Assembly: GCA_025998875.1 (NCBI GenBank)
Contig: AP024675.1
Span: 2,019,549 to 2,083,548, forward strand
Direction: 5' to 3'
DNA: 64,000 nucleotides
Source of the DNA: Bacteroidota bacterium
Lineage (GTDB): Bacteria > Bacteroidota > Rhodothermia > JANXDC01
In this document: piece after piece, positions 1 to 64,000 of the stretch
Layout of the letters: every line of letters begins with the position of its first letter
Numbering within the stretch: the stretch's first letter is position 1
Position numbers and translations under genes: made by a program
Notes under the pieces: generated by a model
What the model saw: only the letters and a program-made list of their open reading frames with translations
The model's database searches: none
What the model was told of the DNA's origin: nothing

Positions 1-2274
1 ATACTGGGGTACGGGGGCGAACCGATCCGGATCCAGCAGTACGCGGAAGGCCTCATACCGCCCCCGGGCGGTAAAGAGCTGTCCGTAGACCTGCAAGCTC
101 AGGTCCCTGCCCAACAGCAGGCTGCCCCGGAGGCTAATGTCCACCTGACGCGTGGTGCGATCGGTGAACGTGCTCAGGTAGTAGCGCCCGTTCTGCACCT
201 GGGGAAAGGCGCTCTGCAGGAGCGAGCGAAAAGCGGCCTCTTCTTCCGCTTCGAAGGCAAGTGGGTAACGGGCTTGGGAGGTTTCGATCCACCAACCCAA
301 GGCGGGATCGTAAACGTAGGTGGCGTTGCGGACCCAGGCCTCTGCCCGATTGGAGCCTCCCAGGGTGAACTCCGGCGATAGCTCCAGGCGGGTGCCCAGG
401 CGCAGGTTCAGGTCCATGCCCACCTCCCAGTCGCGCCGGTTCAGGCGGTCTCCGCCATAAGAGCCGCTGAGCTCCAGTTGCAGGGGACGTCGGGAGTCCG
501 TACGCACCTCGGTGCGCACGTTCCAGCCCATCGGGGGACGATACAGCCCATTACCCCGCGTCTCCCGGTCATCATAGCCCCGGAGAAAATTGGTGAGCCC
601 GAAATTGAGGTTTGTGCTCCAGTAATTCGTAAACTCACCGCTCCAATTCGCATTCAGGTTGCTCCCCAGGGGGGTTCGGGAGAAGTTCCAGGAGTTCCAG
701 AAAAAGGCGCGCATGCTCGCACGCCGGAAGGGCCCGAAAGGCTGGTTGTTGTTAAGCAGATGGCCCAATCCCATGCTCACGTTGATCAGGTCGGCCCGCC
801 GGAGGCGGCCCACGTCGTTGGGATTGAAGTCCGGAGAATACATCCGAAAGCCGGAGAAGAAGGTCCAGATCCCGGCCCGTTTATCGAAGCCCGTATGGAA
901 GGCATATCCGAGGCGTCGTCCGGCGTTTTGCTGGCGGCTGGTGAAGGCCATCTCTCCGGTAAGCTGATAGGTGTTCTGCTGGAACCGGAAATCCCAGTCC
1001 AGCCCTCCCGCTACGTTGTGCCGTGCCGGTGAGCCGTTCTGTCCCCACTCCGCATAGCTGGTGGCCATCAGCCCCACGTAGGCGTTTTGGGGCAATTCCT
1101 GTTTGAGGCGCAGGGCGGTATAGTTATGGGCGGGACGGAATCGCTCGCCTGTTACGGCCTCCAGGAGGCCAAAGGAAAACCCTTTGGCGGACCGTCCCGT
1201 GAGCTTGGCCGCGCCTATGATGGGCGCCCGAGCCCCGATCCGGCGCGTATAGAGCAGTCCGTCCCCCATACCAAAGGTGTAATCGAAAATCTGCACCCCT
1301 TCCAGGAAGAAGGGGCGCCGCTCGGGGAAGAACGTTTCAAACGTGGTCAGGTTGAGCTCTGCCGGATCAGATTCGACCTGTCCGAAATCCGGATTCACCG
1401 TTATATCCAGGAGCACGTTGCTGGCCAGCCCCAGTTTGAGGTCCAGACCGCTATCGTAGCGCAAATCCCCCGGTAGCCGGACCGGTACGGTGGGTTGGGT
1501 CTGGAGCTTGGAGGATACATAGGGCAGGGCCTGTGCGATGCCCCGGGGGGCGATCTGCCGAATGCCGGTCAGTTGGCCGAAGTGGGAGACGTATCCCTGT
1601 ACCGTGCGAGGCACCATAACCCACTCGGAGGTTTCCGCCTTGCGCGGGATCTGGCGCCGGAAGTTGATGCCCCAGGTGTGTGCTTCCAGCTCCGGGAAGC
1701 GGAGCTGGCTGTAGGGGATGCGCATCTCCACGGCCCATCCCCAGTCGTAAACGGCCGCCTGGGCCTCCCAGACGGCGTTCCAACTGCGGTCCATACTGCC
1801 AAAGCCACCGGGCCCGCGTCCCCCGCCCTGGCCGTCGTTGATGATCAGCCCATCGGTCAGGGTGCCGGCGGCATTGATCCCGAACACGTAGGCTGTACGG
1901 CGATCGAAATAGCTGTCGATGGCCACATAAAACCAGTCGGCCTGAATCCAGTCATCCCGCCTGCCTAGGCGGCGCACGATGCGCTGAGGCTCCCGATCGT
2001 ACAGCCAGGCGGCGATGTAAAGATTATTATCGTCGTAGAGCACGCGCACCTCGGTCCTTTCCGTGGCCGGGGCTCCCTCTTGAGGCTCGTACTGAATGAA
2101 GTCACCGGCCGGGGAGGCCTGCTGCCAGACGGGTTCATCCAGGCGCCCGTCTATGCGGGGAGGCTCCAGGACGCGCAGGGCTTCCAGCTGTCGTTTCTCC
2201 GGCAGGTATCGGTTCTGGGCATATCCTGAGGCGCTCAGGACTAGGATGAGGAGGGATACGGTGGTTCGGATCAT
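1..2274 (-). CDS. DUF5916 / CBM9-like outer-membrane protein (C-terminus cut by window edge)
   Basis: This gene reads leftward and stays open to base 1, so only the first 758 codons are visible. A signal peptide occupies about residues 1-19 (MIRTTVSLLILVLSASGYAQ). A carbohydrate-binding family 9-like domain follows at about residues 30-220 (for example PPRIDGRLDEPVWQQA). The hallmark of DUF5916, FFPERRPFFLEG followed by LLYTRRIG, lies near residues 310-340. The rest is rich in alternating hydrophobic and aromatic residues, as expected for an outer-membrane barrel. The ATG at 2274 starts 32 bases downstream of a TACCTTTG -7 box. It diverges from the SusC gene. Family members are common in Bacteroidota and are thought to act at the outer membrane, but no substrate is established. 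No frameshift is seen in the visible part. Confidence 0.85.
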   Translation of the reverse strand, partial: MIRTTVSLLILVLSASGYAQNRYLPEKRQLEALRVLEPPRIDGRLDEPVWQQASPAGDFIQYEPQEGAPATERTEVRVLYDDNNLYIAAWLYDREPQRIVRRLGRRDDWIQADWFYVAIDSYFDRRTAYVFGINAAGTLTDGLIINDGQGGGRGPGGFGSMDRSWNAVWEAQAAVYDWGWAVEMRIPYSQLRFPELEAHTWGINFRRQIPRKAETSEWVMVPRTVQGYVSHFGQLTGIRQIAPRGIAQALPYVSSKLQTQPTVPVRLPGDLRYDSGLDLKLGLASNVLLDITVNPDFGQVESDPAELNLTTFETFFPERRPFFLEGVQIFDYTFGMGDGLLYTRRIGARAPIIGAAKLTGRSAKGFSFGLLEAVTGERFRPAHNYTALRLKQELPQNAYVGLMATSYAEWGQNGSPARHNVAGGLDWDFRFQQNTYQLTGEMAFTSRQQNAGRRLGYAFHTGFDKRAGIWTFFSGFRMYSPDFNPNDVGRLRRADLINVSMGLGHLLNNNQPFGPFRRASMRAFFWNSWNFSRTPLGSNLNANWSGEFTNYWSTNLNFGLTNFLRGYDDRETRGNGLYRPPMGWNVRTEVRTDSRRPLQLELSGSYGGDRLNRRDWEVGMDLNLRLGTRLELSPEFTLGGSNRAEAWVRNATYVYDPALGWWIETSQARYPLAFEAEEEAAFRSLLQSAFPQVQNGRYYLSTFTDRTTRQVDISLRGSLLLGRDLSLQVYGQLFTARGRYEAFRVLLDPDRFAPVPQY

Positions 2275-2305
2275 AACGTTACGCAATGGGTTCGGGCACG
2301 ATACG

Positions 2306-2334
2306 CAAAGGTACGAAAGCCACACGGTATTGAA
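2306..2334 (-). promoter_or_regulatory. Bacteroidota-type promoter for the DUF5916 gene
   Basis: On the minus strand TACCTTTG (2313-2306) matches the -7 consensus TAnnTTTG at every fixed base. TTC (2334-2332) stands where TTG is expected, 18 bases upstream. Transcription would start near 2299, leaving a leader of about 25 bases before the ATG at 2274. The spacing is slightly short and the -33 box is imperfect. On the plus strand of this 280-base gap I see only a poor SusC candidate (TATTTTGG at 2434-2441, no -33 TTG). Confidence 0.55.
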
Positions 2335-2554
2335 CTTTTCAGACCCAAACGGTTTCCCGGAGTTACAACAAAATTGCAGGCCCCCGCTTCTCCCGCGAAC
2401 GGGGAAAATATCTCTGAGGAGTCGTTCTGGGAGTATTTTGGGGTATTTACGGGTGGCAAAAAGGGCGAGCACTCGGCCCTGTCCGCAGCCGGGCTTGAGC
2501 GGTAGATGCCTCTGCCGTTATTATACGCGGCGAGCAGATCGAGGAGGTACCGCT

Positions 2555-5500
2555 ATGGCTGTCTGGATACGGAGTTGGGCGGCGTGCTGGTTGGTGGCGG
2601 CCTGTGCCCTCTCTGCCCAGGCGCAGACGGGTTCGGTCCGGGGTCGCGTAGTCGATGCCTCTACGGGCGAGCCCCTGCCCGGGGTGAACGTGGTCGTCCG
2701 CGGCCTCAGCATCGGGGCGGCCACAGATCTGGACGGACGCTACAGCCTGGAGCGGGTCCCGGTCGGGGAGCAGACGATCGAGGCCCGGTTCGTGGGGTAT
2801 CGGGCCCAGGCGCGCTCGGTGCGCGTGCAGGCTGGGCAGGTCGTTACGCTTGATTTCCGACTGGAGCCGACGGCCTTGGAGCTCGGAGAGATCGTCGTTA
2901 CCGGCGCCGGAGGGCCGGTAGAGAAACGCAAACTGGGCAACACGATCGCGACCATTGATGCGGCCGGGTTGCGTGAGGCGCCGATCAAGTCGTTTTCTGA
3001 TCTCATTCAGGGTCGAGAGCCCGGTCTGATCGCCCTACCCTCGAGCGGCATGACCGGTGAGGGAACGCGTATTCGCATCCGGGGTTCGGCCTCGCTCTCC
3101 CAGAGCAACGAGCCCGTGGTCTACATCGACGGGGTTCGGGTGGACAACGGGGGTGGATGGCCCGGATTTGTCGGCACCGGGGGTGGGGGATCTCCGTCGC
3201 GGCTGGATGACATCAACCCGGAGGCCATTGAGCGCGTCGAGATCCTCAAAGGAGCCGCCGCGGCCACCCTGTACGGCACGGAAGCCTCTCGGGGCGTGAT
3301 TCAGATCTTCACCCGCAAGGGCGTCGTTGGTCCGCCCCGGCTGAGCGTGCAATATCAGCAGGGAGCGCTCTTTCCGATCAAGCGCTTTCCCCCGATCGTG
3401 GGCTTTGCCCGCACACAGGCCATCGCCGATACCATGTCCAAATATTACGGCCGAACGATCCGGCCCTATGAGCTGGTGGCGGACAACTGGCCCAACCGCC
3501 TCTTTGAGACAGGCCGCAGTGCCAGCTTCTCTGCGTCCCTTTCCGGCGGTTCACCCGGGGTGACGTATTTTCTGAACCTGCGCATGCAGGATGAAGACGG
3601 CGTGCTTACGGGCAAAAACCTGCCCTATCCCCCGGGATTCGGGCCCCGGTCGAACGACCTGCTGCGCCGCATTCAGGCCACCTCGACGGTGAACGTCTTT
3701 CCCACCGATCGCTTCCAGATCCGGGCCACAGCCGGTTACACGGACACCCGCTATGAGGTGCCCGATAACAGCAACTCCATTTACGCCCCTCTTTCGCGGG
3801 CCAATTTCAGCCGTCCCGATCTGGTCCGCTACAACAACCCCACCGGGGTGTCGGCCTTCGCCACGGTGCCGGAGGGCTTTCAGATTCAGATATCGCAGAA
3901 TGCCCGCCATTTTAACGGTAGCATCGGGCTCAACTATCGACCCCTGGAGGGACTGACCCTGGATGGCACTTTCGGGGCCGATTACTCGGCCACCTTTTCG
4001 CAGGAGTTCTGGCCCTTCGGGTGGAATATCAACCGGTATTCCGGGGCGGACATCGAAGGGCTGCGCGATGTATCCGACCGCAGCCGCTTGGAGCTGACCT
4101 TGGACGCGAAGGCCTCCTATCGGCGCATGCTGAGCCCCCGGCTGGAGTCCTTTACCATCCTGGGCACGCAGAGTTTTCGCACGCAGACCCTGGTGCGCAG
4201 CGGCCGCGGCCGGCGTTTCCCCGGGCCGGGGTTTGAGGTCACGGGGGCCGGCGCCGAACGCGACGCGGCCGAGTTCTATGAGGAGGTCATCAACGCGGGC
4301 GTTTTCGGACAGCAGCAATTCGGCTGGGCCGATTTCGCTTTTCTGACCATCGGCGGCCGCTATGACGCCAACAGCGCCTTTGGATCGGAGTTCAAGGGGG
4401 TCTTTTACCCGAAGGCCTCGCTTTCCGTGGTGCCTTCGGATGCCGCCTTCTGGAAGCCCATAGGGCCCATTTCTTCGCTGCGCCTCCGGGCCGCGGTGGG
4501 GCAGTCGGGGCTACAACCCGGGGCTTTTGATGCGCTGACCACGTTTGGCGCCCTGGCCTCTAATCGGGGTCCGGGCGTGGTACCCCTAAACCTGGGCAAC
4601 CCGAGGCTCAAGCCGGAGGTCTCCACAGAATGGGAGCTGGGTTTGGATCTGGGCCTGTGGCGGGATCAGCTTTCCCTGCAGAGCACGTACTGGGATCGCA
4701 CCGTGCGCGATGCCCTTATAGCCCGTCAGTTTCCCGTATCTGGGGGGTTTCGGGCCACCCAGCTGGACAATATTGGCAAAACCCGAGCCCGGGGGCTGGA
4801 CCTGTCTCTGAACGCGGTGCTGGGCATCGGGCCGCAGAGCTCGGTCAACTTCTTCGCGACAGCGGCCTATCTCTGGGAGCGCGTCATCTCCCTGGGGGGC
4901 GCGCCCCCGATCAAGGCCGGAGGCAGCTATCCGCGCTACCGCAACTTCGTCATCGAGGGCTACGCCCCGGGAGCGCATTTCGGGCCGAAACTTAGGCCAG
5001 TTCCGGCCGACCGCTACCCGATTGACACGAATCGGGACGGACAGCCCGACAGCCGCCAGGAGCTGCTCGCCTATCTGGGCCGGCTCACCCCCAGCAGCGC
5101 GCGTCTGGATAACCTGAACGCCTTCGTGCTCCTGCTTGACGAGGACGGGGACGGAGATTACCTGGATCATTATCTGGGCAAGCCCCTACCGGACTGGCAG
5201 GGCACGTTCGGCTTTACCCTGACTGTGCGGGGCAACTGGCGCCTGTCCGCCCTTTTCGAGTACCAGGCGGGAAACTTCTACGTCAACAACCTGCTGTATG
5301 CTTTCCGACAGGCCAGCTCCGCCTATCGCAATCTGCCCGCCGTGGCCGAAACGGAGCGGGACTTTATCACCGGCGGGGTAGATCAGACCTATCAACCGCA
5401 GAACAACCCCGAGGTGCGGCTCCGCGCCCTGGAGCGCTGGCTCTATGAGTTCCTGGATCTGTCCCCCTTTGACGGGCTCAATACGATCAAACCGGCCGAT

Positions 5501-5764
5501 TTCCTGCGCTGGCGTGAGTTTTCGATCGCCTATACGGTCCCGTCCCGATGGGTGAGTCGGATCGGGGCGCGCAGCCTTTCCGTTTCCCTGGCCGCGCGCA
5601 ACCTGTGGCTCTGGACGCGATACAACGGGCTGGACCCGGAGGTGAACGTCATCGGACGAGGTTCGGGCGGCAATACGCGGGATGACAACTTCATTCTGGG
5701 CGTCGATTACGCCCTTCCGCCTCTGCCGCGCACGGTGCTCCTGACGGTTCGTATGGGCTTTTAG
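2555..5764 (+). CDS. SusC/RagA-type TonB-linked outer-membrane receptor
   Basis: Predicted 1069-residue receptor that would import a ligand captured by its SusD partner, powered by TonB. A signal peptide covers about residues 1-23 (ending AQA-Q). A carboxypeptidase-regulatory-like domain follows at about 28-110 (GRVVDASTGEPLPGVNVVV). The plug domain spans about 125-255 and ends with the SusC-type motif LYGTEASRGVIQIFTRKG. The remainder is a beta-barrel ending in RMGF with a terminal aromatic residue. Acidic calcium-loop-like stretches (DTNRDGQPDS, DEDGDGDYLD) occur late in the barrel. The start at 2555 is chosen because GAGGAGG lies 7 bases upstream and the signal peptide begins there; the frame is open further upstream. 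The SusD gene follows after 17 bases. The ligand cannot be told from sequence. Confidence 0.93.
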   Translation: MAVWIRSWAACWLVAACALSAQAQTGSVRGRVVDASTGEPLPGVNVVVRGLSIGAATDLDGRYSLERVPVGEQTIEARFVGYRAQARSVRVQAGQVVTLDFRLEPTALELGEIVVTGAGGPVEKRKLGNTIATIDAAGLREAPIKSFSDLIQGREPGLIALPSSGMTGEGTRIRIRGSASLSQSNEPVVYIDGVRVDNGGGWPGFVGTGGGGSPSRLDDINPEAIERVEILKGAAAATLYGTEASRGVIQIFTRKGVVGPPRLSVQYQQGALFPIKRFPPIVGFARTQAIADTMSKYYGRTIRPYELVADNWPNRLFETGRSASFSASLSGGSPGVTYFLNLRMQDEDGVLTGKNLPYPPGFGPRSNDLLRRIQATSTVNVFPTDRFQIRATAGYTDTRYEVPDNSNSIYAPLSRANFSRPDLVRYNNPTGVSAFATVPEGFQIQISQNARHFNGSIGLNYRPLEGLTLDGTFGADYSATFSQEFWPFGWNINRYSGADIEGLRDVSDRSRLELTLDAKASYRRMLSPRLESFTILGTQSFRTQTLVRSGRGRRFPGPGFEVTGAGAERDAAEFYEEVINAGVFGQQQFGWADFAFLTIGGRYDANSAFGSEFKGVFYPKASLSVVPSDAAFWKPIGPISSLRLRAAVGQSGLQPGAFDALTTFGALASNRGPGVVPLNLGNPRLKPEVSTEWELGLDLGLWRDQLSLQSTYWDRTVRDALIARQFPVSGGFRATQLDNIGKTRARGLDLSLNAVLGIGPQSSVNFFATAAYLWERVISLGGAPPIKAGGSYPRYRNFVIEGYAPGAHFGPKLRPVPADRYPIDTNRDGQPDSRQELLAYLGRLTPSSARLDNLNAFVLLLDEDGDGDYLDHYLGKPLPDWQGTFGFTLTVRGNWRLSALFEYQAGNFYVNNLLYAFRQASSAYRNLPAVAETERDFITGGVDQTYQPQNNPEVRLRALERWLYEFLDLSPFDGLNTIKPADFLRWREFSIAYTVPSRWVSRIGARSLSVSLAARNLWLWTRYNGLDPEVNVIGRGSGGNTRDDNFILGVDYALPPLPRTVLLTVRMGF

Positions 5765-5781
5765 TAAGAGGAGAGCAGACG

Positions 5782-7068
5782 ATGCGCACGCGTATATATA
5801 GCGGCCTGTTCGCCCTGGGTCTGCTGGCGGCGGGATGCGACCTGTCGGTCGATAACCCGAACAACCTGCTGGAGCAGGAGCTCGACAACCCCACCGTGGC
5901 CGCCTCCTTGGCCAACGGGGCCGAGGCCACGGTCACGCGGGCTCTGGGCGCCATGTTGGGCCCCTATGCCACGGCTACCGATGAGCTGACTTGGATCGGT
6001 TCCCGTCAGGGATGGCAGGAGCTCGATGAAGGCGGGGTGGAGAACCCACTCAATGAGTTTTCCGATGCCGCCTTTCCCTATGTGGCCGAGGCCCGGTGGA
6101 TGGCCGATGAGGCTATCCGGCGGCTGGAGAAATTCCAAGCCCAGAAACAGCTCACCAACCCGGCCGATCTTATCTGGGCCTATCTGATGGGCGCGATCAT
6201 CTATACGACGGTCGCGGATATGTTCGATGATTTCGTGCTGGGAGATCGCCAGGAGCCCAAGCCACCGGTGGGCAAAGAGAACATGCCCGGGCTGTACGAT
6301 ACGGCCATCGAATACGCCACCAGGGCGCTGGCCCTGGCCCAGCAGATCAACAACCGTGAGCTGCAGAAGGCCGCTTTAGCCCTGAGGGCCCGAGCCCGCT
6401 TCAGCAAGGCCCTCTGGCCCAAAGCGCGCACCCCCGGAGGTCCCAATCCGCTGGTAAGCGATGCGGGGGCCGATCAGGATGCGCAGGCCGCCCTGGCCCT
6501 TATGGGGAACGAGGACTACGCCTTCAAGCTTGTGCTTAGCTCCGCCTCCCCGAACCTGGTCGACGGTAACGTCACCTTCACCTTCAATATCAACAGCCGC
6601 TTTGAACTTCGGGTGGGATCCAGCTACATTGTGCCCACTTCCGATAACCGACGCGTGGCCAGCATCCGGCTCCGGGATCCCATCGACAATGTGCCGGACC
6701 CGAAGCTCAGCGCTGAGGTCAACGCGCTTGTGGCCGGCGGTATCTACGGAACCATTACCGTTGCCTCCGCACGGGAGATGCGCCTGATCCTGGCGGAATC
6801 TGCCCTGGCCAAAGGGGATGAGGCGGGCTTTCGGACGCAGATCAACGCCCTGCGGGCCATGGACCGGCTATCCCCCTATACGGGGCAGATCCCGGCTCTG
6901 GAACTGCTCAAGCATGCCCGGCGGGTCAACCTGTTTCTGCAGGGTCGGCGTCTGGCCGATCATTACCGTTTCGGGGATCGGGCTCCGGAGTGGACGGCCC
7001 GGGCCAAGCCGGGGGTCTTCTTCCCGATTACGATCATCGAGCGTCGCGCCAATCCCTATGTGCGCTGA
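5782..7068 (+). CDS. SusD/RagB-like substrate-binding lipoprotein
   Basis: Predicted 428-residue outer-membrane surface lipoprotein that pairs with the SusC receptor 17 bases upstream. The N-terminus is a lipoprotein signal peptide with lipobox LAAGC (Cys at about residue 20), followed by [10 protein letters not shown], typical of SusD proteins. The helical TPR-like scaffold is visible as repeated Ala/Leu-rich segments (about 45-210). The C-terminal region contains [10 protein letters not shown], resembling the RxxDxxRWG motif of the family. At 428 residues it is shorter than most SusD proteins, which are commonly 450-650. The ligand is unknown. A long hairpin directly after the stop probably ends the transcript. 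Confidence 0.88.
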
Positions 7069-7069
7069 A

Positions 7070-7110
7070 AGAAGCGCCCCGGGCCTTCCCGGAGGACCCG
7101 GGGCGCTTCT
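7070..7110 (+). terminator. Hairpin after the SusCD operon
   Basis: A perfect 14-bp inverted repeat (7070-7083 with 7097-7110) begins two bases after the SusD stop codon. The loop is 13 bases. It is very stable and G+C-rich, but no T-run follows, so it is not a textbook intrinsic terminator. It may instead protect the mRNA 3' end. Confidence 0.5.
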
Positions 7111-7136
7111 GGGGTTCCCACCCACCCGGAAAGCCG

Positions 7137-7475
7137 ATGATGCTCATATCGTGGGAGGATTTTCAGCAGGTCGATCTCCGAGTCGGGCGCATAGTGCGCG
7201 CCGAACCCTTCCCCGAGGCGCGGAAGCCCGCCTACAGGCTCTGGATTGATTTCGGCCCCGAGCTGGGGGTGAAGACCTCCAGCGCGCAGATTACGGATCT
7301 GTACCGGCCCGAGGAGCTGGTGGGTCGGCTGGTGGTGTGTGTGGTCAACCTGCCCCCCAAACAGATCGGTCCATTTCGATCTGAGTGCTTGCTGACGGGT
7401 TTCCCGGATGAGGCCGGCCGGGTGGTGCTCTGCGTGCCGGAACGGCCTGTTCCTCCGGGAAGTCGCCTCTTTTAA
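7137..7475 (+). CDS. csaA: CsaA-like tRNA-binding-domain protein
   Basis: Small single-domain protein of 112 residues, close to the 110 of Bacillus CsaA. The whole length is an EMAPII/tRNA-binding OB fold: [28 protein letters not shown] near the N-terminus, then VKTSSAQIT and [23 protein letters not shown]. Family members act as chaperones with export-related activity in Bacillus, or bind tRNA. Two ATG codons stand in a row (7137 and 7140). GGAAAG lies 6 bases before the first, a modest ribosome-binding site. It sits alone between the SusD hairpin and a glycosyltransferase gene 76 bases downstream. Confidence 0.85.
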
Positions 7476-7551
7476 CCCCGTTGTGCGGTATGCGTGGACC
7501 TATCGCATCTTCGCAGACAAAACAGCGAGGATAGCTGTACGGAGGCTGATC

Positions 7552-8361
7552 GTGTCCGAAAGAGCCGACTCCTCTGTCGGAGGGGTTGCCGTAAAGGAGC
7601 CTCAGCAGGCCGGCAGAGATCCGGATTCCTCTCCCACGGTGCGCATCAGCCTGGTGATCCCGGCCCGGAATGAGGCCGGATATCTGGATCCGCTCCTTGC
7701 GCGTCTGGATCCGGGCTGGCGCCGTCGATGGGGGATCGAAGTGATATTGGTCGATGGGCAGAGCCAGGACGGCACCCCGCAGCGCGCTCGCCCGTATGTG
7801 GATGTGGTGCTCCGGCAGGAGGGACGGGAGCCGATGACCATCGCCGCAGCGCGCAATCTCGGGGCACGCCGGGCACAGGGAAGCGTGCTCTGGTTTCTGA
7901 ATGCGGACGTGCGCCTTCCTGAGGATCTGGACGCCTTTCTCGGGGCCGCTCTGGAGGCGCTGCGCACGCATGAGCTCGTGCTGGTGCCTGTTGCAGTATG
8001 GCCGGAGGAGGCTACCCGGGTCGATCGGTGCCTCATGAGGTTGTTGAACGCCTACTACCGGCTTTGCAATCGTCTGGGCATAGGCAACGGACGCGGAGAG
8101 TGCCACTTTGTACGCCGAGAGGCCTTCGAGGCCGTAGGGGGGTACCGGGATCATCTGATCGCCGGGGAGGATTTCGATCTGTTTCGTCGGCTCCGACGCC
8201 GCGGTCCTATTGCGTGGCTGGGGGAATGGATCGTCTACGAATCCCCCCGGCGCTACCGGCGCTGGGGCTATAGACGCGTGCTGACGCAGTGGGTGTTGAA
8301 CTCCCTGTTTATCCTGCTCCGGGGCCGATCCTTCTCCCAACGCTGGGATCCGGTACGCTGA
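7552..8361 (+). CDS. Family 2 glycosyltransferase
   Basis: Predicted 269-residue GT-A fold glycosyltransferase. After a charged N-terminal tail of about 28 residues the domain opens with ISLVIPARNEAGYLDPLL. The nucleotide-sugar region IEVILVDGQSQDGT follows, then the metal-binding motif in the position of DxD (FLNADVRLPEDL). The acceptor side shows GGYRDHLIAGEDFDLFRRL, containing the ED general-base motif of family 2 enzymes. A weakly hydrophobic segment (VLTQWVLNSLFILL) near the C-terminus may touch the membrane. The GTG start at 7552 is preferred because GGAGG stands 6 bases upstream; the frame is open further back into csaA. Donor and acceptor are unknown. Confidence 0.85.
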   Translation: MSERADSSVGGVAVKEPQQAGRDPDSSPTVRISLVIPARNEAGYLDPLLARLDPGWRRRWGIEVILVDGQSQDGTPQRARPYVDVVLRQEGREPMTIAAARNLGARRAQGSVLWFLNADVRLPEDLDAFLGAALEALRTHELVLVPVAVWPEEATRVDRCLMRLLNAYYRLCNRLGIGNGRGECHFVRREAFEAVGGYRDHLIAGEDFDLFRRLRRRGPIAWLGEWIVYESPRRYRRWGYRRVLTQWVLNSLFILLRGRSFSQRWDPVR

Positions 8362-8464
8362 GCGAGTTGCATGTTGTGAAAAACTAGCCCAACTTTTTTG
8401 ATGGGGAAACGCGGATCATCAGAGCAGCGTTACACGTTCGAACTCAGCGGGGAGTATATCCAGT

Positions 8465-10123
8465 ATGCGGAAACCATGGTTCTGGCTATCGCTCACAGCG
8501 GCTCTCGTACTCGGCGTTTTGCTGGGCGCTCGTATCGCGCCGGTTATTTCCGGAGATAACACTTTTGAGCAACTGCGCAAATTCGAGGCCGCCTTCAGCC
8601 TGATCAAGCGCAATTATGTGGAGGATATCGATTCGGCCCGGCTTATCGAGGGGGCCATTACCGGGATGCTCGAGCAGCTTGATCCGCATTCGGTATACAT
8701 CGACGCGGCCCGCATGCGTTCGGTCCGGGAGAGCTTTGAGGGAAGTTTTGAAGGGATCGGGGTGGAGTTTAACCTGCTTCCGGGCCCGAATGGACGAGAT
8801 ACGATCATCGTCATGTCCGTCATTCCTGGTGGTCCAAGCGACCGGGTTGGTATCCTGGCCGGAGATCGGATCGTGGCCATTGACGACTCCAGCGCCATCG
8901 GATTCAAGCAGGAGGACGTCATCCGCACCCTGCGCGGGCCGAAAGGCACAAAGGTCAAGGTTACCGTGCGGCGTCCTGGTCTGAGCCGCCCGCTGGAATT
9001 CGTCATTGAGCGGGACCGCATTCCCATCTTCACGCTCGATGCGGCCTATATGCTTGATGGCCAGACCGGATACATCCGCATCAATCGTTTTGCGCGCACC
9101 ACGCACCAGGAGTTTGTCGAGGCCCTTCGGGAGCTCAAGGCGCAGGGCATGCAGCGGCTGATCCTGGATCTGCGGGATAACGCGGGGGGATATCTGGATC
9201 AGGCCGTAGAGGTGGCCGATGAGCTTCTTCCGGCGGGTCGACGGATTGTCTACACGCGGGGTCGTCTGCGGCAATTCGAGCAGGAGTTCGTCTCCCGCGG
9301 GGGAGGCTTCTATGAGTCCGGACCGCTGATCGTGCTGGTCAATGAGAACTCCGCCTCCGCTTCTGAGATCGTGGCCGGGGCCGTACAGGACTGGGATCGG
9401 GGGCTGATTGTGGGCAGGCGCACCTTCGGAAAGGGGCTCGTTCAGCAGCAGTACGAGTTGCCTGATGGCTCGGCCATACGGGTTACGATTTCCCGCTACT
9501 ACACCCCGGTTGGCCGGCTCATTCAACGGCCCTACCAGAATGGCAAACAGGCCTATTACGAGGAGATCTACCATCGCGGCAATGCGCTCCTGGATGTGAA
9601 GAGTTTTGCCGAGCACGTGCCGGATTCGCTCAAATTCAAAACGCCCCGGGGGCGTCTTGTCTACGGAGGCGGGGGGATACTTCCGGATTACGTCGTGCCG
9701 CAGGATACAGCGCGGCCTCTGGTGCAGGCCGATGTGCGCAACAGCCTCTCCTATGAGGCGGCGCGTCGGATTGTGGACGAAGAAGGGGGGGAGTTGCGAC
9801 GGCAATTTGAGCGCGACCTGAAGGCCTTCATCGAACGCTTCCAGATCGGCGAGCGCGAGTTGCGTATCTACCGGCAGGTGGCGGCCGAGAAGGGCATTCA
9901 GATCGGCGCGGTAGCCGATGCGGCTCCGGATAGCGGACGTACGCGCTTTACCGAGGCCGAATTTCAGGAAGCGCTCCCCGTGATCCGCACCCGCTTAAAG
10001 GCCTTCATCGCCCGCCAGCTCTGGGGCGTGAAGGCCTGGTATCCCGTGATCCGTCCTCTGGATCGGGACCTCAACGAGGCCATGCGGCTCTGGGACCAGG
10101 CCAGGGCGCTGGCCAGCAATTAA
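8465..10123 (+). CDS. S41-family C-terminal processing protease (CtpA/Prc type)
   Basis: Predicted 552-residue periplasmic serine protease, anchored by an N-terminal membrane segment (about residues 6-27). A helical lead-in with LDPHSVYID (about 75) precedes a PDZ domain at about 90-185 (SVIPGGPSDRVGILAGDRIVAID). The S41 domain follows. Catalytic serine 298 lies in the SASASE motif and catalytic lysine 323 in FGKG. The 25-residue spacing between them is the family value. A helical extension occupies about 410-552. Such enzymes trim or degrade exported proteins from their C-termini. The ATG at 8465 has GGGGAG upstream. No clear promoter was recognised in the 103-base gap before it. Confidence 0.92.
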   Translation: MRKPWFWLSLTAALVLGVLLGARIAPVISGDNTFEQLRKFEAAFSLIKRNYVEDIDSARLIEGAITGMLEQLDPHSVYIDAARMRSVRESFEGSFEGIGVEFNLLPGPNGRDTIIVMSVIPGGPSDRVGILAGDRIVAIDDSSAIGFKQEDVIRTLRGPKGTKVKVTVRRPGLSRPLEFVIERDRIPIFTLDAAYMLDGQTGYIRINRFARTTHQEFVEALRELKAQGMQRLILDLRDNAGGYLDQAVEVADELLPAGRRIVYTRGRLRQFEQEFVSRGGGFYESGPLIVLVNENSASASEIVAGAVQDWDRGLIVGRRTFGKGLVQQQYELPDGSAIRVTISRYYTPVGRLIQRPYQNGKQAYYEEIYHRGNALLDVKSFAEHVPDSLKFKTPRGRLVYGGGGILPDYVVPQDTARPLVQADVRNSLSYEAARRIVDEEGGELRRQFERDLKAFIERFQIGERELRIYRQVAAEKGIQIGAVADAAPDSGRTRFTEAEFQEALPVIRTRLKAFIARQLWGVKAWYPVIRPLDRDLNEAMRLWDQARALASN

Positions 10124-10333
10124 GACCCTGGGGCTGGCCGGAGGTGGGGCATTTGCAACTTTTTGCTTACGACTTTCGGCCCGCGGCCTGAAAGGGGCAA
10201 TCACACAGGTTCTCGGCTTTGGGGATATATAGTGTCACGAACAGGCGAGATCAGGCAACTTTCGTGTGCAAAACAGCCCCGGAAAGCATACTATCCGGAT
10301 GTGTTGCCTCCGGGCGGCGCCGGTGCGTCGGAA

Positions 10334-10363
10334 TTGACAAACCCCCCGGAAAAGCGCTATAAT
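10334..10363 (+). promoter_or_regulatory. Perfect sigma-70-consensus promoter before exbB
   Basis: TTGACA (10334-10339) and TATAAT (10358-10363) are exact E. coli consensus hexamers, separated by 18 bases. Transcription would start near 10370, about 50 bases before the exbB ATG. The rest of the 295-base gap (10124-10333) shows no gene. It contains a CACGAA/TTCGTG inverted repeat (around 10236-10265) whose role I cannot assign. Confidence 0.8.
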
Positions 10364-10418
10364 GCGCCGCCTTGAAAGGGCCGATGCCTAACCCAACAAC
10401 GTAAGGAGGAGTCTTTCC

Positions 10419-11117
10419 ATGAACCTCACGCCGCTGTTGGTCCTGCTGCAGGGGACCGTTGAAGAGGGTACCATGAACATGCTGGTCCGGTACTTCAACG
10501 AGGGAGGGGACTTCATGTGGCCCATCCTCGTCTGCTTGGTGCTGGGACTGGCGATCTTTCTGGAACGGCTCATCAGCCTGAACCTGGCCGACATCAACAC
10601 GCGGAAATTCATCGTCAAGGTCAAAGACGCCCTTGAGCAGGGTGGGGTGGATGCGGCTCTGGAGGTGTGCGCCAAGACCCGCGGTCCGGTGGCCAGCATT
10701 TTCCAGGCCGGCCTGCTGCGCGTCAACGAGGGTATTGAGGCCGTGGAGAAGGCGGTCATCTCCTACGGGGCCATCGAGATGAGCTTCTTGGAACGGGGGT
10801 TGGTCTGGATCAGCCTCTTTATCTCCATCGCCCCCATGCTCGGCTTTCTGGGCACCGTGATCGGTATGGTGCAGGCCTTTGACGCCATTGAGCGCGCCGG
10901 AGATATCTCTCCCTCCCTCGTGGCTGGGGGTATTAAGGTGGCCCTGCTCACCACCGTGTTCGGCTTGATCGCGGCCATCATCCTGCAGTTTGCCTACAAC
11001 TACTGCACCTCTAAGATCGACCGGATCGTCCTGGACATGGACGAAGCGTCCATTGAGCTCATTGATACCCTCGTGCTTATGCAGCAGGGTAAGAGCGTCA
11101 AAGAAGCGAAAGCCTGA
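10419..11117 (+). CDS. exbB: ExbB/TolQ/MotA-family proton channel protein
   Basis: Predicted 232-residue inner-membrane protein that, with ExbD/TolR partners, uses the proton gradient to energise TonB or Tol-Pal. Three transmembrane segments are visible: about residues 29-50 (FMWPILVCLVLGLAIFLE), 121-145 (GLVWISLFISIAPMLGFLGTVIGM) and 163-190. The GFLGTVIGMVQAF motif of the family is present. An extended N-terminus holds a possible extra hydrophobic stretch (LTPLLVLLQGT). AAGGAGGAG lies 8 bases before the ATG. It is the first gene of a four-gene operon with two ExbD-like genes. Whether the complex serves TonB, Tol or gliding cannot be decided, but TonB-dependent receptors at 2.6 and 56.2 kb make the ExbB role plausible. 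Confidence 0.88.
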   Translation: MNLTPLLVLLQGTVEEGTMNMLVRYFNEGGDFMWPILVCLVLGLAIFLERLISLNLADINTRKFIVKVKDALEQGGVDAALEVCAKTRGPVASIFQAGLLRVNEGIEAVEKAVISYGAIEMSFLERGLVWISLFISIAPMLGFLGTVIGMVQAFDAIERAGDISPSLVAGGIKVALLTTVFGLIAAIILQFAYNYCTSKIDRIVLDMDEASIELIDTLVLMQQGKSVKEAKA

Positions 11118-11130
11118 GGGGGATCAGCCG

Positions 11131-11391
11131 ATGGTGCAGATCGCTATTTATGTGGCTCTGGCCCTCCTGGGTGTCGTGATCGCGGGCACGGTGTTGATGG
11201 GGTTCTGGAGCCTGAGCAAGCGCCCTCTTAATCCGTTCAGCCTGCTTCCCCTGTTCTCGCCCTTTGTGCTCTTCGGCGTCCTGCTTGGGGTGGGCTATGA
11301 GACGGTGCCAGCCGCCATTCTGACCTTCTTGCTGCTGCTGGCTATTGTGTTTCTGACCATGTTGCTCTTCGGGTTGCGTCGGGTGTTTTAA
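11131..11391 (+). CDS. Small membrane protein between exbB and exbD
   Basis: Predicted 86-residue protein with three hydrophobic stretches: about residues 4-26 (IAIYVALALLGVVIAGTVLMGFW), 38-53 (SLLPLFSPFVLFGVLLG) and 61-81 (AAILTFLLLLAIVFLTMLLFG). They are linked by short loops, and the C-terminus is RRVF. It lies 13 bases after exbB and 17 before the first exbD, on the same strand, so co-transcription is nearly certain. I do not recognise the family. Its place inside the operon suggests an accessory subunit of the proton channel, which is inference only. Confidence 0.75.
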   Translation: MVQIAIYVALALLGVVIAGTVLMGFWSLSKRPLNPFSLLPLFSPFVLFGVLLGVGYETVPAAILTFLLLLAIVFLTMLLFGLRRVF

Positions 11392-11408
11392 GCAAAGGGG
11401 GCTTGCCG

Positions 11409-11987
11409 ATGCCATTAGCTGAACGTCGCAAGCGGACCGAGCCGGAAATCCCCTCGGCTTCGCTGGCGGACATCGCTTTTCTGCTGCTGATCTTCTTTCT
11501 GGTGGCCACCACGATCGATGTGGACTCCGGCATCGGGATGGTCCTGCCGCCCAAACTGGAGGAGAACCAGCAGCCACCGCCGATCAAAGAGCGCAACATG
11601 CTCAAGATCCTGGTCAACGATCAGGGCCAAGTGCTCGTCGAGGATCGTCCGATTGTCTCCCTCCGGCAGATTCGGGATGAGGTCAAAAAACACATCCTCA
11701 ACAACGGACAGGACCCCAATTACGCCGAGTCGCCGGATAAGGCCATCATCTCCGTCAAAACGGCCCGTAATACGCCCTATCGGGTCTACATCGACGTTTT
11801 GGATGAGATCAAGCTGGCCTATCGGGAGGTGCGGGATATGGTGGCCCGTCAGCGGTTCGGGATGGACTACCTGACCTACCGCAACCGCTTCGCCAAGGAC
11901 GATCCCGAGAAAGACGAGATCCGCAAACTCATCCCCCAGAAGATCTCTCTTGCCGAACCGGATCCTGGAACCGGCGGAGGGCAGTAG
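11409..11987 (+). CDS. exbD: ExbD/TolR-family protein, first copy
   Basis: Predicted 192-residue inner-membrane protein with one transmembrane segment (about residues 18-38, SLADIAFLLLIFFLVATTID) and a periplasmic domain. The aspartate in the membrane segment (ADIAFLLLIFF) is the conserved proton-carrying residue of the family. The periplasmic part continues past the usual 140 residues with an extra charged region (about 130-192, rich in Arg, Glu and Lys), which is unusual. ATG 11409 is preferred over the in-frame TTG two codons upstream because AAGGGGG is better spaced from it. The partner is the ExbB-like protein upstream; a second ExbD follows after 10 bases. Confidence 0.86.
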   Translation: MPLAERRKRTEPEIPSASLADIAFLLLIFFLVATTIDVDSGIGMVLPPKLEENQQPPPIKERNMLKILVNDQGQVLVEDRPIVSLRQIRDEVKKHILNNGQDPNYAESPDKAIISVKTARNTPYRVYIDVLDEIKLAYREVRDMVARQRFGMDYLTYRNRFAKDDPEKDEIRKLIPQKISLAEPDPGTGGGQ

Positions 11988-11997
11988 GAGGCCGGCT

Positions 11998-12432
11998 ATG
12001 GCGACATTCAAGCGGAAAACTCAGCTCAAACAATCCATCCCCACGGCCTCGTTGCCGGATATCGTGTTCCTGTTGCTCATCTTCTTCATGGTCTCGACCA
12101 AGTTGCGTGAGGTCAATCTGCTGGTTACCCTGGTGATGCCGCAGGCCGAGGAGATCGAGAAAATCGAGCAGAAACGCCTGATCTCCTACATCTGGATCGG
12201 CAAAGACAAAGGCACCGGGCAGTATCGCGTGCAGATCGATGATGCCCTGGTGGAGATCCCGGAGATCCGGCATATCATGTACAAAAAGCTGCTCGAAGAA
12301 CCCCGCCTGATCGTCTCCCTGCGCGTAGACCGGGACGCCCCCATGGGCCTCGTGACCGATGTGCAGCAGGAGCTGCGCGAGGCCGGAACGCTGCGTATCA
12401 ACTATTCGACTAAACGACAGGCGGCCACCTGA
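11998..12432 (+). CDS. ExbD/TolR-family protein, second copy
   Basis: Predicted 144-residue protein. It has one transmembrane segment (about residues 15-35, SLPDIVFLLLIFFMVSTKL) with the conserved aspartate. The periplasmic domain ends in the typical VTDVQQELREAGTLRINY helix-strand unit. TAGGAGG stands 6 bases before the ATG; the frame is open upstream, so this site decides the start. Two non-identical ExbD paralogues behind one ExbB is common in Bacteroidota, where they may form a mixed dimer. A clear intrinsic terminator follows, so the operon ends here without a tonB gene. Confidence 0.87.
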   Translation: MATFKRKTQLKQSIPTASLPDIVFLLLIFFMVSTKLREVNLLVTLVMPQAEEIEKIEQKRLISYIWIGKDKGTGQYRVQIDDALVEIPEIRHIMYKKLLEEPRLIVSLRVDRDAPMGLVTDVQQELREAGTLRINYSTKRQAAT

Positions 12433-12456
12433 GGGCGGCCGATCCGCGGCAATACG

Positions 12457-12484
12457 GGGCGAACCTCGTGGGTTCGCCCTTTTT
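12457..12484 (+). terminator. Intrinsic terminator of the exbB-exbD operon
   Basis: A 9-bp stem (GGGCGAACC 12457-12465 with GGTTCGCCC 12471-12479) and a 5-base loop are followed by TTTTT (12480-12484). This is a textbook terminator, 24 bases after the last stop codon of the operon and just before the decarboxylase gene. Confidence 0.85.
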
Positions 12485-12504
12485 CGTGGGGAAGAGGAGG
12501 CAAG

Positions 12505-13872
12505 ATGCGTCCGATCGAGCTGATGCCCACCCTGGAGCTATCCCTGCGGACGCTCTGGGAGCGCTGGCTGGGCCATCTGCCCGAGGTCGCCGCGCATCCG
12601 AGCACGATGCCCGATCGAAGCCCCGAGGAAGTGCTCTTCAGGCTGGTAGCGCGTCTGGCGGAGAGCTATCCCTTTGGGCATCCGCAGTATGCCGCTCAGA
12701 TGCTCAAGCCACCGCACCCGATCGCATGGGCGGCCTATGCGCTGGCCATGGTCATCAACCCGAACAATCACGCCCTTGACGGGGGGCCAGCTACGACGTA
12801 TCTGGAGCGCGAGGCCATCGGGGAACTGGCCCGTCTGACCGGCTGGGAGACCTTTCTTGGACATCTTACCGGAGGGGGGACGGTGGCCAACCTGGAGGCG
12901 CTTTTTGTGTCCCGGGAACTGCATCCGGATCGCCCCGTGGCGGTAGGAGAAAACGCGCACTACACGCACCGTCGTATGGCCCACCTGCTGGGCCTTTCCG
13001 TGCGGCCCATAGCCATGAACGCCCAGGGGGGGATGGACCTCGATGCCCTGGAAGATATGCTCCGTCGAGAGCGGATCGGCACCGTGGTGGCCACGCTGGG
13101 TACGACGGGCATGGGCGCCCTGGACCCCCTTGAGGAGATTGTGCCCCTGGCCCGCCGCTATGGGGCGCGTGTGCACGTGGACGGCGCCTACGGAGGATAT
13201 TTCGCCCTACTGGCCCGAGGCCGCGTGCCCGAAGTGGAGCCCGGACCTTTCCGGGCCCTCTCCGAGGTGGATTCCTTCGTCGTCGACCCCCACAAGCACG
13301 GGCTACAACCCTACGGGTGCGGCGCGGTGCTGTTCCGGGATCCGGCTGTGGGGCGCTTCTACAGGCACGATTCCCCGTATACGTATTTCACCTCTTCGGA
13401 ACTGCATCTGGGAGAGGTGAGCCTAGAATGCTCTCGGGCCGGGGCGGCCGCCGCCGCCCTCTGGGCCACCCTGCAGGCTTTCCCCCTGGAACCCGATCGC
13501 GGCATGGGGCCTATCCTGAGCGCCTGCCTTCGGGCTGCGCGGGATTTTTACAGGGCGCTGGAGCGATCCGAGCACCTGCGGCCCGTTTTGGCCCCGCAAC
13601 TGGATATCGTACTCTTTGGCCTGAGGGGAAAAAGCCGCGCCTCTGAGCTCGCCTCCGCACATGAACAGCTGTTTCGATCCGCCGCCCGGATCGATCCCCC
13701 CGTTTACGTGGGTCTGTATCGGGTCCCGGTCCGCTGGCTGCGGCACCACTGGCCGGATATCATCCCCGACCAGGCAGAGACAACCGTGTTGCGGGCCGTG
13801 TTCATGCGCCCCGAACAGGAAGCCTGGACCGATCGGATCCTGGACGGGCTGGAGGCCGCCATTCAGGGCTGA
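12505..13872 (+). CDS. PLP-dependent group II decarboxylase, substrate unknown
   Basis: Predicted 455-residue fold-type I PLP enzyme of the aromatic-amino-acid/glutamate/aspartate decarboxylase group. Visible parts are: substrate-side HPQYAAQMLKPP (about 52-65); PLP phosphate region TGGGTVANLEAL (about 127-138); the ring-stacking His in ENAHYTHRRM (about 150); the PLP nitrogen Asp in HVDGAYGGYF (about 226, where most relatives have DAA or DAW); and the Schiff-base Lys in VDPHKHGLQPYGCG (about 263). GAGGAGG before ATG 12505 sets the start. It follows the exbD terminator, so it is likely its own unit. Its last 10 bases overlap the FKBP gene on the other strand. Candidate substrates include tyrosine or aspartate; sequence alone does not decide. 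Confidence 0.85.
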   Translation: MRPIELMPTLELSLRTLWERWLGHLPEVAAHPSTMPDRSPEEVLFRLVARLAESYPFGHPQYAAQMLKPPHPIAWAAYALAMVINPNNHALDGGPATTYLEREAIGELARLTGWETFLGHLTGGGTVANLEALFVSRELHPDRPVAVGENAHYTHRRMAHLLGLSVRPIAMNAQGGMDLDALEDMLRRERIGTVVATLGTTGMGALDPLEEIVPLARRYGARVHVDGAYGGYFALLARGRVPEVEPGPFRALSEVDSFVVDPHKHGLQPYGCGAVLFRDPAVGRFYRHDSPYTYFTSSELHLGEVSLECSRAGAAAAALWATLQAFPLEPDRGMGPILSACLRAARDFYRALERSEHLRPVLAPQLDIVLFGLRGKSRASELASAHEQLFRSAARIDPPVYVGLYRVPVRWLRHHWPDIIPDQAETTVLRAVFMRPEQEAWTDRILDGLEAAIQG

Positions 13873-14297
13873 ATGGCGACCAGTTCGATGTCGAAGGTCA
13901 AATCCTGGCCGGCCAGCGGGTGGTTGGCGTCCAGCACCACATACTGATCGGTGACCTCAAGGACCGTGACAGGAAAACTCTGATCCTGTGCCTGCACCTG
14001 GAGCTGTTGGCCGGGATACACGTCCAGATCCGGCGGCACCTGGGCACGGGGGACGCGGTAGATGAGCTCCTCATCGTACGGGCCATAGGCTTCCTCGGCC
14101 GGGATCGTGATCTGCTTGCGCTCCCCGACAGCCATGCCCACTACGGCTTCCTCAAAGCCGGGTATGACCTCCTGGGCGCCTATCCGGAATTCCAACGGAG
14201 GACCACCCAGAGAGGAATCGAAAACGGATCCATCGGAGAGGGTGCCGGTATAGTGCACCGCCACCCGGTCTCCGTGTTGCGCAGTACGGCTCATCAT
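13863..14297 (-). CDS. FKBP-type peptidyl-prolyl isomerase, SlyD-like
   Basis: Predicted 144-residue isomerase and chaperone. The FKBP core reads DRVAVHYTGTLSDGSVFDSS, PLEFRIGAQEVIPGFEEAVVGMAVGERKQITIPAEEAYGPYDE. An insert-in-flap domain follows (about 70-125, VPRAQVPPDLDVYPGQQLQV and VLDANHPLAGQDLTF), as in SlyD. The His-rich tail of E. coli SlyD is missing. AGGAG lies 5 bases before ATG 14297, which supports a cytoplasmic protein. The frame remains open to an ATG at 14459, and the added 54 residues include a basic stretch and a hydrophobic segment ending ATGVC, so a membrane or lipoprotein form cannot be excluded. Confidence 0.85.
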   Translation of the reverse strand: MMSRTAQHGDRVAVHYTGTLSDGSVFDSSLGGPPLEFRIGAQEVIPGFEEAVVGMAVGERKQITIPAEEAYGPYDEELIYRVPRAQVPPDLDVYPGQQLQVQAQDQSFPVTVLEVTDQYVVLDANHPLAGQDLTFDIELVAIQP

Positions 14298-14325
14298 ACA
14301 AACTCCTGTTGCTGGTATAATTATT

Positions 14326-14346
14326 GATGATCCCAAGGAGATCATC
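14326..14346. promoter_or_regulatory. Inverted repeat upstream of the FKBP gene
   Basis: GATGATC (14326-14332) and GATCATC (14340-14346) form a perfect 7-bp dyad with a 7-base centre. It lies 29 bases upstream of the FKBP start in the divergent gap. It could be an operator or part of a leader hairpin; no family of regulator is suggested by the sequence. Confidence 0.35.
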
Positions 14347-14417
14347 CCGCCCACAAGAAACGAAAAAAACAAAAGGAAAGCGAGCCCGATTTTCTCCCGC
14401 CTCCGATTCCGATGGGG

Positions 14418-14449
14418 TTGCATTTTTTGGGTCCGCGGTTCTATTGTTG
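14418..14449 (+). promoter_or_regulatory. Bacteroidota-type promoter for the LysM transglycosylase gene
   Basis: TTG (14418-14420), a 21-base spacer and TATTGTTG (14442-14449) match TTG-N-TAnnTTTG with one mismatch in the -7 box. Transcription would start near 14456, 23 bases before the GTG start at 14479. Confidence 0.55.
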
Positions 14450-14478
14450 GTCGGTTCACATATCCAGGAGGCCTGCCG

Positions 14479-16317
14479 GTGAGACGTCGATCGTTCTGGG
14501 GAAGCCTGTTGCTGTTTTTTCTCCTCTGCCGAAGTGGTTTTGCCCAGTCCCTATCCTCTGCGCCCGCTACCGGATTCGCCCCTTCTGAGGATACCAGCCG
14601 AACGGTGACCCCCGTATGGACGGAGAAGGAGATTCAGCTGCGTCTGGCCCACCTGCACCGGCTGTATGCGAACGTGCTCACCTACCGGGCCGCGGGCAAC
14701 ACGGAACAGGTGGAGCTGTTTCTGGAGCAGGCCATGGAGGCCCTGCGAGATCTGGCCAGAGCGCCGGGGATCGAGAACGACCGACGCTTTGGCGAGGTGT
14801 ACCGGGCCATTATGGCCGAATACGAGGACTATTACGGCCCGGATTCGCTCGCGGAGCAACAGGGCGATATCTATGCCTTGCGGGATGCGCTCTTCGAGGC
14901 TGTAGAAGAAAACCTGCCGGCCGATTGGGTTGAGGCCCTCCAGCTGCCAGAACAGGCCATCTGGCAACATGCTCGGGTGCCCATAGAGGTCAACTGGCAG
15001 GTCAAGCAGCATATCGCCTATCTGCTGCGTACGGCCAGTCGACATCTGGAGCACTGGCTGGTGCGTATGCAGACGTATTTCCCCATGATCGAGCGCATTT
15101 TCGCCGAGGAGGGGGTGCCGGATGAGCTCAAATATCTGGCCCTTATCGAAAGCGGGCTCAACGTGCACGCCCGCTCTCGAGCCGGCGCGGTGGGTATGTG
15201 GCAGTTCATGCGAGGAACAGGCCTGCTCTACGGTCTGCAAGTGGACCACTGGGTTGATGAGCGCCGGGATCCGGAAAAGGCCACGCGCGCCGCGGCCCGA
15301 CATCTGAAAGATCTCTACGAGATGTTCGGAGACTGGCACCTGGCTATTGCCGCCTATAACTCCGGGGCCGGCAACGTGCAGCGGGCCCTGCAGCGGGGAG
15401 GGATACGCAATTTCTGGGCTATTCAGCCCTTCCTGCCCCGGGAGACGCGCAACTACGTGCCCGCCTACATCGCCGCGGCCATCTTATGCTCCCAGCCCGA
15501 GCTCTTCGGACTGCGGCCGGCTGAGCGGGGGCCGGTCTTTCAGTACGATTGGGTGCAGGTGGACGCCTCTCTGCCCCTTTCCGTACTGGCTCAGTGCGCC
15601 AGAACGGATCTGGAAACTCTGCGCTGGCTCAATCCGGAATTGTTGCGCGATCGCACCCCTCCGGGCCGGCGTACCTATGCCCTGCGCATCCCAAGCGGCC
15701 AAGCACAGGCCTTTCAAGAGGCCTACGCGGCCCTGCCCGAAGAGCTCAAGCAATCCACCCTTGTACACGTCGTGCAGCGAGGGGAGACGATCGGCCGCGT
15801 GGCCCGAAGGTATGGGGTGACGATCCGGGCCATTCAGGAAGCGAACGGCCTGGGCAAGAGCCTGCGTCTGCAGCCCGGCCAGACGCTGCTGATCCCCAGC
15901 AACACCCCGGAGAATCCTTTCCGCCTGGCTTCACTGGAAGAGGAAACTGAGGAGTCCGCCCAGAGAGCCCTCGCCCCCGAGGCAGCCGATTCCGAGATTC
16001 GCTATCATGTGGTCCGCCGTGGGGAGACGCTCTCCGGTATCGCCCGCCGTTACGGGGTCAGCGTCGAACAGCTCAGACAGTGGAACGGCCTTGCCTCTTC
16101 CCAGCTACGCACCGGACAACGCCTGATCGTGCGAGCCGGCAATGAGGCTAACCCCTCCAGAGCCTCTGAGCTGGTACGCTATCGCGTACAGCGAGGAGAT
16201 ACCCTTTCGGAAATCGCCCGCCGCTACGGGGTCAGCGTCGAACAGCTCAGACGGTGGAACGGCCTGCGCAGCAACCAGATCCGCGTCGGACAGGTGCTGC
16301 GCATCTACCGCAGCTGA
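14479..16317 (+). CDS. Membrane-bound lytic transglycosylase with three LysM repeats (MltD-like)
   Basis: Predicted 612-residue exported enzyme that cleaves the glycan strands of peptidoglycan. A signal peptide covers about residues 1-22 (SLLLFFLLCRSGFAQ). The SLT catalytic domain spans about 195-320, with Glu224 in LALIESGLN, then GAVGMWQFMRGT and AIAAYNSGAGNVQRAL. Three LysM peptidoglycan-binding repeats lie at about 430-475, 513-556 and 568-612, each opening with V..RG(E/D)T. The start is GTG at 14479 with CAGGAGG 8 bases upstream. The second and third LysM units share almost identical DNA (see repeat entries). The next gene has its own promoter. Confidence 0.92.
   Translation: MRRRSFWGSLLLFFLLCRSGFAQSLSSAPATGFAPSEDTSRTVTPVWTEKEIQLRLAHLHRLYANVLTYRAAGNTEQVELFLEQAMEALRDLARAPGIENDRRFGEVYRAIMAEYEDYYGPDSLAEQQGDIYALRDALFEAVEENLPADWVEALQLPEQAIWQHARVPIEVNWQVKQHIAYLLRTASRHLEHWLVRMQTYFPMIERIFAEEGVPDELKYLALIESGLNVHARSRAGAVGMWQFMRGTGLLYGLQVDHWVDERRDPEKATRAAARHLKDLYEMFGDWHLAIAAYNSGAGNVQRALQRGGIRNFWAIQPFLPRETRNYVPAYIAAAILCSQPELFGLRPAERGPVFQYDWVQVDASLPLSVLAQCARTDLETLRWLNPELLRDRTPPGRRTYALRIPSGQAQAFQEAYAALPEELKQSTLVHVVQRGETIGRVARRYGVTIRAIQEANGLGKSLRLQPGQTLLIPSNTPENPFRLASLEEETEESAQRALAPEAADSEIRYHVVRRGETLSGIARRYGVSVEQLRQWNGLASSQLRTGQRLIVRAGNEANPSRASELVRYRVQRGDTLSEIARRYGVSVEQLRRWNGLRSNQIRVGQVLRIYRS
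16039..16091 (+). repeat. LysM DNA repeat, copy 1
   Basis: This 53-base block in the second LysM repeat matches 16213-16265 in the third with only two differences (T/C at base 12 and A/G at base 41, counted by eye). It encodes IARRYGVSVEQLR.WNGL. Confidence 0.85.
16213..16265 (+). repeat. LysM DNA repeat, copy 2
   Basis: Second copy of the 53-base block at 16039-16091, 174 bases downstream and in the same reading frame. The first LysM repeat (about 15760-15890) is much more divergent at the DNA level, so copies 1 and 2 reflect a recent duplication or gene conversion. Confidence 0.85.
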
Positions 16318-16338
16318 GCCAGCTACATTGCGCTGGCG

Positions 16339-16369
16339 TTGTGTTTCTGTGCATGAGCACATACCTTTG
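16339..16369 (+). promoter_or_regulatory. Bacteroidota-type promoter for the TPR lipoprotein gene
   Basis: TTG (16339-16341), a 20-base spacer and TACCTTTG (16362-16369) match TTG-N19..21-TAnnTTTG at every fixed base. Transcription would start near 16376, which excludes an upstream in-frame ATG at 16378 as a normal start and supports the GTG at 16423. Confidence 0.75.
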
Positions 16370-16422
16370 TTTTTGTTTTGGAGATAGGGCAAACAACCGC
16401 GGCAGGCGGTAGGAGGACAAAC

Positions 16423-17703
16423 GTGACGTATCGTGCGTGGGGAGGCTTTCTGGCCCTGGTGCTGGGAGCCTTCATGCTCATGGGCGCAAACGGGTGCGCC
16501 GGGGATCCCAACGTAGAAGGCGCCAAGCTCAATCTGCGCCAGCAGGACTACAATAAGGCGCTGGAAAACCTGGATAAGGCGCTGGAAAAAAATCCGCAGC
16601 ATGTCGAGGCCTGGAAACTGAAAGCGCAGGCGCTCGTGGAGCTGGCCCGTCGTGAGCAGGACTTCAACAAGCACTTCGAGCTCGTCACGCAGGCCAAAGA
16701 GGCTCTGGATCGGGCCCGTGAGCTAGCGGCTCAGGATCCCAAGGCCGCCAGCCACCGGCAGGATATTGAAAACCTCTACAAAATCGCCTGGGCCTACGAG
16801 TTCAATCGGGCCGCACAGGCTTTCCAGCAGGGCACGAGCGAAAACCGGGAGCCTTTCCTTGAGGCCGCCCAGGGCTTCGAGCTGGCCGCCTTGCTGGCCC
16901 CCGACAGCACGGTTAACTACATCAACGCCGCCTATGCCTACATCAACGCCCAGCGGCCGGAGAAGGCCATCGCGCCTCTGGAAAAGGCGATCCAGAAAGG
17001 GGAAAACGACGTCCAGCTCATTACCTTACTGGCGGAACTGTACCTGCAGGCCGGGCGCGTCGATGATGCCATTCGTTTCCTGCAGGCGCAGCGGGAGCGG
17101 GATCCGGACAATGCGGATTTGCTTTCGGCCCTGCTGAACGTCTACATCCGGGCCGATCGGGTGCGCGAGGCCGTGGATCTGTTTGCCGACGCGGTAAGGC
17201 GAAATCCGCAAAACCCCGTTTATCGGTATAACTACGGCACGCTCCTGCTGCAGATGGAGCACTATGAGGAGGCCATCCAGGAGCTTTCCGAGGTCCTGCG
17301 TCTGGATCCGAACTACGAAAACGCCTACTACAACCTCGGAGCCGCCTACCAGAACCAGGCTGCGGAACTGTTCCGACAGGCCGAAGACCTCGAAGCCGAA
17401 GCCCGGGCCAAGTTGCGTGAGGAGCTGGCCAAGCCCCGCCTGACCGAGCGCCAGCGCCGGGCGGCCGAGCAGGCCTTCGATGAGCAGGCTAAAAAAGCGG
17501 AGGCCCTACGCCAGCAGGCCGATGAACTCCTGCGCAAAGCGTTGCCCTACCTGGAGCGAGCGCATCAGTTCAAACCCCAGGATGAGGGGATCTGCATGGC
17601 CCTGTTCCGCGCCTACGCCCGATTGAACATGCTCGATAAGGCCAGGGAGATGGCCAAGTGCGCAGGCGTGGATATCGATAACCTGGACGGGCGGAACAAC
17701 TGA
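16423..17703 (+). CDS. TPR-repeat lipoprotein
   Basis: Predicted 426-residue lipoprotein. The GTG start follows TAGGAGG by 6 bases. The signal peptide (about 1-21) has a lipobox-like MGANGC and the mature protein would begin at Cys. Tetratricopeptide repeats are visible at about 28-75 (QQDYNKALENLDKALEKNPQHVEAWKLKAQAL), 165-270 and 275-310 (YRYNYGTLLLQMEHYEEAIQELSEVLRLDPNYENAYYNLGAAY). A charged Ala/Glu/Arg-rich coiled-coil-like segment (about 310-370) interrupts the last repeats. TPR lipoproteins are usually scaffolds in envelope complexes; no partner is evident in the neighbourhood. A strong terminator follows. Confidence 0.85.
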   Translation: MTYRAWGGFLALVLGAFMLMGANGCAGDPNVEGAKLNLRQQDYNKALENLDKALEKNPQHVEAWKLKAQALVELARREQDFNKHFELVTQAKEALDRARELAAQDPKAASHRQDIENLYKIAWAYEFNRAAQAFQQGTSENREPFLEAAQGFELAALLAPDSTVNYINAAYAYINAQRPEKAIAPLEKAIQKGENDVQLITLLAELYLQAGRVDDAIRFLQAQRERDPDNADLLSALLNVYIRADRVREAVDLFADAVRRNPQNPVYRYNYGTLLLQMEHYEEAIQELSEVLRLDPNYENAYYNLGAAYQNQAAELFRQAEDLEAEARAKLREELAKPRLTERQRRAAEQAFDEQAKKAEALRQQADELLRKALPYLERAHQFKPQDEGICMALFRAYARLNMLDKAREMAKCAGVDIDNLDGRNN

Positions 17704-17723
17704 GGCCTGCCTGTTTCTTGTGG

Positions 17724-17758
17724 CCCCGCTCCATGGGCTCATGGGGCGGGGTTTTTTT
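17724..17758 (+). terminator. Intrinsic terminator after the TPR gene
   Basis: A 12-bp stem (17724-17735 with 17740-17751, one G-T pair) and a GGCT loop are followed by seven T residues (17752-17758). It ends the TPR transcript 20 bases after its stop codon. Confidence 0.9.
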
Positions 17759-17812
17759 GTTTGCCTGACGTGGAATCAGGGGGACAGGCAGGGCCCGGGT
17801 TCCGAGCGAGGG

Positions 17813-17844
17813 TTGAGTTCCATTCGGGTTGGGAAGTAAACTTC
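17813..17844 (+). promoter_or_regulatory. Candidate promoter for the cystathionine gamma-synthase gene
   Basis: TTG (17813-17815), a 21-base spacer and TAAACTTC (17837-17844) fit the Bacteroidota spacing, but two fixed -7 bases differ. It can also be read as TTGAGT-N18-TAAACT. The start would be near 17851, 25 bases before the ATG. No SAM riboswitch or other methionine-responsive leader was recognised. Confidence 0.35.
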
Positions 17845-17875
17845 GCCTGCGATCTCAAGACGGGAGAAACCGCAT

Positions 17876-19021
17876 ATGCGTTTTGCCACGAAAGCCGTTC
17901 ATGCCGGGGTGCGGCCCGATCCGGCCACGGGCGCCATCATGACTCCGATTTACCAAACCTCTACCTATGTGCAGGAAGCCCCCGGGGTACATAAGGGATA
18001 TGAATACGGGCGCGTGAGCAATCCCACGCGCAGCGCGCTGGAGGAAAGCCTGGCTGCTCTGGAGAACGGGCGTTTTGCGGCCGCCTTTGCTTCCGGTTGT
18101 GCCGCCATCGATGCGGTGCTCAAACAGCTCAATCCGGGGGATCACGTAATCGCCACCCATGACCTCTATGGAGGCACGTATCGGCTCTTCCGCACCGTTT
18201 ATGAGCGCTTCGGCATTGAGTTCACCTTCGTGGATATGACCGATCCCGGGGCTATCCTGCGGGCCTGGCAACCCAATACGCGGCTGATCTGGGTGGAAAG
18301 CCCCACAAACCCGTTGCTCAACCTGGTCGATATCGCCCTCGTGGCCGAGCTGGCCCACGCCCGGGGGGCCGCGGTGGCGGTGGATAACACCTTCGCCACG
18401 CCGTATCTGCAAAACCCCCTAGATCTGGGCGCGGATCTGGTGGTGCATTCCACGACGAAATACCTGGGTGGCCACTCCGATGTGATCGGGGGGGCCGTGG
18501 TGACCAACGATCCTCAGTGGATCGAGGGATTGCGGTTTCAACAGAAGACCACCGGAGCCGTGCCCGGGCCGATGGATTGTTTTCTGCTGCTGCGGGGGAT
18601 AAAAACGCTGCATGTACGCATGGAACGGCACTGTCAGAACGCGCAGCTGGTGGCTGAGTTTCTGGCCCATCATCCCAAGGTGGCCTGGGTGCGTTATCCG
18701 GGTCTGCGTGCCCATCCCCAGTACGAGTTGGCCCGTCGGCAGATGCGCGCTTTCGGGGGGATGGTTTCCTTTGCGCTCAAGGACGATCGGATGGAGGCGG
18801 CCGTGCGGGTGCTTTCGAGCACAAAGCTTTTCGCGCTGGCGGAGAGCCTGGGCGGGGTGGAATCCCTGATCGGGCATCCGGCCACGATGACCCATGCCGC
18901 TATACCCCGTGAGGAGCGCCTGCGGGCGGGGCTGTCGGACTCGCTCATCCGGCTGTCTGTGGGCATCGAGGACGCAGAAGATCTCATCCGGGATCTGGAC
19001 CAGGCCCTGGAGCAGGTCTAA
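17876..19021 (+). CDS. Cystathionine gamma-synthase / gamma-lyase family enzyme
   Basis: Predicted 381-residue PLP enzyme of the Cys/Met metabolism family, full length for the group. It moves sulfur between cysteine and homocysteine through cystathionine. Family motifs are TPIYQTSTYV with YEYGRVSNPTR (tyrosine and arginine that hold PLP of the neighbouring subunit), FASGCAAIDAVL, HDLYGGTYRLF, VDNTFATPYLQNPL (Asp to the PLP ring) and the Schiff-base lysine in HSTTKYLGGHSDVIGG (about residue 198). The C-terminal domain ends with the conserved RLSVGIEDAEDLIRDLDQAL. Synthase (MetB) and lyase (MetC/CGL) cannot be separated by eye. The ABC ATPase gene follows after 5 bases, so the two are probably co-transcribed. 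Confidence 0.88.
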   Translation: MRFATKAVHAGVRPDPATGAIMTPIYQTSTYVQEAPGVHKGYEYGRVSNPTRSALEESLAALENGRFAAAFASGCAAIDAVLKQLNPGDHVIATHDLYGGTYRLFRTVYERFGIEFTFVDMTDPGAILRAWQPNTRLIWVESPTNPLLNLVDIALVAELAHARGAAVAVDNTFATPYLQNPLDLGADLVVHSTTKYLGGHSDVIGGAVVTNDPQWIEGLRFQQKTTGAVPGPMDCFLLLRGIKTLHVRMERHCQNAQLVAEFLAHHPKVAWVRYPGLRAHPQYELARRQMRAFGGMVSFALKDDRMEAAVRVLSSTKLFALAESLGGVESLIGHPATMTHAAIPREERLRAGLSDSLIRLSVGIEDAEDLIRDLDQALEQV

Positions 19022-19026
19022 GCGCT

Positions 19027-20592
19027 GTGGAGCTACAACTGGTCGGCGTATCGGTCGCCCTTCCCAGTCCTTCGGGATGGGTGCAGGTGCTCGAAGAAGT
19101 CTCGCTTCGGATCGAGCCCGGAGAGCGCGTAGGGCTCTGGGGGCGCTCCGGAGGAGGGAAATCCATGCTGTTGCGGGCCGCGCTGGGGCTTCTGCCCCCG
19201 GGCGCGCGCTGGCAGGGGGAGGTATACTGGGATGGCCGGCCGTTGCGCGCGCTTTCGGTCTCGGAGCGGCGCCGCTGGCTGGGGCGGCGCATCGGGGTGG
19301 TGTTTCAGGAGCCGTTATGGACGCTGAACCCGGTTCGACGCTGCGGGGCTCAGCTGGAAGAGCTGTTGCGGTGTTATCGGGGGTCTCTGCCGCGCCGGCG
19401 CCTGCGCGAGGAGGTATCGCTTCGGCTGCGGGAGGTGGGGCTGGAGGAGCCGGAACGCTGGGCGGCGCGTTATCCCCATGAGCTTTCGGGGGGGCAGCGG
19501 CAACGCCTGGCGCTGGCGCTGGCGCTGGCCGGGGATCCGGAGCTTTTGATCGCCGATGAACCCACCACCGCGCTCGATGTGCGCATGCGCGTTCGCTGGC
19601 TGGAGCTTGTAGGGGAGCTGGCCCGACGTCGGGGGATGGCCCTGTGGGTGGTCTCGCACGATCCGGATGTGTTGCGGCATTCGGTGGATCGGGTATGGCG
19701 TCTGGAGGGGGGGCGGCTTGTTGAGGAACATCCGGCGCGGGCGCTTCCGGTGGGGGTGCGGGCGGATCGGATTTCGGTCGGGGGAGGGGAGGCGGAGGTG
19801 GCCCCTTCAAATCCGTTATTGCAACTTAAAAACCTGCACGTTCACCACCGCACCAGGCGGGGGTGGCGAAGCGAAGTCATACACGCTGTGCGCGGGGTGG
19901 ATCTGGAGCTGGCCTGTGGTGAAGTGATGAGCCTCGTAGGCCGCTCCGGTTGTGGGAAGAGCTCGCTTCTGCGCGCTATTCCGCGTCTCATCGAACCCTC
20001 TGGAGGAGAGATCCGCTTCGAAGGCCTGCGCGTCAACGAGCTCGATGGGGAGGCGCTGCGCCTGCTGCGGCGCCGCATGCCGCTGGTTTTCCAGGATCCC
20101 TATGCCTCGCTCAATCCCCGCCTGTCTGTGCGGGAGCAGCTGCTCGAGCCTATGCGGACTGCAGAGTTGTATGGCTCCGAAGAAGAGCGGCTCCGGCGGG
20201 TCCGGGAGTTGCTGGAGCTGGTCGAGCTTCCCGAGGACGCGTTGGATCGCTATCCGCAGGCTTTCTCCGGCGGACAGCGACAACGTCTGGCCATCGCCCG
20301 GGCGCTGAGTGTCGGTCCCCGTTTGCTCCTGTGTGATGAGGCGCTGAGCATGCTGGATGCGGAGTTGCAGGAGCAGTTTCTCAGCCTCTTCCAGCGTCTG
20401 CAGCGGGAACAAGGGATATCGGTGCTTTTCGTCACTCACGATCTGCGTCTGGTGCGCGCCCTGGGGGGAAGGGTGGCCGTGATGGCCGAGGGGCGCATTG
20501 TGGAGTTCGGTCCGGTGGAAGCGATCTGGCAAGAGCCCCGACACCCCGAAACCCGCCTGCTCCTGCAAGCGGCCCGGTGGCTGGCCGCCTGA
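19027..20592 (+). CDS. Fused double ATPase of a dipeptide/oligopeptide-type ABC transporter
   Basis: Predicted 521-residue protein with two ABC ATPase domains in one chain, as in YejF or GsiA. Domain 1 (about 1-240) has Walker A GRSGGGKS, signature LSGGQRQRLALALALAG and Walker B LLIADEPTTALD. Domain 2 (about 260-521) has Walker A GRSGCGKS, signature FSGGQRQRLAIARAL and Walker B LLLCDEALSMLD, where the usual DEP/DEA-S-ALD is slightly altered. The start is GTG 19027. It normally energises a two-subunit permease for peptides or metals, but neither permease nor binding-protein gene lies nearby. It directly follows the cystathionine enzyme gene. Confidence 0.88.
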   Translation: MELQLVGVSVALPSPSGWVQVLEEVSLRIEPGERVGLWGRSGGGKSMLLRAALGLLPPGARWQGEVYWDGRPLRALSVSERRRWLGRRIGVVFQEPLWTLNPVRRCGAQLEELLRCYRGSLPRRRLREEVSLRLREVGLEEPERWAARYPHELSGGQRQRLALALALAGDPELLIADEPTTALDVRMRVRWLELVGELARRRGMALWVVSHDPDVLRHSVDRVWRLEGGRLVEEHPARALPVGVRADRISVGGGEAEVAPSNPLLQLKNLHVHHRTRRGWRSEVIHAVRGVDLELACGEVMSLVGRSGCGKSSLLRAIPRLIEPSGGEIRFEGLRVNELDGEALRLLRRRMPLVFQDPYASLNPRLSVREQLLEPMRTAELYGSEEERLRRVRELLELVELPEDALDRYPQAFSGGQRQRLAIARALSVGPRLLLCDEALSMLDAELQEQFLSLFQRLQREQGISVLFVTHDLRLVRALGGRVAVMAEGRIVEFGPVEAIWQEPRHPETRLLLQAARWLAA

Positions 20593-20597
20593 GGGTT

Positions 20598-20630
20598 CTG
20601 GCACCTCTCTGGTGGGATTTGCTATCTTTA
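20598..20630 (+). promoter_or_regulatory. Weak candidate promoter for valS
   Basis: TATCTTTA (20623-20630) matches the -7 consensus TAnnTTTG except at the last base. The -33 box is poor (CTG at 20598-20600, spacer 22). No T-box leader, which would be longer, is present in the 115-base gap. Confidence 0.3.
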
Positions 20631-20707
20631 GCCGCCTCGGTTCATCCGGCCTGCCCTGAGGCCCTTCTTGCTAATCGGTATCCCGCAGGTGTTCAGGAAA
20701 ATCAGGT

Positions 20708-23368
20708 ATGGAGACGAAAACCCTTCCCAAAACGTACGACCCCCACCAGGTAGAGCCTTATTGGTATCGATTCTGGAAAGAAAACGGGTTTTTCCGGGCC
20801 GTGCCCGATCCCGAGCGGCCCGCCTGGGCCGTTATGATGCCCCTGCCGAACGTGACCGGGGAGTTGCACATCGGGCATGCGCTCAACAACACGCTGCAGG
20901 ATGTGCTCACCCGTTTCTACCGCATGCGCGGCTACAGCGCCCTCTACCAGCCGGGTACAGACCATGCCGGTATCGCCACGCAGAACGTCGTCGAACGCTG
21001 GCTGGCCCGGGAAGAGGGGCTCAGGCGAGAAGACCTGGGACGAGAGGGCTTTCAGGAACGGGTCTGGCAATGGGTCCGCAAATACGGCGGGATCATTTAC
21101 GGGCAGCTGGAACGGCTGGGGGCCTCTTGCGACTGGGAGCGGAAGAAGTTCACCCTGGATCCGGATTACTACGATGCCGTTCTGGAAGCCTTTGTGCGGC
21201 TCTATGAGAAGGGCCGCATCTATCGGGGCAAATACATGGTTAACTGGTGCCCCCGATGTCAGACCACGATCTCGGATCTGGAGGTGGAATACGAGCCCAC
21301 GCAGGCGGAGCTGTACTATGTGCGCTATGAAGCCGCCGACGGCTCCGGGGAGGCCATTACGGTGGCCACGATCCGACCCGAGACCATTCCGGCCGATGTG
21401 GCCGTGGCCGTCTCTCCGGAGGATGTGCGCTATCGAGCCTGGATCGGGCGCCAGGTGATCGTCCCCCTTGGGGGACGGCCTGTGCCCGTGATCGCCGATC
21501 GGCGCGTGGATCCCCACTTCGGCACGGGCGCGCTCAAGATCACCCCGGGTCACGACCCGCTGGATAGCGAGATCGGCCACGACCATGGGCTTCCCACGCT
21601 GATTGTGATCGATGAGCTCGGGCGTATGCTCCCGGAGGCGGGTCCGGAGCTGGAGGGGCTGGATCGGTTTGAAGCCCGCAGACGAGCCGTGGAGCTGCTC
21701 CAGGAACGGGGGGCGCTGTTGCGCCGGGAGCCGTACGAGACCAATGTGGGCACCTGCGACCGTTGCCACACGGTTATCGAACCGTACTGGAGCGAGCAGT
21801 GGTTCTGCGATGTTTCCGAGATGGCCGCTCGAACCGCAGAGGTCATTCGCAGCGGGCAGGTGCGCTTCTATCCGGATCGGTGGGCGCGCATAGCGCTCGA
21901 GTGGCTTGAGGGGATCCGGCCCTGGGTCATCTCTCGTCAGCTCTGGTGGGGGCATCGGATTCCCGTCTACACGTGCACGGCCTGCGGCCAGCGGATGGTG
22001 CAAAAAAGCACCCCTGAGAGATGCCGGTTCTGTGGTCATCCTGCTGTAACGCAGGACCCGGATGTGCTCGATACCTGGTTCAGCTCCGCGCTCTGGCCTC
22101 TGGCCACGCTCGGCTGGCCCCAGGAGACCGAGGATCTGCGCTACTTCTACCCGACGAGCGTGCTTGTAACGGGTCGGGACATCATCTTTCTCTGGGTCCT
22201 GAGGATGATCATGTTCGGGTTGGAGTTCCGGGGCGAGGTGCCATTCCGGGATGTGTACATCAACCCGACGGTGATGGATCTTCAGGGTCGGCGCATGTCG
22301 AAATCCCTGGGTACGGGCGTCGACCCCATGGAGGCGATCGAAAAATACGGGGCTGATGCGTTGCGCTTCGGCCTCTTGTCCCGCTGCTCGCAGGCGCAGC
22401 AGGACCTGCGTTTCGATGAGAAGATGGTCGCCGATACGCGCAATTTCACCAATAAGATCTGGAACGCCTTCCGGTTTTTGGCCCTGCACCGCCCGGAGGG
22501 GCAGGAGTACCCGATCCGGCGTTCGCGGGCGGAACTGGATCTGGTGGAGCGCTGGATGTTGCATCGCCTCAACCGGCGCAGCCGGGATCTTGCAGAGGCC
22601 ATCGAGGGATATCGGTTCAACGAAGCCGTCGGCATCATCTACGAGCTCATCTGGGGGGATTACTGCGACTGGTATCTGGAGTTCATCAAGCCCCGCCCCT
22701 CGGAGAGGATGGATCCGGATCGGCTCGCGGTAGCGATCGAGATCTTTGAGCGGCTCATGGCGCTGCTGCATCCGTTTATGCCCTTCCTGACCGAGGAGGT
22801 CTGGCAGCGGTTGCGTCCCCGTGCGCCTCAGGAAGCGCTCATCCGGGCCCCCTGGCCAGCGCCTCGAGATGAGGAGATGGATCCAGAGGCAGAGGAGCGC
22901 TTTGAGCAGCTGCGCGAGCTCATCATGGAGTTGCGCGCCCTGCGTGGGGAGATGCGCCTGCCTCCGCGCACGGAGCTGGAGCTTTTTGTGCGCACCGAGG
23001 ACGCCGAACTGGGTCGGATCTTGAGCCGGCATGCCGCCCATCTGGAGCGGCTTGCCGGCGCCCGTCTTCGGCAGGTAGGCGGCGAGCTCCTTCGCCCCGC
23101 CGGCAGCGCCGTGCTTCTGCTCCGCCGTTCCCAGGCGGAAGCGTACGTGCCCCTGGCCGAGGTGGTGGATCTGGAGGCCGAACGGACCCGGATGCGCAAG
23201 GAGATCGAGCGCCTGGAGGGCTTGCTGCGCTCTGTGGAGGCCAAGCTCGCCAATGAGGGCTTTCTCTCCAGAGCGCCGGCGCAGGTGATCGAACACGAAC
23301 GTCAGAAACAGCACAGTTTGCAGGAAGCGCTCACCCGTCTGCGCCTGGCCTATGAGCAGCTCAGCTAA
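20708..23368 (+). CDS. valS: Valyl-tRNA synthetase
   Basis: Predicted 886-residue class I synthetase that attaches valine to tRNA-Val in the cytoplasm, full length for bacteria. The N-terminus KTYDPHQVEPYWYRFWKENG is typical. The HIGH signature lies in PNVTGELHIGHALNNTLQD (about residue 54), the zinc-like cysteine set in NWCPRCQTTIS, the editing domain around TIRPETIPADVAVAV and VDPHFGTGALKITPGHDPLD, and the KMSKS signature as RRMSKSLG (about 529). The anticodon-binding helical domain follows, and a C-terminal coiled coil (about 815-886, LEAERTRMRKEIERLEGLL) contacts tRNA. The ATG at 20708 has only a weak Shine-Dalgarno (CAGGAAAATCAGGT upstream). Confidence 0.96.
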   Translation: METKTLPKTYDPHQVEPYWYRFWKENGFFRAVPDPERPAWAVMMPLPNVTGELHIGHALNNTLQDVLTRFYRMRGYSALYQPGTDHAGIATQNVVERWLAREEGLRREDLGREGFQERVWQWVRKYGGIIYGQLERLGASCDWERKKFTLDPDYYDAVLEAFVRLYEKGRIYRGKYMVNWCPRCQTTISDLEVEYEPTQAELYYVRYEAADGSGEAITVATIRPETIPADVAVAVSPEDVRYRAWIGRQVIVPLGGRPVPVIADRRVDPHFGTGALKITPGHDPLDSEIGHDHGLPTLIVIDELGRMLPEAGPELEGLDRFEARRRAVELLQERGALLRREPYETNVGTCDRCHTVIEPYWSEQWFCDVSEMAARTAEVIRSGQVRFYPDRWARIALEWLEGIRPWVISRQLWWGHRIPVYTCTACGQRMVQKSTPERCRFCGHPAVTQDPDVLDTWFSSALWPLATLGWPQETEDLRYFYPTSVLVTGRDIIFLWVLRMIMFGLEFRGEVPFRDVYINPTVMDLQGRRMSKSLGTGVDPMEAIEKYGADALRFGLLSRCSQAQQDLRFDEKMVADTRNFTNKIWNAFRFLALHRPEGQEYPIRRSRAELDLVERWMLHRLNRRSRDLAEAIEGYRFNEAVGIIYELIWGDYCDWYLEFIKPRPSERMDPDRLAVAIEIFERLMALLHPFMPFLTEEVWQRLRPRAPQEALIRAPWPAPRDEEMDPEAEERFEQLRELIMELRALRGEMRLPPRTELELFVRTEDAELGRILSRHAAHLERLAGARLRQVGGELLRPAGSAVLLLRRSQAEAYVPLAEVVDLEAERTRMRKEIERLEGLLRSVEAKLANEGFLSRAPAQVIEHERQKQHSLQEALTRLRLAYEQLS

Positions 23369-23370
23369 GG

Positions 23371-23402
23371 TTGCCTTGGCCTGAACGGGTATCGTAGGTT
23401 TG
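23371..23402 (+). promoter_or_regulatory. Bacteroidota-type promoter for guaB
   Basis: TTG (23371-23373), a 21-base spacer and TAGGTTTG (23395-23402) match the consensus at all fixed bases. Transcription would begin near 23409, so the in-frame GTG at 23408 cannot be the start codon and the ATG at 23432 is supported. The -33 box begins three bases after the valS stop codon. Confidence 0.78.
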
Positions 23403-23431
23403 CTTTTGTGATCTTTTCAGGAGCCACCTCT

Positions 23432-24937
23432 ATGGATCCGCGCCCATGGGAAGCCGAAGCGCAGCTCTTCTGGAGGCAGAAGTTGATCGGTGAAGCGCTT
23501 ACCTACGACGATGTGCTGCTGGTGCCCGACCGCTCGGCGGTTATGCCCCGGGACGTGGATGTTTCCGTGCAGCTGACAGCCGACATCCGGCTCAACATTC
23601 CGATTCTGAGTGCGGCCATGGATACGGTCACGGAGGCGGAGCTGGCCATCGCGCTGGCCCGCGAGGGCGGCATGGGCATTATCCACAGGAATTTTTCCAT
23701 CGCCGAGCAGGCCGAGCAGGTCCGGCGCGTCAAGCGCAGCGAGTCGGGGATGATTGTCGATCCGGTCACGTTGGGGCCCGATGATACGGTGCGACGGGCC
23801 CGGGAGCTTATGGCCCGCTACCATATCGGGGGCATCCCGATCGTAGAGGCGGATCGGCGCCTGGTGGGGATTGTGACCAACCGCGATCTTCGCTTCCAGC
23901 CCAGCGGGGAGGTGCCTCTACGGCAGGTCATGACCCCCATGCCCCTGATCACCGTGCCCGTTGGCACAACCCTGGAGCAGGCCGAGCGCATCCTGCAGGC
24001 ACACAAGATCGAGAAGCTCCCCGTGGTCAACGAGGCCGGCCAGCTGGTGGGCCTGATCACCTTCAAGGACATTCAGAAGAAACGTCGGTTTCCCAACGCT
24101 TGCAAGGATTCGCTGGGGCGACTGCGCGTGGGCGCAGCGGTAGGGGTGGGGCGCGATACCCTGCCGCGCGTCTCGGCCCTGCTTGAAGCCGGTGTGGACC
24201 TGATCACCGTCGATACGGCGCACGGGCATTCGGAAGGGGTGCTTCGGATGGTGCGCGAGATCAAGGCGGCTTTTCCGGATCTGCCCGTTATGGCGGGCAA
24301 CGTGGCCACCGCCCGGGGGGCGGTGGATCTCATCGAAGCAGGCGCCGATGTGGTCAAGGTGGGGGTAGGGCCCGGGTCGATCTGCACCACGCGCGTGGTC
24401 ACCGGGGTCGGAGTGCCTCAGCTTTCGGCCGTTCTGGAGGCCGCCGCGGCCGCGCGCCACTACGGGGTGGCCGTTGTGGCCGATGGGGGTATTCGGTATA
24501 CCGGGGATATCGCCAAGGCCCTGGCCGCCGGCGCCGCGGCCGTGATGATCGGCAGCCTGTTTGCCGGCACAGAAGAAAGCCCCGGGGAGACGATCTTATA
24601 CGAGGGACGCAAGTTCAAAACCTATCGGGGTATGGGCTCCCTGGGTGCGATGCGGGCCGGCTCGGCCGATCGCTATTTCCAGGACGTCGAAGATGAGATC
24701 CAGAAGCTCGTCCCCGAAGGCATCGAGGGGCGCGTGCCCTACAAGGGCACGCTCAGCGAGGTCGTCTACCAAATGATCGGCGGCCTGCGCGCGGCCATGG
24801 GATATTGTGGATGCGCCACGATCGCAGAGCTGCAGCAAAAGGCCCGTTTTGTGCGCATCACCTCCGCCGGCTGGCGGGAAAGCCATCCACACGATGTGAT
24901 CATCACCAAAGAGGCCCCCAATTACCACATGCGCTAA
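23432..24937 (+). CDS. guaB: Inosine-5'-monophosphate dehydrogenase
   Basis: Predicted 501-residue enzyme that oxidises IMP to XMP with NAD, the committed step to GMP. The N-terminal barrel part reads [15 protein letters not shown] and [30 protein letters not shown]. Two CBS domains are inserted at about 95-225 ([28 protein letters not shown] and [25 protein letters not shown]). The catalytic Cys318 is in [11 protein letters not shown], and the flap region includes [23 protein letters not shown] lies 9 bases before the ATG at 23432. It has its own promoter. The next gene follows after 15 bases and may be co-transcribed. Confidence 0.96.
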
Positions 24938-24952
24938 CGAGGAGTTCCAGCC

Positions 24953-26029
24953 GTGTCCGAAAGTCGTATCGCCCGCATCCAGGCCCTGCTGGCTGAACGC
25001 GATCTGGATGCGGCCCTTTTGGTGCACCTGCCCCATATCCGCTGGGCGGTGGGTTTTTCCGGTTCCAGCGGGCTGCTGCTTGTGGGGCGCCAGGAGGCGC
25101 ATTTCCTCTCCGATCGTCGCTACGAAACCCAGGCCCGAGAACAGGTCCGTGGTGCCCGGGTGCACACGCCCGGCTATCAGCTGCTTGAGCATATGGTCGA
25201 GACGGGTCTGATGGCTTCCTACCGGCGCGTATTGCTCCAGAGCGAGTATACTTCCCTGAGTCAGTGGGAGGAGCTGCGCTCCCGGTTCCCGCAGGTGGAG
25301 TGGGTTCCCGTAGCGGGTTTTCTGGACCGGGAGCGAGCCGTCAAGGATGAAGAGGAGCGGGAGGCCATCCGACAGGCCGTTGCCATTACGGATCGCGTCT
25401 TCGAGGAAGTGCTCCCCCTGCTTCGTCCGGGTATCTCGGAGCGTGAGCTGGCCGCCGAGATCACCTACCGGCAGTTGCGCCACGGGGCCGAGGCGGTGAG
25501 CTTTGAGCCCATTGTGGCCTCCGGGCCTCGTTCGGCTCTGCCCCATGGACGGGCCTCGGATCGGGTTCTTGAAGAGGGCGATGTGGTGGTGCTTGACTTT
25601 GGGTGCGTCTTTCGCGGCTACTGCTCGGATATGACCCGCACGGTCTGCATAGGCAGGGCCCGAGATCCGGAGTTTGCGCAGGTCTACCGCGTCGTTCTCG
25701 AGGCCCAGCAGCGGGCCATCGAAGCGGCGCAAGGGGGGATGATCAGCCGGGATCTGGACGCCGTGGCCCGTCGGATCATCGAGGCCCACGGGTATGGGGC
25801 CTATTTCGGGCATGGGCTTGGCCACGGAGTCGGGCTGGAGATCCACGAGTACCCCCGGGTTTCTTTTCTGGCCGATTACCCTCTGCCCGCAGGTGCTGTG
25901 GTCACCATCGAGCCGGGTGTGTACCTGCCTGATCGGTTTGGTGTGCGCATCGAAGACATCGTGTGGCTTACCCCGGACGGTGCCGAGGTCTTCACCCGAT
26001 CCCCCAAGGAGCTCATAGAGGTCGGATGA
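24953..26029 (+). CDS. M24-family Xaa-Pro aminopeptidase/dipeptidase
   Basis: Predicted 358-residue metallopeptidase that removes residues next to proline from short peptides in the cytoplasm. An N-terminal creatinase-like domain covers about 1-130. The pita-bread catalytic domain (about 135-358) shows the five metal ligands: Asp in VVVLDFGCVF, Asp in YCSDMTRT, His in FGHGLGHGVGLEIHE, Glu in VVTIEPGVY and Glu in GVRIEDIVWLT. The start is GTG 24953 with GAGGAG 10 bases upstream. Its stop overlaps the next gene's start as ATGA, which suggests translational coupling to the glycosyltransferase. Confidence 0.92.
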   Translation: MSESRIARIQALLAERDLDAALLVHLPHIRWAVGFSGSSGLLLVGRQEAHFLSDRRYETQAREQVRGARVHTPGYQLLEHMVETGLMASYRRVLLQSEYTSLSQWEELRSRFPQVEWVPVAGFLDRERAVKDEEEREAIRQAVAITDRVFEEVLPLLRPGISERELAAEITYRQLRHGAEAVSFEPIVASGPRSALPHGRASDRVLEEGDVVVLDFGCVFRGYCSDMTRTVCIGRARDPEFAQVYRVVLEAQQRAIEAAQGGMISRDLDAVARRIIEAHGYGAYFGHGLGHGVGLEIHEYPRVSFLADYPLPAGAVVTIEPGVYLPDRFGVRIEDIVWLTPDGAEVFTRSPKELIEVG

Positions 26030-27351
26030 GCGCGCCGGGACTGCTCGTTTTGGCCTATTACTTTCCCCCGATGGCCCTGAGCGGGGTGCAGCGTACCCTG
26101 AAGTTCGTCAAGTACTGGGCCGAATTCGGCTGGCGTCCCGTGGTGCTTACGGTGGAACCCGGGGGATATTTTGCTTTCGACGAAACGCTGCTGCAGGAAC
26201 TCCAGGGCCGCCCTGTGGAGATCCGCCGTGTGCGCTCCTGGGATCCCACGCGCCTCTTCGGCAGGCGCAGAACGGTGCAGCTCTCCGAGCGCAGACGGGC
26301 GCGCCTGAGCTACTGGAGCCAGTGGTTCTTTATTCCGGACAACAAACTGGGCTGGTTTTTTCCCGCGGTTCGGGAGGCGGAGGCGCTCATTCGTGCCGGA
26401 CTCATAGGGGCCCTCTACAGCACCGCTCCTCCGTATACGGCCCATCTGATCGCGCTCCATCTGAAGCGGCGTTATCCTGAGCTGCCCTGGGTGGCTGATT
26501 TCCGGGATGACTGGCTGGGTAATCCCCGACACGTCTACCCGACCCCTCTGCATCGGGCCCTGCACGCCCGTCTGGAGGCCGAGGTGCTGGCCTGGAGCGA
26601 TCTCGTCTTCACCATCAATCGCCGCATCAAAGAAAGCCTGGTGCTCCGGCATCCGGCCCCCCGAACCAGAGCCTACCGGCACGTCCAGATCGTCCCTCAG
26701 GGCTTTGATCCGGAGGACTTCCTCATCCCGGCCGAGGAACGCACAGATGGCCGATTCGAGCTCCTGTATACGGGCGCCTTCTACGATCGGCAGAGCCCGG
26801 AACCTTTCCTGCGTGCCTTGGCCCGCTGGTTGGCAGATAGGCCTGAACGCCGCCCTCATGTGCGGGCGCGTTGTATCGGACTCTGGCCCCCGGAGTACAC
26901 GCCCCTGGTTACCCATCTGGGTCTGCAGGATGTCGTACAGATCGAGCCCTACCGGCCGCATCGGCAGGTTATCGCCGCCCAGAAAGGGGCCGATGTGCTC
27001 TGGATGATCATCGGCCGCTATCCGGGCGCGGAGGCGATCTCCACCGGGAAACTATATGAGTACTTTGGATCCGAAAAACCCATCCTCGCTCTGGTACCCC
27101 CCGAAGGGGTGGCCGCGCGCGATCTATACCGCTACGGGGCGGCCGAGGTGGTCGACCCCGAAGATCTGGAAGGTGTCGTCCTGGCCCTGGAGCGGCTTTT
27201 TACAGCCTGGCAGGAAGGTCGCCTGCCCCGACCCGACCCTAGAGTGGTAGCGGAGTTCAATCGCCGCCTGTGGGCGCAGCGCACGGCGCGATGGATGTTG
27301 GATCTGTTGCGGGTAGAAGACCATATCGAGCCCATCGCCGATCATGCTTAA
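26026..27351 (+). CDS. GT4-type glycosyltransferase
   Basis: Predicted 441-residue GT-B fold transferase. The N-terminal domain begins LLVLAYYFPPMALSGVQRTLKFVKYWAEFGWRP, a pattern common in Bacteroidota exopolysaccharide and lipopolysaccharide transferases. The middle has LPWVADFRDDWLGN and the linker into the donor-binding domain is ELLYTGAFYDRQSPEPFLRAL. The C-terminal domain carries the acidic motif AEAISTGKLYEYFGSEKPILAL. The start ATG 26026 overlaps the stop of the upstream peptidase (ATGA), and the stop overlaps coaE by 8 bases, so all three are read from one mRNA. The sugar donor and acceptor are unknown. Confidence 0.87.
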   Translation: MSAPGLLVLAYYFPPMALSGVQRTLKFVKYWAEFGWRPVVLTVEPGGYFAFDETLLQELQGRPVEIRRVRSWDPTRLFGRRRTVQLSERRRARLSYWSQWFFIPDNKLGWFFPAVREAEALIRAGLIGALYSTAPPYTAHLIALHLKRRYPELPWVADFRDDWLGNPRHVYPTPLHRALHARLEAEVLAWSDLVFTINRRIKESLVLRHPAPRTRAYRHVQIVPQGFDPEDFLIPAEERTDGRFELLYTGAFYDRQSPEPFLRALARWLADRPERRPHVRARCIGLWPPEYTPLVTHLGLQDVVQIEPYRPHRQVIAAQKGADVLWMIIGRYPGAEAISTGKLYEYFGSEKPILALVPPEGVAARDLYRYGAAEVVDPEDLEGVVLALERLFTAWQEGRLPRPDPRVVAEFNRRLWAQRTARWMLDLLRVEDHIEPIADHA

Positions 27352-27955
27352 AGTGGGGCTTACCGGGGGGATCGGAAGCGGCAAATCCACCGTGGCCCAC
27401 CTGCTGCGCGAGCGAGGGTTTCCCGTTCTGGATGCCGATCGGGTATCACGGGAGTTGCTGGAAAACGATCCCGACGTGCGTGCCGCCCTGGTGGGCTGGT
27501 TAGGGCCTCGAGCCTATGATCCGGAGGGCAGGCCGGATCGGGCCTGGATCGCCCGCCAGGTGTTTTCCCATGCTCAGGCGCTCCGACGGCTGGAAGAGCT
27601 GCTGCATCCCAGGGTGTTTGAGCGGGTGCGGACCTGGATGGCCACCTGTGCCCGGGAGGGGCACGCCGTAGCGATCGTGGAGGCGGCGCTGATCGTAAAA
27701 TCCGGTCTGCACGGCGAGCTGGATCGGCTTGTCGTCGTTGCCGCTGAGGAGGCGCTGCGCATCCAGCGTGTGATGGCCCGCGACGGGGTTACGGAAGCCG
27801 AGGTGCGCGCCCGCATGCGCCATCAGACCCCCCAGGAACAGCTCATCGCCGCAGCCGATTACGTGCTGTGGAACAACGGCTCCCTGCGGGAGCTGGAAAT
27901 GGCCGTCCGCGATCTGGAGCGGTGGTTGCTGCAGGAGGCCCGCCTCAGTTCATAA
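27344..27955 (+). CDS. coaE: Dephospho-CoA kinase
   Basis: Predicted 203-residue kinase for the last step of coenzyme A synthesis, full length. The P-loop is GLTGGIGSGKST (residues 5-16). It is followed by GFPVLDADRVSRELLE, the substrate segment VLDAD, HPRVFERV, VAIVEAALIVKSGLH and VVAAEEALRIQRVMARDGVTEAEVRARMRHQ. The usual bacterial motif PLLFE is replaced by AALIVKSG, a modest deviation. It overlaps the upstream glycosyltransferase by 8 bases and its 3' end overlaps nhaA on the opposite strand by 11 bases. Confidence 0.93.
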   Translation: MLKVGLTGGIGSGKSTVAHLLRERGFPVLDADRVSRELLENDPDVRAALVGWLGPRAYDPEGRPDRAWIARQVFSHAQALRRLEELLHPRVFERVRTWMATCAREGHAVAIVEAALIVKSGLHGELDRLVVVAAEEALRIQRVMARDGVTEAEVRARMRHQTPQEQLIAAADYVLWNNGSLRELEMAVRDLERWLLQEARLSS

Positions 27956-29318
27956 CCGTAGCGGAGGGGGACTGCTGTTCGGGGACGGGGCGGGGCTTTG
28001 ACCGGGCGGCATGCCGCAGGATGCCATATCCCAGCAGGGCACTCACCAGGGAGGCCAGCAGGATGCCGAGCTTGGAACGCTCCAGCAGTTCCCCCTCCCC
28101 AAAGGCCAATCCGCTGATAAAAAGCGACATGGTAAAGCCGATCCCGGCCAGGCAGGAGGCTCCGTACAGGTAGGAGAGTGTCCGGCCTTCGCGGGGAAGA
28201 CGCACCACTCCGGCTCGGACCAGCAGGGCACTGATACCAAAGATCCCGACCTGCTTGCCCACCACGAGCCCCAGCACGATGCCCCAAGTCAGCGAAGAGC
28301 GCCAGGCCTCCTGAAGTGCCTCCGGGTTCAAGGAAATTCCGGCGTTGGCGAAGGCGAACAGAGGCATGATGCCGAAGGCCACATAAGGGTGCAGCTTATG
28401 CTCGAGCCGGTGAAGCGGAGATTCAGAGGCCACGATCACGTCCTCCAGCTGATTGAGGGCGGCCTCGCGCAGCTCTTTTTGCTCTTCGGGAGGGATTTCC
28501 GTCAGGGATTTGCGAAATAGCTGCACCCCCTCCTCGGCCAGGGCGAGCGCGTCGCGGAGTTTGATCACGCGCGTGGCGGGGATGCTCAGGCCCAGAAGCA
28601 CGCCGGCTATAGTAGCATGTATGCCGGATTTGAGCATGGCCACCCACATCAGAAAGCCGATCAACAGGTAGGGGCCCAGGGCATGGACGCGGCGCAGGTT
28701 CAAAATCACCAGAACAGACATACAGAGGCCCACCACGCCCAGCGCGGTCACGTTAAGCGCACCCGTATAGAAAACGGCGATCACTAGCACGGCCAGCAGA
28801 TCGTCTACCACGGCAAGAGAGAGCAGAAAAATCTTCACCCAGTAGGGGATCCGATCGCCCAGCAGACTCAATATCCCTACGGCGAAGGCGATGTCGGTGG
28901 CCATCGGGATACCCCAGCCCCGCTCATAGGGGGTACCGGAGTTGAGCAAGAGAAACAACAGGGCGGGGAGGATCGCCCCTCCCACAGCGGCCAGCACAGG
29001 TAGCATGGCCCTCCGGGGATCGGAGAGCTCCCCAAAACGGAGCTCGCGTTTGATCTCCAGGGCAACCAGCAGAAAGAAGATGCTCATGAGCCCGTCGTTG
29101 ATCCACAACAGCAGGGGCTTTTCAATGAGGACGGGCCCGAAGCCAAGCCGGACAGGGATATGGAGAAACGCCTCGTAATGGGGGGCCAGAGCCGTGTTGG
29201 CCGCGATGAGCGCCATCGCCGTGGCCCCGAGCAGCAGGATGGCGGAGGCCGCCTCGTGGTCCAGAAAATCCTGAAGGGGGGAGCGAGGATGTTCCTTGTA
29301 CCGGGAAAGAAACCTCAT
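27945..29318 (-). CDS. nhaA: Na+/H+ antiporter NhaA
   Basis: Predicted 457-residue inner-membrane antiporter that exports sodium in exchange for protons and helps control internal pH. Around twelve hydrophobic segments are visible. Key motifs are INDGLMSIFFLLVALEIKRE (about 75-95), IPMATDIAFAVGILSLLG (about 125-142) and the ion-binding aspartate pair in LSLAVVDDLLAVLVIAVFY (about 156-174). The protein is about 65 residues longer than E. coli NhaA, mainly through a loop near the middle (about 258-300, LTEIPPEEQKELREAALNQL). It is the last gene of a four-gene minus-strand operon, 6 bases after the MFS gene. Confidence 0.93.
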   Translation of the reverse strand: MRFLSRYKEHPRSPLQDFLDHEAASAILLLGATAMALIAANTALAPHYEAFLHIPVRLGFGPVLIEKPLLLWINDGLMSIFFLLVALEIKRELRFGELSDPRRAMLPVLAAVGGAILPALLFLLLNSGTPYERGWGIPMATDIAFAVGILSLLGDRIPYWVKIFLLSLAVVDDLLAVLVIAVFYTGALNVTALGVVGLCMSVLVILNLRRVHALGPYLLIGFLMWVAMLKSGIHATIAGVLLGLSIPATRVIKLRDALALAEEGVQLFRKSLTEIPPEEQKELREAALNQLEDVIVASESPLHRLEHKLHPYVAFGIMPLFAFANAGISLNPEALQEAWRSSLTWGIVLGLVVGKQVGIFGISALLVRAGVVRLPREGRTLSYLYGASCLAGIGFTMSLFISGLAFGEGELLERSKLGILLASLVSALLGYGILRHAARSKPRPVPEQQSPSATVMN

Positions 29319-29324
29319 GCGCCT

Positions 29325-30644
29325 TCAGATTGCCATTTCTTCTCTAAAGGAGCGACGGGTGGACAGAAACAAAAAAACAAAGCCCAAGAGCAAAAACAAA
29401 AGTAGCGATATAATGGCCAGGCGCGAGGAGCCCGTCCAGGTGCGCACAGCCGCAAACCAAAGAGGGCCCCAGATGGCGGAGAAGCGGGAAAATACGGTGT
29501 AGAACCCGAAAAACTGCGCGCTGGCTTCTTTGGGGATGAGCTGGCTGTATAAGGACCGGCTCAGCGCCTGACTGCCTCCCAGCACGAGCCCCACGGCCAG
29601 GCCCAGGAGAAGAAAGCCCCGGGGATTGCCCGCGGGCAGGAAGTAGGCCGTCCCGATGATTCCGGCCCACAGCAGCAGGCTCAGCGACAGAGCCGTCTGG
29701 GTACCCCACCGCTCCCCCAGCAGACCGAAGGCCCGGGAGCCGAAGTAGGCCACAAACTGCACGAGAAGAAACGTGAGCATGATCGCAGAAGCCGAAAGGC
29801 GAAGCTCTCCGGCTCCGTAGGCCGAGGCCATGGAGATCGTTGTCTGGATGGCGTCGTCATAGAACATGAAGGCGAGCAAAAACAGAAGTACCGAAGGTCT
29901 GCGGGGCAGCTGGCGCACGGTCTGCCAGAGCTGCCTCCAGCCCAGCCGCAGGTACGCCCGCCAGTCCGGACCGGAATCTGGCATTCCCCCACTCGGTTGG
30001 CTCGGTTCCGGCAGGTCCAGCAGGGGCCACAAGGAGAAGGTGGCCCACCACAACCCGGCCATGAGCAGGGCTAACCGTATGGCCTCTTCCGTATCCAGCC
30101 CGAACCAGGCGGGCTGGGAAACCAGCAGGAGCGAGAGGCCGAACTGCACCCCCCCTCCCAGATAGCCCATCGCATACCCCCGCGCGGAGACCCGATCCGG
30201 ATGGCGCCGCGTAAGATGGGGCAGAAAGGCGTCATAGAAGACGTTGGCGGAAATAAAGCACAGATGGGCCAGGATGTAGAGCAGCAACGTTAGGGCCACA
30301 CGCCCGGGTCGGGCGAAAAACAGCAGGGAGGCGAAGAGGCTCCCCGCGAAGGCGAAGCCGAGCAGGAAGGCCTTTTTGCGGCCCGATAGATCGGCTACCG
30401 CCCCCAGCAGGGGGGCCAGCAGAAAGGAGGCGGCCGAGGCGATGCCCGTGGCCATACCCCAGAGGGCCTCTCCGGACCAGGATAGGCCCAGAAAGCGCAC
30501 ACCCTCCGGGGGTACGATGGCCTGCACGAAGTAGGCCGGCAGCAGGGCGGCCGCTGTTGTGGTGGCGTAGGCCGAGTTGGCCCAATCGTACATGGCCCAG
30601 GCCCGAACGGCCCGCCGCCGCGCCGAGGACCCCTGCCAGGTCAT
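29325..30644 (-). CDS. UMF1-type major facilitator transporter
   Basis: Predicted 439-residue inner-membrane transporter with about twelve membrane segments. The N-terminus AVRAWAMYDWANSAYATTTAAALLPAYF is the signature of the UMF1 family (related to Vps22/Atg22-like permeases, suggested to export amino acids or peptides). Between domains, DLSGRKKAFLLGFAFAG resembles the MFS loop motif. Its ATG follows the stop codon of the S9 peptidase gene with no gap, so translation is probably coupled. The substrate is unknown; the neighbouring peptidase makes peptides or amino acids a reasonable guess. Confidence 0.87.
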   Translation of the reverse strand: MTWQGSSARRRAVRAWAMYDWANSAYATTTAAALLPAYFVQAIVPPEGVRFLGLSWSGEALWGMATGIASAASFLLAPLLGAVADLSGRKKAFLLGFAFAGSLFASLLFFARPGRVALTLLLYILAHLCFISANVFYDAFLPHLTRRHPDRVSARGYAMGYLGGGVQFGLSLLLVSQPAWFGLDTEEAIRLALLMAGLWWATFSLWPLLDLPEPSQPSGGMPDSGPDWRAYLRLGWRQLWQTVRQLPRRPSVLLFLLAFMFYDDAIQTTISMASAYGAGELRLSASAIMLTFLLVQFVAYFGSRAFGLLGERWGTQTALSLSLLLWAGIIGTAYFLPAGNPRGFLLLGLAVGLVLGGSQALSRSLYSQLIPKEASAQFFGFYTVFSRFSAIWGPLWFAAVRTWTGSSRLAIISLLLFLLLGFVFLFLSTRRSFREEMAI

Positions 30645-32681
30645 TTAGCGGGAACCCGTTGCCTCTGCCTCCAGGGAAAGTCCGGGATCCGGCAAGGTGC
30701 GCTCTCCACGCAACAGGAAATGATCGAACCAGCCCATCATGCGCAGGCTGTAATCCAGACGCGCGGCCGAACGTACAAGTCCGTGCCCTTCTCCCGGATA
30801 GAGCACAAGCCGTACGGGCACCTCCGGACGGCGCACCTTCAGGTGCCGGTACAGCTCCAGCGACTGGCCAGGGTGTACGCGCGTATCCTCGGCTCCATGC
30901 AGGATAAGCAGCGGTGTGCGGGCTCGGTCCACCTGGTAAACCGGGCTACGGCGCAGATAGTCGACCCACTTCTGGTCGCTCTCCCAGAAGCGCGTGCGCG
31001 AGTGCACCAGGTAAAGCTCATTGGGGATGTCGCTTGTGCCCCATTTGGAGAGATTATTGCTGATGCCCACGAACATCACCCCGGCAGCAAACCGGTGCGA
31101 ATAATACGTGCTCATCCACGCCGTGGCATATCCCCCATAGGAGCCCCCTGTAACCCCCACGCGGGCCGAGTCGGCGATGCCTTGGGCGATCAGGTAGTCA
31201 ACCCCATCGACGATATCGTCGAATTCCTTTCCGGCTAGATCGGCCTGGCTGCTCATGGCAAAGGCCAGTCCACGGCCCGTGGAGCCCCGGTAATTCGGGT
31301 AAAAGACCGCATAGCCCCGGCCGGTGGCCATCTGCCCGGGCATGGAGTAACTGGTAAGCCAGCCGTTGGAGTAGTGGGATTCCGGACCCCCATGCACGAC
31401 CACGATCAGCGGCACGCGCTGGCCGGGCCGATAGCCCACAGGGAGCATGAGAACGGCCTCGATCTCGTAGGCCCCGTCCCGGGTCCGATAGCGGATTACG
31501 CGCTGTTCCCCCAGGCGCACCTCGGCCAGCCACGGGTTGTGGTCCGTAAGCCGCTGCGGGCTCCCCTGGCCGGGCCGCCAGAGAAAGAGCTCACTGGGAT
31601 GTCGGGCCGTATTGCCCACAAGCACGATCGTGCCGTCGGCGGCGCGGTCAAAGGAGATCCAGTTAGCCTGCCCCGGAGGGAGGAGGTACCGAAATCCGCT
31701 CCCATCGGGGTGGATCACGGCCAGCGCCTTTTCCACGCCCACGCTGACCAGGACGTGCAGTTCTGCGGGCTGATTCCAGAGGATCTGCTCGAACTGGCCC
31801 TCAAAATCGCGCCAGATGTTCCGCGGCCGGGCGCCTTCTTCTACGGGCGCGATCATAAGCCTTCCATCGATGGGATCATGCAAGTGATCGGCGGCCTTAA
31901 GCGCCAGATACCGACCATCCGGGCTCCACTGGATGGAGCCGATTTTTCCCTCGTTGGCCAGGCGCAGCAAGATGGATCCTGTTTGCGGGTCGAAGATGTG
32001 CACCCGCTGGGCCATGTACATGTCATCCACAAGCGGTGTCGGGGCCACCGAAGCGGCCAGGCGCCGACCGTCCGGACTCCAGGCCAGCAGGTAGCAGGAC
32101 CCCGTTACGGCCAGTTGGGTGGGGCGACCGGATCGCAGGTCGTGGACGAAGCCGACTCGCTGGGGCTGAGCTTCCTCATACAATATGGGCCGCGCCGGTA
32201 ACGGGCTCCTGGGGGGCTCAAGCCGCTCGGTCGCGATGAAGGCCACCCGTTCCCCGTCGGGCGCCCACTGGTAATCCAGGATCGCCGTCTCGTGCCGGAG
32301 CAGGCGTCTGGGACTGGCTCCGGGCTCCAGGGGCAGCTCATAGAGACTGCGGGGCTCGTTTTCCTCTATGGAGGCCAGAAAGGTGACCGTGCCCGCCCGG
32401 GGGCGAAAGGCTACCGAGGAGACGCTCCCCGCCGTGAAACTGTTGACCGTGTTGCCGGAGCGAAGATCGCGGATGTAGAGATGATTGGCCGCCGGCCGGT
32501 TTTCCTTGAGGGGGTCGGCCGGCACGGAAACCGTATAGGCCACATAACGCCCATCGGGGGAGATCACGGCCGAGGCCACGGATTGCAGCCGGGCCACCTC
32601 CAGAGGGGTGAGTCCGTTTCGCTCCTGAGCCCACAGGCTTACGGGAAGAAGCAGGATCCAGATCCATCGCGGCCTACCCAT
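30645..32681 (-). CDS. Exported S9-family (prolyl oligopeptidase) peptidase
   Basis: Predicted 678-residue serine peptidase. A signal peptide covers about 1-18 (WIWILLLPVSLWAQ). The N-terminal beta-propeller (about 25-420) shows repeats such as SPDGRYVAYTV, APDGERVAFIA, SPDGRRLAAS and SPDGRYLALKA. The alpha/beta hydrolase domain follows (RVPLIVVVHGGPE, oxyanion region). The catalytic triad is Ser514 in VTGGSYGGYA, Asp599 in HGAEDTRVHPG and His633 in GEGHGLV. Family members cut short peptides, so it would supply peptides in the periplasm. It lies between the AbgT-type transporter (15 bases upstream) and the MFS gene (adjacent). Confidence 0.93.
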   Translation of the reverse strand: MGRPRWIWILLLPVSLWAQERNGLTPLEVARLQSVASAVISPDGRYVAYTVSVPADPLKENRPAANHLYIRDLRSGNTVNSFTAGSVSSVAFRPRAGTVTFLASIEENEPRSLYELPLEPGASPRRLLRHETAILDYQWAPDGERVAFIATERLEPPRSPLPARPILYEEAQPQRVGFVHDLRSGRPTQLAVTGSCYLLAWSPDGRRLAASVAPTPLVDDMYMAQRVHIFDPQTGSILLRLANEGKIGSIQWSPDGRYLALKAADHLHDPIDGRLMIAPVEEGARPRNIWRDFEGQFEQILWNQPAELHVLVSVGVEKALAVIHPDGSGFRYLLPPGQANWISFDRAADGTIVLVGNTARHPSELFLWRPGQGSPQRLTDHNPWLAEVRLGEQRVIRYRTRDGAYEIEAVLMLPVGYRPGQRVPLIVVVHGGPESHYSNGWLTSYSMPGQMATGRGYAVFYPNYRGSTGRGLAFAMSSQADLAGKEFDDIVDGVDYLIAQGIADSARVGVTGGSYGGYATAWMSTYYSHRFAAGVMFVGISNNLSKWGTSDIPNELYLVHSRTRFWESDQKWVDYLRRSPVYQVDRARTPLLILHGAEDTRVHPGQSLELYRHLKVRRPEVPVRLVLYPGEGHGLVRSAARLDYSLRMMGWFDHFLLRGERTLPDPGLSLEAEATGSR

Positions 32682-32696
32682 GTTCTGCGTCCTCCT

Positions 32697-34211
32697 TTAT
32701 CGGTTTGCCTCGTAGCGAAGCGGGATATCCGGTCCGGGAGGAAGGCCCAGGACCACCCACAGGATGAGCACCAGGATCATGGCCAGCAAAAACGCCACGG
32801 CGTAGGGCAGCATGAGCGCAATGAGGGTGCCGATGCCCGCGGACCGATCATAACGCATGGCGAAGGTGAGGATAAGCGGAAAATATGGCAGCAGAGGGGT
32901 GATGATGTTCGTAGCCGAATCCCCCACTCGGTAAGCCATCTGCACCAGCTCCGGGGAGAAGCCCAGGAGCATGAACATGGGCACCAGGATCGGCGCAAGC
33001 AGGGCCCACTTGGCGCTGGCGCTGCCGATGAAGAGGTTGATGAAGGCGGACACCAGAACCAGGCCCACCAGCAGGGGAATGTCGCTTAGGCCCAGGCTCC
33101 GGAGCAGCTCCGCTCCCTTGATGGCCAGGATGGCACCCAGATTGGACCAGTTGAAGACGGCGATGAAATGCGCCGCGGCAAAGGCGAGCACGATGTAGAG
33201 GGCCATGTCCGACATGGCCTCCGAGGCCATGCGCACCGCATCCCGGTCGTTGCGGATACGCCCAACGGCGATGCCGTAGGCCAGGCCGGGAAGAAGGAAG
33301 AGAAGAAACATGAGCGCCACGATGCTGCTGTAGAAGGGCGCAAGCGAGCCGTCTTCACCCCGAAGCGGGGCGCCAGGGGGCAAGAGGAGCAATCCGATGA
33401 GCAGGAGCACGCCCAACAGGGCCACAGCGGCCCAGCGCAGCCCGCGTCGCTCCTCCGGGCCGAGCTCGGCGGGAAGATCGGCTATGTCCGCTTGCCCCCG
33501 ATAGGATCCCAGCCGGGGCTCGACGATCCATTCCGTTACGGCCATGCCCACAAGCGTAAGCACCGGGGTGAGCACGACAATGAAATAATAGTTGGCCACC
33601 TCCGGTACCCGGTAGTCGGGATCGATAAGCTGGGCCGCTGACTGGGTAAACCCGGCCAGCAGGGGATCGAGGGAGGTCAGAAACAGGTTGGCCGAAAAGG
33701 CCCCCGAAACACCCGCAAAGGCGGCGGCCAGCCCGGCCAGGGGATGGCGTCCCGCGGCCCAGAAGACGAACGCTCCCAGAGGAACGACGACCACATACCC
33801 GGCGTCCACGGCCAGCGAGGACATGATCCCCACAAATACCACAGCGGCGGAAAGCAACCGCGGGGGGACTCGCCGCAGGACGCCCCGCAGGGCGGCCGCG
33901 ATCAGTCCGGATTTGTCCGCCACCCCAATTCCCAGCATGACCACCAGAACAAGCCCCAGCGGGGGAAAGCCGGCAAACGTGCGGGGCATTTCCACGAAAA
34001 GCCGCCGCAGAAGCTCGGCGGAGAATAGATTCTGCACCCGGATCACCTCGCCCGTTCCCGGATGCACAGCCTCCAGGCCCAGGGCGGCCAGCAGGGCCGA
34101 AAACAGCATCACCAGACCGATCAGGATCAAAAACAGGCTGACCGGATCGGGCAGGCTGTTGCCCACGCGTTCGATCCAGCCCAGCCAGCCCCGGCTACGA
34201 GAACGAACCAC
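32697..34211 (-). CDS. AbgT-family transporter
   Basis: Predicted 504-residue inner-membrane protein of the AbgT family, whose members carry p-aminobenzoyl-glutamate or export sulfonamides. The family opening GWLGWIERVGNSLPDPVSLFLILI is present, followed by about eleven membrane segments including VMLGIGVADKSGLIAA and the re-entrant-like SASAKWALLAPILVPMFMLLGFSPELVQMAYRVGDSATNIITPL. The GTG start at 34211 has GGGAGG 8 bases upstream; the frame is open 19 codons further. It heads the four-gene minus-strand operon with the S9 peptidase, MFS and NhaA genes. Its ligand is not shown by sequence. Confidence 0.9.
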   Translation of the reverse strand: MVRSRSRGWLGWIERVGNSLPDPVSLFLILIGLVMLFSALLAALGLEAVHPGTGEVIRVQNLFSAELLRRLFVEMPRTFAGFPPLGLVLVVMLGIGVADKSGLIAAALRGVLRRVPPRLLSAAVVFVGIMSSLAVDAGYVVVVPLGAFVFWAAGRHPLAGLAAAFAGVSGAFSANLFLTSLDPLLAGFTQSAAQLIDPDYRVPEVANYYFIVVLTPVLTLVGMAVTEWIVEPRLGSYRGQADIADLPAELGPEERRGLRWAAVALLGVLLLIGLLLLPPGAPLRGEDGSLAPFYSSIVALMFLLFLLPGLAYGIAVGRIRNDRDAVRMASEAMSDMALYIVLAFAAAHFIAVFNWSNLGAILAIKGAELLRSLGLSDIPLLVGLVLVSAFINLFIGSASAKWALLAPILVPMFMLLGFSPELVQMAYRVGDSATNIITPLLPYFPLILTFAMRYDRSAGIGTLIALMLPYAVAFLLAMILVLILWVVLGLPPGPDIPLRYEANR

Positions 34212-34238
34212 AGCGCACCTCCCCGCTGAAGACAAAGT

Positions 34239-34268
34239 ATGATACGATCCAGAAGGATCAGGGCACAA
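34239..34268 (-). promoter_or_regulatory. Candidate sigma-70-like promoter for the AbgT operon
   Basis: On the minus strand TTGTGC (34268-34263), an 18-base spacer and TATCAT (34244-34239) lie with a good -10 and a weak -35. The predicted start near 34232 is about 20 bases before the GTG at 34211. No TAnnTTTG box is found in this 146-base gap. Confidence 0.35.
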
Positions 34269-34357
34269 GCCTCATATTCCGGAGGCCGTATGCGGGCCCG
34301 CACGGGGATCGCTGTTTGCACAGCCCGGGTGGCGACGAATCGAGCGGGGAAAATCCT

Positions 34358-35329
34358 TCAGAAACGCCAGTAGAGCGTGATCCGGGCTGTCCAGGATCCC
34401 CGGGGATCTGTGCTCTGCCGGCTCCAGTAGAGGTTGGGTATCAGGTTGAGCTCCGGAGCCATGGACCAGTCCAGGCCCACCAGGGCGTAGTAGAGCCGGG
34501 AGCGTTCCTCTTCCCGGTTGCGCCAGAGCAGATCGCCTCGACCGACAGCCCGGAGGTGGGCTCCAAGTGGCAGGACCCCAAACAGGCTTATCCCCTGGTA
34601 GCGGTCCCCCGGCCCGATTGGCCGGGAGAAGCGATGCGCAAAGGCCTCCAGGCCCATCCTGCCGCTCCGGCTGTGCAGTCCGGCGTAAGCGGCCACCGTG
34701 GAAAACCATCTACCCCCTTGGTAGCGCCCATAGTCGGTGTACAGATTCAGCGCGGGGCCGTTTTCCCTCTGCCAGCTCAAGCCCCCGTAGAGGCGTTTGA
34801 ACTTATCCTGTTCGAGCCTAAGGCCGCTGTTGTTGCCAAACATAAGCCAGTAGGATACTTCCCCGGTGATCGGACCTTGTAGAGAGAGGCCAAAGTCGCG
34901 CGTACTCACGATGCGGTTCAGGTCCAGGATCGTGCGCTCCAAGCTTCTATACCCCCAGCCCGCTTCGCGGATCTCAAAGGCGGGCGTGGGACAGATGCCG
35001 ATCGTGAGCCAATGCCCCTTCCAGGGAGTCAGCTGTACGTACAGGTCTCTGAGGAACGGCGCCAGGCGGCCATCCGTGCTAAAGGAGCGATCATCTGCCT
35101 CCAGGCGCACCCGTCCCCGCAGGCGAGCATGCGGGCTCCAGTCTGCCGTCAGGTACAGGCGCCGGAAGGTGAAGCCGTTCTGGTCCCCTAGAGCCTGATC
35201 CGGGCTCCGGAGCACATAGTAGTAATCTGCATACCAGAGGCCGCTCCAGCGCAGGCCGGCGTTCTGCGCGTTTGCCTCCCGGATCAAGCCGGGCGCCAGT
35301 AGCAGGCCGACGATAACAATATGGCGCAT
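34358..35329 (-). CDS. Porin-like outer-membrane beta-barrel protein
   Basis: Predicted 323-residue exported protein. The signal peptide covers about 1-21 (IVIVGLLLAPGLIREANAQ). The mature part consists of alternating polar and aromatic strands throughout (for example WSGLWYADYYYVLR, FTFRRLYLTADWSP, RLRGRVRLEAD, ARITLYWRF), and ends in F, which fits a monomer barrel of the phosphate-selective porin O/P type. Family membership is suggested by pattern only. ATG 35329 follows GAGGAGGAG and is preferred over the in-frame ATG at 35356. It lies 93 bases after mltG on the same strand and may be in that transcript. Confidence 0.7.
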   Translation of the reverse strand: MRHIVIVGLLLAPGLIREANAQNAGLRWSGLWYADYYYVLRSPDQALGDQNGFTFRRLYLTADWSPHARLRGRVRLEADDRSFSTDGRLAPFLRDLYVQLTPWKGHWLTIGICPTPAFEIREAGWGYRSLERTILDLNRIVSTRDFGLSLQGPITGEVSYWLMFGNNSGLRLEQDKFKRLYGGLSWQRENGPALNLYTDYGRYQGGRWFSTVAAYAGLHSRSGRMGLEAFAHRFSRPIGPGDRYQGISLFGVLPLGAHLRAVGRGDLLWRNREEERSRLYYALVGLDWSMAPELNLIPNLYWSRQSTDPRGSWTARITLYWRF

Positions 35330-35422
35330 CTTTTCTCCTCCTCGGATGGTGCTCAAAAGGCTTTGCCCGCGGCGTATGGGTTTTTCCCGGCCTGGAGACG
35401 TACCGGGTGCTGGTGGCTGGCT

Positions 35423-36448
35423 TTACGTATCTACGGAGTCCCGTGCCGCGCGCCAGGCCCGGTATCGGGCAACGGCACGCAGGTGCTCGGCGTGCGTGCG
35501 AGAGAAAGTATGCGTGCCGTCTCCGTTGGCCACGAAGAAGTAGTAGGCGTGTTCTTCTGGGTACAGGACGGCCAGGATAGAGGCCGGGCTTGGATTGGTA
35601 ATGGGGCCCGGGGGCAGGCCGGGGTACAGGTAGGTGTTATATGGGTGAGGGACGCGATAGTCGCGCACAAGCAGCCGTCGATGCCGCTTGTTGAGGGCGA
35701 ATTGCACGGTGGGATCGGCCTGCAGCGGCCAGCCCCGGCGCAGCCGATTCCAGTACACTCCCGCGATGCGGGCCCGCTCCCGATCCAGCTGAGCCTCCCA
35801 CTCGACGATCGAGGCCAGTGTGAGCACCTCGGCCTCTTGTAGCCCCAGCCTCTCGGCTCGCTGACGAAGGGAATCTGCGAAGAAGGCGCGGAACTGCTCC
35901 ACACAGCGCCGGATGAGCGCCTGAGGCGATATGGTCCAGTAGACGTTGTAGGTCTCTGGGAAGAGGTAGCCGATGATGCGTGTGGTATCCAGATGCAACT
36001 CGGCACAGAAGCGCTCATCCCGCAGGGTGCGCAGGAATTCCGCGGCCGAAAAGGCAAGCGCCTCATCGAGCAGCCTGGCTAGCCCCTCCATGGTCATGCC
36101 GGGCGGAATGGTCACATCCAGAGGGCGCTGTAGCCCCTTGCGCAGGATCTGCAGCAGGTCCAGGGCGCTCAGATCGGCTGTAAGCACGTAGCGGCCGGGT
36201 TTGATCTGTCGGTTCCATCCCGTAAGCACGGCCAGAAACCGGATCAACCCGGGATCGCGCACCAGACCCGCCTGTTCGAGGCTGTCCATGACCGCCTCGA
36301 AGGGCTGGCCGGGGTAGACGTAAAAGGGGCGTTCTCCTGTGAAGGGGGCCATGGCCGGGCGCCGGATCAGATAGGCGCCGATGCAGGCAAAGCCCACCAG
36401 TAGCAAGATGCCGAAGATCGTCCAGCGCAGATGTCCCTTAGTCCTCAT
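35423..36448 (-). CDS. mltG: Endolytic murein transglycosylase MltG (YceG)
   Basis: Predicted 341-residue inner-membrane enzyme that cuts nascent peptidoglycan glycans. One membrane segment is near the N-terminus (about 9-27, WTIFGILLLVGFACIGAYLI). A LysM-like region (about 45-125) is followed by the YceG catalytic domain, with Glu216 in LASIVEWEAQ, close to the catalytic Glu218 of E. coli MltG. Further conserved parts are YLFPETYNV, LQADPTVQFAL, PYNTYLYPGLPPGPITNPS and FFVANGDGTHTFSRTHAEH. Its start overlaps the chorismate mutase gene by 11 bases, indicating one mRNA with that gene and tsaD. Confidence 0.94.
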   Translation of the reverse strand: MRTKGHLRWTIFGILLLVGFACIGAYLIRRPAMAPFTGERPFYVYPGQPFEAVMDSLEQAGLVRDPGLIRFLAVLTGWNRQIKPGRYVLTADLSALDLLQILRKGLQRPLDVTIPPGMTMEGLARLLDEALAFSAAEFLRTLRDERFCAELHLDTTRIIGYLFPETYNVYWTISPQALIRRCVEQFRAFFADSLRQRAERLGLQEAEVLTLASIVEWEAQLDRERARIAGVYWNRLRRGWPLQADPTVQFALNKRHRRLLVRDYRVPHPYNTYLYPGLPPGPITNPSPASILAVLYPEEHAYYFFVANGDGTHTFSRTHAEHLRAVARYRAWRAARDSVDT

Positions 36449-36752
36449 AGCCTCCCTCCCGTTCCAGTCGGCGAGATTCGTCCAGGATGCGCTCGTAGAG
36501 CCGGCGGACCGCGTCGCCAGAGAGCGGGCCGGGGTTGTGCTTTAACATATGAGCCATGATCTCGGCCTCCCGTTCCGGGCTGTAGATGGGCAGGCCCAGC
36601 TGTTTTTTGATGATCCCGATCCGACAGGCGTATCGGGCTCGCTCATTGAGCAGATGCAGGATCTGAAGGTCGAGCGTATCGATGTGGTGGCGATACTCTT
36701 CTATGAGCTGCAGGAGTTCTGCAGGGGATGCGCTCTGGTCGGGCTGCATCAT
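36438..36752 (-). CDS. Stand-alone AroQ-type chorismate mutase
   Basis: Predicted 104-residue helical enzyme that converts chorismate to prephenate. The AroQ pattern is visible: LLQLIEEYRHHIDTLDLQILHLLNERARYACRIGIIKKQLGLPIYSPEREAEIMA, with the substrate-binding Arg in NERARYACRIG, Lys in IKKQ and the SPEREAEI segment. Two ATG codons (36752 and 36749) overlap the tsaD stop codon, and its own end overlaps mltG, so all three are coupled. A DAHP synthase gene is 3 kb away on the other strand, which is a link to aromatic amino acid synthesis but not an operon. Confidence 0.88.
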   Translation of the reverse strand: MMQPDQSASPAELLQLIEEYRHHIDTLDLQILHLLNERARYACRIGIIKKQLGLPIYSPEREAEIMAHMLKHNPGPLSGDAVRRLYERILDESRRLEREGGYED

Positions 36753-37792
36753 AGGGATACCGTGGCCTGGGGAGCGAGCGAAAGGGGGCTTCGGTGGCCG
36801 GCCCGTAGCCGGAAGTATCCGGCCATGGCGATCATGGCCGCGTTATCGGTACAGAAACTCGGTCTGGGCACATGAAGCGACCATCCTCGTTCCGCACATA
36901 CAGCCTCCAGACGCCGACGCAACGCCTGGTTGGCGGCCACGCCACCGGAGAGCACGATATGGCGATCCCCCGTTTGCTCTGCGGCGCGTAGCAGGGGATC
37001 GAGGAGTGCGGCAATCACGGCCTCCTGGAAGGAGGCGGCGATATCAGCCCGATGGGCTTCCAGCAGGCGCATCCGCTCCTCTTCCGGGAGCCGTTTGAGG
37101 TAGTACAGGACCGACGTCTTCAGCCCGCTGAAGCTGTAGTCCAGAGATCCCCCGAGTCGGGGGCGGGGGAGTGGCACAAATCCGCGATCTCCCCGGGCGG
37201 CCAGTCGTTCCAGCGCAGGTCCACCGGGATACTCCAGGCCGAGCAGTTTGGCCACCTTATCGAAGGCCTCCCCGGCCGCATCGTCGCGGGTTTGACCCAG
37301 AACCCGGTGCCGCAGGGGGGCCTCCACGCGCACAAGCACGGTGTGCCCCCCTGAGACGGTCAGGCACAGGAAGGGAAACGGCGGCGGGTCGGGTTCCAGG
37401 AAAATGGCGTAAATATGCCCCTCCAGGTGATGAACGCCTACAAGCGGGATGCCGAGCGCGGAGGCCATCCCTTTGGCGAAGTTGACCCCGACCATGAGGG
37501 AGCCGATAAGGCCGGGGCCGTAGGTGACGGCGATGGCCGTAAGATCCACGGGGGCAAGCCCTGCCTGCTCAAGGGCGTTCTGCACCACGGGCACGATCCG
37601 GCGTTCATGCGCTCTGGAGGCCAGTTCGGGCACCACACCCCCGTAGGCCCGATGATCCAGCTGGGAGCTTACCACGTGGGCGCGGAGTTGGCCTTCGACG
37701 AGCACGGCCGCGGCCGTCTCATCGCAGGAGGTCTCGATACCTAGGATCACCCGCTCCGGGGCGGAAAAGGGGACTTGACTTCTGGCGGACAT
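36749..37792 (-). CDS. tsaD: tRNA N6-threonylcarbamoyladenosine synthase subunit TsaD
   Basis: Predicted 347-residue ASKHA-fold protein that completes t6A37 on ANN-reading tRNAs with TsaB, TsaC and TsaE. Motifs are ILGIETSCDETAAAVL, YGGVVPELASRAHERRI, YGPGLIGSLMVGVNFAKG and the iron-binding histidines in GVHHLEGHIYAI, then LTVSGGHT, DDAAGEAFDKVAKLLGL and the late SGGVAANQALR. The start at 37792 is chosen over an in-frame ATG at 37813 because a promoter -7 box covers 37811-37818. It heads the tsaD-chorismate mutase-mltG unit. Confidence 0.96.
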   Translation of the reverse strand: MSARSQVPFSAPERVILGIETSCDETAAAVLVEGQLRAHVVSSQLDHRAYGGVVPELASRAHERRIVPVVQNALEQAGLAPVDLTAIAVTYGPGLIGSLMVGVNFAKGMASALGIPLVGVHHLEGHIYAIFLEPDPPPFPFLCLTVSGGHTVLVRVEAPLRHRVLGQTRDDAAGEAFDKVAKLLGLEYPGGPALERLAARGDRGFVPLPRPRLGGSLDYSFSGLKTSVLYYLKRLPEEERMRLLEAHRADIAASFQEAVIAALLDPLLRAAEQTGDRHIVLSGGVAANQALRRRLEAVCAERGWSLHVPRPSFCTDNAAMIAMAGYFRLRAGHRSPLSLAPQATVSL

Positions 37793-37803
37793 TTTCCTAA
37801 ACT
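37775..37803 (+). promoter_or_regulatory. Candidate sigma-70-like promoter for the small exported protein gene
   Basis: TTGACT (37775-37780), a 17-base spacer and TAAACT (37798-37803) point rightward, with a start near 37810, 38 bases before the ATG at 37848. It overlaps the tsaD start region, so the two divergent promoters would compete. Confidence 0.4.
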
Positions 37804-37810
37804 CACCCCG

Positions 37811-37842
37811 CAAAAGTACAACGCGGCTTTAAAACGGAGCAA
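37811..37842 (-). promoter_or_regulatory. Bacteroidota-type promoter for tsaD
   Basis: On the minus strand TTG (37842-37840), a 21-base spacer and TACTTTTG (37818-37811) match the consensus at every fixed base. Transcription would start near 37804, 12 bases before the tsaD ATG at 37792. Confidence 0.75.
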
Positions 37843-37847
37843 AACCC

Positions 37848-38363
37848 ATGCGGTCGCCTCTCGTAGTGCTGCTCCTCGCCCTGTGGTTGGGGCTGGGCTC
37901 TGAGATGGCCCAAGCCCAGCTGCGCTCCCAGCTTCCCACCTCAGCTCGTGGAGCGCGCCTTTTTCTTCCCGCCTGGCTGAGTCCGGATCGCTTCCAGATG
38001 CAACACAGCTACACGTTTTCGGTTGCCTCCTTCGGAGGGCAGACCCTGGCCATGGGCCTGTATACGAATTCCCTGCTCTGGCAGCCGAGTCCCCAGCTCA
38101 GTGCGCGCCTGGATGTGGGGTTTCTGCATACCCCCTTTGGCACAGGCATGTTCCAGCCGGCCTTTGGAGGCCGGGACACCTACAGCCGCGTTTTCCTGCA
38201 GGGTGCTGAACTGCTCTATCGGCCCTCGGAGCGAACCCTGTTGCGGCTCAGTTTCCAGCAGATCCCGGCCGGGCTGGGATGGATGTGGGGTGCGCCGTAT
38301 GGGTATTACGGCTACTGGGGATATGGGGCAAACTGGGGCTGGCAGCCGTGGATAGGCAACTAG
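37848..38363 (+). CDS. Small exported aromatic-rich protein, function unknown
   Basis: Predicted 171-residue protein with a signal peptide (about 1-24, LLLALWLGLGSEMAQAQ). The middle has alternating strands (FQMQHSYTFSVASFGGQTLAMGLYTNSLLWQ, LSARLDVGFLHTPFG, AELLYRPSERTLLRLSFQQIP) that would suit a small outer-membrane barrel or a periplasmic beta protein. The C-terminal 20 residues are nearly all Gly, Tyr and Trp (GYYGYWGYGANWGWQPW). I do not recognise the family. The gene is a single unit, divergent from tsaD and followed by a strong terminator. Confidence 0.7.
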   Translation: MRSPLVVLLLALWLGLGSEMAQAQLRSQLPTSARGARLFLPAWLSPDRFQMQHSYTFSVASFGGQTLAMGLYTNSLLWQPSPQLSARLDVGFLHTPFGTGMFQPAFGGRDTYSRVFLQGAELLYRPSERTLLRLSFQQIPAGLGWMWGAPYGYYGYWGYGANWGWQPWIGN

Positions 38364-38383
38364 ATGATCCGATAGCTTTTATC

Positions 38384-38424
38384 CGCGGCCCGGCCCCCGA
38401 AGGAAGCCGGGCCGCGTTGTTTTT
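38384..38424 (+). terminator. Intrinsic terminator after the small exported protein gene
   Basis: An 11-bp stem (38384-38394 with 38406-38416), an 11-base loop and the tail GTTGTTTTT form a clear terminator 20 bases after the stop codon. The end of its T-run also contains the -33 TTG of the next promoter. Confidence 0.85.
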
Positions 38425-38454
38425 GCCTCTGGCAGACGAGAGAGGCTATCTTGG
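38423..38454 (+). promoter_or_regulatory. Bacteroidota-type promoter for the LytR_C-rsfS genes
   Basis: TTG (38423-38425), a 21-base spacer and TATCTTGG (38447-38454) match with one changed -7 base. The predicted start near 38461 is only about five bases before the ATG at 38466, so the mRNA would be almost leaderless. Confidence 0.5.
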
Positions 38455-38465
38455 TTCATACACCA

Positions 38466-38936
38466 ATGGCCGATCGACTTTTCGAATCCCGGCTTCTGGA
38501 TGGGGCAATCGCCTTTCTGGGCCTGCTGCTCCTTGTGCTGTTGTATGCGGCCCTGTCGCGTTACCTGTTGCCCCGGGTGCAACCGGAACGCCCCGAGCCC
38601 CAGAGGCATCTGCTAGGGCCGGTCATCCAGGTCGAGGTGCGCAACGGAACCGGTGTGCCCCGCCTGGCCCAGCGCATAACGCGGTATCTGCAGGAACGGG
38701 GCTTCGATGTCGTCGAGTACGGCAACCACAGCCGCTTCGATGTGCTGGAGACGCTGGTGATCAGCCGAACCGGCGATCTGGAGGTAGCGCGCCGGGTGGC
38801 GGTGGCCCTCGGCGTGGATCCCAAACGGGTGCTGCGGCAACCCGACCCGCTGGCGTATCTGGATGTGACCGTCATCTTGGGTGCGGACTATCGTAAACTC
38901 AAACCCATGCGAGAGAGCCATGGCCTCTTCCCATGA
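38466..38936 (+). CDS. Membrane-anchored LytR C-terminal-domain protein
   Basis: Predicted 156-residue protein with one membrane segment (about residues 11-32, LDGAIAFLGLLLLVLLYAALSRYLL) and a LytR_C domain outside (about 52-150). The domain shows VIQVEVRNGTGVPRLAQRITRYLQERGFDVVEYGNHSRFDVLETLVISRTGD and the final DVTVILGADYRKLKP, matching the VxVLNGTGVxGLA...RGFxV pattern. The domain's molecular role is not known. ATG 38466 is chosen; an in-frame TTG lies five codons upstream, inside the -7 box. The 3' end overlaps rsfS by 17 bases. Confidence 0.85.
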   Translation: MADRLFESRLLDGAIAFLGLLLLVLLYAALSRYLLPRVQPERPEPQRHLLGPVIQVEVRNGTGVPRLAQRITRYLQERGFDVVEYGNHSRFDVLETLVISRTGDLEVARRVAVALGVDPKRVLRQPDPLAYLDVTVILGADYRKLKPMRESHGLFP

Positions 38937-39357
38937 CCTTTTCCCTGCGCGCACGCGCCGCCGGCGTCCGCGCGTTCGGGTATCCAGCTACGAGCTGGGG
39001 CGCCATATCGCGGAGGCGATGCTGTCCAAAAAGGCGGAAAACGTGCTTCTGCTCGATCTGCGGGGGCTAACCGATGTGGTCGACTATTTTGTGATCGGCT
39101 CGGGGGGATCGGATCTGCAGGTTAAAGCCATCGCCGACGCCATCGAGGAAGAGGTGCGCAAGCACCTGGGGGAAAAGCCCTGGCACGTGGAAGGATACGC
39201 GAACCGGCAGTGGGTCCTGCTCGATTATGTCGATGTGGTGGCCCACGTCTTCTATGCCCCGGTACGAAGCTACTACAACCTGGAGCGCATCTGGGGGGAT
39301 GCCCCGGTGGAATTCTTCACCGATGGCCCGCCTTCGGAGAAGGAGGGGGCACCATGA
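38920..39357 (+). CDS. rsfS: Ribosome silencing factor RsfS
   Basis: Predicted 145-residue protein that binds ribosomal protein L14 and blocks subunit joining when nutrients are short. The DUF143 core covers about residues 22-130: SSYELGRHIAEAMLSKKAENVLLLDLRGLTDVVDYFVIGSGGSDLQVKAIADAIEEEVRK, then HVEGYANRQWVLLDYVDVVAHVFYAPVRSYYNLERIWGDA. An N-terminal basic extension (PARTRRRRPRVRV) is longer than in E. coli. The start overlaps the LytR_C gene and the stop overlaps the lipoprotein gene as ATGA, so the three are one unit. Confidence 0.93.
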   Translation: MASSHDLFPARTRRRRPRVRVSSYELGRHIAEAMLSKKAENVLLLDLRGLTDVVDYFVIGSGGSDLQVKAIADAIEEEVRKHLGEKPWHVEGYANRQWVLLDYVDVVAHVFYAPVRSYYNLERIWGDAPVEFFTDGPPSEKEGAP

Positions 39358-39803
39358 GGGGCGTTTCCGTGGCGGTGTTTGCCTGCTCTCTGGCCGCCTG
39401 CGCCGGATCGGCACCGCCGGAGCGCGCACCAGAGCCCGCAGAGAAGGAAGCCCACCGGGAGAGCCTTTTCTCCCTTACCCCTCCAGATAGCGCGCTGCAG
39501 TATACCTTCGGGCGTGCGGTGGTCGAGTCGCTTGAGGTACGCCTGGTCCAGGAACCCGCCATGCGCGCCGAAGTGCTGGTGCGCGGGTATGTGCCCGACG
39601 GATGTACGGAGCTGCACGAGGTTCGGCAGGTGCGCCAGGGATGGCGCGTCGAGGTCGAACTCATCACGCGCCGACCCGTGGGGGTGCTCTGTACCCAGGC
39701 TATACGCCCCTTTCGATATTACCTCTTTCTGCCCGATGTGCTCCCGCCCGGGCAGTATGAGCTTGTGGTCAACGGGTATGCGACCCGTTTCCGGGTGCCA
39801 TAA
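39354..39803 (+). CDS. Small lipoprotein with a conserved beta domain
   Basis: Predicted 149-residue lipoprotein, signal peptide 1-16 with lipobox SLAAC. After a linker rich in Pro, Glu and Ala, the folded part (about 48-149) has a strand-rich region with two cysteines: VRGYVPDGCTELHEVRQVRQGWRVEVELITRRPVGVLCTQAIRPFRYYLFL and a final PPGQYELVVNGYATRFRV. I recall similar domains in lipoproteins of Chloroflexota and Proteobacteria, with the two Cys perhaps disulfide-bonded; this recollection was not checked. No function is assigned. The ATGA overlap couples it to rsfS. Confidence 0.75.
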   Translation: MRGVSVAVFACSLAACAGSAPPERAPEPAEKEAHRESLFSLTPPDSALQYTFGRAVVESLEVRLVQEPAMRAEVLVRGYVPDGCTELHEVRQVRQGWRVEVELITRRPVGVLCTQAIRPFRYYLFLPDVLPPGQYELVVNGYATRFRVP

Positions 39804-39824
39804 ACATAAGGAGGTCTTCCCGCT

Positions 39825-40868
39825 ATGATCGTCGTCATGGAGCCAGGGGCCACGGAGGCCCAGATCGAGCAGGTTATCGCCCGGTTGCACGCCTTTGGCT
39901 TCGATGTGCATCGTTCCAGCGGAGTCAATCAGACCGTGTTGGGCGCCATCGGCGTGCAGCCGGATTTCGACGTCCGTCAGATCAAGGTCCTCGATGGGGT
40001 GGCCGAAGTATACCGGGTTACCACACCGTATAAATTCGTCAGCCGGGCCTGGAGGCGGGAAAAATCCGTATTCGAGGTCGCCGGCGTGCGTATCGGCGGC
40101 CCCGAGGTGGTCGTGATAGCCGGGCCCTGTTCGGTGGAATCCGAAGAGCAGATCTTTCGCACAGCCGCTTTTGTGGCCGAACAGGGGGCCACATTTCTGC
40201 GTGGAGGGGCGTTTAAGCCCCGCACGTCTCCCTACGCCTTTCAGGGATTGGGAGAAGCGGGCCTGCGCCTCATGCGGCAGGCCTGTGACGCCTATGGGCT
40301 CGGCATGATCACCGAAGTGCTGGATGTGTCTCAAGTTGAGCTCGTGGGGCGATACACGGACATCTTTCAGGTCGGGGCCCGCAACATGCAGAACTTCCCC
40401 CTGCTGCGGGAACTGGGTCGGACGGAAAAGCCCGTTTTTCTCAAGCGCGGGCTGGCGGCTACGATCGAAGAATGGCTCATGGCCGCTGAATACATCATGG
40501 CCAGCGGCAACCCCCGCATTATTCTCTGCGAGCGGGGGATCAGGACCTTCGAGACGGCCACGCGCAATACGCTGGACTTGAGCGCGATCCCCACGGTACA
40601 GAAATTGAGCCATCTGCCCGTGTTCGCCGATCCCAGCCATGGAACCGGCCTGCGGGATCGGGTCATTCCTATGGCCCGCGCCGCCGTGGCGGCTGGAGCC
40701 GACGGATTGATCATCGAGGTGCATCCCAACCCGGAAGAGGCCAGATCCGATGGCCCGCAATCGCTGTACTTCGAGCAGTTCGCCGAGCTCATGCACCAAG
40801 TGCGGCTCATCGCCCAGGCTATAGGGCGCACGGTAGCGGAGCGCAGTCCTTCCTCCGTGCGGATGTAG
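39825..40868 (+). CDS. aroF: 3-Deoxy-7-phosphoheptulonate (DAHP) synthase
   Basis: Predicted 347-residue enzyme that joins phosphoenolpyruvate and erythrose-4-phosphate in the first step of aromatic synthesis. A ferredoxin-like regulatory domain (about 1-70, MIVVMEPGATEAQIEQVIARLHAFGF) precedes the barrel, as in Thermotoga DAHP synthase. Active-site motifs are VIAGPCSVES, GGAFKPRTSPYAFQGLG, DIFQVGARNMQNFPLL, PVFLKRGLAATIEEWLMAAEYI, CERGIRTFE and VFADPSHGTGLRD. AAGGAGG stands upstream of the ATG. It lies 21 bases after the lipoprotein gene and may share its transcript. Confidence 0.95.
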   Translation: MIVVMEPGATEAQIEQVIARLHAFGFDVHRSSGVNQTVLGAIGVQPDFDVRQIKVLDGVAEVYRVTTPYKFVSRAWRREKSVFEVAGVRIGGPEVVVIAGPCSVESEEQIFRTAAFVAEQGATFLRGGAFKPRTSPYAFQGLGEAGLRLMRQACDAYGLGMITEVLDVSQVELVGRYTDIFQVGARNMQNFPLLRELGRTEKPVFLKRGLAATIEEWLMAAEYIMASGNPRIILCERGIRTFETATRNTLDLSAIPTVQKLSHLPVFADPSHGTGLRDRVIPMARAAVAAGADGLIIEVHPNPEEARSDGPQSLYFEQFAELMHQVRLIAQAIGRTVAERSPSSVRM

Positions 40869-40873
40869 AGCCC

Positions 40874-40904
40874 TTGCCTGAGCGGCTCGGTCGTGTTATG
40901 TTTG
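40874..40904 (+). promoter_or_regulatory. Bacteroidota-type promoter for glmS
   Basis: TTG (40874-40876), a 20-base spacer and TATGTTTG (40897-40904) match TTG-N19..21-TAnnTTTG exactly. Transcription would start near 40911, giving a leader of about 62 bases before ATG 40973. That leader is too short for a glmS ribozyme. Confidence 0.78.
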
Positions 40905-40916
40905 CACTGAGCCGCT
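40881..40916. promoter_or_regulatory. Dyad flanking the glmS -7 box
   Basis: AGCGGCTC (40881-40888) and GAGCCGCT (40909-40916) are perfect 8-bp inverted arms, 20 bases apart, with the -7 box between them and the predicted start inside the right arm. This placement fits an operator for a dimeric repressor, but it could also be a chance G+C-rich repeat. Confidence 0.4.
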
Positions 40917-40972
40917 TCTGGGTTGGGGAGGGAAAAGGGGGAAGCCCGGCAGACCAGCAGAGGGGATGAACG

Positions 40973-42802
40973 ATGTGTGGAATCGTGGGCTATGTGGGAT
41001 TTCGGGAGGCTGCGCCCATCCTGTTGGGGGGATTACGGCGTCTGGAATACCGGGGTTATGATTCGGCCGGAATCGCTACCCTGCACGAAGGCAAATTGTA
41101 TCTGCTTAAAGCCCAAGGCAGGGTCGATGACCTTCTGGCGCGCCTGAATGGACGCCGGCTTCCCGGCCATATCGGCATCGCCCATACCCGTTGGGCTACG
41201 CACGGAGAGCCCAGCGACATCAACGCCCATCCCCACACGGATATGCGGGGGATTGTGGCGCTCATCCACAACGGGATCATCGAAAACTACGCCTCCCTGC
41301 GCACGGAGCTAGAACGCAAGGGATATGCGTTCCGCAGTCAGACGGATACCGAGGTGCTTGCCCATCTCATCGAAGCGTTCTGGATCGGGTGCGATTTCGA
41401 GACGGCCGTTCGGCGCGCGCTGAGCCTCGTGGTCGGCGCCTACGGATTGGCCATTATCTCCCCCCGCGAACCGGATACGCTCATCATAGCCCGCAAGGGC
41501 AGCCCGCTGATCCTGGGCATCGGGGAAGGGGAATATATCGTCGCCTCGGATGCGAGCGCGATCGTCGAGCATACCCGGCAGGTGATCTACCTGGAAGACG
41601 GGGAGATGGCCATTGTCCGGCCCACGGGATATGTGGTCAAGAGCATCGAAAACGTGGAGAAGACCAAGGAGATCTGCACCATCGAATGGAGCCTGGAGCA
41701 GATCGAGCGGGGTGGCTTCGAACATTTCATGCTCAAAGAGATCTTCGAACAACCCACCTCGCTGGAGAACACCCTCCGCGGTCGTATCCATCCCGGACGG
41801 CCCGAGGTGCAGCTCGGGGGGTTGTTGCCGGTCCGGGATCGATTGCTTCAGGCCCGACGCATTATTCTGGTGGGATGCGGCACTTCCTGGCATGCCGGAC
41901 TGGTGGGCGAATATCTGATCGAATCCCTGGCTCGTATCCCCGTGGAGGTGGAATACGCCTCCGAATTCCGCTATCGAGATCCGATTCTGTATCCGGACGA
42001 TGTCGTGATCGCCATCAGCCAGAGCGGGGAGACCGCCGATACGCTGGCTGCGGTGCGAGAGGCACGGGCCCGGGGCGCGCTGGTATTGGGCATCTGCAAC
42101 GTGGTGGGCTCTTCCATCGCCCGCGAAACGGAGGCCGGCGTGTACCTGCATGCCGGCCCCGAGATCGGGGTGGCCTCCACGAAGGCCTTTACCTCGCAGG
42201 TGGCCGTGCTGGCCATGCTGGCGCTCATGCTCGCCCGGGGTCGCACGCTTACGGATGCGGAGATCCTGGTCTATGTCGAGGAGCTCTACCAGATCCCGGA
42301 AAAGATCCGGCGCATTCTCGATATCCGCCCGGCCATCCAGGAACTGGCTCAGCGGTTCAAAGACGTGACCAACTTTCTCTACCTGGGGCGGGGGCCCAAT
42401 TTCCCCGTTGCCCTGGAAGGCGCCCTCAAGCTCAAAGAGATCTCCTACATTCACGCCGAGGGCTACCCCGCCGCGGAGATGAAGCACGGTCCCATTGCGC
42501 TTATCGACGAAAACATGCCCGTGGTCTTTATTGCCCTGCACGATGGCACCTATGAGAAGATCCTGAGCAACATCCAGGAGGTGCGTGCCCGCCGGGGGCA
42601 GGTGATCGCCATCACGGATGCACTCGATCCCACTTTAGAGGAGCTGGCCTCGGCGATCCTACAGATCCCGGGCACCCTGGACCCCTTCACGCCGCTTCTG
42701 GCCGTGGTGCCCCTGCAGCTGCTCGCCTACGAGATCGCCGTCCTGCGGGGCTGTGATGTGGACAAGCCGCGCAACCTGGCCAAAAGCGTCACCGTGGAAT
42801 AG
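40973..42802 (+). CDS. glmS: Glutamine--fructose-6-phosphate aminotransferase
   Basis: Predicted 609-residue enzyme that makes glucosamine-6-phosphate for peptidoglycan and lipopolysaccharide. The glutaminase domain begins MCGIVGYVG with catalytic Cys2; other family parts are RRLEYRGYDSAGIA, HTRWATHGEPSDINAHPH and IHNGIIENY. Two SIS isomerase domains follow (about 285-420 and 455-590): LVGCGTSWHAGLVGEYLIE, AISQSGETADTLAAVREA, and AEGYPAAEMKHGPIALID with the ring-opening Lys/His region. The C-terminus DKPRNLAKSVTVE is family-typical. AGAGGGG lies 7 bases before ATG. A separate promoter precedes it. Confidence 0.97.
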   Translation: MCGIVGYVGFREAAPILLGGLRRLEYRGYDSAGIATLHEGKLYLLKAQGRVDDLLARLNGRRLPGHIGIAHTRWATHGEPSDINAHPHTDMRGIVALIHNGIIENYASLRTELERKGYAFRSQTDTEVLAHLIEAFWIGCDFETAVRRALSLVVGAYGLAIISPREPDTLIIARKGSPLILGIGEGEYIVASDASAIVEHTRQVIYLEDGEMAIVRPTGYVVKSIENVEKTKEICTIEWSLEQIERGGFEHFMLKEIFEQPTSLENTLRGRIHPGRPEVQLGGLLPVRDRLLQARRIILVGCGTSWHAGLVGEYLIESLARIPVEVEYASEFRYRDPILYPDDVVIAISQSGETADTLAAVREARARGALVLGICNVVGSSIARETEAGVYLHAGPEIGVASTKAFTSQVAVLAMLALMLARGRTLTDAEILVYVEELYQIPEKIRRILDIRPAIQELAQRFKDVTNFLYLGRGPNFPVALEGALKLKEISYIHAEGYPAAEMKHGPIALIDENMPVVFIALHDGTYEKILSNIQEVRARRGQVIAITDALDPTLEELASAILQIPGTLDPFTPLLAVVPLQLLAYEIAVLRGCDVDKPRNLAKSVTVE

Positions 42803-42833
42803 CCTGGCTTCGGAACCAGGCCACGGCGGAGAT

Positions 42834-42863
42834 TTGCTTTTCTGTATCGATGCCGTATATTGC
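42834..42863 (+). promoter_or_regulatory. Candidate promoter for the parA gene
   Basis: TTG (42834-42836), a 19-base spacer and TATATTGC (42856-42863) fit the Bacteroidota layout with two -7 mismatches. It also reads as TTGCTT-N16-TATATT in sigma-70 style. The start near 42870 lies 20 bases before ATG 42890 and argues against the in-frame TTG at 42860. Confidence 0.45.
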
Positions 42864-42889
42864 GCCACCTGGAAAAGACAGGGGGGCCT

Positions 42890-43702
42890 ATGGCTCGCAT
42901 CGCCCTCATCAACCAAAAAGGCGGGGTGGGCAAAACCACCACGACTTTCAACCTCGGTGCGGCCCTGGCGCGACGTGGGTTCCGGGTTTTGCTTGTGGAT
43001 CTGGACCCGCAGGCGCACCTGACCTACCATGCCGGCATCGCCGCCCACGAGCTGGAGCTGACCCTGCTGGATGTGCTCACCGGCGAGGCCACGCTCTCGG
43101 AGGTGGTCTGCCTGCGCAATGAGCAACTGCACCTGGTGCCTTCCAACCTGGGCCTTTCCCGGGCGCAGAAGGTGCTCACCGAACCCGGCTCGGAGTTCCT
43201 CCTTCGAGAGGCACTTGAGGGACACGACGGATACGATTTCGTGCTCATGGACTGTCCGCCTCAGCTGGGGATTCTGAGCATCAACGCGCTCGTGGCCGCC
43301 CGGCACGTGCTGGTGCCCGTCTATCCGGAGTTTCTCTCGCTGGCCGGTCTGTCCCAGCTGCTGCAAACCGTGGAGATCGTAACCCGACGGCTCAACCCCC
43401 GTCTGGAGCTGATGGGCGTGCTGATCACCAACTTCGATCAGCGCAAAAATCTGCACCATGAGGCCGCCGGAAGCCTGCGGGAACGCTTCCCGGAGTGGGT
43501 CTTCCAGACCGTCATCCGCACAAACGTCGCCCTGGCCGAGGCGCCCAGCTACGGACAGAGCATTTTCGAATACGCTCCCACTTCCCTGGGCGCCCAGGAT
43601 TACGAAGCCCTCGCCGGGGAGCTGCTCTTGCGCCTGCAAAGCAGAGAGGTTCGCCATGATCCGAAGCCGCTCGGCACCCCGTCTGGCCGTCAATCCCCTT
43701 GA
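42890..43702 (+). CDS. ParA/Soj-family partition-type ATPase
   Basis: Predicted 270-residue ATPase that would form dimers on DNA when bound to ATP. The deviant Walker A is INQKGGVGKTTTTFNLGAALARRG (residues 7-30), with LLVDLDPQAHLTYHAG and Walker B-type FVLMDCPPQLGILSINAL, then IRTNVALAEAPSYGQSIFEYAP.SLGAQDYEALAGEL near the end, as in chromosomal Soj. It lacks the N-terminal HTH of plasmid type Ia ParA. No ParB (Spo0J) gene or parS site was recognised nearby. Instead its 3' end overlaps, by 47 bases, a small ribbon-helix-helix gene. That layout resembles type Ib plasmid partition pairs such as ParF-ParG. Confidence 0.88.
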   Translation: MARIALINQKGGVGKTTTTFNLGAALARRGFRVLLVDLDPQAHLTYHAGIAAHELELTLLDVLTGEATLSEVVCLRNEQLHLVPSNLGLSRAQKVLTEPGSEFLLREALEGHDGYDFVLMDCPPQLGILSINALVAARHVLVPVYPEFLSLAGLSQLLQTVEIVTRRLNPRLELMGVLITNFDQRKNLHHEAAGSLRERFPEWVFQTVIRTNVALAEAPSYGQSIFEYAPTSLGAQDYEALAGELLLRLQSREVRHDPKPLGTPSGRQSP

Positions 43703-44027
43703 TTGGACGGAGCGCTATCGCCGGATGGCCGAAACCGCGCTCCCCACGACGGTGGCCGAGCCCCCTGCGGCCCCGAGGGGGAAACATATGGGCAGCAACC
43801 CGCTGGACTGGATCGGGTCTGGAGGGGGCGCCCCTCCCATAGAGGAGCTATTGCCGGAACGCCGCTCCGCGGGGCGGCATCCGGACTGGGTGCGTCGTAC
43901 CTATCGGCTGCCTGTGGATCTGGCCGACGCCGTACAGCGCTACGCCCAGCAGCATCGCCTCGGGGTCAGCGAGCTCGTCACCCAGGCCTTGCGCGATTAC
44001 CTGTCGCGACGGAATCGAAACCCGTAG
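43656..44027 (+). CDS. Small ribbon-helix-helix protein with two NPLDW motifs, likely ParA partner
   Basis: Predicted 123-residue protein. The C-terminal about 42 residues form a ribbon-helix-helix pattern (RRTYRLPVDLADAVQRYAQQH, then GVSELVTQALRDYLSRR), usual for small DNA-binding dimers. The N-terminal 80 residues look disordered, with Pro, Ala and Gly. NPLDW occurs twice, at residues 13-17 and 48-52. The two copies use different codons at four of five positions. The N-terminus (MIRSRSAPRL) is arginine-rich, like peptides that stimulate ParA ATPases. ATG 43656 follows AGAGAGG and lies inside parA. No family is known to me; the partner role is inference from overlap and the RHH fold. Confidence 0.75.
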   Translation: MIRSRSAPRLAVNPLDWTERYRRMAETALPTTVAEPPAAPRGKHMGSNPLDWIGSGGGAPPIEELLPERRSAGRHPDWVRRTYRLPVDLADAVQRYAQQHRLGVSELVTQALRDYLSRRNRNP

Positions 44028-44145
44028 CATACCTTTTCTTCCCCCCCTCTGCGGGCTCGACCGCTCAGCACGGGCCGTATAAAGGCCCACACGTTCTGGC
44101 TTTTTTTTTGCTCTTTGTTGGCGGGTAAAATGGGGCGCCCGGAGT

Positions 44146-46038
44146 ATGGAACTATTCCGGCCCGATATGGGCTCCTTCTGGGTAAAGCGTCGTCGGTCTG
44201 CTCCTGAGCCGGATCCGCCTCCGCCGGATCGGACCTGGCTGGAGCGGCTCGAGCAAGCCGAGGAGGGAGAGGAGATTCTGCTGCCGGAGGGGGTGATCGA
44301 GCTTCCGGAGGTGCTCCGGCGCACGGCGGGGCTCAAGCTGCGCGGGCTCGGGGTGGATCGCACCATCCTGCGCGGCCTCGGCACGGAGGCCGTTTTGCTC
44401 TTTGGCGGAGGGGATTTCAGGCTCCAGGACCTCACCGTGGAGTATGCCGGAAAAGAGGATGCCGATGTGATCCGGCTCGAGGGAGGCAGGCTCGAGCTGG
44501 AACGGGTGCGCGTTCGCGGTGGACTGCGGCTGGGGGTCGAAGAGCGGGGGGGATGCGGGCTTGTGCTCTCTGCAGAGGCCCATCTGGTGGGCAAGGACGT
44601 CGAGCTCGGACCCAACGATGGAAGCGGACTTGAGCTCCGCCAGAAGGCGATGGCGGACCTGCGTACCCTTCGGGTGCATCAGAACCGACGGGGTGGGCTT
44701 TCTCTGCTGGAGGACAGCCAGGCTCGGATCGAAGGCCTCCAGGCCGAGGAAAACGGTCAGGCAGGGTTGAGCATCCGGGATCAGGCCCGCGTAGAGGTGT
44801 TCGATAGCCTCTGCCGCCGAAACGGATATGCCGGGATGCTCTGGCAGGGGACCAGTTCGGGTCAGGTGCGCAACTGCACCCTGACCCAGAACGAGCGTTA
44901 TGGGATCGTGGTTATGGACCAGAGCGCGGTCGAGATCACGGACAGCGAGATCTCCCACAACCGCGCTTCCGGTATGCTGATCTCCGGCCGGGCCGCCCCC
45001 GTGGTGCGGGGCAATCGGTTCGAGCACAACGGGAAAAACGGCCTCGCCGTGGCCCGGCAGGCCACCCCGGCCTGCATCTCGGGAAACCGGTTTGCGAGCA
45101 ACGGCACCCACGGCCTGCTCTGTCTGGAACAGGCTTCGGTGCACGCTCAGGAAAACGAGTTCCGTGAAAACGGATCCTCCGGGCTCTGCGCAGCCGATGA
45201 GGCCCGACTGGTATCGGAGAAAAACCACATCGGCCAGCATCCCCGAGAGGGGGTTCTGCTCATGGGCAAGGTGCAGGCCACGTTTCGGGATACGCAGATC
45301 GAGGAGGCCGGCCGATATGGCCTCTGGGCCGGGGGAAAGGCTACCGTCCAGATACTGCGAGGAGAGATCCGTCGCGCCCGGGCCGTGGGCCTGATGCTCA
45401 CCCAGGGGGCGCGGGCTTTTTTAGAAGCGATCACGGTGCAGGAGAACGCCTCCGCGGGCCTGTGGCTCGAAGGGGAGGCCTATCTGGAGGCCCGTCACGT
45501 GCTCACGGCGCGCAACGGTGGGCCCGGTTGCCTGGTCCGGGGCACGGCCCATCTGCTCGGGGAACACATCTCCGGGGTGGAAAACGCGCAGAACGGCTTG
45601 CTCCTGCTTGAGGGCACACAGGCTGTGGTGCGGGAAAGCCTCTTGGAGCGCAACGGGTTGAGCGGAATCGCCTTGTACGGAACAGCCCGCCTGGAGCTGA
45701 GGCGCAGTCGACTGGCCGCAAACCGTCACCATGGTCTTGTGGCGACCGAGCAGAGCGCCCTCCAGCTGCGGGAGGTGCTCTGTGAGGGGAACGTCCAGAC
45801 GGGGATCTATCTCACCGGACAGAGCACCGGGGAGGTCTCCGGATGCGCATGCCGGGGCAATCGGGATGGCATCTGGGTGGATTCGACCTCTTCGGTGCAC
45901 GTGCAGAGCAACCGCTGTGAGGCCAACCGACGCTTCAACCTGCGCGATCGACGCCGTATCGCACGCGGAATGCGCTGGTTTTGGCTGCTGCCCGCCGTGC
46001 TGAGCGTGGCCGCGCTCTTGCGCTGGCTTCTGGGTTGA
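44146..46038 (+). CDS. Tail-anchored right-handed beta-helix protein
   Basis: Predicted 630-residue protein. About 24 turns of a beta-helix run from residue 45 to 600, with a period near 23 residues and recurring patterns such as NGKNGLAVARQATPACISGNRF, as in the pectate-lyase/NosD superfamily. There is no signal peptide: the N-terminus MELFRPDMGSFWVKRRRSAPEPD is charged. The C-terminus has a basic flank (NLRDRRRIARGMR) and one hydrophobic segment (about 610-630, WFWLLPAVLSVAALLRWLLG), so the helix should face the cytoplasm as a tail-anchored protein. No catalytic residues stand out. ATG 44146 has only GGAG one base away, so the start is uncertain; the next in-frame ATG is 44167. It lies 118 bases after the RHH gene. 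Confidence 0.8.
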   Translation: MELFRPDMGSFWVKRRRSAPEPDPPPPDRTWLERLEQAEEGEEILLPEGVIELPEVLRRTAGLKLRGLGVDRTILRGLGTEAVLLFGGGDFRLQDLTVEYAGKEDADVIRLEGGRLELERVRVRGGLRLGVEERGGCGLVLSAEAHLVGKDVELGPNDGSGLELRQKAMADLRTLRVHQNRRGGLSLLEDSQARIEGLQAEENGQAGLSIRDQARVEVFDSLCRRNGYAGMLWQGTSSGQVRNCTLTQNERYGIVVMDQSAVEITDSEISHNRASGMLISGRAAPVVRGNRFEHNGKNGLAVARQATPACISGNRFASNGTHGLLCLEQASVHAQENEFRENGSSGLCAADEARLVSEKNHIGQHPREGVLLMGKVQATFRDTQIEEAGRYGLWAGGKATVQILRGEIRRARAVGLMLTQGARAFLEAITVQENASAGLWLEGEAYLEARHVLTARNGGPGCLVRGTAHLLGEHISGVENAQNGLLLLEGTQAVVRESLLERNGLSGIALYGTARLELRRSRLAANRHHGLVATEQSALQLREVLCEGNVQTGIYLTGQSTGEVSGCACRGNRDGIWVDSTSSVHVQSNRCEANRRFNLRDRRRIARGMRWFWLLPAVLSVAALLRWLLG

Positions 46039-46253
46039 GCGCCCGCATCCCGGCCATCCCGTTCCCGAGCGCCCTATTCCATCCTGGATCGCCCGGGCAT
46101 GAGGAGCACGATTCGGGCGATCGCCTTGTTGATCTCGCCGTAACGTTAGGGGCGCTTCTGCGGCTCAAGGGGCCTGTTTTCAGCTCCTGCGTCGATGGGG
46201 CCTGCTTTGCCAATCGCTTGTAACCTTTTTGTATCCGTTCTTCCGGTCGTGGC

Positions 46254-46280
46254 ACAAAGTGCGGCCAGGGCGTACTTTGT
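46254..46280. promoter_or_regulatory. Inverted repeat before the VPS10-type gene
   Basis: ACAAAGT (46254-46260) and ACTTTGT (46274-46280) form a perfect 7-bp dyad with a 13-base centre, about 30-57 bases before the ATG at 46311. The right arm lies where a weak -7 box (TACTTTGT, 46273-46280) could stand. No -33 TTG is seen. The rest of the 272-base gap (46039-46253) shows no gene. Confidence 0.35.
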
Positions 46281-46310
46281 TATGTCCGTTCAGCGGAAGG
46301 AGGCATCTGT

Positions 46311-49300
46311 ATGCGGCGCATCTCGATCATCTGTTTGCTGATCGTGCTGGGCTTTTGCTCGGGGGCGCTTCAGGCGCAAACCGCCCGTCGGGCTCAGACA
46401 GCCGCCGCTCCAGCGCCTGCGATCGATCTGGAGGCGCTCAATAAACTGCCCTGGCGCCTTATCGGTCCCCATCGGGGTGGGCGCGTGGTGGCCGTTACGG
46501 GTGATCCCACCGATCGGCTCACTTTTTACTTCGGCGCCACGGGGGGCGGGGTGTGGAAGACCACCGATGGCGGATATACCTGGCGCAACGTATCGGATGG
46601 GTTTTTCAAAACCGGATCCGTGGGCGCCATAGAGGTCGCCCCTTCGGATCCGAACGTGATCTACGTGGGCATGGGCGAGGCCTGCATCCGGGGCAACGTC
46701 TCTCATGGCGACGGGGTATACAAGAGCACCGACGGAGGCAAGACCTGGCAGCACATGGGGCTGGCCGAAACCCGGCACATCGGCAAGATCCGGGTCCATC
46801 CCCAGAACCCCGACATCGTCTATGTGGCCGCCTTCGGGCACGCTTTCGGGCCCAACCCGGAACGTGGAGTATATCGTTCCCGCGACGGTGGCAAGAGCTG
46901 GGAGCGCGTGCTCTATCGCAACGAGCGTACGGGAGCTATTGATCTGGTCATCAACCCGAAAAACCCTCGCATCCTGTATGCTACGCTCTGGGAGGCGCAA
47001 CGCTACCCCTGGACGCTCGTAAGCGGCGGACCCGGCTCGGGGATCTTCAAGTCCACTGACGGAGGGGATAGCTGGATAGAGTTGACGAACAATCCGGGGT
47101 TGCCGCGCGGACTCAAGGGCCGTATCGGCATCGCCCTCAGCCCGGCCAATCCGGATCGGGTCTGGGCCATCATCGAGGCCGAGGGAGACGGCAAGGGCCT
47201 GTATCGTTCCGATGACGGGGGCATGACCTGGCGCCGGGTCAACAACGACGCCCCGCTGCTGCAGCGCCCCTGGTACTACATGCACGTTTACGCCGATCCC
47301 CAGAACGCGGATGTGGTCTACGTGCTCAACGTGGGGTTCTGGAAATCCACCGACGGGGGGCGGTCCTTTACCCAGATCCGCGTGCCTCACGGGGATTGCC
47401 ATGACCTGTGGATCGATCCGGCCGATCCGAAGCGGATGATCAATGGCAATGACGGGGGAGCCTGCGTCTCCTACGACGGGGGACAGACCTGGTCGACTTT
47501 GCTCAATCAGCCCACCGCGCAGTTCTATCACGTGACCACGGATAACCAGTTCCCCTACCGGGTCTACGGGGCACAGCAGGATAACTCCACGCTTTCTGTG
47601 CCCAGCCGCTCCGATAACGGCGCGATCACGCAGGAGGAATGGTATGCCGTTGGCGGGGGAGAGTCCGGCTATATCGCCGTCCGTCCCGATGATCCGAACG
47701 TGGTGTTTGCCGGAAGCTACGGCGGCCTGCTTACCCGCTACGATCACCGTACCCGACAGGTGCGCAACATCTCCGTCTGGCCCGATAACCCCATGGGATG
47801 GGGGGCCAAGGACCTCAAATACCGGTTTCAGTGGACCTACCCGATCGTGATCTCGCCTCACGATCCGAACGTGCTCTACGTGACAGCCAATGTCGTCTTC
47901 CGATCCACGAACGAGGGGCAGTCCTGGGAGGTGATCAGCCCGGATCTGACGCGCAACGATACGAGCAAGATGGGGCCTTCGGGAGGGCCGATCACGCGCG
48001 ATAACACCAGCGTGGAGTACTATGGGACCATCTTCGCCTTTGCCGAGTCCCCTGTGCAGAAGGGCGTGCTCTGGGCCGGATCCGATGATGGGCTTATTCA
48101 CGTCTCCCGCGATGGGGGACGGACCTGGGAGAACGTCACCCCGCGGGATCTGCCCGAATGGGCGTTGATTTCCATCATCGAGCCCTCTCCGTTCGATCCC
48201 GCAACGGCCTATGTGGCGGCCACGCGCTATAAGCTCGATGATTTTCGCCCCTACCTGTACAAGACCACGGATTATGGGCGCACCTGGACGCGCATCACGA
48301 ACGGCATTCCGGAAAACGATTTCACGCGCGTCATTCGGGCTGATCCCGTGCGGCGCGGCTTGCTCGTGGCGGGCACGGAGACCGGAGTGTATGTTTCCTT
48401 TGATGACGGGGCGCGCTGGTATCGCCTGCAGGGTAATCTGCCCGTAGTGCCCATTCATGATCTGGTGATCAAAGACGACGATCTGGTCGTGGCCACCCAT
48501 GGGCGTTCGTTCTGGATTCTGGATGACTGGGGAATTGTGCGCCAGTTCACCCCGCAGGTCTTCTCCGGACCGGCGCACCTGTTTCAGCCCGAACGCACGG
48601 TGCGTTTCCGGGGCGGAGGAGGATTCGGTGGGGGCGCGGGGGCTTTGCTGGCCGGACAGAACCCTCCAAATGGGGTTGTGCTCTATTACTATCTCAAGGA
48701 GCGGCCCGAGGGGGAGATTACGCTCACCATCAAAGACGCCCGCGGTCAGGTGGTGCGGCGCTTTTCCTCCCGCGCCCCGTCGGGTCCCGGAGGTGCAGAG
48801 GATGCCCCTATGGCCGAGCTGGGCTTTCCGGCTATGGGGCCGGGGGGCATGATGCGGCTTCCGGCCGAGCCCGGACTGAACCGGTTCATCTGGAATCTGC
48901 GCTATCCGGATGCGCGCACCTTGCCCGGTCTGGTGCTCTGGGCCGGTACTACGGCCGGTCCGTTGGCCGTCCCCGGTACGTACACGGTCGAGCTTTCCGT
49001 CGGAGGGCAGACGTTCAGCCAGCCGTTCGAAGTCGTTAAAGACCCCCGTCTGCCCACCACGCAGGAGGAGTTTGAGGAGCAGTTCCAGCTCTACACGCAG
49101 GTGCGGGATAAGCTCTCGCAGACCCATGAGGCCATTCTCCAGATCCGCGAACTGCGTCAGCAGCTGGACTCCTGGGGGCGTCGGGTGCAGGGGCACGCGC
49201 GGGCCCAGGAGGTACAGACGCTCATCCGGGAAATATCCAGTAAGCTCACGGCCGTGGAGGAGGAGCTCATCCAGACCCGCATCCGTTCCTCGCAAGATGC

Positions 49301-49541
49301 GCTCAACTATCCGATCAAGCTCAACAACAAGCTGGCTGCTCTGATGACAACGATCGGAAGTGCCGATGCCCGGCCGACCCAGCAGCAGTACGAGGTCTTC
49401 CGGGATCTGAGCGCCCGGGTGGACAGAGAACTCAATCGGCTCCAGGCCATCCTCCAAGAGGATTTGCCCCGTTTCAATCGTCTGGTGCGCGAACTGGACA
49501 TCCCGGCTCTGCAGGTGCGCACCCGGAGCGCGAATAACTAG
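46311..49541 (+). CDS. Exported VPS10/BNR-repeat beta-propeller protein
   Basis: Predicted 1076-residue exported protein. A signal peptide covers about 1-24 (SIICLLIVLGFCSGALQAQ). The core is a multi-bladed propeller of the VPS10/sortilin type, with about ten Asp-box-like repeats (TTDGGYTW, STDGGKTW, SRDGGKSW, STDGGDSW, SDDGGMTW, SYDGGQTW, SRDGGRTW, TTDYGRTW and others). The C-terminal part (about 780-1076) has strand-rich domains and a helical, Gln/Arg-rich segment (about 925-1076, QVRDKLSQTHEAILQIRELRQQLDSWGRRVQ). The family is frequent in Bacteroidota and its role is unknown. It may be a secreted glycosidase-like or adhesin protein. GGAAGGAGG precedes ATG 46311. Confidence 0.82.
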   Translation: MRRISIICLLIVLGFCSGALQAQTARRAQTAAAPAPAIDLEALNKLPWRLIGPHRGGRVVAVTGDPTDRLTFYFGATGGGVWKTTDGGYTWRNVSDGFFKTGSVGAIEVAPSDPNVIYVGMGEACIRGNVSHGDGVYKSTDGGKTWQHMGLAETRHIGKIRVHPQNPDIVYVAAFGHAFGPNPERGVYRSRDGGKSWERVLYRNERTGAIDLVINPKNPRILYATLWEAQRYPWTLVSGGPGSGIFKSTDGGDSWIELTNNPGLPRGLKGRIGIALSPANPDRVWAIIEAEGDGKGLYRSDDGGMTWRRVNNDAPLLQRPWYYMHVYADPQNADVVYVLNVGFWKSTDGGRSFTQIRVPHGDCHDLWIDPADPKRMINGNDGGACVSYDGGQTWSTLLNQPTAQFYHVTTDNQFPYRVYGAQQDNSTLSVPSRSDNGAITQEEWYAVGGGESGYIAVRPDDPNVVFAGSYGGLLTRYDHRTRQVRNISVWPDNPMGWGAKDLKYRFQWTYPIVISPHDPNVLYVTANVVFRSTNEGQSWEVISPDLTRNDTSKMGPSGGPITRDNTSVEYYGTIFAFAESPVQKGVLWAGSDDGLIHVSRDGGRTWENVTPRDLPEWALISIIEPSPFDPATAYVAATRYKLDDFRPYLYKTTDYGRTWTRITNGIPENDFTRVIRADPVRRGLLVAGTETGVYVSFDDGARWYRLQGNLPVVPIHDLVIKDDDLVVATHGRSFWILDDWGIVRQFTPQVFSGPAHLFQPERTVRFRGGGGFGGGAGALLAGQNPPNGVVLYYYLKERPEGEITLTIKDARGQVVRRFSSRAPSGPGGAEDAPMAELGFPAMGPGGMMRLPAEPGLNRFIWNLRYPDARTLPGLVLWAGTTAGPLAVPGTYTVELSVGGQTFSQPFEVVKDPRLPTTQEEFEEQFQLYTQVRDKLSQTHEAILQIRELRQQLDSWGRRVQGHARAQEVQTLIREISSKLTAVEEELIQTRIRSSQDALNYPIKLNNKLAALMTTIGSADARPTQQQYEVFRDLSARVDRELNRLQAILQEDLPRFNRLVRELDIPALQVRTRSANN

Positions 49542-49552
49542 GGCTATCTCCG

Positions 49553-49583
49553 GGGCGGGGGCACGGCTGTGGTGCCCCCGCCC
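49553..49583 (+). terminator. Hairpin after the VPS10-type gene
   Basis: A 12-bp stem (49553-49564 with 49572-49583) with a 7-base loop lies 12 bases after the stop. The following bases are GGTTTG, so the T-run is short. It may terminate weakly or cap the mRNA before the M28 peptidase gene 45 bases on. Confidence 0.45.
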
Positions 49584-49627
49584 GGTTTGCTGGCGCAACG
49601 GTCCTCAGCGGTAATGGAGGTCTCAGT

Positions 49628-51751
49628 ATGCCCGCCCGTATCCTCTCGATCGGATGGCTGTTATGGCTCTGCTGGGCACCCCTGCAGAGCCGGGCCCAGG
49701 AGCTCAGCCTCCTGCCCATGGAGCAGATCCGCTGGATCTGGCAGGAAGTTTCCGGGGACGCGGCCTACGAGCACATCCGGTACCTGACCCAGTTTCACCG
49801 GCCCGGCGGAGGTGCCGATGGCCTCTGGAAGGCGGCTGAATACGTGGCCGAGCGGGCGCGCGCCTACGGCCTGGAGCAGGTACGCCTCATCCGGCAGCCT
49901 TACGGCAATCGGCGTCCCTGGAACGCCCGGCTGGCCGAACTGTGGATTCCGGGGCCGAATCCGGAGCGACTGGCCAGCACGTTGCAGACCCCGTTGCATC
50001 TGGCCGACTATTCCGCAGCGACGGACGTGGAGGCCGAGCTCGTCGACGTGGGCGCAGGCCTGGAGGATCAAGATTACGCAAATCGGTCGGTTCAGGGCCG
50101 TATCGTGCTTGCGCATGGCCCACTGGCCGCCGTAGTGCGCCAGGCCGTGCGCAACCGGGGGGCGCTCGGCGTGGTCTGGTTCCCGGATCCCAACCAGGAG
50201 CGCAACATGAGCTATCCGGACCAGGTTCACTGGGCGCGCCTGCCCACGGACCTGCCCGACGGCACATCGGGCACATTTGCCTTTGTGCTTTCGGTGCGCC
50301 AGGGGCTTGCCCTGCGCGCCCGACTGCGTCGGGAGCCCATACGCGTGCGCGCCTTTGTGGATGCGGACTACCGATCCGAGCAGGGCAGCGAACCCTGGCA
50401 GGTCATGGTCGAGGCCTATATCCCGGGTACGGAACCCGATCTGCCTCAGGATATCGTGCTGACCGCCCACCTGCAGGAAGAGAAGTTCTCCGCCAACGAT
50501 GACGCCTCCGGCTGTGCCAGCTTGCTGGAGATCGCCCGCGCGCTCAACCGGCTCATCCAGGAGGGACGGCTACCCAGGCCCCGACGGAACCTGCGTTTCT
50601 GGTGGGTGACGGAGATATCCAGCCAGCGGCAGTACTTCGCCGATCATCCGGAGGCACATCGCCGCATGTGGGTGAACCTGAACCATGATATGGTGGGCGC
50701 TCATCAGGGGCAGGATGTGCTGCGCGTGCAGAACGTGACCCGGCTTCCGGCCACGCGATTCCACTTCTACAACGATGTGGTGGAGGCAGTAGTGGAATTC
50801 GTCGTATCGGCCAACACGGGCGCGCTGGCCCAACAGCAGGCCGGTATTGCGGGACTCTATCCCATACCCCATCTGGCCCATCTGGGCACCCGGCATCGCT
50901 ACAACGCGCAGATGATCTTCTTTCACAACAACACGGACCATATGACTTTTAACGAAGCGCCGATCGGCGTGCCCGGGGTGACGTTTACGAACTGGCCGGA
51001 TCACTACATCCACACTTCCGATGACGATCTGTGGAACATCGACCGAACCCAGCTGGGTCGCAACGCCGTGGCCGGCGCCCTGATCGCCTATACCATGGCC
51101 GCTGTGGGCCCCGAACAGGCTCCGGTCCTGTTGGCCGAAACCGTTGGGCGCGGGGCCGAGCGGCTTGCGCGCAACGTACGGCTGGGGTTGCTCTGGCTGG
51201 CCCGCGATCCGGACCCGGAGGCGGCCTACTGGCGGGCGCGAGAGCAGCTGGACTATGCCCTGGAGCGGGAACGTATGGCCATTTCCTCCATCACCCAGGT
51301 GGGCAAAGGCCTCGAAGGGGCTGTCTCCGGCGCCCTGGCCGGTCTGGAGCGGCGCGCCGCCGAACTGCGCCTGGAGCTGGATCGGGCCTATCGGGACCGT
51401 ACGGGCAGGAGAAACCCGCCCCCTCGGGGCACGCTCTCGGAGGCTGAACGCGCCCTGGCCGCTCTGCGGCCCGTACTGGCCGGGGGGCCGAAGGAGTTTC
51501 TGGAAAAGCGCGCTCAGCTTCCCTCCATACCCGGCCTGCACGGGCTTATGGCCTTTGAGGTCCTCAACGCCATAGACGGGCGACGTACGGCTCTGGACAT
51601 CTACCGCTTCGTCGCCGCCGAGGCCCGCGAGGCCGGGGCGCATTACTACGGAGTCGTCTCTCCGGAGGCCGTGCGGGCCTATCTGGAGGGGGCCGCCCGC
51701 ACCGGACTGGTTCGCCTGGAAAGCCGCCCGTCGGGCCGCGCGGATCGATAG
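49628..51751 (+). CDS. Exported M28-family zinc peptidase with PA-like insert and C-terminal winged-helix-like domain
   Basis: Predicted 707-residue exported aminopeptidase-like protein. A signal peptide covers about 1-23 (GWLLWLCWAPLQSRAQ). A PA-like domain (about 135-265) is inserted in the M28 fold. Metal ligand candidates are His in IVLTAHLQE, Asp in NDDASGCASLLEIARAL, Glu in WWVTEISSQ (the EE of most relatives reads TEI here), Asp in NHDMVG and His in WPDHYIHTSDDDLW. A helical region (about 505-610) and a C-terminal domain (about 640-700, FEVLNAIDGRRTALDIYRFV... GLVRLES) resembling a winged helix follow. GGTCTCAGT precedes ATG with only weak Shine-Dalgarno (TGGAGGT). It is between the propeller protein and comEC. 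Confidence 0.82.
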   Translation: MPARILSIGWLLWLCWAPLQSRAQELSLLPMEQIRWIWQEVSGDAAYEHIRYLTQFHRPGGGADGLWKAAEYVAERARAYGLEQVRLIRQPYGNRRPWNARLAELWIPGPNPERLASTLQTPLHLADYSAATDVEAELVDVGAGLEDQDYANRSVQGRIVLAHGPLAAVVRQAVRNRGALGVVWFPDPNQERNMSYPDQVHWARLPTDLPDGTSGTFAFVLSVRQGLALRARLRREPIRVRAFVDADYRSEQGSEPWQVMVEAYIPGTEPDLPQDIVLTAHLQEEKFSANDDASGCASLLEIARALNRLIQEGRLPRPRRNLRFWWVTEISSQRQYFADHPEAHRRMWVNLNHDMVGAHQGQDVLRVQNVTRLPATRFHFYNDVVEAVVEFVVSANTGALAQQQAGIAGLYPIPHLAHLGTRHRYNAQMIFFHNNTDHMTFNEAPIGVPGVTFTNWPDHYIHTSDDDLWNIDRTQLGRNAVAGALIAYTMAAVGPEQAPVLLAETVGRGAERLARNVRLGLLWLARDPDPEAAYWRAREQLDYALERERMAISSITQVGKGLEGAVSGALAGLERRAAELRLELDRAYRDRTGRRNPPPRGTLSEAERALAALRPVLAGGPKEFLEKRAQLPSIPGLHGLMAFEVLNAIDGRRTALDIYRFVAAEAREAGAHYYGVVSPEAVRAYLEGAARTGLVRLESRPSGRADR

Positions 51752-51836
51752 CTGGCCCGGACATCGGCGGGTTCGGTACCTGTAACCTCCGCTGGCACCC
51801 CGGAGGTCCTGGCGGCTGAAAGGAAGGGGAGGGAGC

Positions 51837-54203
51837 ATGCAGCCGCCATGGGCCACCTCGGCCCGGGCCATGCCGGCCCTGTGGGTGGCCTGTCTGCTGG
51901 GGACGGGCATCTGGGCCGGTGCCGCTCTGCCCGGGTTGCCCATCGGAGCGCTCTGGGCGTTTGCCGGAGGGGCTGCGCTGTGCTGCGCGTTGGGATATGG
52001 TCTGCGCGATCGGGTGCGGGCTCAGGTTCCGCTACAGGTCGGGATGTGGACGGCCCTGGCCCTGCTCCTGATTGGGGCAGGTGCCCTGCGGTATCGGATC
52101 TATACCGACCGTAGCGCGCAGGATATCGGGATTCTGGCCGCCGCCTACGGATCTGTGGAGGTCAGCCTGCAGGGGCGCATCCGCACGGAGCCCGAAATCA
52201 CCCCCGCCGGTTCCCTGCGCTTCCTGCTCGAGGCGGAGCGTTTGTCTTTCCCCGTAGATACCCCCGTTGTGGGGTTTCTGCTTGTACGTCTGCTTCCTCA
52301 TCCAGAGAAACCTTTTCCGTCTCTGGCTCCGGGAGATCGGGTGCGTCTGGACGGGGTACTGGAGTTTCCCCCTCAGGCCCGCAATCCGGGCGCGATGGAC
52401 TACCGGACCTACCTCATGCGCAGGCGTGTGCATGCCCTGCTTGTGGTCGCCCATCCGGAGCTGCTCCTGCGCTTGGGCGCGCACAGGTCGGTTTGGCAGG
52501 AGCTTATCGTGCGCCTCCGGAGGGGGATCCGAGAGGCCATTGAGCGGCATGTTCCCGCCTCGAGCCGCTCCCTGGTCTTGGCCATCTGGTTGGGAGATCG
52601 GAGCCAGATCTCCGAAGACCTGGAGACGGCCTTCGCCCGGGCTGGCACGCTGCACGTGCTGGCCGTATCGGGTATGAACGTGGCCTTGCTGGCCTGGCTC
52701 GTTTACGCGACTGTGGGCCTGTATACGGGCAGAAGGCCGGCACGACGCCCCATCCGCATCGGCCTCGTCTTGCTCGTGGTAGCCCTGTACGTGGCCTTGA
52801 CCGGGGCGGAGGCTTCCATCGTGCGCGCGGGGATCATGGCGGCCCTCCTGCTCATGGCCGAGCTCCTGGAGCGGCCCTGGATGGGGCTTAACACGCTGGG
52901 CGCGGCGGCCTGCCTGAGCCTCTGGTGGCGGCCCTCGGACCTCTGGGATGTGGGCTGGCAGCTGTCCTTCAGCGCCATGCTGGGGCTGGTGCGCGCCTTC
53001 CCTGTGCTGGCCGCCTGGACAAAACGAGAGCGGTGGCCTTCGGGCCTCCGAGCCGTTGGGGACCTGATGCTGGTTTCCCTGGCCGCTCAGCTCCTGACCG
53101 CCCCCGTATTGCTGGTTCACTTCGGGCAGATCTCTTGGGTGGGACCTCTGGCCAACCTGGTAGCCGTTCCGGCCACGTGGGTGATTTTCGTCTCCGGGGC
53201 AGCCGTTGTGGGGCTCGATGGGCTCCCCTGGTCTTTTGCGGCCGATTGGGCCGGGAAGCTATCCCACTGGGGCGGCCTGCTCCTCCAGGAGAGCTCCCGC
53301 TGGGCGGCGGCCCTGCCGGGAGCTAGTGGGTTTTACGCCCCTGAAAATGGCCTGCTTATCTGCGCCCTCCTGGGTGGTATCGGGGCGCTGTTGCTGGGGG
53401 ACCGACCGGCCATAGCCTGGCGCCTGCTCCTTGCGGCCGGACTCTGTTACGGGGCCGGACGCGCTGTCGTGCTCCTGGAGAGGGGCGAGCTGGAGGTTGT
53501 CTTTCTGGATGTCGGACAGGGCGATGCGGCCGCCGTTCGCACCCCCGGAGGTCGGGTGCTGGTGATCGATGCAGGGCCGAAAACGGAATTCTGGGATGCC
53601 GGGCGAAGGGCCTTACTGCCCCTACTTCGGCGCTGGAACGCGCGCGCCGTAGATGTGCTGTTGCTCTCCCATGCACACGCCGACCATACGGGGGGAAGTG
53701 AGGCGATCCGGGCCGAGTTGCCCGTACGGCGCTTCATAGGACCTGAGGCGCGCCTGTTCCGGGGCGCCGGGGATACGCTGGATCTGGGTCCGGAGCTCCG
53801 CCTCTACCTTTTGCACCCGGCTCCAGAGGATAGCCTGTTGGGGGAAAATGATCGCTCCTTTGTGCTCCTGTTGCAGTATGGCAGAACGCGCTTTCTGTGG
53901 GCCGGGGATCTGGGGGCGGAGGGCGAAGGCCGTCTTCTTCGACGGTGGGGAAACTTCTTGCAAGCCCATGTCGTCAAAGCCCCGCACCACGGGTCCGGGT
54001 TCTCCAGTCAACCGGATTTCATTCGGGCCACCCGGCCTCTATGGGTAGTCATCTCCTGCGGCCGGCGCAATCCGTTCGGGCACCCGGACCCGCAGGTATT
54101 GCGTCGCTGGCAGGCAGCCGGGGCCCGCCTCTGGCGCACCGACGAGCGCGGGGCGGCCGTGTTTCGCTCCGATGGACGCCGGGTTGTGCTCGTATCCCGT
54201 TAG
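51837..54203 (+). CDS. comEC: ComEC/Rec2-family DNA uptake channel
   Basis: Predicted 788-residue inner-membrane protein for uptake of single-stranded DNA in natural transformation. About ten membrane segments are visible. An N-terminal OB-like DUF4131 part (about 60-185) is followed by the Competence domain (about 215-490), with AIWLGDRSQISEDLETAFARAGTLHVLAVSGMNVALLAWLV. The C-terminal metallo-beta-lactamase domain (about 545-788) has DVGQGDAAAVRTPGGRVLVIDAGP and the metal motif LLSHAHADHTGGSEAI, then VVKAPHHGSGFSSQ. The length is normal. GAGGGAG precedes ATG. No other competence genes lie in the window. Confidence 0.93.
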   Translation: MQPPWATSARAMPALWVACLLGTGIWAGAALPGLPIGALWAFAGGAALCCALGYGLRDRVRAQVPLQVGMWTALALLLIGAGALRYRIYTDRSAQDIGILAAAYGSVEVSLQGRIRTEPEITPAGSLRFLLEAERLSFPVDTPVVGFLLVRLLPHPEKPFPSLAPGDRVRLDGVLEFPPQARNPGAMDYRTYLMRRRVHALLVVAHPELLLRLGAHRSVWQELIVRLRRGIREAIERHVPASSRSLVLAIWLGDRSQISEDLETAFARAGTLHVLAVSGMNVALLAWLVYATVGLYTGRRPARRPIRIGLVLLVVALYVALTGAEASIVRAGIMAALLLMAELLERPWMGLNTLGAAACLSLWWRPSDLWDVGWQLSFSAMLGLVRAFPVLAAWTKRERWPSGLRAVGDLMLVSLAAQLLTAPVLLVHFGQISWVGPLANLVAVPATWVIFVSGAAVVGLDGLPWSFAADWAGKLSHWGGLLLQESSRWAAALPGASGFYAPENGLLICALLGGIGALLLGDRPAIAWRLLLAAGLCYGAGRAVVLLERGELEVVFLDVGQGDAAAVRTPGGRVLVIDAGPKTEFWDAGRRALLPLLRRWNARAVDVLLLSHAHADHTGGSEAIRAELPVRRFIGPEARLFRGAGDTLDLGPELRLYLLHPAPEDSLLGENDRSFVLLLQYGRTRFLWAGDLGAEGEGRLLRRWGNFLQAHVVKAPHHGSGFSSQPDFIRATRPLWVVISCGRRNPFGHPDPQVLRRWQAAGARLWRTDERGAAVFRSDGRRVVLVSR

Positions 54204-54220
54204 CCCGAGGAGAGCGATTC

Positions 54221-55201
54221 ATGTACGATGTGATTATCGTCGGCGGCGGCCCGATCGGGATCAACTGCGCCTTCGAGGCGCGCAAGCGCGGGCTTTCCTA
54301 TCTGGTGCTGGAAAAGGGGCCTATCGCCGCCTCCATTTATCGCTATCCCGTACATATGCGCTTTTTCTCCACACCGGAGTTGCTCGAGCTGCAGGGCATT
54401 CCCATGACTGTGGCCGGGGAGAAGCCCTCTCGGACGGAGGTGCTCACCTACTACCGGAGGCTGGTGCTCGATTTTCAGCTTGCCTATCATACCTACGAGC
54501 CCGTGCTGGATGTGGAAGGGGAAAAGGGGCGTTTTTGGGTGCGCACGAGCCGGGCGCTCTACGAAGCGGCCCGGGTGGTTCTGGCCATCGGCGCCTTCGC
54601 CCGCCCCCGTATGCTCGAGGTCCCGGGCGAGGATCTGCCCCATGTGCACCATTACTACACGGAGGCCCATCCGTATGCGGGTTGCGATGTGCTCGTCGTC
54701 GGGGGCAAGAACTCCGCCGTGGAGGCGGCCCTGGACCTGTATCGGCACGGGGCCCGGGTGACGATGGCCGTGCGCAGCCCGGACTTCCGAGAAAGCGTCA
54801 AGTACTGGCTCCTTCCCGACATCCGAAATCGCATCGCCCAGGGGCAGATCCGGGCGTTTTTCAGTACGGTTGTCGAGGCCATCGAAGCCGAACAGGTCCG
54901 CCTGCGCACACCGGAGGGCTCCGTAACGGTCCGGGCCGATTTCGTGCTCGCCCTTACGGGCCATGAGCCCGATTACGCTTTTCTGGAACGTGTCGGGGTG
55001 CGCATTCAGGACGATCCATACCGTACTCCGGTATATGATCCGGAGACGCTGGAGACGAACCGTCCCGGCCTGTACCTGGCCGGCGTGGTGCTCGGGGGTC
55101 TGCGCACCAATCAGTGGTTTATTGAAAACAGCCGCGTCCACGCCGTGCAGATCATGGAGCACATCGCCCGTTCTCTGGCCCCACCGTCTCCGGCCCCGTA
55201 G
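54221..55201 (+). CDS. YpdA/Bdr-type bacillithiol disulfide reductase
   Basis: Predicted 326-residue FAD/NAD(P)H oxidoreductase. The FAD motif is VIIVGGGPIGINCAFEARKRG (residues 4-24), with the YpdA-type HMRFFSTPELLELQGIPM, GAFARPRMLEVPGEDLPHVHHYYTEAHPY, second nucleotide site VLVVGGKNSAVEAALDLYRHG and C-terminal GLYLAGVVLGGLRTNQWFIENSRVHA. The family recycles oxidised bacillithiol. It lacks the CxxC of thioredoxin reductases, as expected. ATG 54221 follows CGAGGAGAG. Its 3' end overlaps trmI on the other strand by 50 bases. No bacillithiol synthesis gene is seen in the window. Confidence 0.85.
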   Translation: MYDVIIVGGGPIGINCAFEARKRGLSYLVLEKGPIAASIYRYPVHMRFFSTPELLELQGIPMTVAGEKPSRTEVLTYYRRLVLDFQLAYHTYEPVLDVEGEKGRFWVRTSRALYEAARVVLAIGAFARPRMLEVPGEDLPHVHHYYTEAHPYAGCDVLVVGGKNSAVEAALDLYRHGARVTMAVRSPDFRESVKYWLLPDIRNRIAQGQIRAFFSTVVEAIEAEQVRLRTPEGSVTVRADFVLALTGHEPDYAFLERVGVRIQDDPYRTPVYDPETLETNRPGLYLAGVVLGGLRTNQWFIENSRVHAVQIMEHIARSLAPPSPAP

Positions 55202-55958
55202 ATCGGGCGAAGACGAGGTATCCGGTGTGAGCGACCATCCGATCCACCGGCCTCAGGCGATCGGCTGTGGCCTTGTAGGGGCGGAGCAGGAGCTCTTCTA
55301 CCTCGATGAGCAGAAATCCCTGCCCCTGAAGGGCTTCCAGCAGCTGGCTAAGCTGGTTTGTTGTGGGCACCAGGGCGCCGAAAAATCCCCCTGGCCGCAG
55401 GGCTTGGCGCGCCTGGGCGATGTACTCCCAGGGGGTGCGCACGTCCAAAAACAGGGCATCCACGTCCGTTTCGTAGAACCCCTCGGCGATATCCCGCAGG
55501 TGCCAGCTGACCCGCTCCAGGAGGCCAAGCCGGGCGAGGTTTTCCCGGGCCAAGGTCTGGTGTTCCGGACGCTGTTCGTACGAATACACCCGACCCTCCG
55601 GGCCCACGGCCCGCGCCAGGGCGAGCGTGAGGGCTCCGCTTCCGGTTCCGGCCTCGATAACGCGCACGCCCGGCTGGATGTTGAGCCGGAGCAGGATATA
55701 GGCTGCATCCTTGGGGTAAATGATCTGCGTGCGACGGGGCAGGTGCCGGATGAGATCGGCTGTTCCGGGCTCAAAGGCCCGGTAGGGTATACCTTTATGG
55801 GTGTGCACCGTGACTCCTGGCCGCTGTCCGATGAGCTGCTCGTGGGCCAGCAGGCCGTGGTGGGTGCCCAGATGCTGGCCCTCCTGTAGGCGCACGATAT
55901 GGACTCGGTGATCCGGTCCAATGAGCAAAACCACGTCTCCGGGAGCAAAGCGATACAT
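55152..55958 (-). CDS. trmI: tRNA (adenine(58)-N1)-methyltransferase TrmI
   Basis: Predicted 268-residue methyltransferase that makes m1A58 in the T-loop, a mark linked to tRNA stability at high temperature. The N-terminal domain (MYRFAPGDVVLLIGPDHRVHIVRLQEG) precedes PRRTQIIYPKDAAYILLRLNIQPGVRVIEAGTGSGALTLALARAVGPEG (SAM site) and the family aspartates in VDALFLDVRTPWEYIAQARQALRPGGFFGALVPTTNQLSQLLEALQ. The length is close to Thermus TrmI (255). ATG 55958 is preferred over an in-frame ATG 22 codons upstream, because the homology starts there; AAAGAG gives only a weak ribosome-binding site. Confidence 0.9.
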   Translation of the reverse strand: MYRFAPGDVVLLIGPDHRVHIVRLQEGQHLGTHHGLLAHEQLIGQRPGVTVHTHKGIPYRAFEPGTADLIRHLPRRTQIIYPKDAAYILLRLNIQPGVRVIEAGTGSGALTLALARAVGPEGRVYSYEQRPEHQTLARENLARLGLLERVSWHLRDIAEGFYETDVDALFLDVRTPWEYIAQARQALRPGGFFGALVPTTNQLSQLLEALQGQGFLLIEVEELLLRPYKATADRLRPVDRMVAHTGYLVFARSTGPETVGPENGRCAP

Positions 55959-56028
55959 GGGCTCTTTGCGCGTTGCGTTGCGAATTTGCGTCTCCAGGCT
56001 GGGTCCTGTCCAGAAGAACCCCAAAGCC

Positions 56029-56057
56029 TTGACTTGTCGAATGATAACCGTTAATAT
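56029..56057 (+). promoter_or_regulatory. Sigma-70-like promoter for tRNA-Arg
   Basis: TTGACT (56029-56034) and TAATAT (56052-56057) are separated by 17 bases. Transcription would start near 56064, eleven bases before the tRNA 5' end. No TAnnTTTG box stands at this place. Confidence 0.7.
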
Positions 56058-56074
56058 TCCCCTTGCTTTGTCCT

Positions 56075-56148
56075 GCCCCGGTAGCTCAGCTGGATAGAGC
56101 AGCGGTTTCCTAAACCGTTGGTCGCAGGTTCAAGTCCTGCCCGGGGTA
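56075..56148 (+). tRNA. tRNA-Arg (anticodon CCU)
   Basis: A complete 74-base cloverleaf can be drawn by eye. The acceptor arm is 7 bp with a G-U first pair (56075-56081 with 56141-56147, discriminator A at 56148). The D stem is GCTC/GAGC, the anticodon stem GCGGT/ACCGT with loop TTCCTAA (anticodon CCT at 56109-56111, reading AGG), and the T stem GCAGG/CCTGC with loop TTCAAGT. The CCA end is not encoded. The neighbouring TonB-dependent receptor gene starts 30 bases downstream. Confidence 0.95.
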
Positions 56149-56178
56149 CCGAACTTTCACGGGGTGAGGAGGACGGCC

Positions 56179-59100
56179 ATGCGTCGAGCGCTACTTTTCG
56201 CCTGTCTGTTCGGCCTGCTCGGTCTGGAAGTTCGCGCCCAGGACGGCAAAATCGCCGGCAAGGTCATTGATAAACGCACGGGCGAACCTCTGCCGGGGGC
56301 CACAGTCCTGATCGTGGGCACCACGCGTGGGGCGGCCACGGACGCGCGGGGGGAATACTTCATCCTCAACGTACCGCCGGGCCGCTACACGCTACGGGCC
56401 AGCTTCGTGGGCTATCAGGAGCAGATCCGTCAGGATGTGGTGGTCAACTCGGGCTTTACCACGATCGTAAACTTCGAGCTCAGCGAGGGCGTACAGGTCC
56501 TCGGTGAGGTCGTCGTACAGGGAGAGCGCCTCATCCGCCAGGACGAGACCACGTCGGCCGCGGTGTTGAGCGGAGAGCAGATCCAGAACCTGCCCGTGCA
56601 GAACATCTTCCAGGCCATGACCACAACGGCCGGCTTTGTGGCCACGGGTCCGACGGGGGACTCGGGAATTCACCTGCGTGGTGGCCGGAGCCGGGAGATC
56701 GCCTACATGGTCGATGGGGTGATCGTCAAAGATCCCCTCTTCGGAGGTATTGGCGGGCTCAACCTGCCCACACAGGCCGTCTCCGAGCTGCAGATCCTCA
56801 GCGGAGGATTTAATGCGGAGTATGGAGAGGCCATGTCCGGCGTGGTGTTGATCAATACCCCTGTCGGAGGTCCCCAGTATCGGGGCACCCTCCAGCTGCG
56901 CACGGACGGTTTCTCCACTGGGGGAATGTTCCGCAATGGACCCTATCGGGGGACCCGATCCTGGGATAACGACTGGGGTACGCGCGATGTGGAGTTCGTG
57001 CTCAGCGGCCCGATTCCCCTGCTGGGACGGCGAGCGAGCTTTTTCGGGGCGATCAATCGCTTCGAATCCGACACGTACCTGAACCGCTGGACGGGCCCCA
57101 AGCGGCCGGCTGTTTTGCCCTGGTCGCAGGTCGTGGGACTGAGTCTGCTCAACGATGTGACGGTCGGCTCGCTGCGTTTGAAGAAGGGGGACAAGGTCAC
57201 CGAGGATGTCCTCGCCCAGCTCCGGCAGGCCGGGGTGAACGTGGATTCCGCCAAAGTGGCCGTCTCCGATTACCAGATGCGGCATAATTTCCAGCTCTTT
57301 GATGACCAGACGCGCGCCACACTGAACCTGGGGCTACAGCTGAGTCGGGATATCGATCTTAAGCTCGGCGCCAAGCTCACGCGCTGGCTCTATCGGCAGT
57401 ATGCCCACCGGCTTAAGGAATTTCCCCAGTACAACGGCACCAACCGCCGGGAGGTCGATCTCTACAACGTAGCCTTCACCCACCGGATCTCCCCGAGCGT
57501 CTTCTATGAGCTCAAGTACGCCTATCACCGCAACTGGTCGGCCTATTACGTCTACGAAGAACAGCTCGACCCCAATAACCCGAACCGGTTTAATCGGATC
57601 TGGGCTCCGGCCCGCGTAAATGGGGCCTTCAATACCGAGGGACTGCCGCCGGGACAGGGAGGGGGGTCGAACTACGAATTCTGGGGCTTCACCCAGCAGG
57701 CCATTCACCTGCAGGACCCCAACCTCTTCGATGGGGATCTGGGTCAGCCCTATCAACTCGGACGAGATTACGACCTAAATGGGGATGGCAAGCCGGAATA
57801 TCGGCGGGGTCAGCGCCTGAGCCCCGAGATGGTCAATGCTTTCCGGGCGGCGGGCATGAATGCGATCATCATTCTGGCCCCGCCGACGGATAACACCTTC
57901 GACAATCGCAAGTCCGTCGAACACCAGATCAAATTCGATATCACCGCGCAGGTCAACAAGAACAATCTGGTCAAGATGGGCCTGGAGCTGCGGCGATTCA
58001 ACCTGAGCACAGAGTACATCCCCAGCGTTAACTCACTGTGGGACCACTCCAACCCGGCCCAGGAGCGGCGGCACGACTGGGAAGAGTACTATGATGTATC
58101 TCCCATCCAGGCGGCCGCTTATATCCAGGACAAGATCGAGTTCTCCAACCTGGTGCTGCAGCTCGGGTTGCGCTTTGATTATCTGGATCCCCGCATCTGG
58201 GCGATCAAGGGCTATGAGCAGGGGGCCGACCCCACGCGCGGCAAAGCCGAAACCGAACCGGCGCGCAAGAAGTGGAAGCTCAGCCCTCGTATCGGGGTGG
58301 CCTTTCCCGTCACCGAACGCGCCCGCTTGAGCTTCTCCTATGGGCAGTTCTTCCAGTATCCGGACTACTTCCAGATGTACAATCGACTGCGCACGAAAAC
58401 CTGGGTGCCCGGTCAGGGATACGTGCCCGTACAGGGTGAGGGCTTCGATCTACTGGGCTACGAGCCCCGCATTGGCAATCCCAATCTGAGCCCGGAGACC
58501 ACGATCGCCTATCAGATCGACGCGGAGTTCGCCCTGACCGACTACAGCAAGTTGGGGATCAGTCTGTTCTACAAGGATATCTACGACTACGTCTCCGTTA
58601 AGCGCATCGATCGGGGTGCGGGTACGGCCTACTGGATCCTCTACAACGCCGATTACGCCAACGCCAAGGGCTTTGAGGTCACCTTCGAGCGGCGTTTTAC
58701 GGGCAACTTTGGCCTGCAGGCCAGCTACACGTACTCGCGCGCCATCGGGAATGCGGACAACTTCGAGGAGCGCTTCAATGAGGCCTATCTGGCCTCCGTC
58801 TACGGCATCGTGCCGCCGCGTATGGCCCTTCCGCTTTCCTGGGATCAGCCGCACACGCTGGCCTTCACGGCCCAGGCCGGTCTGGGACGGCTGAGGGCTA
58901 ACCTGGTAGGCCGATTCGGCAGCGGACTGCCCTACACGCCCACCACCCCGCGCGGCAAGCCGACGGGAGATAAAAACTCCGCCCGACAGCCGTGGACCTC
59001 GACCGTGGACTTGCGCCTGCAGTATGAGTGGACCAGCGGGCGCGGGTTCTACGTACAGCCCTTTGTGGACATCTCCAACCTCTTCAACAAGCGCAACGTG

Positions 59101-59232
59101 CTGCGGGTGTTCTCCGACACCGGGGCTCCGGATGCGACCCTGGATCCCGGACTGTCGCCGGAGTACGTGGACCGTCCCCATTACTTCGGCCCACCGCGAC
59201 ACATCCTTTTCGGTGTGCGTATGGGGTTCTAA
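56179..59232 (+). CDS. TonB-dependent receptor with carboxypeptidase-like N-domain
   Basis: Predicted 1017-residue outer-membrane receptor. A signal peptide covers about 1-20 (LLFACLFGLLGLEVRAQ). A carboxypeptidase-regulatory-like domain (about 23-105, GKVIDKRTGEPLPGATVLIVGTTRGAATDARGEYFI) precedes the plug (about 120-235, IHLRGGRSREIAYMVDGVIVKDP, GGFNAEYGEAMSGVVLINT). The barrel ends in GVRMGF. It differs from the SusC protein at 2.6 kb: the SusC plug motif is absent and no SusD gene follows. Ca-loop-like DLNGDGKPE occurs at about 541. GAGGAGG lies 6 bases before ATG 56179. It begins 30 bases after tRNA-Arg and may be transcribed with it. The next two genes suggest a secretion-linked cluster. 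Confidence 0.9.
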   Translation: MRRALLFACLFGLLGLEVRAQDGKIAGKVIDKRTGEPLPGATVLIVGTTRGAATDARGEYFILNVPPGRYTLRASFVGYQEQIRQDVVVNSGFTTIVNFELSEGVQVLGEVVVQGERLIRQDETTSAAVLSGEQIQNLPVQNIFQAMTTTAGFVATGPTGDSGIHLRGGRSREIAYMVDGVIVKDPLFGGIGGLNLPTQAVSELQILSGGFNAEYGEAMSGVVLINTPVGGPQYRGTLQLRTDGFSTGGMFRNGPYRGTRSWDNDWGTRDVEFVLSGPIPLLGRRASFFGAINRFESDTYLNRWTGPKRPAVLPWSQVVGLSLLNDVTVGSLRLKKGDKVTEDVLAQLRQAGVNVDSAKVAVSDYQMRHNFQLFDDQTRATLNLGLQLSRDIDLKLGAKLTRWLYRQYAHRLKEFPQYNGTNRREVDLYNVAFTHRISPSVFYELKYAYHRNWSAYYVYEEQLDPNNPNRFNRIWAPARVNGAFNTEGLPPGQGGGSNYEFWGFTQQAIHLQDPNLFDGDLGQPYQLGRDYDLNGDGKPEYRRGQRLSPEMVNAFRAAGMNAIIILAPPTDNTFDNRKSVEHQIKFDITAQVNKNNLVKMGLELRRFNLSTEYIPSVNSLWDHSNPAQERRHDWEEYYDVSPIQAAAYIQDKIEFSNLVLQLGLRFDYLDPRIWAIKGYEQGADPTRGKAETEPARKKWKLSPRIGVAFPVTERARLSFSYGQFFQYPDYFQMYNRLRTKTWVPGQGYVPVQGEGFDLLGYEPRIGNPNLSPETTIAYQIDAEFALTDYSKLGISLFYKDIYDYVSVKRIDRGAGTAYWILYNADYANAKGFEVTFERRFTGNFGLQASYTYSRAIGNADNFEERFNEAYLASVYGIVPPRMALPLSWDQPHTLAFTAQAGLGRLRANLVGRFGSGLPYTPTTPRGKPTGDKNSARQPWTSTVDLRLQYEWTSGRGFYVQPFVDISNLFNKRNVLRVFSDTGAPDATLDPGLSPEYVDRPHYFGPPRHILFGVRMGF

Positions 59233-59248
59233 ACAGCAGCGCTTCGCC

Positions 59249-59278
59249 GCGGGAGGGGTTGGACCCAACCCCTCCCGC
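59249..59278 (+). other. Strong intra-operon hairpin
   Basis: A perfect 13-bp stem (59249-59261 with 59266-59278) with a 4-base loop lies between the receptor and the next gene, with no T-run. It could stabilise the upstream mRNA or reduce read-through between the two genes. Confidence 0.5.
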
Positions 59279-59309
59279 CGATCCTACGGATGCAAACAGG
59301 GAGGTCGGT

Positions 59310-62300
59310 ATGCTACAGCGGGTCTTTTCTGTCGCGTTTGCGCTGGGGATCGGGGCCCTGGCTTATGCGCAGGATCGTCTGCCCCGCCCCGAACCCTGGA
59401 TGAACAAGGAGGACTACTATAACCGGGTCATTGCCCCCCGGCTTAACAGGCTCCCCGTTCAGAAAGGCCTCAGTGGGGTGCAGGCTTTCGAGGATCGCAA
59501 GTTGTCCGTTCTGGATGTGGGCAACGTGCGCGCCCGCATCTCCAATGCCGCCACGCTGGGCTATGACCGCTGGGGGCTCTGCTATGAGTTCCCCTTCAAC
59601 AGCGGCTTTACCTACCGCTGGACCATGGCTCCCATTATCGGGGCCAAAAAGCGCATGCCCGATGGGTCTTTCCGCAAAATGGTCGCCTCCGGTACCCGAG
59701 GAGCGGCCCGGTTCTCGGAAGAAGAATTTCAGCCCCTTCCCGGATACGACGCGGGGGTTGTGGATATTCAGCAGAACATCGGTATCGCCTTCAGCGACAA
59801 GCCCGCTTCCTGGCCTGCGCGCTGGCCCACCATCGAGGATCTGAGGCAGAAAGCCCCGCATGCCCTGCATGCGGCCGCTGAAGCCGCATTCCGGCGCAAC
59901 CCGCTTTTCGATCCCGTCGCTACGGCCACAGCCAGGTTGGGAGCCAAAGGCTTCCCCGGCGTGGTGAATGGAGAGATACGCGCGGCGCGGGAGGCCTATT
60001 TTGTCGTTACGGACAATGACCCCCAGCAGGGTAACGCGCCAGAGCCCATGCACATACGCGTCGACCTCTGGGGACTGCAGTGGGATAACTTCGTCAACCG
60101 GGACTTTATCATCTACCGTATGGTCGTCACAAACGTGGGCCCTGATACGCTCTATGACGTCTACGTGGGCATCCACGACGATCCCGACTGCCCCGAACAG
60201 GGGTCCATCGAGTGGACGGACGACTTTGCCTATTTCATTCCCCAGGGCAAGGACGAAGACGCAGACGGGGTGCCGGATCCGGATGCCGATCCGCGGTCCG
60301 ATGTGGACGGCGATGGCCGGTATACGGATGCGGACCGGCTGCTGTGGAACACGGTCTACCTCTGGGATGGGGACGATCGCGTTCCGGGCCTGATCGCCAA
60401 AAACGTGGGCTGGGTGGGGCTCAAGTTCATGGAGACGCCCGTAAATCCCCAGACCGGAAAACCCATGGGGATTACGACCCTGGACATCTTCGCCTATACC
60501 TCGGCGCCGCAGTCGGAAGAGACGGAATACGATCAGCTCTCCGGATTCCTGCACGGGGACTTTCAGGATCGTCCCGGGCAGCTGCCCGCCATCTTGCCTC
60601 CACACAACGTGCAGCCGCACCCGAACGACGTCACGCAGACCCCCAACTCGTACGGTCCGGATATTACACTTGTGGTCGCCTCCGGTCCCTTCACCCTGGC
60701 GCCCGGCCAGAGCCTGCCCTTCACCTTCGCTTCCGTGCACGGTCGCAACAAAGCCGAGCTGCTCAAAAATGTGCGGCTCTGCCAGCTGCTCTTCGATCAG
60801 CAGTATAAATCCGCCCTGCCCCCACCAACCCCGGTTGTCTGGGCCGTGCCCGGCGACGGACAGGTGACCCTGTACTGGGATGATCGCGCCGAGCGCGGGG
60901 TCTATCCCGATGGCACCGTGGGAGACCCGCTGACGGGCAACAACGCCTTTGAGGGGTATATGATCTTCCGCTCCGATGACCGGGGCAAGACCTGGGGAGA
61001 GGTTATGGTCGACGCCCAGGGCACCCCGCGCGGATTTATCCCCTTGGCGCAGTACGACGTAAAAAACGGCGTTACGGGCGAATCCGATACGCGGCCCTTC
61101 TTCTACCTGGGCTCGGATACAGGGCTGCGGCACTCCTTCGTGGACCGCACCGTGCGCAATGGAGTGGAATACTGGTACGCCGTAGTAGCCTACGATCGCG
61201 ATGACGGGCCCATTCCGCCGCTGGAAAACGCGATCAATACGGCCGATCCCTACGCTCCCGGGGATAACACGGTGGCCGTGGTGCCTATGCCCCGTCCGGC
61301 AGGCAAAGTGGGAGGAGAGGTCGATCCCGAGGCCCGTCGGGTGGCCGGATCCAACGATGTGCCCAGCTTCCCGGTGGAGCTCATCGATCCGAGCCAGCTC
61401 CAGGAAGGACCATACCGGATCACGTTTTCCCTCAACGAAAAAGGCCAGAAGCTCTACACCGTGCGCAACGTCAAAACGGGCCAGATCCCCCGAAACACGC
61501 TGGGCGAACCCATGCAGAATGTGCCCTTCTACAATTCGGATCTGGATAACGCCCCCATCTTCGACGGCGTGCGCGTGATCGTCACCGACGTCTCCCCCGG
61601 GGTCAAAAACCGCACCTGGACGGCGGGAGGCAACCTGCCCCTGCCCACGGTCACGCTCTACCGGGGTACAGCCGAAAACCGCAGCTGGGACTATGAGATC
61701 CGCTTTGTCTCGGGTACCCGGACCTACGTGGACTTCGATAACGGCACGCCGGTCGTCGCCCCCTTCGAGGTCTGGGATATAACGAACAACCGCCAGATCA
61801 CCTGCGAGATCCGGGAGTCGACCCCCGATTGGGGCAACGGAAACGGGCAGTGGGATCCGGGTGAGCGGATCTACCTCGTAACCAAGCCCTATACGGGCTC
61901 TGGAGCATGGGAAGGCGACTGGCCGGCCGATTATCCCTACTACGTGGTCATCCGCCCGGGGGCGAGCTATACGGCCGGCGCCGTCTTCCGCTTTACGACA
62001 AACAAGCCCATCAACGTGCAGACGGACGCCTACGAGTTCAACACCCGCCCGCTGGCCCTCGATGCCTCTCAGGCCGCTCTGGACGTAGAGGAGATCCGGG
62101 TAGTACCCAACCCGTTCATCGTCAGTTCGGCCTATGAGACGAGCGCCTTCGGGATCCAGAAGCAGATCCAGTTCCATGGGCTCCCGGAGCGGTGCACGAT
62201 CCGGATCTACACCGTTTCGGGCGAGCTCGTGCAAATAATCCAGCACGAGGGCGGTTCCATTGCCCGATGGAACCTGCAGAACTACCTCGGCCAGGAGGTG

Positions 62301-62381
62301 GCCTACGGGGTCTACATCTATCATGTGGAGGCTCCACAGATGGGCCTGAAGAAGACGGGCAAGTTCGCGGTGCTCAAATAG
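59310..62381 (+). CDS. Large secreted protein with C-terminal T9SS type A sorting domain
   Basis: Predicted 1023-residue secreted protein. A signal peptide covers about 1-20 (VFSVAFALGIGALAYAQ). The last about 95 residues (VEEIRVVPNPFIVSS, IQFHGLPERCTIRIYTVSGELVQIIQHEGGSIARWNLQNYLGQEVAYGVYIYHVEAP, KTGKFAVLK) match the type A T9SS sorting tail, so it is likely exported across the outer membrane and anchored or released. A calcium-binding repeat-like acidic stretch is at about 310-340 (DEDADGVPDPDADPRSDVDGDGRYTDADRLLW) and a fibronectin III-like domain at about 505-560 (GQVTLYWDDRAE, FEGYMIFRS). The body is otherwise unrecognised. ATG 59310 follows CAGGGAGG; the frame is open upstream. Confidence 0.85.
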   Translation: MLQRVFSVAFALGIGALAYAQDRLPRPEPWMNKEDYYNRVIAPRLNRLPVQKGLSGVQAFEDRKLSVLDVGNVRARISNAATLGYDRWGLCYEFPFNSGFTYRWTMAPIIGAKKRMPDGSFRKMVASGTRGAARFSEEEFQPLPGYDAGVVDIQQNIGIAFSDKPASWPARWPTIEDLRQKAPHALHAAAEAAFRRNPLFDPVATATARLGAKGFPGVVNGEIRAAREAYFVVTDNDPQQGNAPEPMHIRVDLWGLQWDNFVNRDFIIYRMVVTNVGPDTLYDVYVGIHDDPDCPEQGSIEWTDDFAYFIPQGKDEDADGVPDPDADPRSDVDGDGRYTDADRLLWNTVYLWDGDDRVPGLIAKNVGWVGLKFMETPVNPQTGKPMGITTLDIFAYTSAPQSEETEYDQLSGFLHGDFQDRPGQLPAILPPHNVQPHPNDVTQTPNSYGPDITLVVASGPFTLAPGQSLPFTFASVHGRNKAELLKNVRLCQLLFDQQYKSALPPPTPVVWAVPGDGQVTLYWDDRAERGVYPDGTVGDPLTGNNAFEGYMIFRSDDRGKTWGEVMVDAQGTPRGFIPLAQYDVKNGVTGESDTRPFFYLGSDTGLRHSFVDRTVRNGVEYWYAVVAYDRDDGPIPPLENAINTADPYAPGDNTVAVVPMPRPAGKVGGEVDPEARRVAGSNDVPSFPVELIDPSQLQEGPYRITFSLNEKGQKLYTVRNVKTGQIPRNTLGEPMQNVPFYNSDLDNAPIFDGVRVIVTDVSPGVKNRTWTAGGNLPLPTVTLYRGTAENRSWDYEIRFVSGTRTYVDFDNGTPVVAPFEVWDITNNRQITCEIRESTPDWGNGNGQWDPGERIYLVTKPYTGSGAWEGDWPADYPYYVVIRPGASYTAGAVFRFTTNKPINVQTDAYEFNTRPLALDASQAALDVEEIRVVPNPFIVSSAYETSAFGIQKQIQFHGLPERCTIRIYTVSGELVQIIQHEGGSIARWNLQNYLGQEVAYGVYIYHVEAPQMGLKKTGKFAVLK

Positions 62382-62395
62382 GGGAGGAGGGGACC

Positions 62396-63469
62396 ATGAA
62401 ACGTCTGGCGATAACGCTGGCCCTGCTCGTTCCGGCTCTGGTCCGGGCTCAGTTCAACAACGTGGGCACCTCGGCGGCTAACTTTCTCAAAATCCCGATC
62501 GGTAGCCGGGCGGAGGCCATGGGGGGGGCATACTCGGCGGTCGTAAGCGACCCCACGGCCATGTACTGGAACGTGGCCGGATTGGCCCACACCGCCGCCA
62601 ACGAGCTTCTGTTCTCCCAGAACCGGTGGATCGCCGACCTGAGCCATACCTTCGTGGGCGCGGTGTTTCGCATCAGCGACTACGATCGCCTCGGGTTGCA
62701 CGTAAACTACCTGGATATCGGGCGCATGGAGCGCACCACGGTCGATGAGCCCAAAGGCACGGGGGCGACCTTCAGCGCCTACGACTTCGCCGTCGGAGTG
62801 GCCTACGCCCGCCAGCTGACCGATGTTTTCAGCGTAGGGGTGCAGGCCAAGTACGTTCAGCAGACCATCTCCGTATCCTCCGCCTCCGGACTGGCCTTCG
62901 ACGTGGGCCTGCAGTACCGTTCCACCTGGAACGATCTGCGCCTGGCAGCCGCGATCCAGAACTTCGGGGGGGATCTGCGCATACTGGGCGATGATCTGCG
63001 CATCAACGTGGACCCCCACCCGAACTACGGAGCTAACCCGGCAGATGTGCCCGTACTGCTGGAGACGAAGAAGTACCCCCTGCCGATCTCCTTCCAGTTC
63101 GGGGCCGCCATCACCCCGCTGCGCACAGGAAGCGTGAGCCTGACCGGCGCGGTGGACGTGCGCGATACGCGCGATTTCAATCAGCAAGTCCGCGCAGGCA
63201 TCGAGCTGGGCCTGATGAACATGGTCTTTCTGCGCGCCGGCAGCGGGCTTTTCATCTCCGAGCGCGTGGTCCGTTCGGCGGAAGACAACAGCTCCCGGGT
63301 TGAGATCCGGGCCTCGGATCTGCGCTCCGGCCAGGCCCGATTCAGCGTGGGCGGTGGACTGGCCTATACGATCCCCCGATCGCGGCTGGGGTTGCGGTTT
63401 GATTACGCCTATTCCTTTGTGGAGACGCTCAACGACGTGCAGCGCTTTACCCTCTCGATTTCGTTCTGA
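62396..63469 (+). CDS. PorV/PorQ-family outer-membrane protein
   Basis: Predicted 357-residue barrel protein of the PorV/PorQ (UPF0164-like) group, a T9SS shuttle component in Porphyromonas and Flavobacterium. A signal peptide covers about 1-18 (AITLALLVPALVRAQ). Family motifs follow: NVGTSAANFLKIPIGSRAEAMGGAYSAVVSDPTAMYWNVAGLA. The rest is barrel, ending FTLSISF with a terminal Phe. GGGGAGGAGGGG precedes ATG 62396, only 14 bases after the T9SS-sorted protein gene, so co-transcription is expected. Which T9SS step this copy serves, or whether it serves only its neighbour, is inferred, not shown. Confidence 0.88.
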   Translation: MKRLAITLALLVPALVRAQFNNVGTSAANFLKIPIGSRAEAMGGAYSAVVSDPTAMYWNVAGLAHTAANELLFSQNRWIADLSHTFVGAVFRISDYDRLGLHVNYLDIGRMERTTVDEPKGTGATFSAYDFAVGVAYARQLTDVFSVGVQAKYVQQTISVSSASGLAFDVGLQYRSTWNDLRLAAAIQNFGGDLRILGDDLRINVDPHPNYGANPADVPVLLETKKYPLPISFQFGAAITPLRTGSVSLTGAVDVRDTRDFNQQVRAGIELGLMNMVFLRAGSGLFISERVVRSAEDNSSRVEIRASDLRSGQARFSVGGGLAYTIPRSRLGLRFDYAYSFVETLNDVQRFTLSISF

Positions 63470-63490
63470 GAGTGGCGCACGCCTGTGTCG

Positions 63491-63519
63491 AAGCCGGCCC
63501 CTCGGGGGCCGGCTTTTTT
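63491..63519 (+). terminator. Intrinsic terminator of the receptor-T9SS-PorV cluster
   Basis: An 11-bp stem (63491-63501 with 63505-63515) and a 3-base loop run into a T-stretch (63514-63519). It begins 22 bases after the PorV-like stop codon and ends the cluster. Confidence 0.88.
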
Positions 63520-63549
63520 GCTCTTCTGCAGGGGAGGAGGATATCTTCC
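63518..63549 (+). promoter_or_regulatory. Weak candidate promoter for the RodZ-like gene
   Basis: TTG (63518-63520), a 21-base spacer and TATCTTCC (63542-63549) fit the spacing, but two -7 bases differ. The -33 box lies on the T-run of the preceding terminator. Confidence 0.3.
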
Positions 63550-63590
63550 TCATCCGGGGCAGGATCTCGGGGTCGGAGGAGGAGCACAAG

Positions 63591-64000
63591 ATGGAAGGGG
63601 TCTCTCTCAGAGCGGATCTGCAGGCCATTCGTGCCGTTCGTGGAATTACCCTTCAGCAGCTTGCCGAGCGCTTTTACATCGGGATAGACGTGCTCGAAGA
63701 TCTGGAGGGGGGCGATCTGTCGAGGCGTCGGTTTTCTACAGCCCACCAGCGCGCCCTGTATCGCACCTACGCCCAGGCTCTGGATATCGATCCGGATCAC
63801 CTCTGGCAGGCCGTACAGGCGCATCAAGCCGGGCTGTATTGCGGCAGTCTGGGGCATCGATATCTGGGGCGGAGGGTATCGGAGGAAGAGCTTGCCCTTG
63901 AGGCCCGGGCTCTGCAGGCGCCGAAGGATGAGGCACAGCAACCGGTCCGTGTTGTGCACGTGGGCCTTGCCTCCTCTCGCATGCGTCTGGGCAACTGGCT
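63591..64000 (+). CDS. RodZ-like helix-turn-helix protein (C-terminus cut by window edge)
   Basis: Only the first 136 codons are visible. Residues about 5-65 form an HTH domain of the RodZ/HTH_25 type: LRADLQAIRAVRGITLQQLAERFYIGIDVLEDLEGGDLSRR. The recognition-helix region then runs into RALYRTYAQALDIDPDHLWQ. In RodZ this domain binds MreB and is followed by a membrane segment, which would lie beyond the window. GGAGGAG stands 7 bases before ATG 63591. A plain transcriptional regulator is the other possibility. Confidence 0.7.
   Translation, partial: MEGVSLRADLQAIRAVRGITLQQLAERFYIGIDVLEDLEGGDLSRRRFSTAHQRALYRTYAQALDIDPDHLWQAVQAHQAGLYCGSLGHRYLGRRVSEEELALEARALQAPKDEAQQPVRVVHVGLASSRMRLGNW

Follow-up and report, generated by a model that had tools for sequence, protein, structure and literature searches.

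The ParA ATPase gene and the small ribbon–helix–helix (RHH) gene that overlaps it in the stretch of DNA analysed here (64,000 nucleotides, referred to as the window) form a real, conserved module. We read this module, at about an even chance, as a partition pair of the plasmid kind (type Ib-like), by which plasmids distribute their copies to daughter cells, that resides in the chromosome close to the replication terminus and acts, most likely, on terminus DNA. The computed basis is the architecture of the pair, its conserved pairing, an N-terminal tag common to the RHH partners, the placement of the ParA outside the clade of ParB-partnered ParAs and nearness to dif in two lineages.

The source genome (G000) is a single 2.35-Mb contig, and the locus is chromosomal, flanked by aroF–glmS and a VPS10-like gene. 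The positions of three genes described in an earlier note on this DNA are correct, as are the 47-base overlap of parA with the RHH gene and the 118-base gap that separates the latter from a gene for a β-helix protein. The same order, overlap and gap are repeated in a congener, G001, and the arrangement is not due to chance. The features, numbered from the first letter of the window, are as follows.

42833..42862, plus strand: putative parA promoter, TTTG-N19-TATATTG, a block conserved in the otherwise diverged intergenic region of G001.
42890..43702, plus strand: parA, encoding a ParA ATPase of 270 residues, Soj-like but of the RHH-partnered type, with Ala214 at the position of the DNA-binding Arg of ParB-type ParAs.
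43656..44027, plus strand: gene for the RHH partner of 123 residues, its N-terminal half disordered and its RHH domain at about residues 78–121.
43692..43706, plus strand: first NPLDW motif, residues 13–17, following the basic tail MIRSRSxPRLA and unchanged in the congener.
43797..43811, plus strand: second NPLDW(IG) motif, residues 48–52; the congener has DPLSWIG here, and remoter partners have FDFI or GLDWIG.
44146..46038, plus strand: gene for a right-handed β-helix protein of 630 residues, without a signal peptide and with a C-terminal membrane anchor at about residues 611–629; a genus-specific neighbour.

The type of the putative promoter is presumed by us, by analogy to Bacteroidota promoters.

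The window ParA matches the Pfam family AAA_31 (3e-52), carries the sequence NQKGGVGKTT with a deviant Walker A motif, KGGVGKTT, at residues 10–17, and lacks an N-terminal helix–turn–helix (HTH). Comparison with solved structures gave Soj of Thermus thermophilus and ParA of M. xanthus as the top matches. The gene had been described as Soj-like and without an adjacent parB, and this is borne out: the sole ParB_N match of the genome, at 1,795,647, lies beside another ParA, so that the window ParA is a true ParB orphan. The canonical parAB locus (G000:C1:1,795,647-1,796,861; L173) is outside the window. Its distances of about 0.9 Mb to dnaA and 0.34 Mb to dif are unusual for chromosomal parAB. 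A parS-like site, TGTTCCACGTGAAACA, is found at 902,084, 17 kb from dnaA.

In a tree of ParA sequences, seven ParB-partnered ParAs form a clade (100/100) and the window ParA falls outside it, grouping (93/83) with the ParA of a plasmid-like contig, G042, and not with the ParAs of the family Balneolaceae. As it is nearer to the former than to the latter, the tree suggests that the chromosomal pair was acquired twice, in this genus and in the Balneolaceae; descent of both chromosomal pairs from one ancestor was considered and is unsupported by this grouping. An arginine of Soj binds non-specific DNA, and at its position Ala is found in 31 of 32 aligned RHH-type sequences of the class and in all four plasmid sequences, Arg being present in the canonical ParA of the genome. 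The ParA pocket that receives the N-terminal tail of ParB has been mapped (Schnabel et al. 2025; PMC12462528). Five of its six positions are hydrophobic in the window ParA (L126, I128, I131, I163 and L168) and the sixth is Lys (K94 for V116); since the pocket is mostly conserved, it is plausible, as far as sequence can tell, that the RHH tail works on ParA as the tail of ParB does. The pair thus shares with Soj–Spo0J ParABS a Soj-like ATPase and a mostly conserved pocket for an N-terminal peptide of the partner; it differs in that the partner is an RHH protein rather than a ParB CTPase, in the absence of an adjacent parS and in the position of its ParA outside the ParB-partnered clade.

In the small protein itself, the match to RHH_1 (E 0.008) is under the Pfam cut-off. 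A model of its C-terminal part (pLDDT 94–97) matches the RHH structures of StnY, CopG and Arc, and the small partner has, as modelled, an RHH fold. Both of the NPLDW motifs picked out in the earlier note are present; only the first is invariant in G001, the second reading DPLSW there. The two align with N-terminal tags of other ParA-linked RHH proteins: the Balneolaceae partners bear KKSLGHNPLAY...DFI, small partners on plasmid and viral contigs bear tags such as GGLGSLL, GGLDSLI, LGNDPL or NPLF, and that of G042 bears GLGSDPF...GLDWIGG. Judged by this alignment, NPLDW is the genus version of a conserved N-terminal tag (LGxNPL...DFI / GLDWIG) in ParA-linked RHH proteins. A tblastn search of plasmids with the RHH protein gave no match because the RHH partners diverge too fast, and the connection came instead through the neighbours of ParA genes.

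The proposal that ParA and a small RHH protein form a conserved pair with the architecture of a partition system is supported. Searching 245 genomes of the class Rhodothermia with a profile of these RHH partners gave strong matches (E < 1e-11) in 54 of them, and all 54 lie directly beside a second, non-canonical (orphan) ParA; when 394 genomes sampled evenly across the phylum were searched, the Rhodothermia alone gave strong matches. In the Balneolaceae (e.g. Gracilimonas, Balneola), a second, orphan ParA with 47–51% identity is present, and the small RHH gene follows it. At 15 of 28 inspected loci (L031, L033, L035-L038, L040, L041, L043, L044, L046-L048, L050, L051) recC directly follows the pair, with recB after it where the locus was read further.

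The closest described counterparts are the type Ib systems (ParF–ParG of TP228; δ–ω of pSM19035), in which a small ParA without an N-terminal HTH likewise has a small RHH protein encoded directly after it, one whose N-terminal tail is flexible. The present pair differs from them in being chromosomal and not plasmid-borne, in that an iteron centromere was not found and in that its ParA is much nearer to Soj (E 3e-57) than to ParF (1e-11). The tail of a type Ib partner stimulates the ParA ATPase; here such stimulation is predicted from the basic and hydrophobic tail and the mostly conserved pocket. Relatives of the ParA with small partners are also found on mobile DNA, both plasmid and viral: Bacteroides p5482, Adhaeribacter plasmids, the G042 contig and IMG/VR contigs. 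Their ParAs are 43–52% identical, and the small product encoded downstream bears a short N-terminal tag. The G042 cassette has a replication-type gene beside it and repeats upstream, whereas the pair described here is fixed near the chromosome terminus. On the plasmid-like G042 contig (G042:C164; L178 5250-5430) five TTTACAAGT-type repeats stand upstream of parA–rhh, with the replication-type gene downstream, and these repeats are a likely centromere for such partition pairs.

A serious rival to our reading, although we consider it rather unlikely, is that the pair is a domesticated remnant of a plasmid or phage–plasmid partition system. It would persist as an autoregulated chromosomal operon or as an anti-plasmid (incompatibility) device, would take no part in positioning the chromosome, and would lie near dif because the region tolerates insertions. 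The relatives on plasmids and viral contigs, the grouping of the ParA with that of G042 and the lack of iterons at the chromosomal loci are all in keeping with such an origin. It is harder to reconcile with the long conservation of the pair, in 54 genomes of the class and in a congener whose RHH and β-helix proteins have diverged by about 50%, and with base composition: the GC and GC3 of the pair are those of the neighbouring genes, so that it is not a recently arrived island.

The location of the pair, discussed below, is together with its plasmid and viral relatives what is new here beyond the earlier account. In G000, the GC skew minimum and dnaA place the origin at about 0.885 Mb. The cumulative skew reaches its maximum at about 2.134 Mb, close to a dif-like 28-mer (2,133,822); the locus, at 2.062 Mb, is 71 kb from this site. 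The corresponding coordinates on contig C12 of G001 are 104,847 for the dif-like site and 68–71 kb for the locus. A genome-wide pattern search of 40 pair-bearing genomes detected dif-like sites, which are computational calls, in 39. The exception, G059, has no dif match and its skew peak is about 55 kb from the pair; in G016, from the Balneolaceae, dif is at the skew peak, 60 kb away from the pair. Pair and dif share a contig in 33 of the 39 genomes and are on different contigs in 6, and the distance between them in the 33 has a median of 71 kb (range 12–257 kb), or 4.2% of the half-chromosome, the maximum being 11.5%. The pair lies on opposite sides of dif in the two lineages: taking the orientation of dif as reference, it is upstream in this genus and, for the most part, downstream in the Balneolaceae. 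The gene glmS, next to the pair in this genus, served as a control. It is not linked to dif in the Balneolaceae: of 31 genomes only 6 have it on the contig that carries dif, and in none of them is the distance below 200 kb.

Because the genomes are related, these data amount to about two independent dif-proximal placements, each a few per cent likely if placement were uniform. Only two independent lineages are near dif, and terminus regions can gather acquired genes for unrelated reasons. Nearness to dif is nevertheless retained while distances and neighbours vary, which argues against a mere remnant, and its occurrence in two lineages leads us to propose that the pair may help to place the terminus end of the chromosome.

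An RHH protein is also tied to the terminus region in the MatP–matS system of enterobacteria. Here no matS-like repeated motif was found, a k-mer and palindrome comparison giving no convincing motif enriched around the terminus; MatP is not known to come with a ParA partner. An 11-mer, GAAAGCGCTCC, has six copies within 27 kb of dif in G000 (G000:C1 2,107,511-2,150,482) and none in 360 kb of sampled non-terminus sequence. It is scattered in G001 and was rejected as a terminus-clustered word, its distribution in G000 being possibly due to chance. Upstream of parA, neither this locus nor those of the Balneolaceae contain centromere-like direct repeats. This result weighs against our reading, as do the lack of a convincing terminus-enriched motif and the Lys in the ParA pocket. 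An operator role was considered for TTGTAACA, which precedes many parA genes of the Balneolaceae, and was set aside, as it is a single site that could be a promoter element.

The β-helix protein is most likely an independent neighbour of the pair or a genus-level addition to it. It matches Beta_helix (2e-57) and NosD (4e-36) in Pfam and contains a single strong hydrophobic stretch, residues 612–630, which follows an R/K-rich sequence; on inspection, residues 1–40 are unlike a signal peptide. The earlier description of a β-helix without a signal peptide and with a C-terminal anchor is thereby confirmed. The accompanying analogy with a bactofilin-like scaffold is not. In the bactofilin–PadC–ParABS system of Myxococcus a β-helix protein is similarly found near a ParA system, but the protein here is a 630-residue right-handed Beta_helix/NosD protein with a membrane tail, in which Pfam and NCBIfam searches detected no bactofilin domain and only Beta_helix, NosD and parallel β-helix families. 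A single-sequence model of low confidence (pLDDT 59) gave no significant fold match.

Identity to the congener is 86% for ParA, 53% for the RHH protein and 49% for the β-helix protein. Synteny in G001 extends around the trio to aroF, glmS, the VPS10-like gene and an M28 peptidase, and because the whole region is syntenic, adjacency of the three genes tells little about a functional trio. The earlier note had made its trio depend on the genes being neighbours in related genomes, and since they are so in G001 the proposal is not refuted in those terms. The β-helix gene is nevertheless missing at nearly all ParA–RHH loci: it is confined to the two genomes of its own genus, absent from the other 243 of the 245 class genomes and absent from the remaining 52 strong ParA–RHH pairs of the class. 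With its flanks in G001 equally syntenic, a place for it as a third component is not supported. Among 84,980 species genomes, a search with few and strict patterns gave 69 matches, none of them a relative.

We think it slightly better than an even prospect that the β-helix gene is an independent neighbour, for example encoding a cytosolic, membrane-anchored binding or carbohydrate-type protein from its own promoter, which is compatible with our reading of the pair. The 118-base gap contains a conserved T-rich block, the closest homologues in the class are β-helices set in different contexts, for example fused to a Ser/Thr kinase, and profile matches in the PDB are to alginate epimerases and a phage fibre; on the other side, orientation is shared and the spacing to the RHH gene is exactly kept in both genomes. 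The kinase, cytosolic and fused to a right-handed β-helix, is near the top among the class homologues (G011:C53; L175 2109-4877). The tail-anchored β-helix could alternatively be a genus-specific membrane tether, for which adjacency is the sole support.

Some orphan ParAs are known to have proteins as cargo (PMC9178275), and a further alternative, which we regard as improbable, is that this ParA positions a protein, as in McdAB and PpfA–TlpT, and not DNA; in this genus the β-helix protein would then be the cargo or a membrane scaffold. The identical adjacency, order and 118-base gap in both genomes of the genus would fit, as would loss of the DNA-binding Arg of Soj, which leaves room for another matrix. 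The absence of the β-helix from 243 other genomes of the class and the retention of a DNA-binding RHH fold by the partner speak against it, and regional synteny makes the adjacency weigh little.

Returning to partition of terminus DNA, an RHH dimer would bind DNA through its C-terminal domains, and its basic, hydrophobic N-terminal tails would enter the pocket of the ParA dimer that takes the ParB tail in ParABS, triggering ATP hydrolysis. The ensuing ParA cycle would hold or move the RHH-bound DNA, the cargo being most likely chromosomal DNA of the terminus region. With such a cargo, positioning or separating the terminus would fall to this pair, and the origin to the ordinary ParABS. A broader proposal, which we hold to be unlikely, is of a ParA-driven terminus system for which plasmid-type pairs were recruited at least twice in the Rhodothermia, complementing the ParABS of the origin, with a β-helix tether added in one genus.

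The cargos known for ParA systems are plasmids, chromosome origins and proteins (PMC9178275, PMC10241942), and our literature search found no report of one linked to the terminus. The conserved N-terminal tag provides a handle by which non-ParB partners of orphan ParAs may be recognised. If our reading is true, a machine for plasmid segregation has been domesticated to serve the terminus end of the chromosome, in the Balneolaceae and independently in this genus, and the case can be tested.
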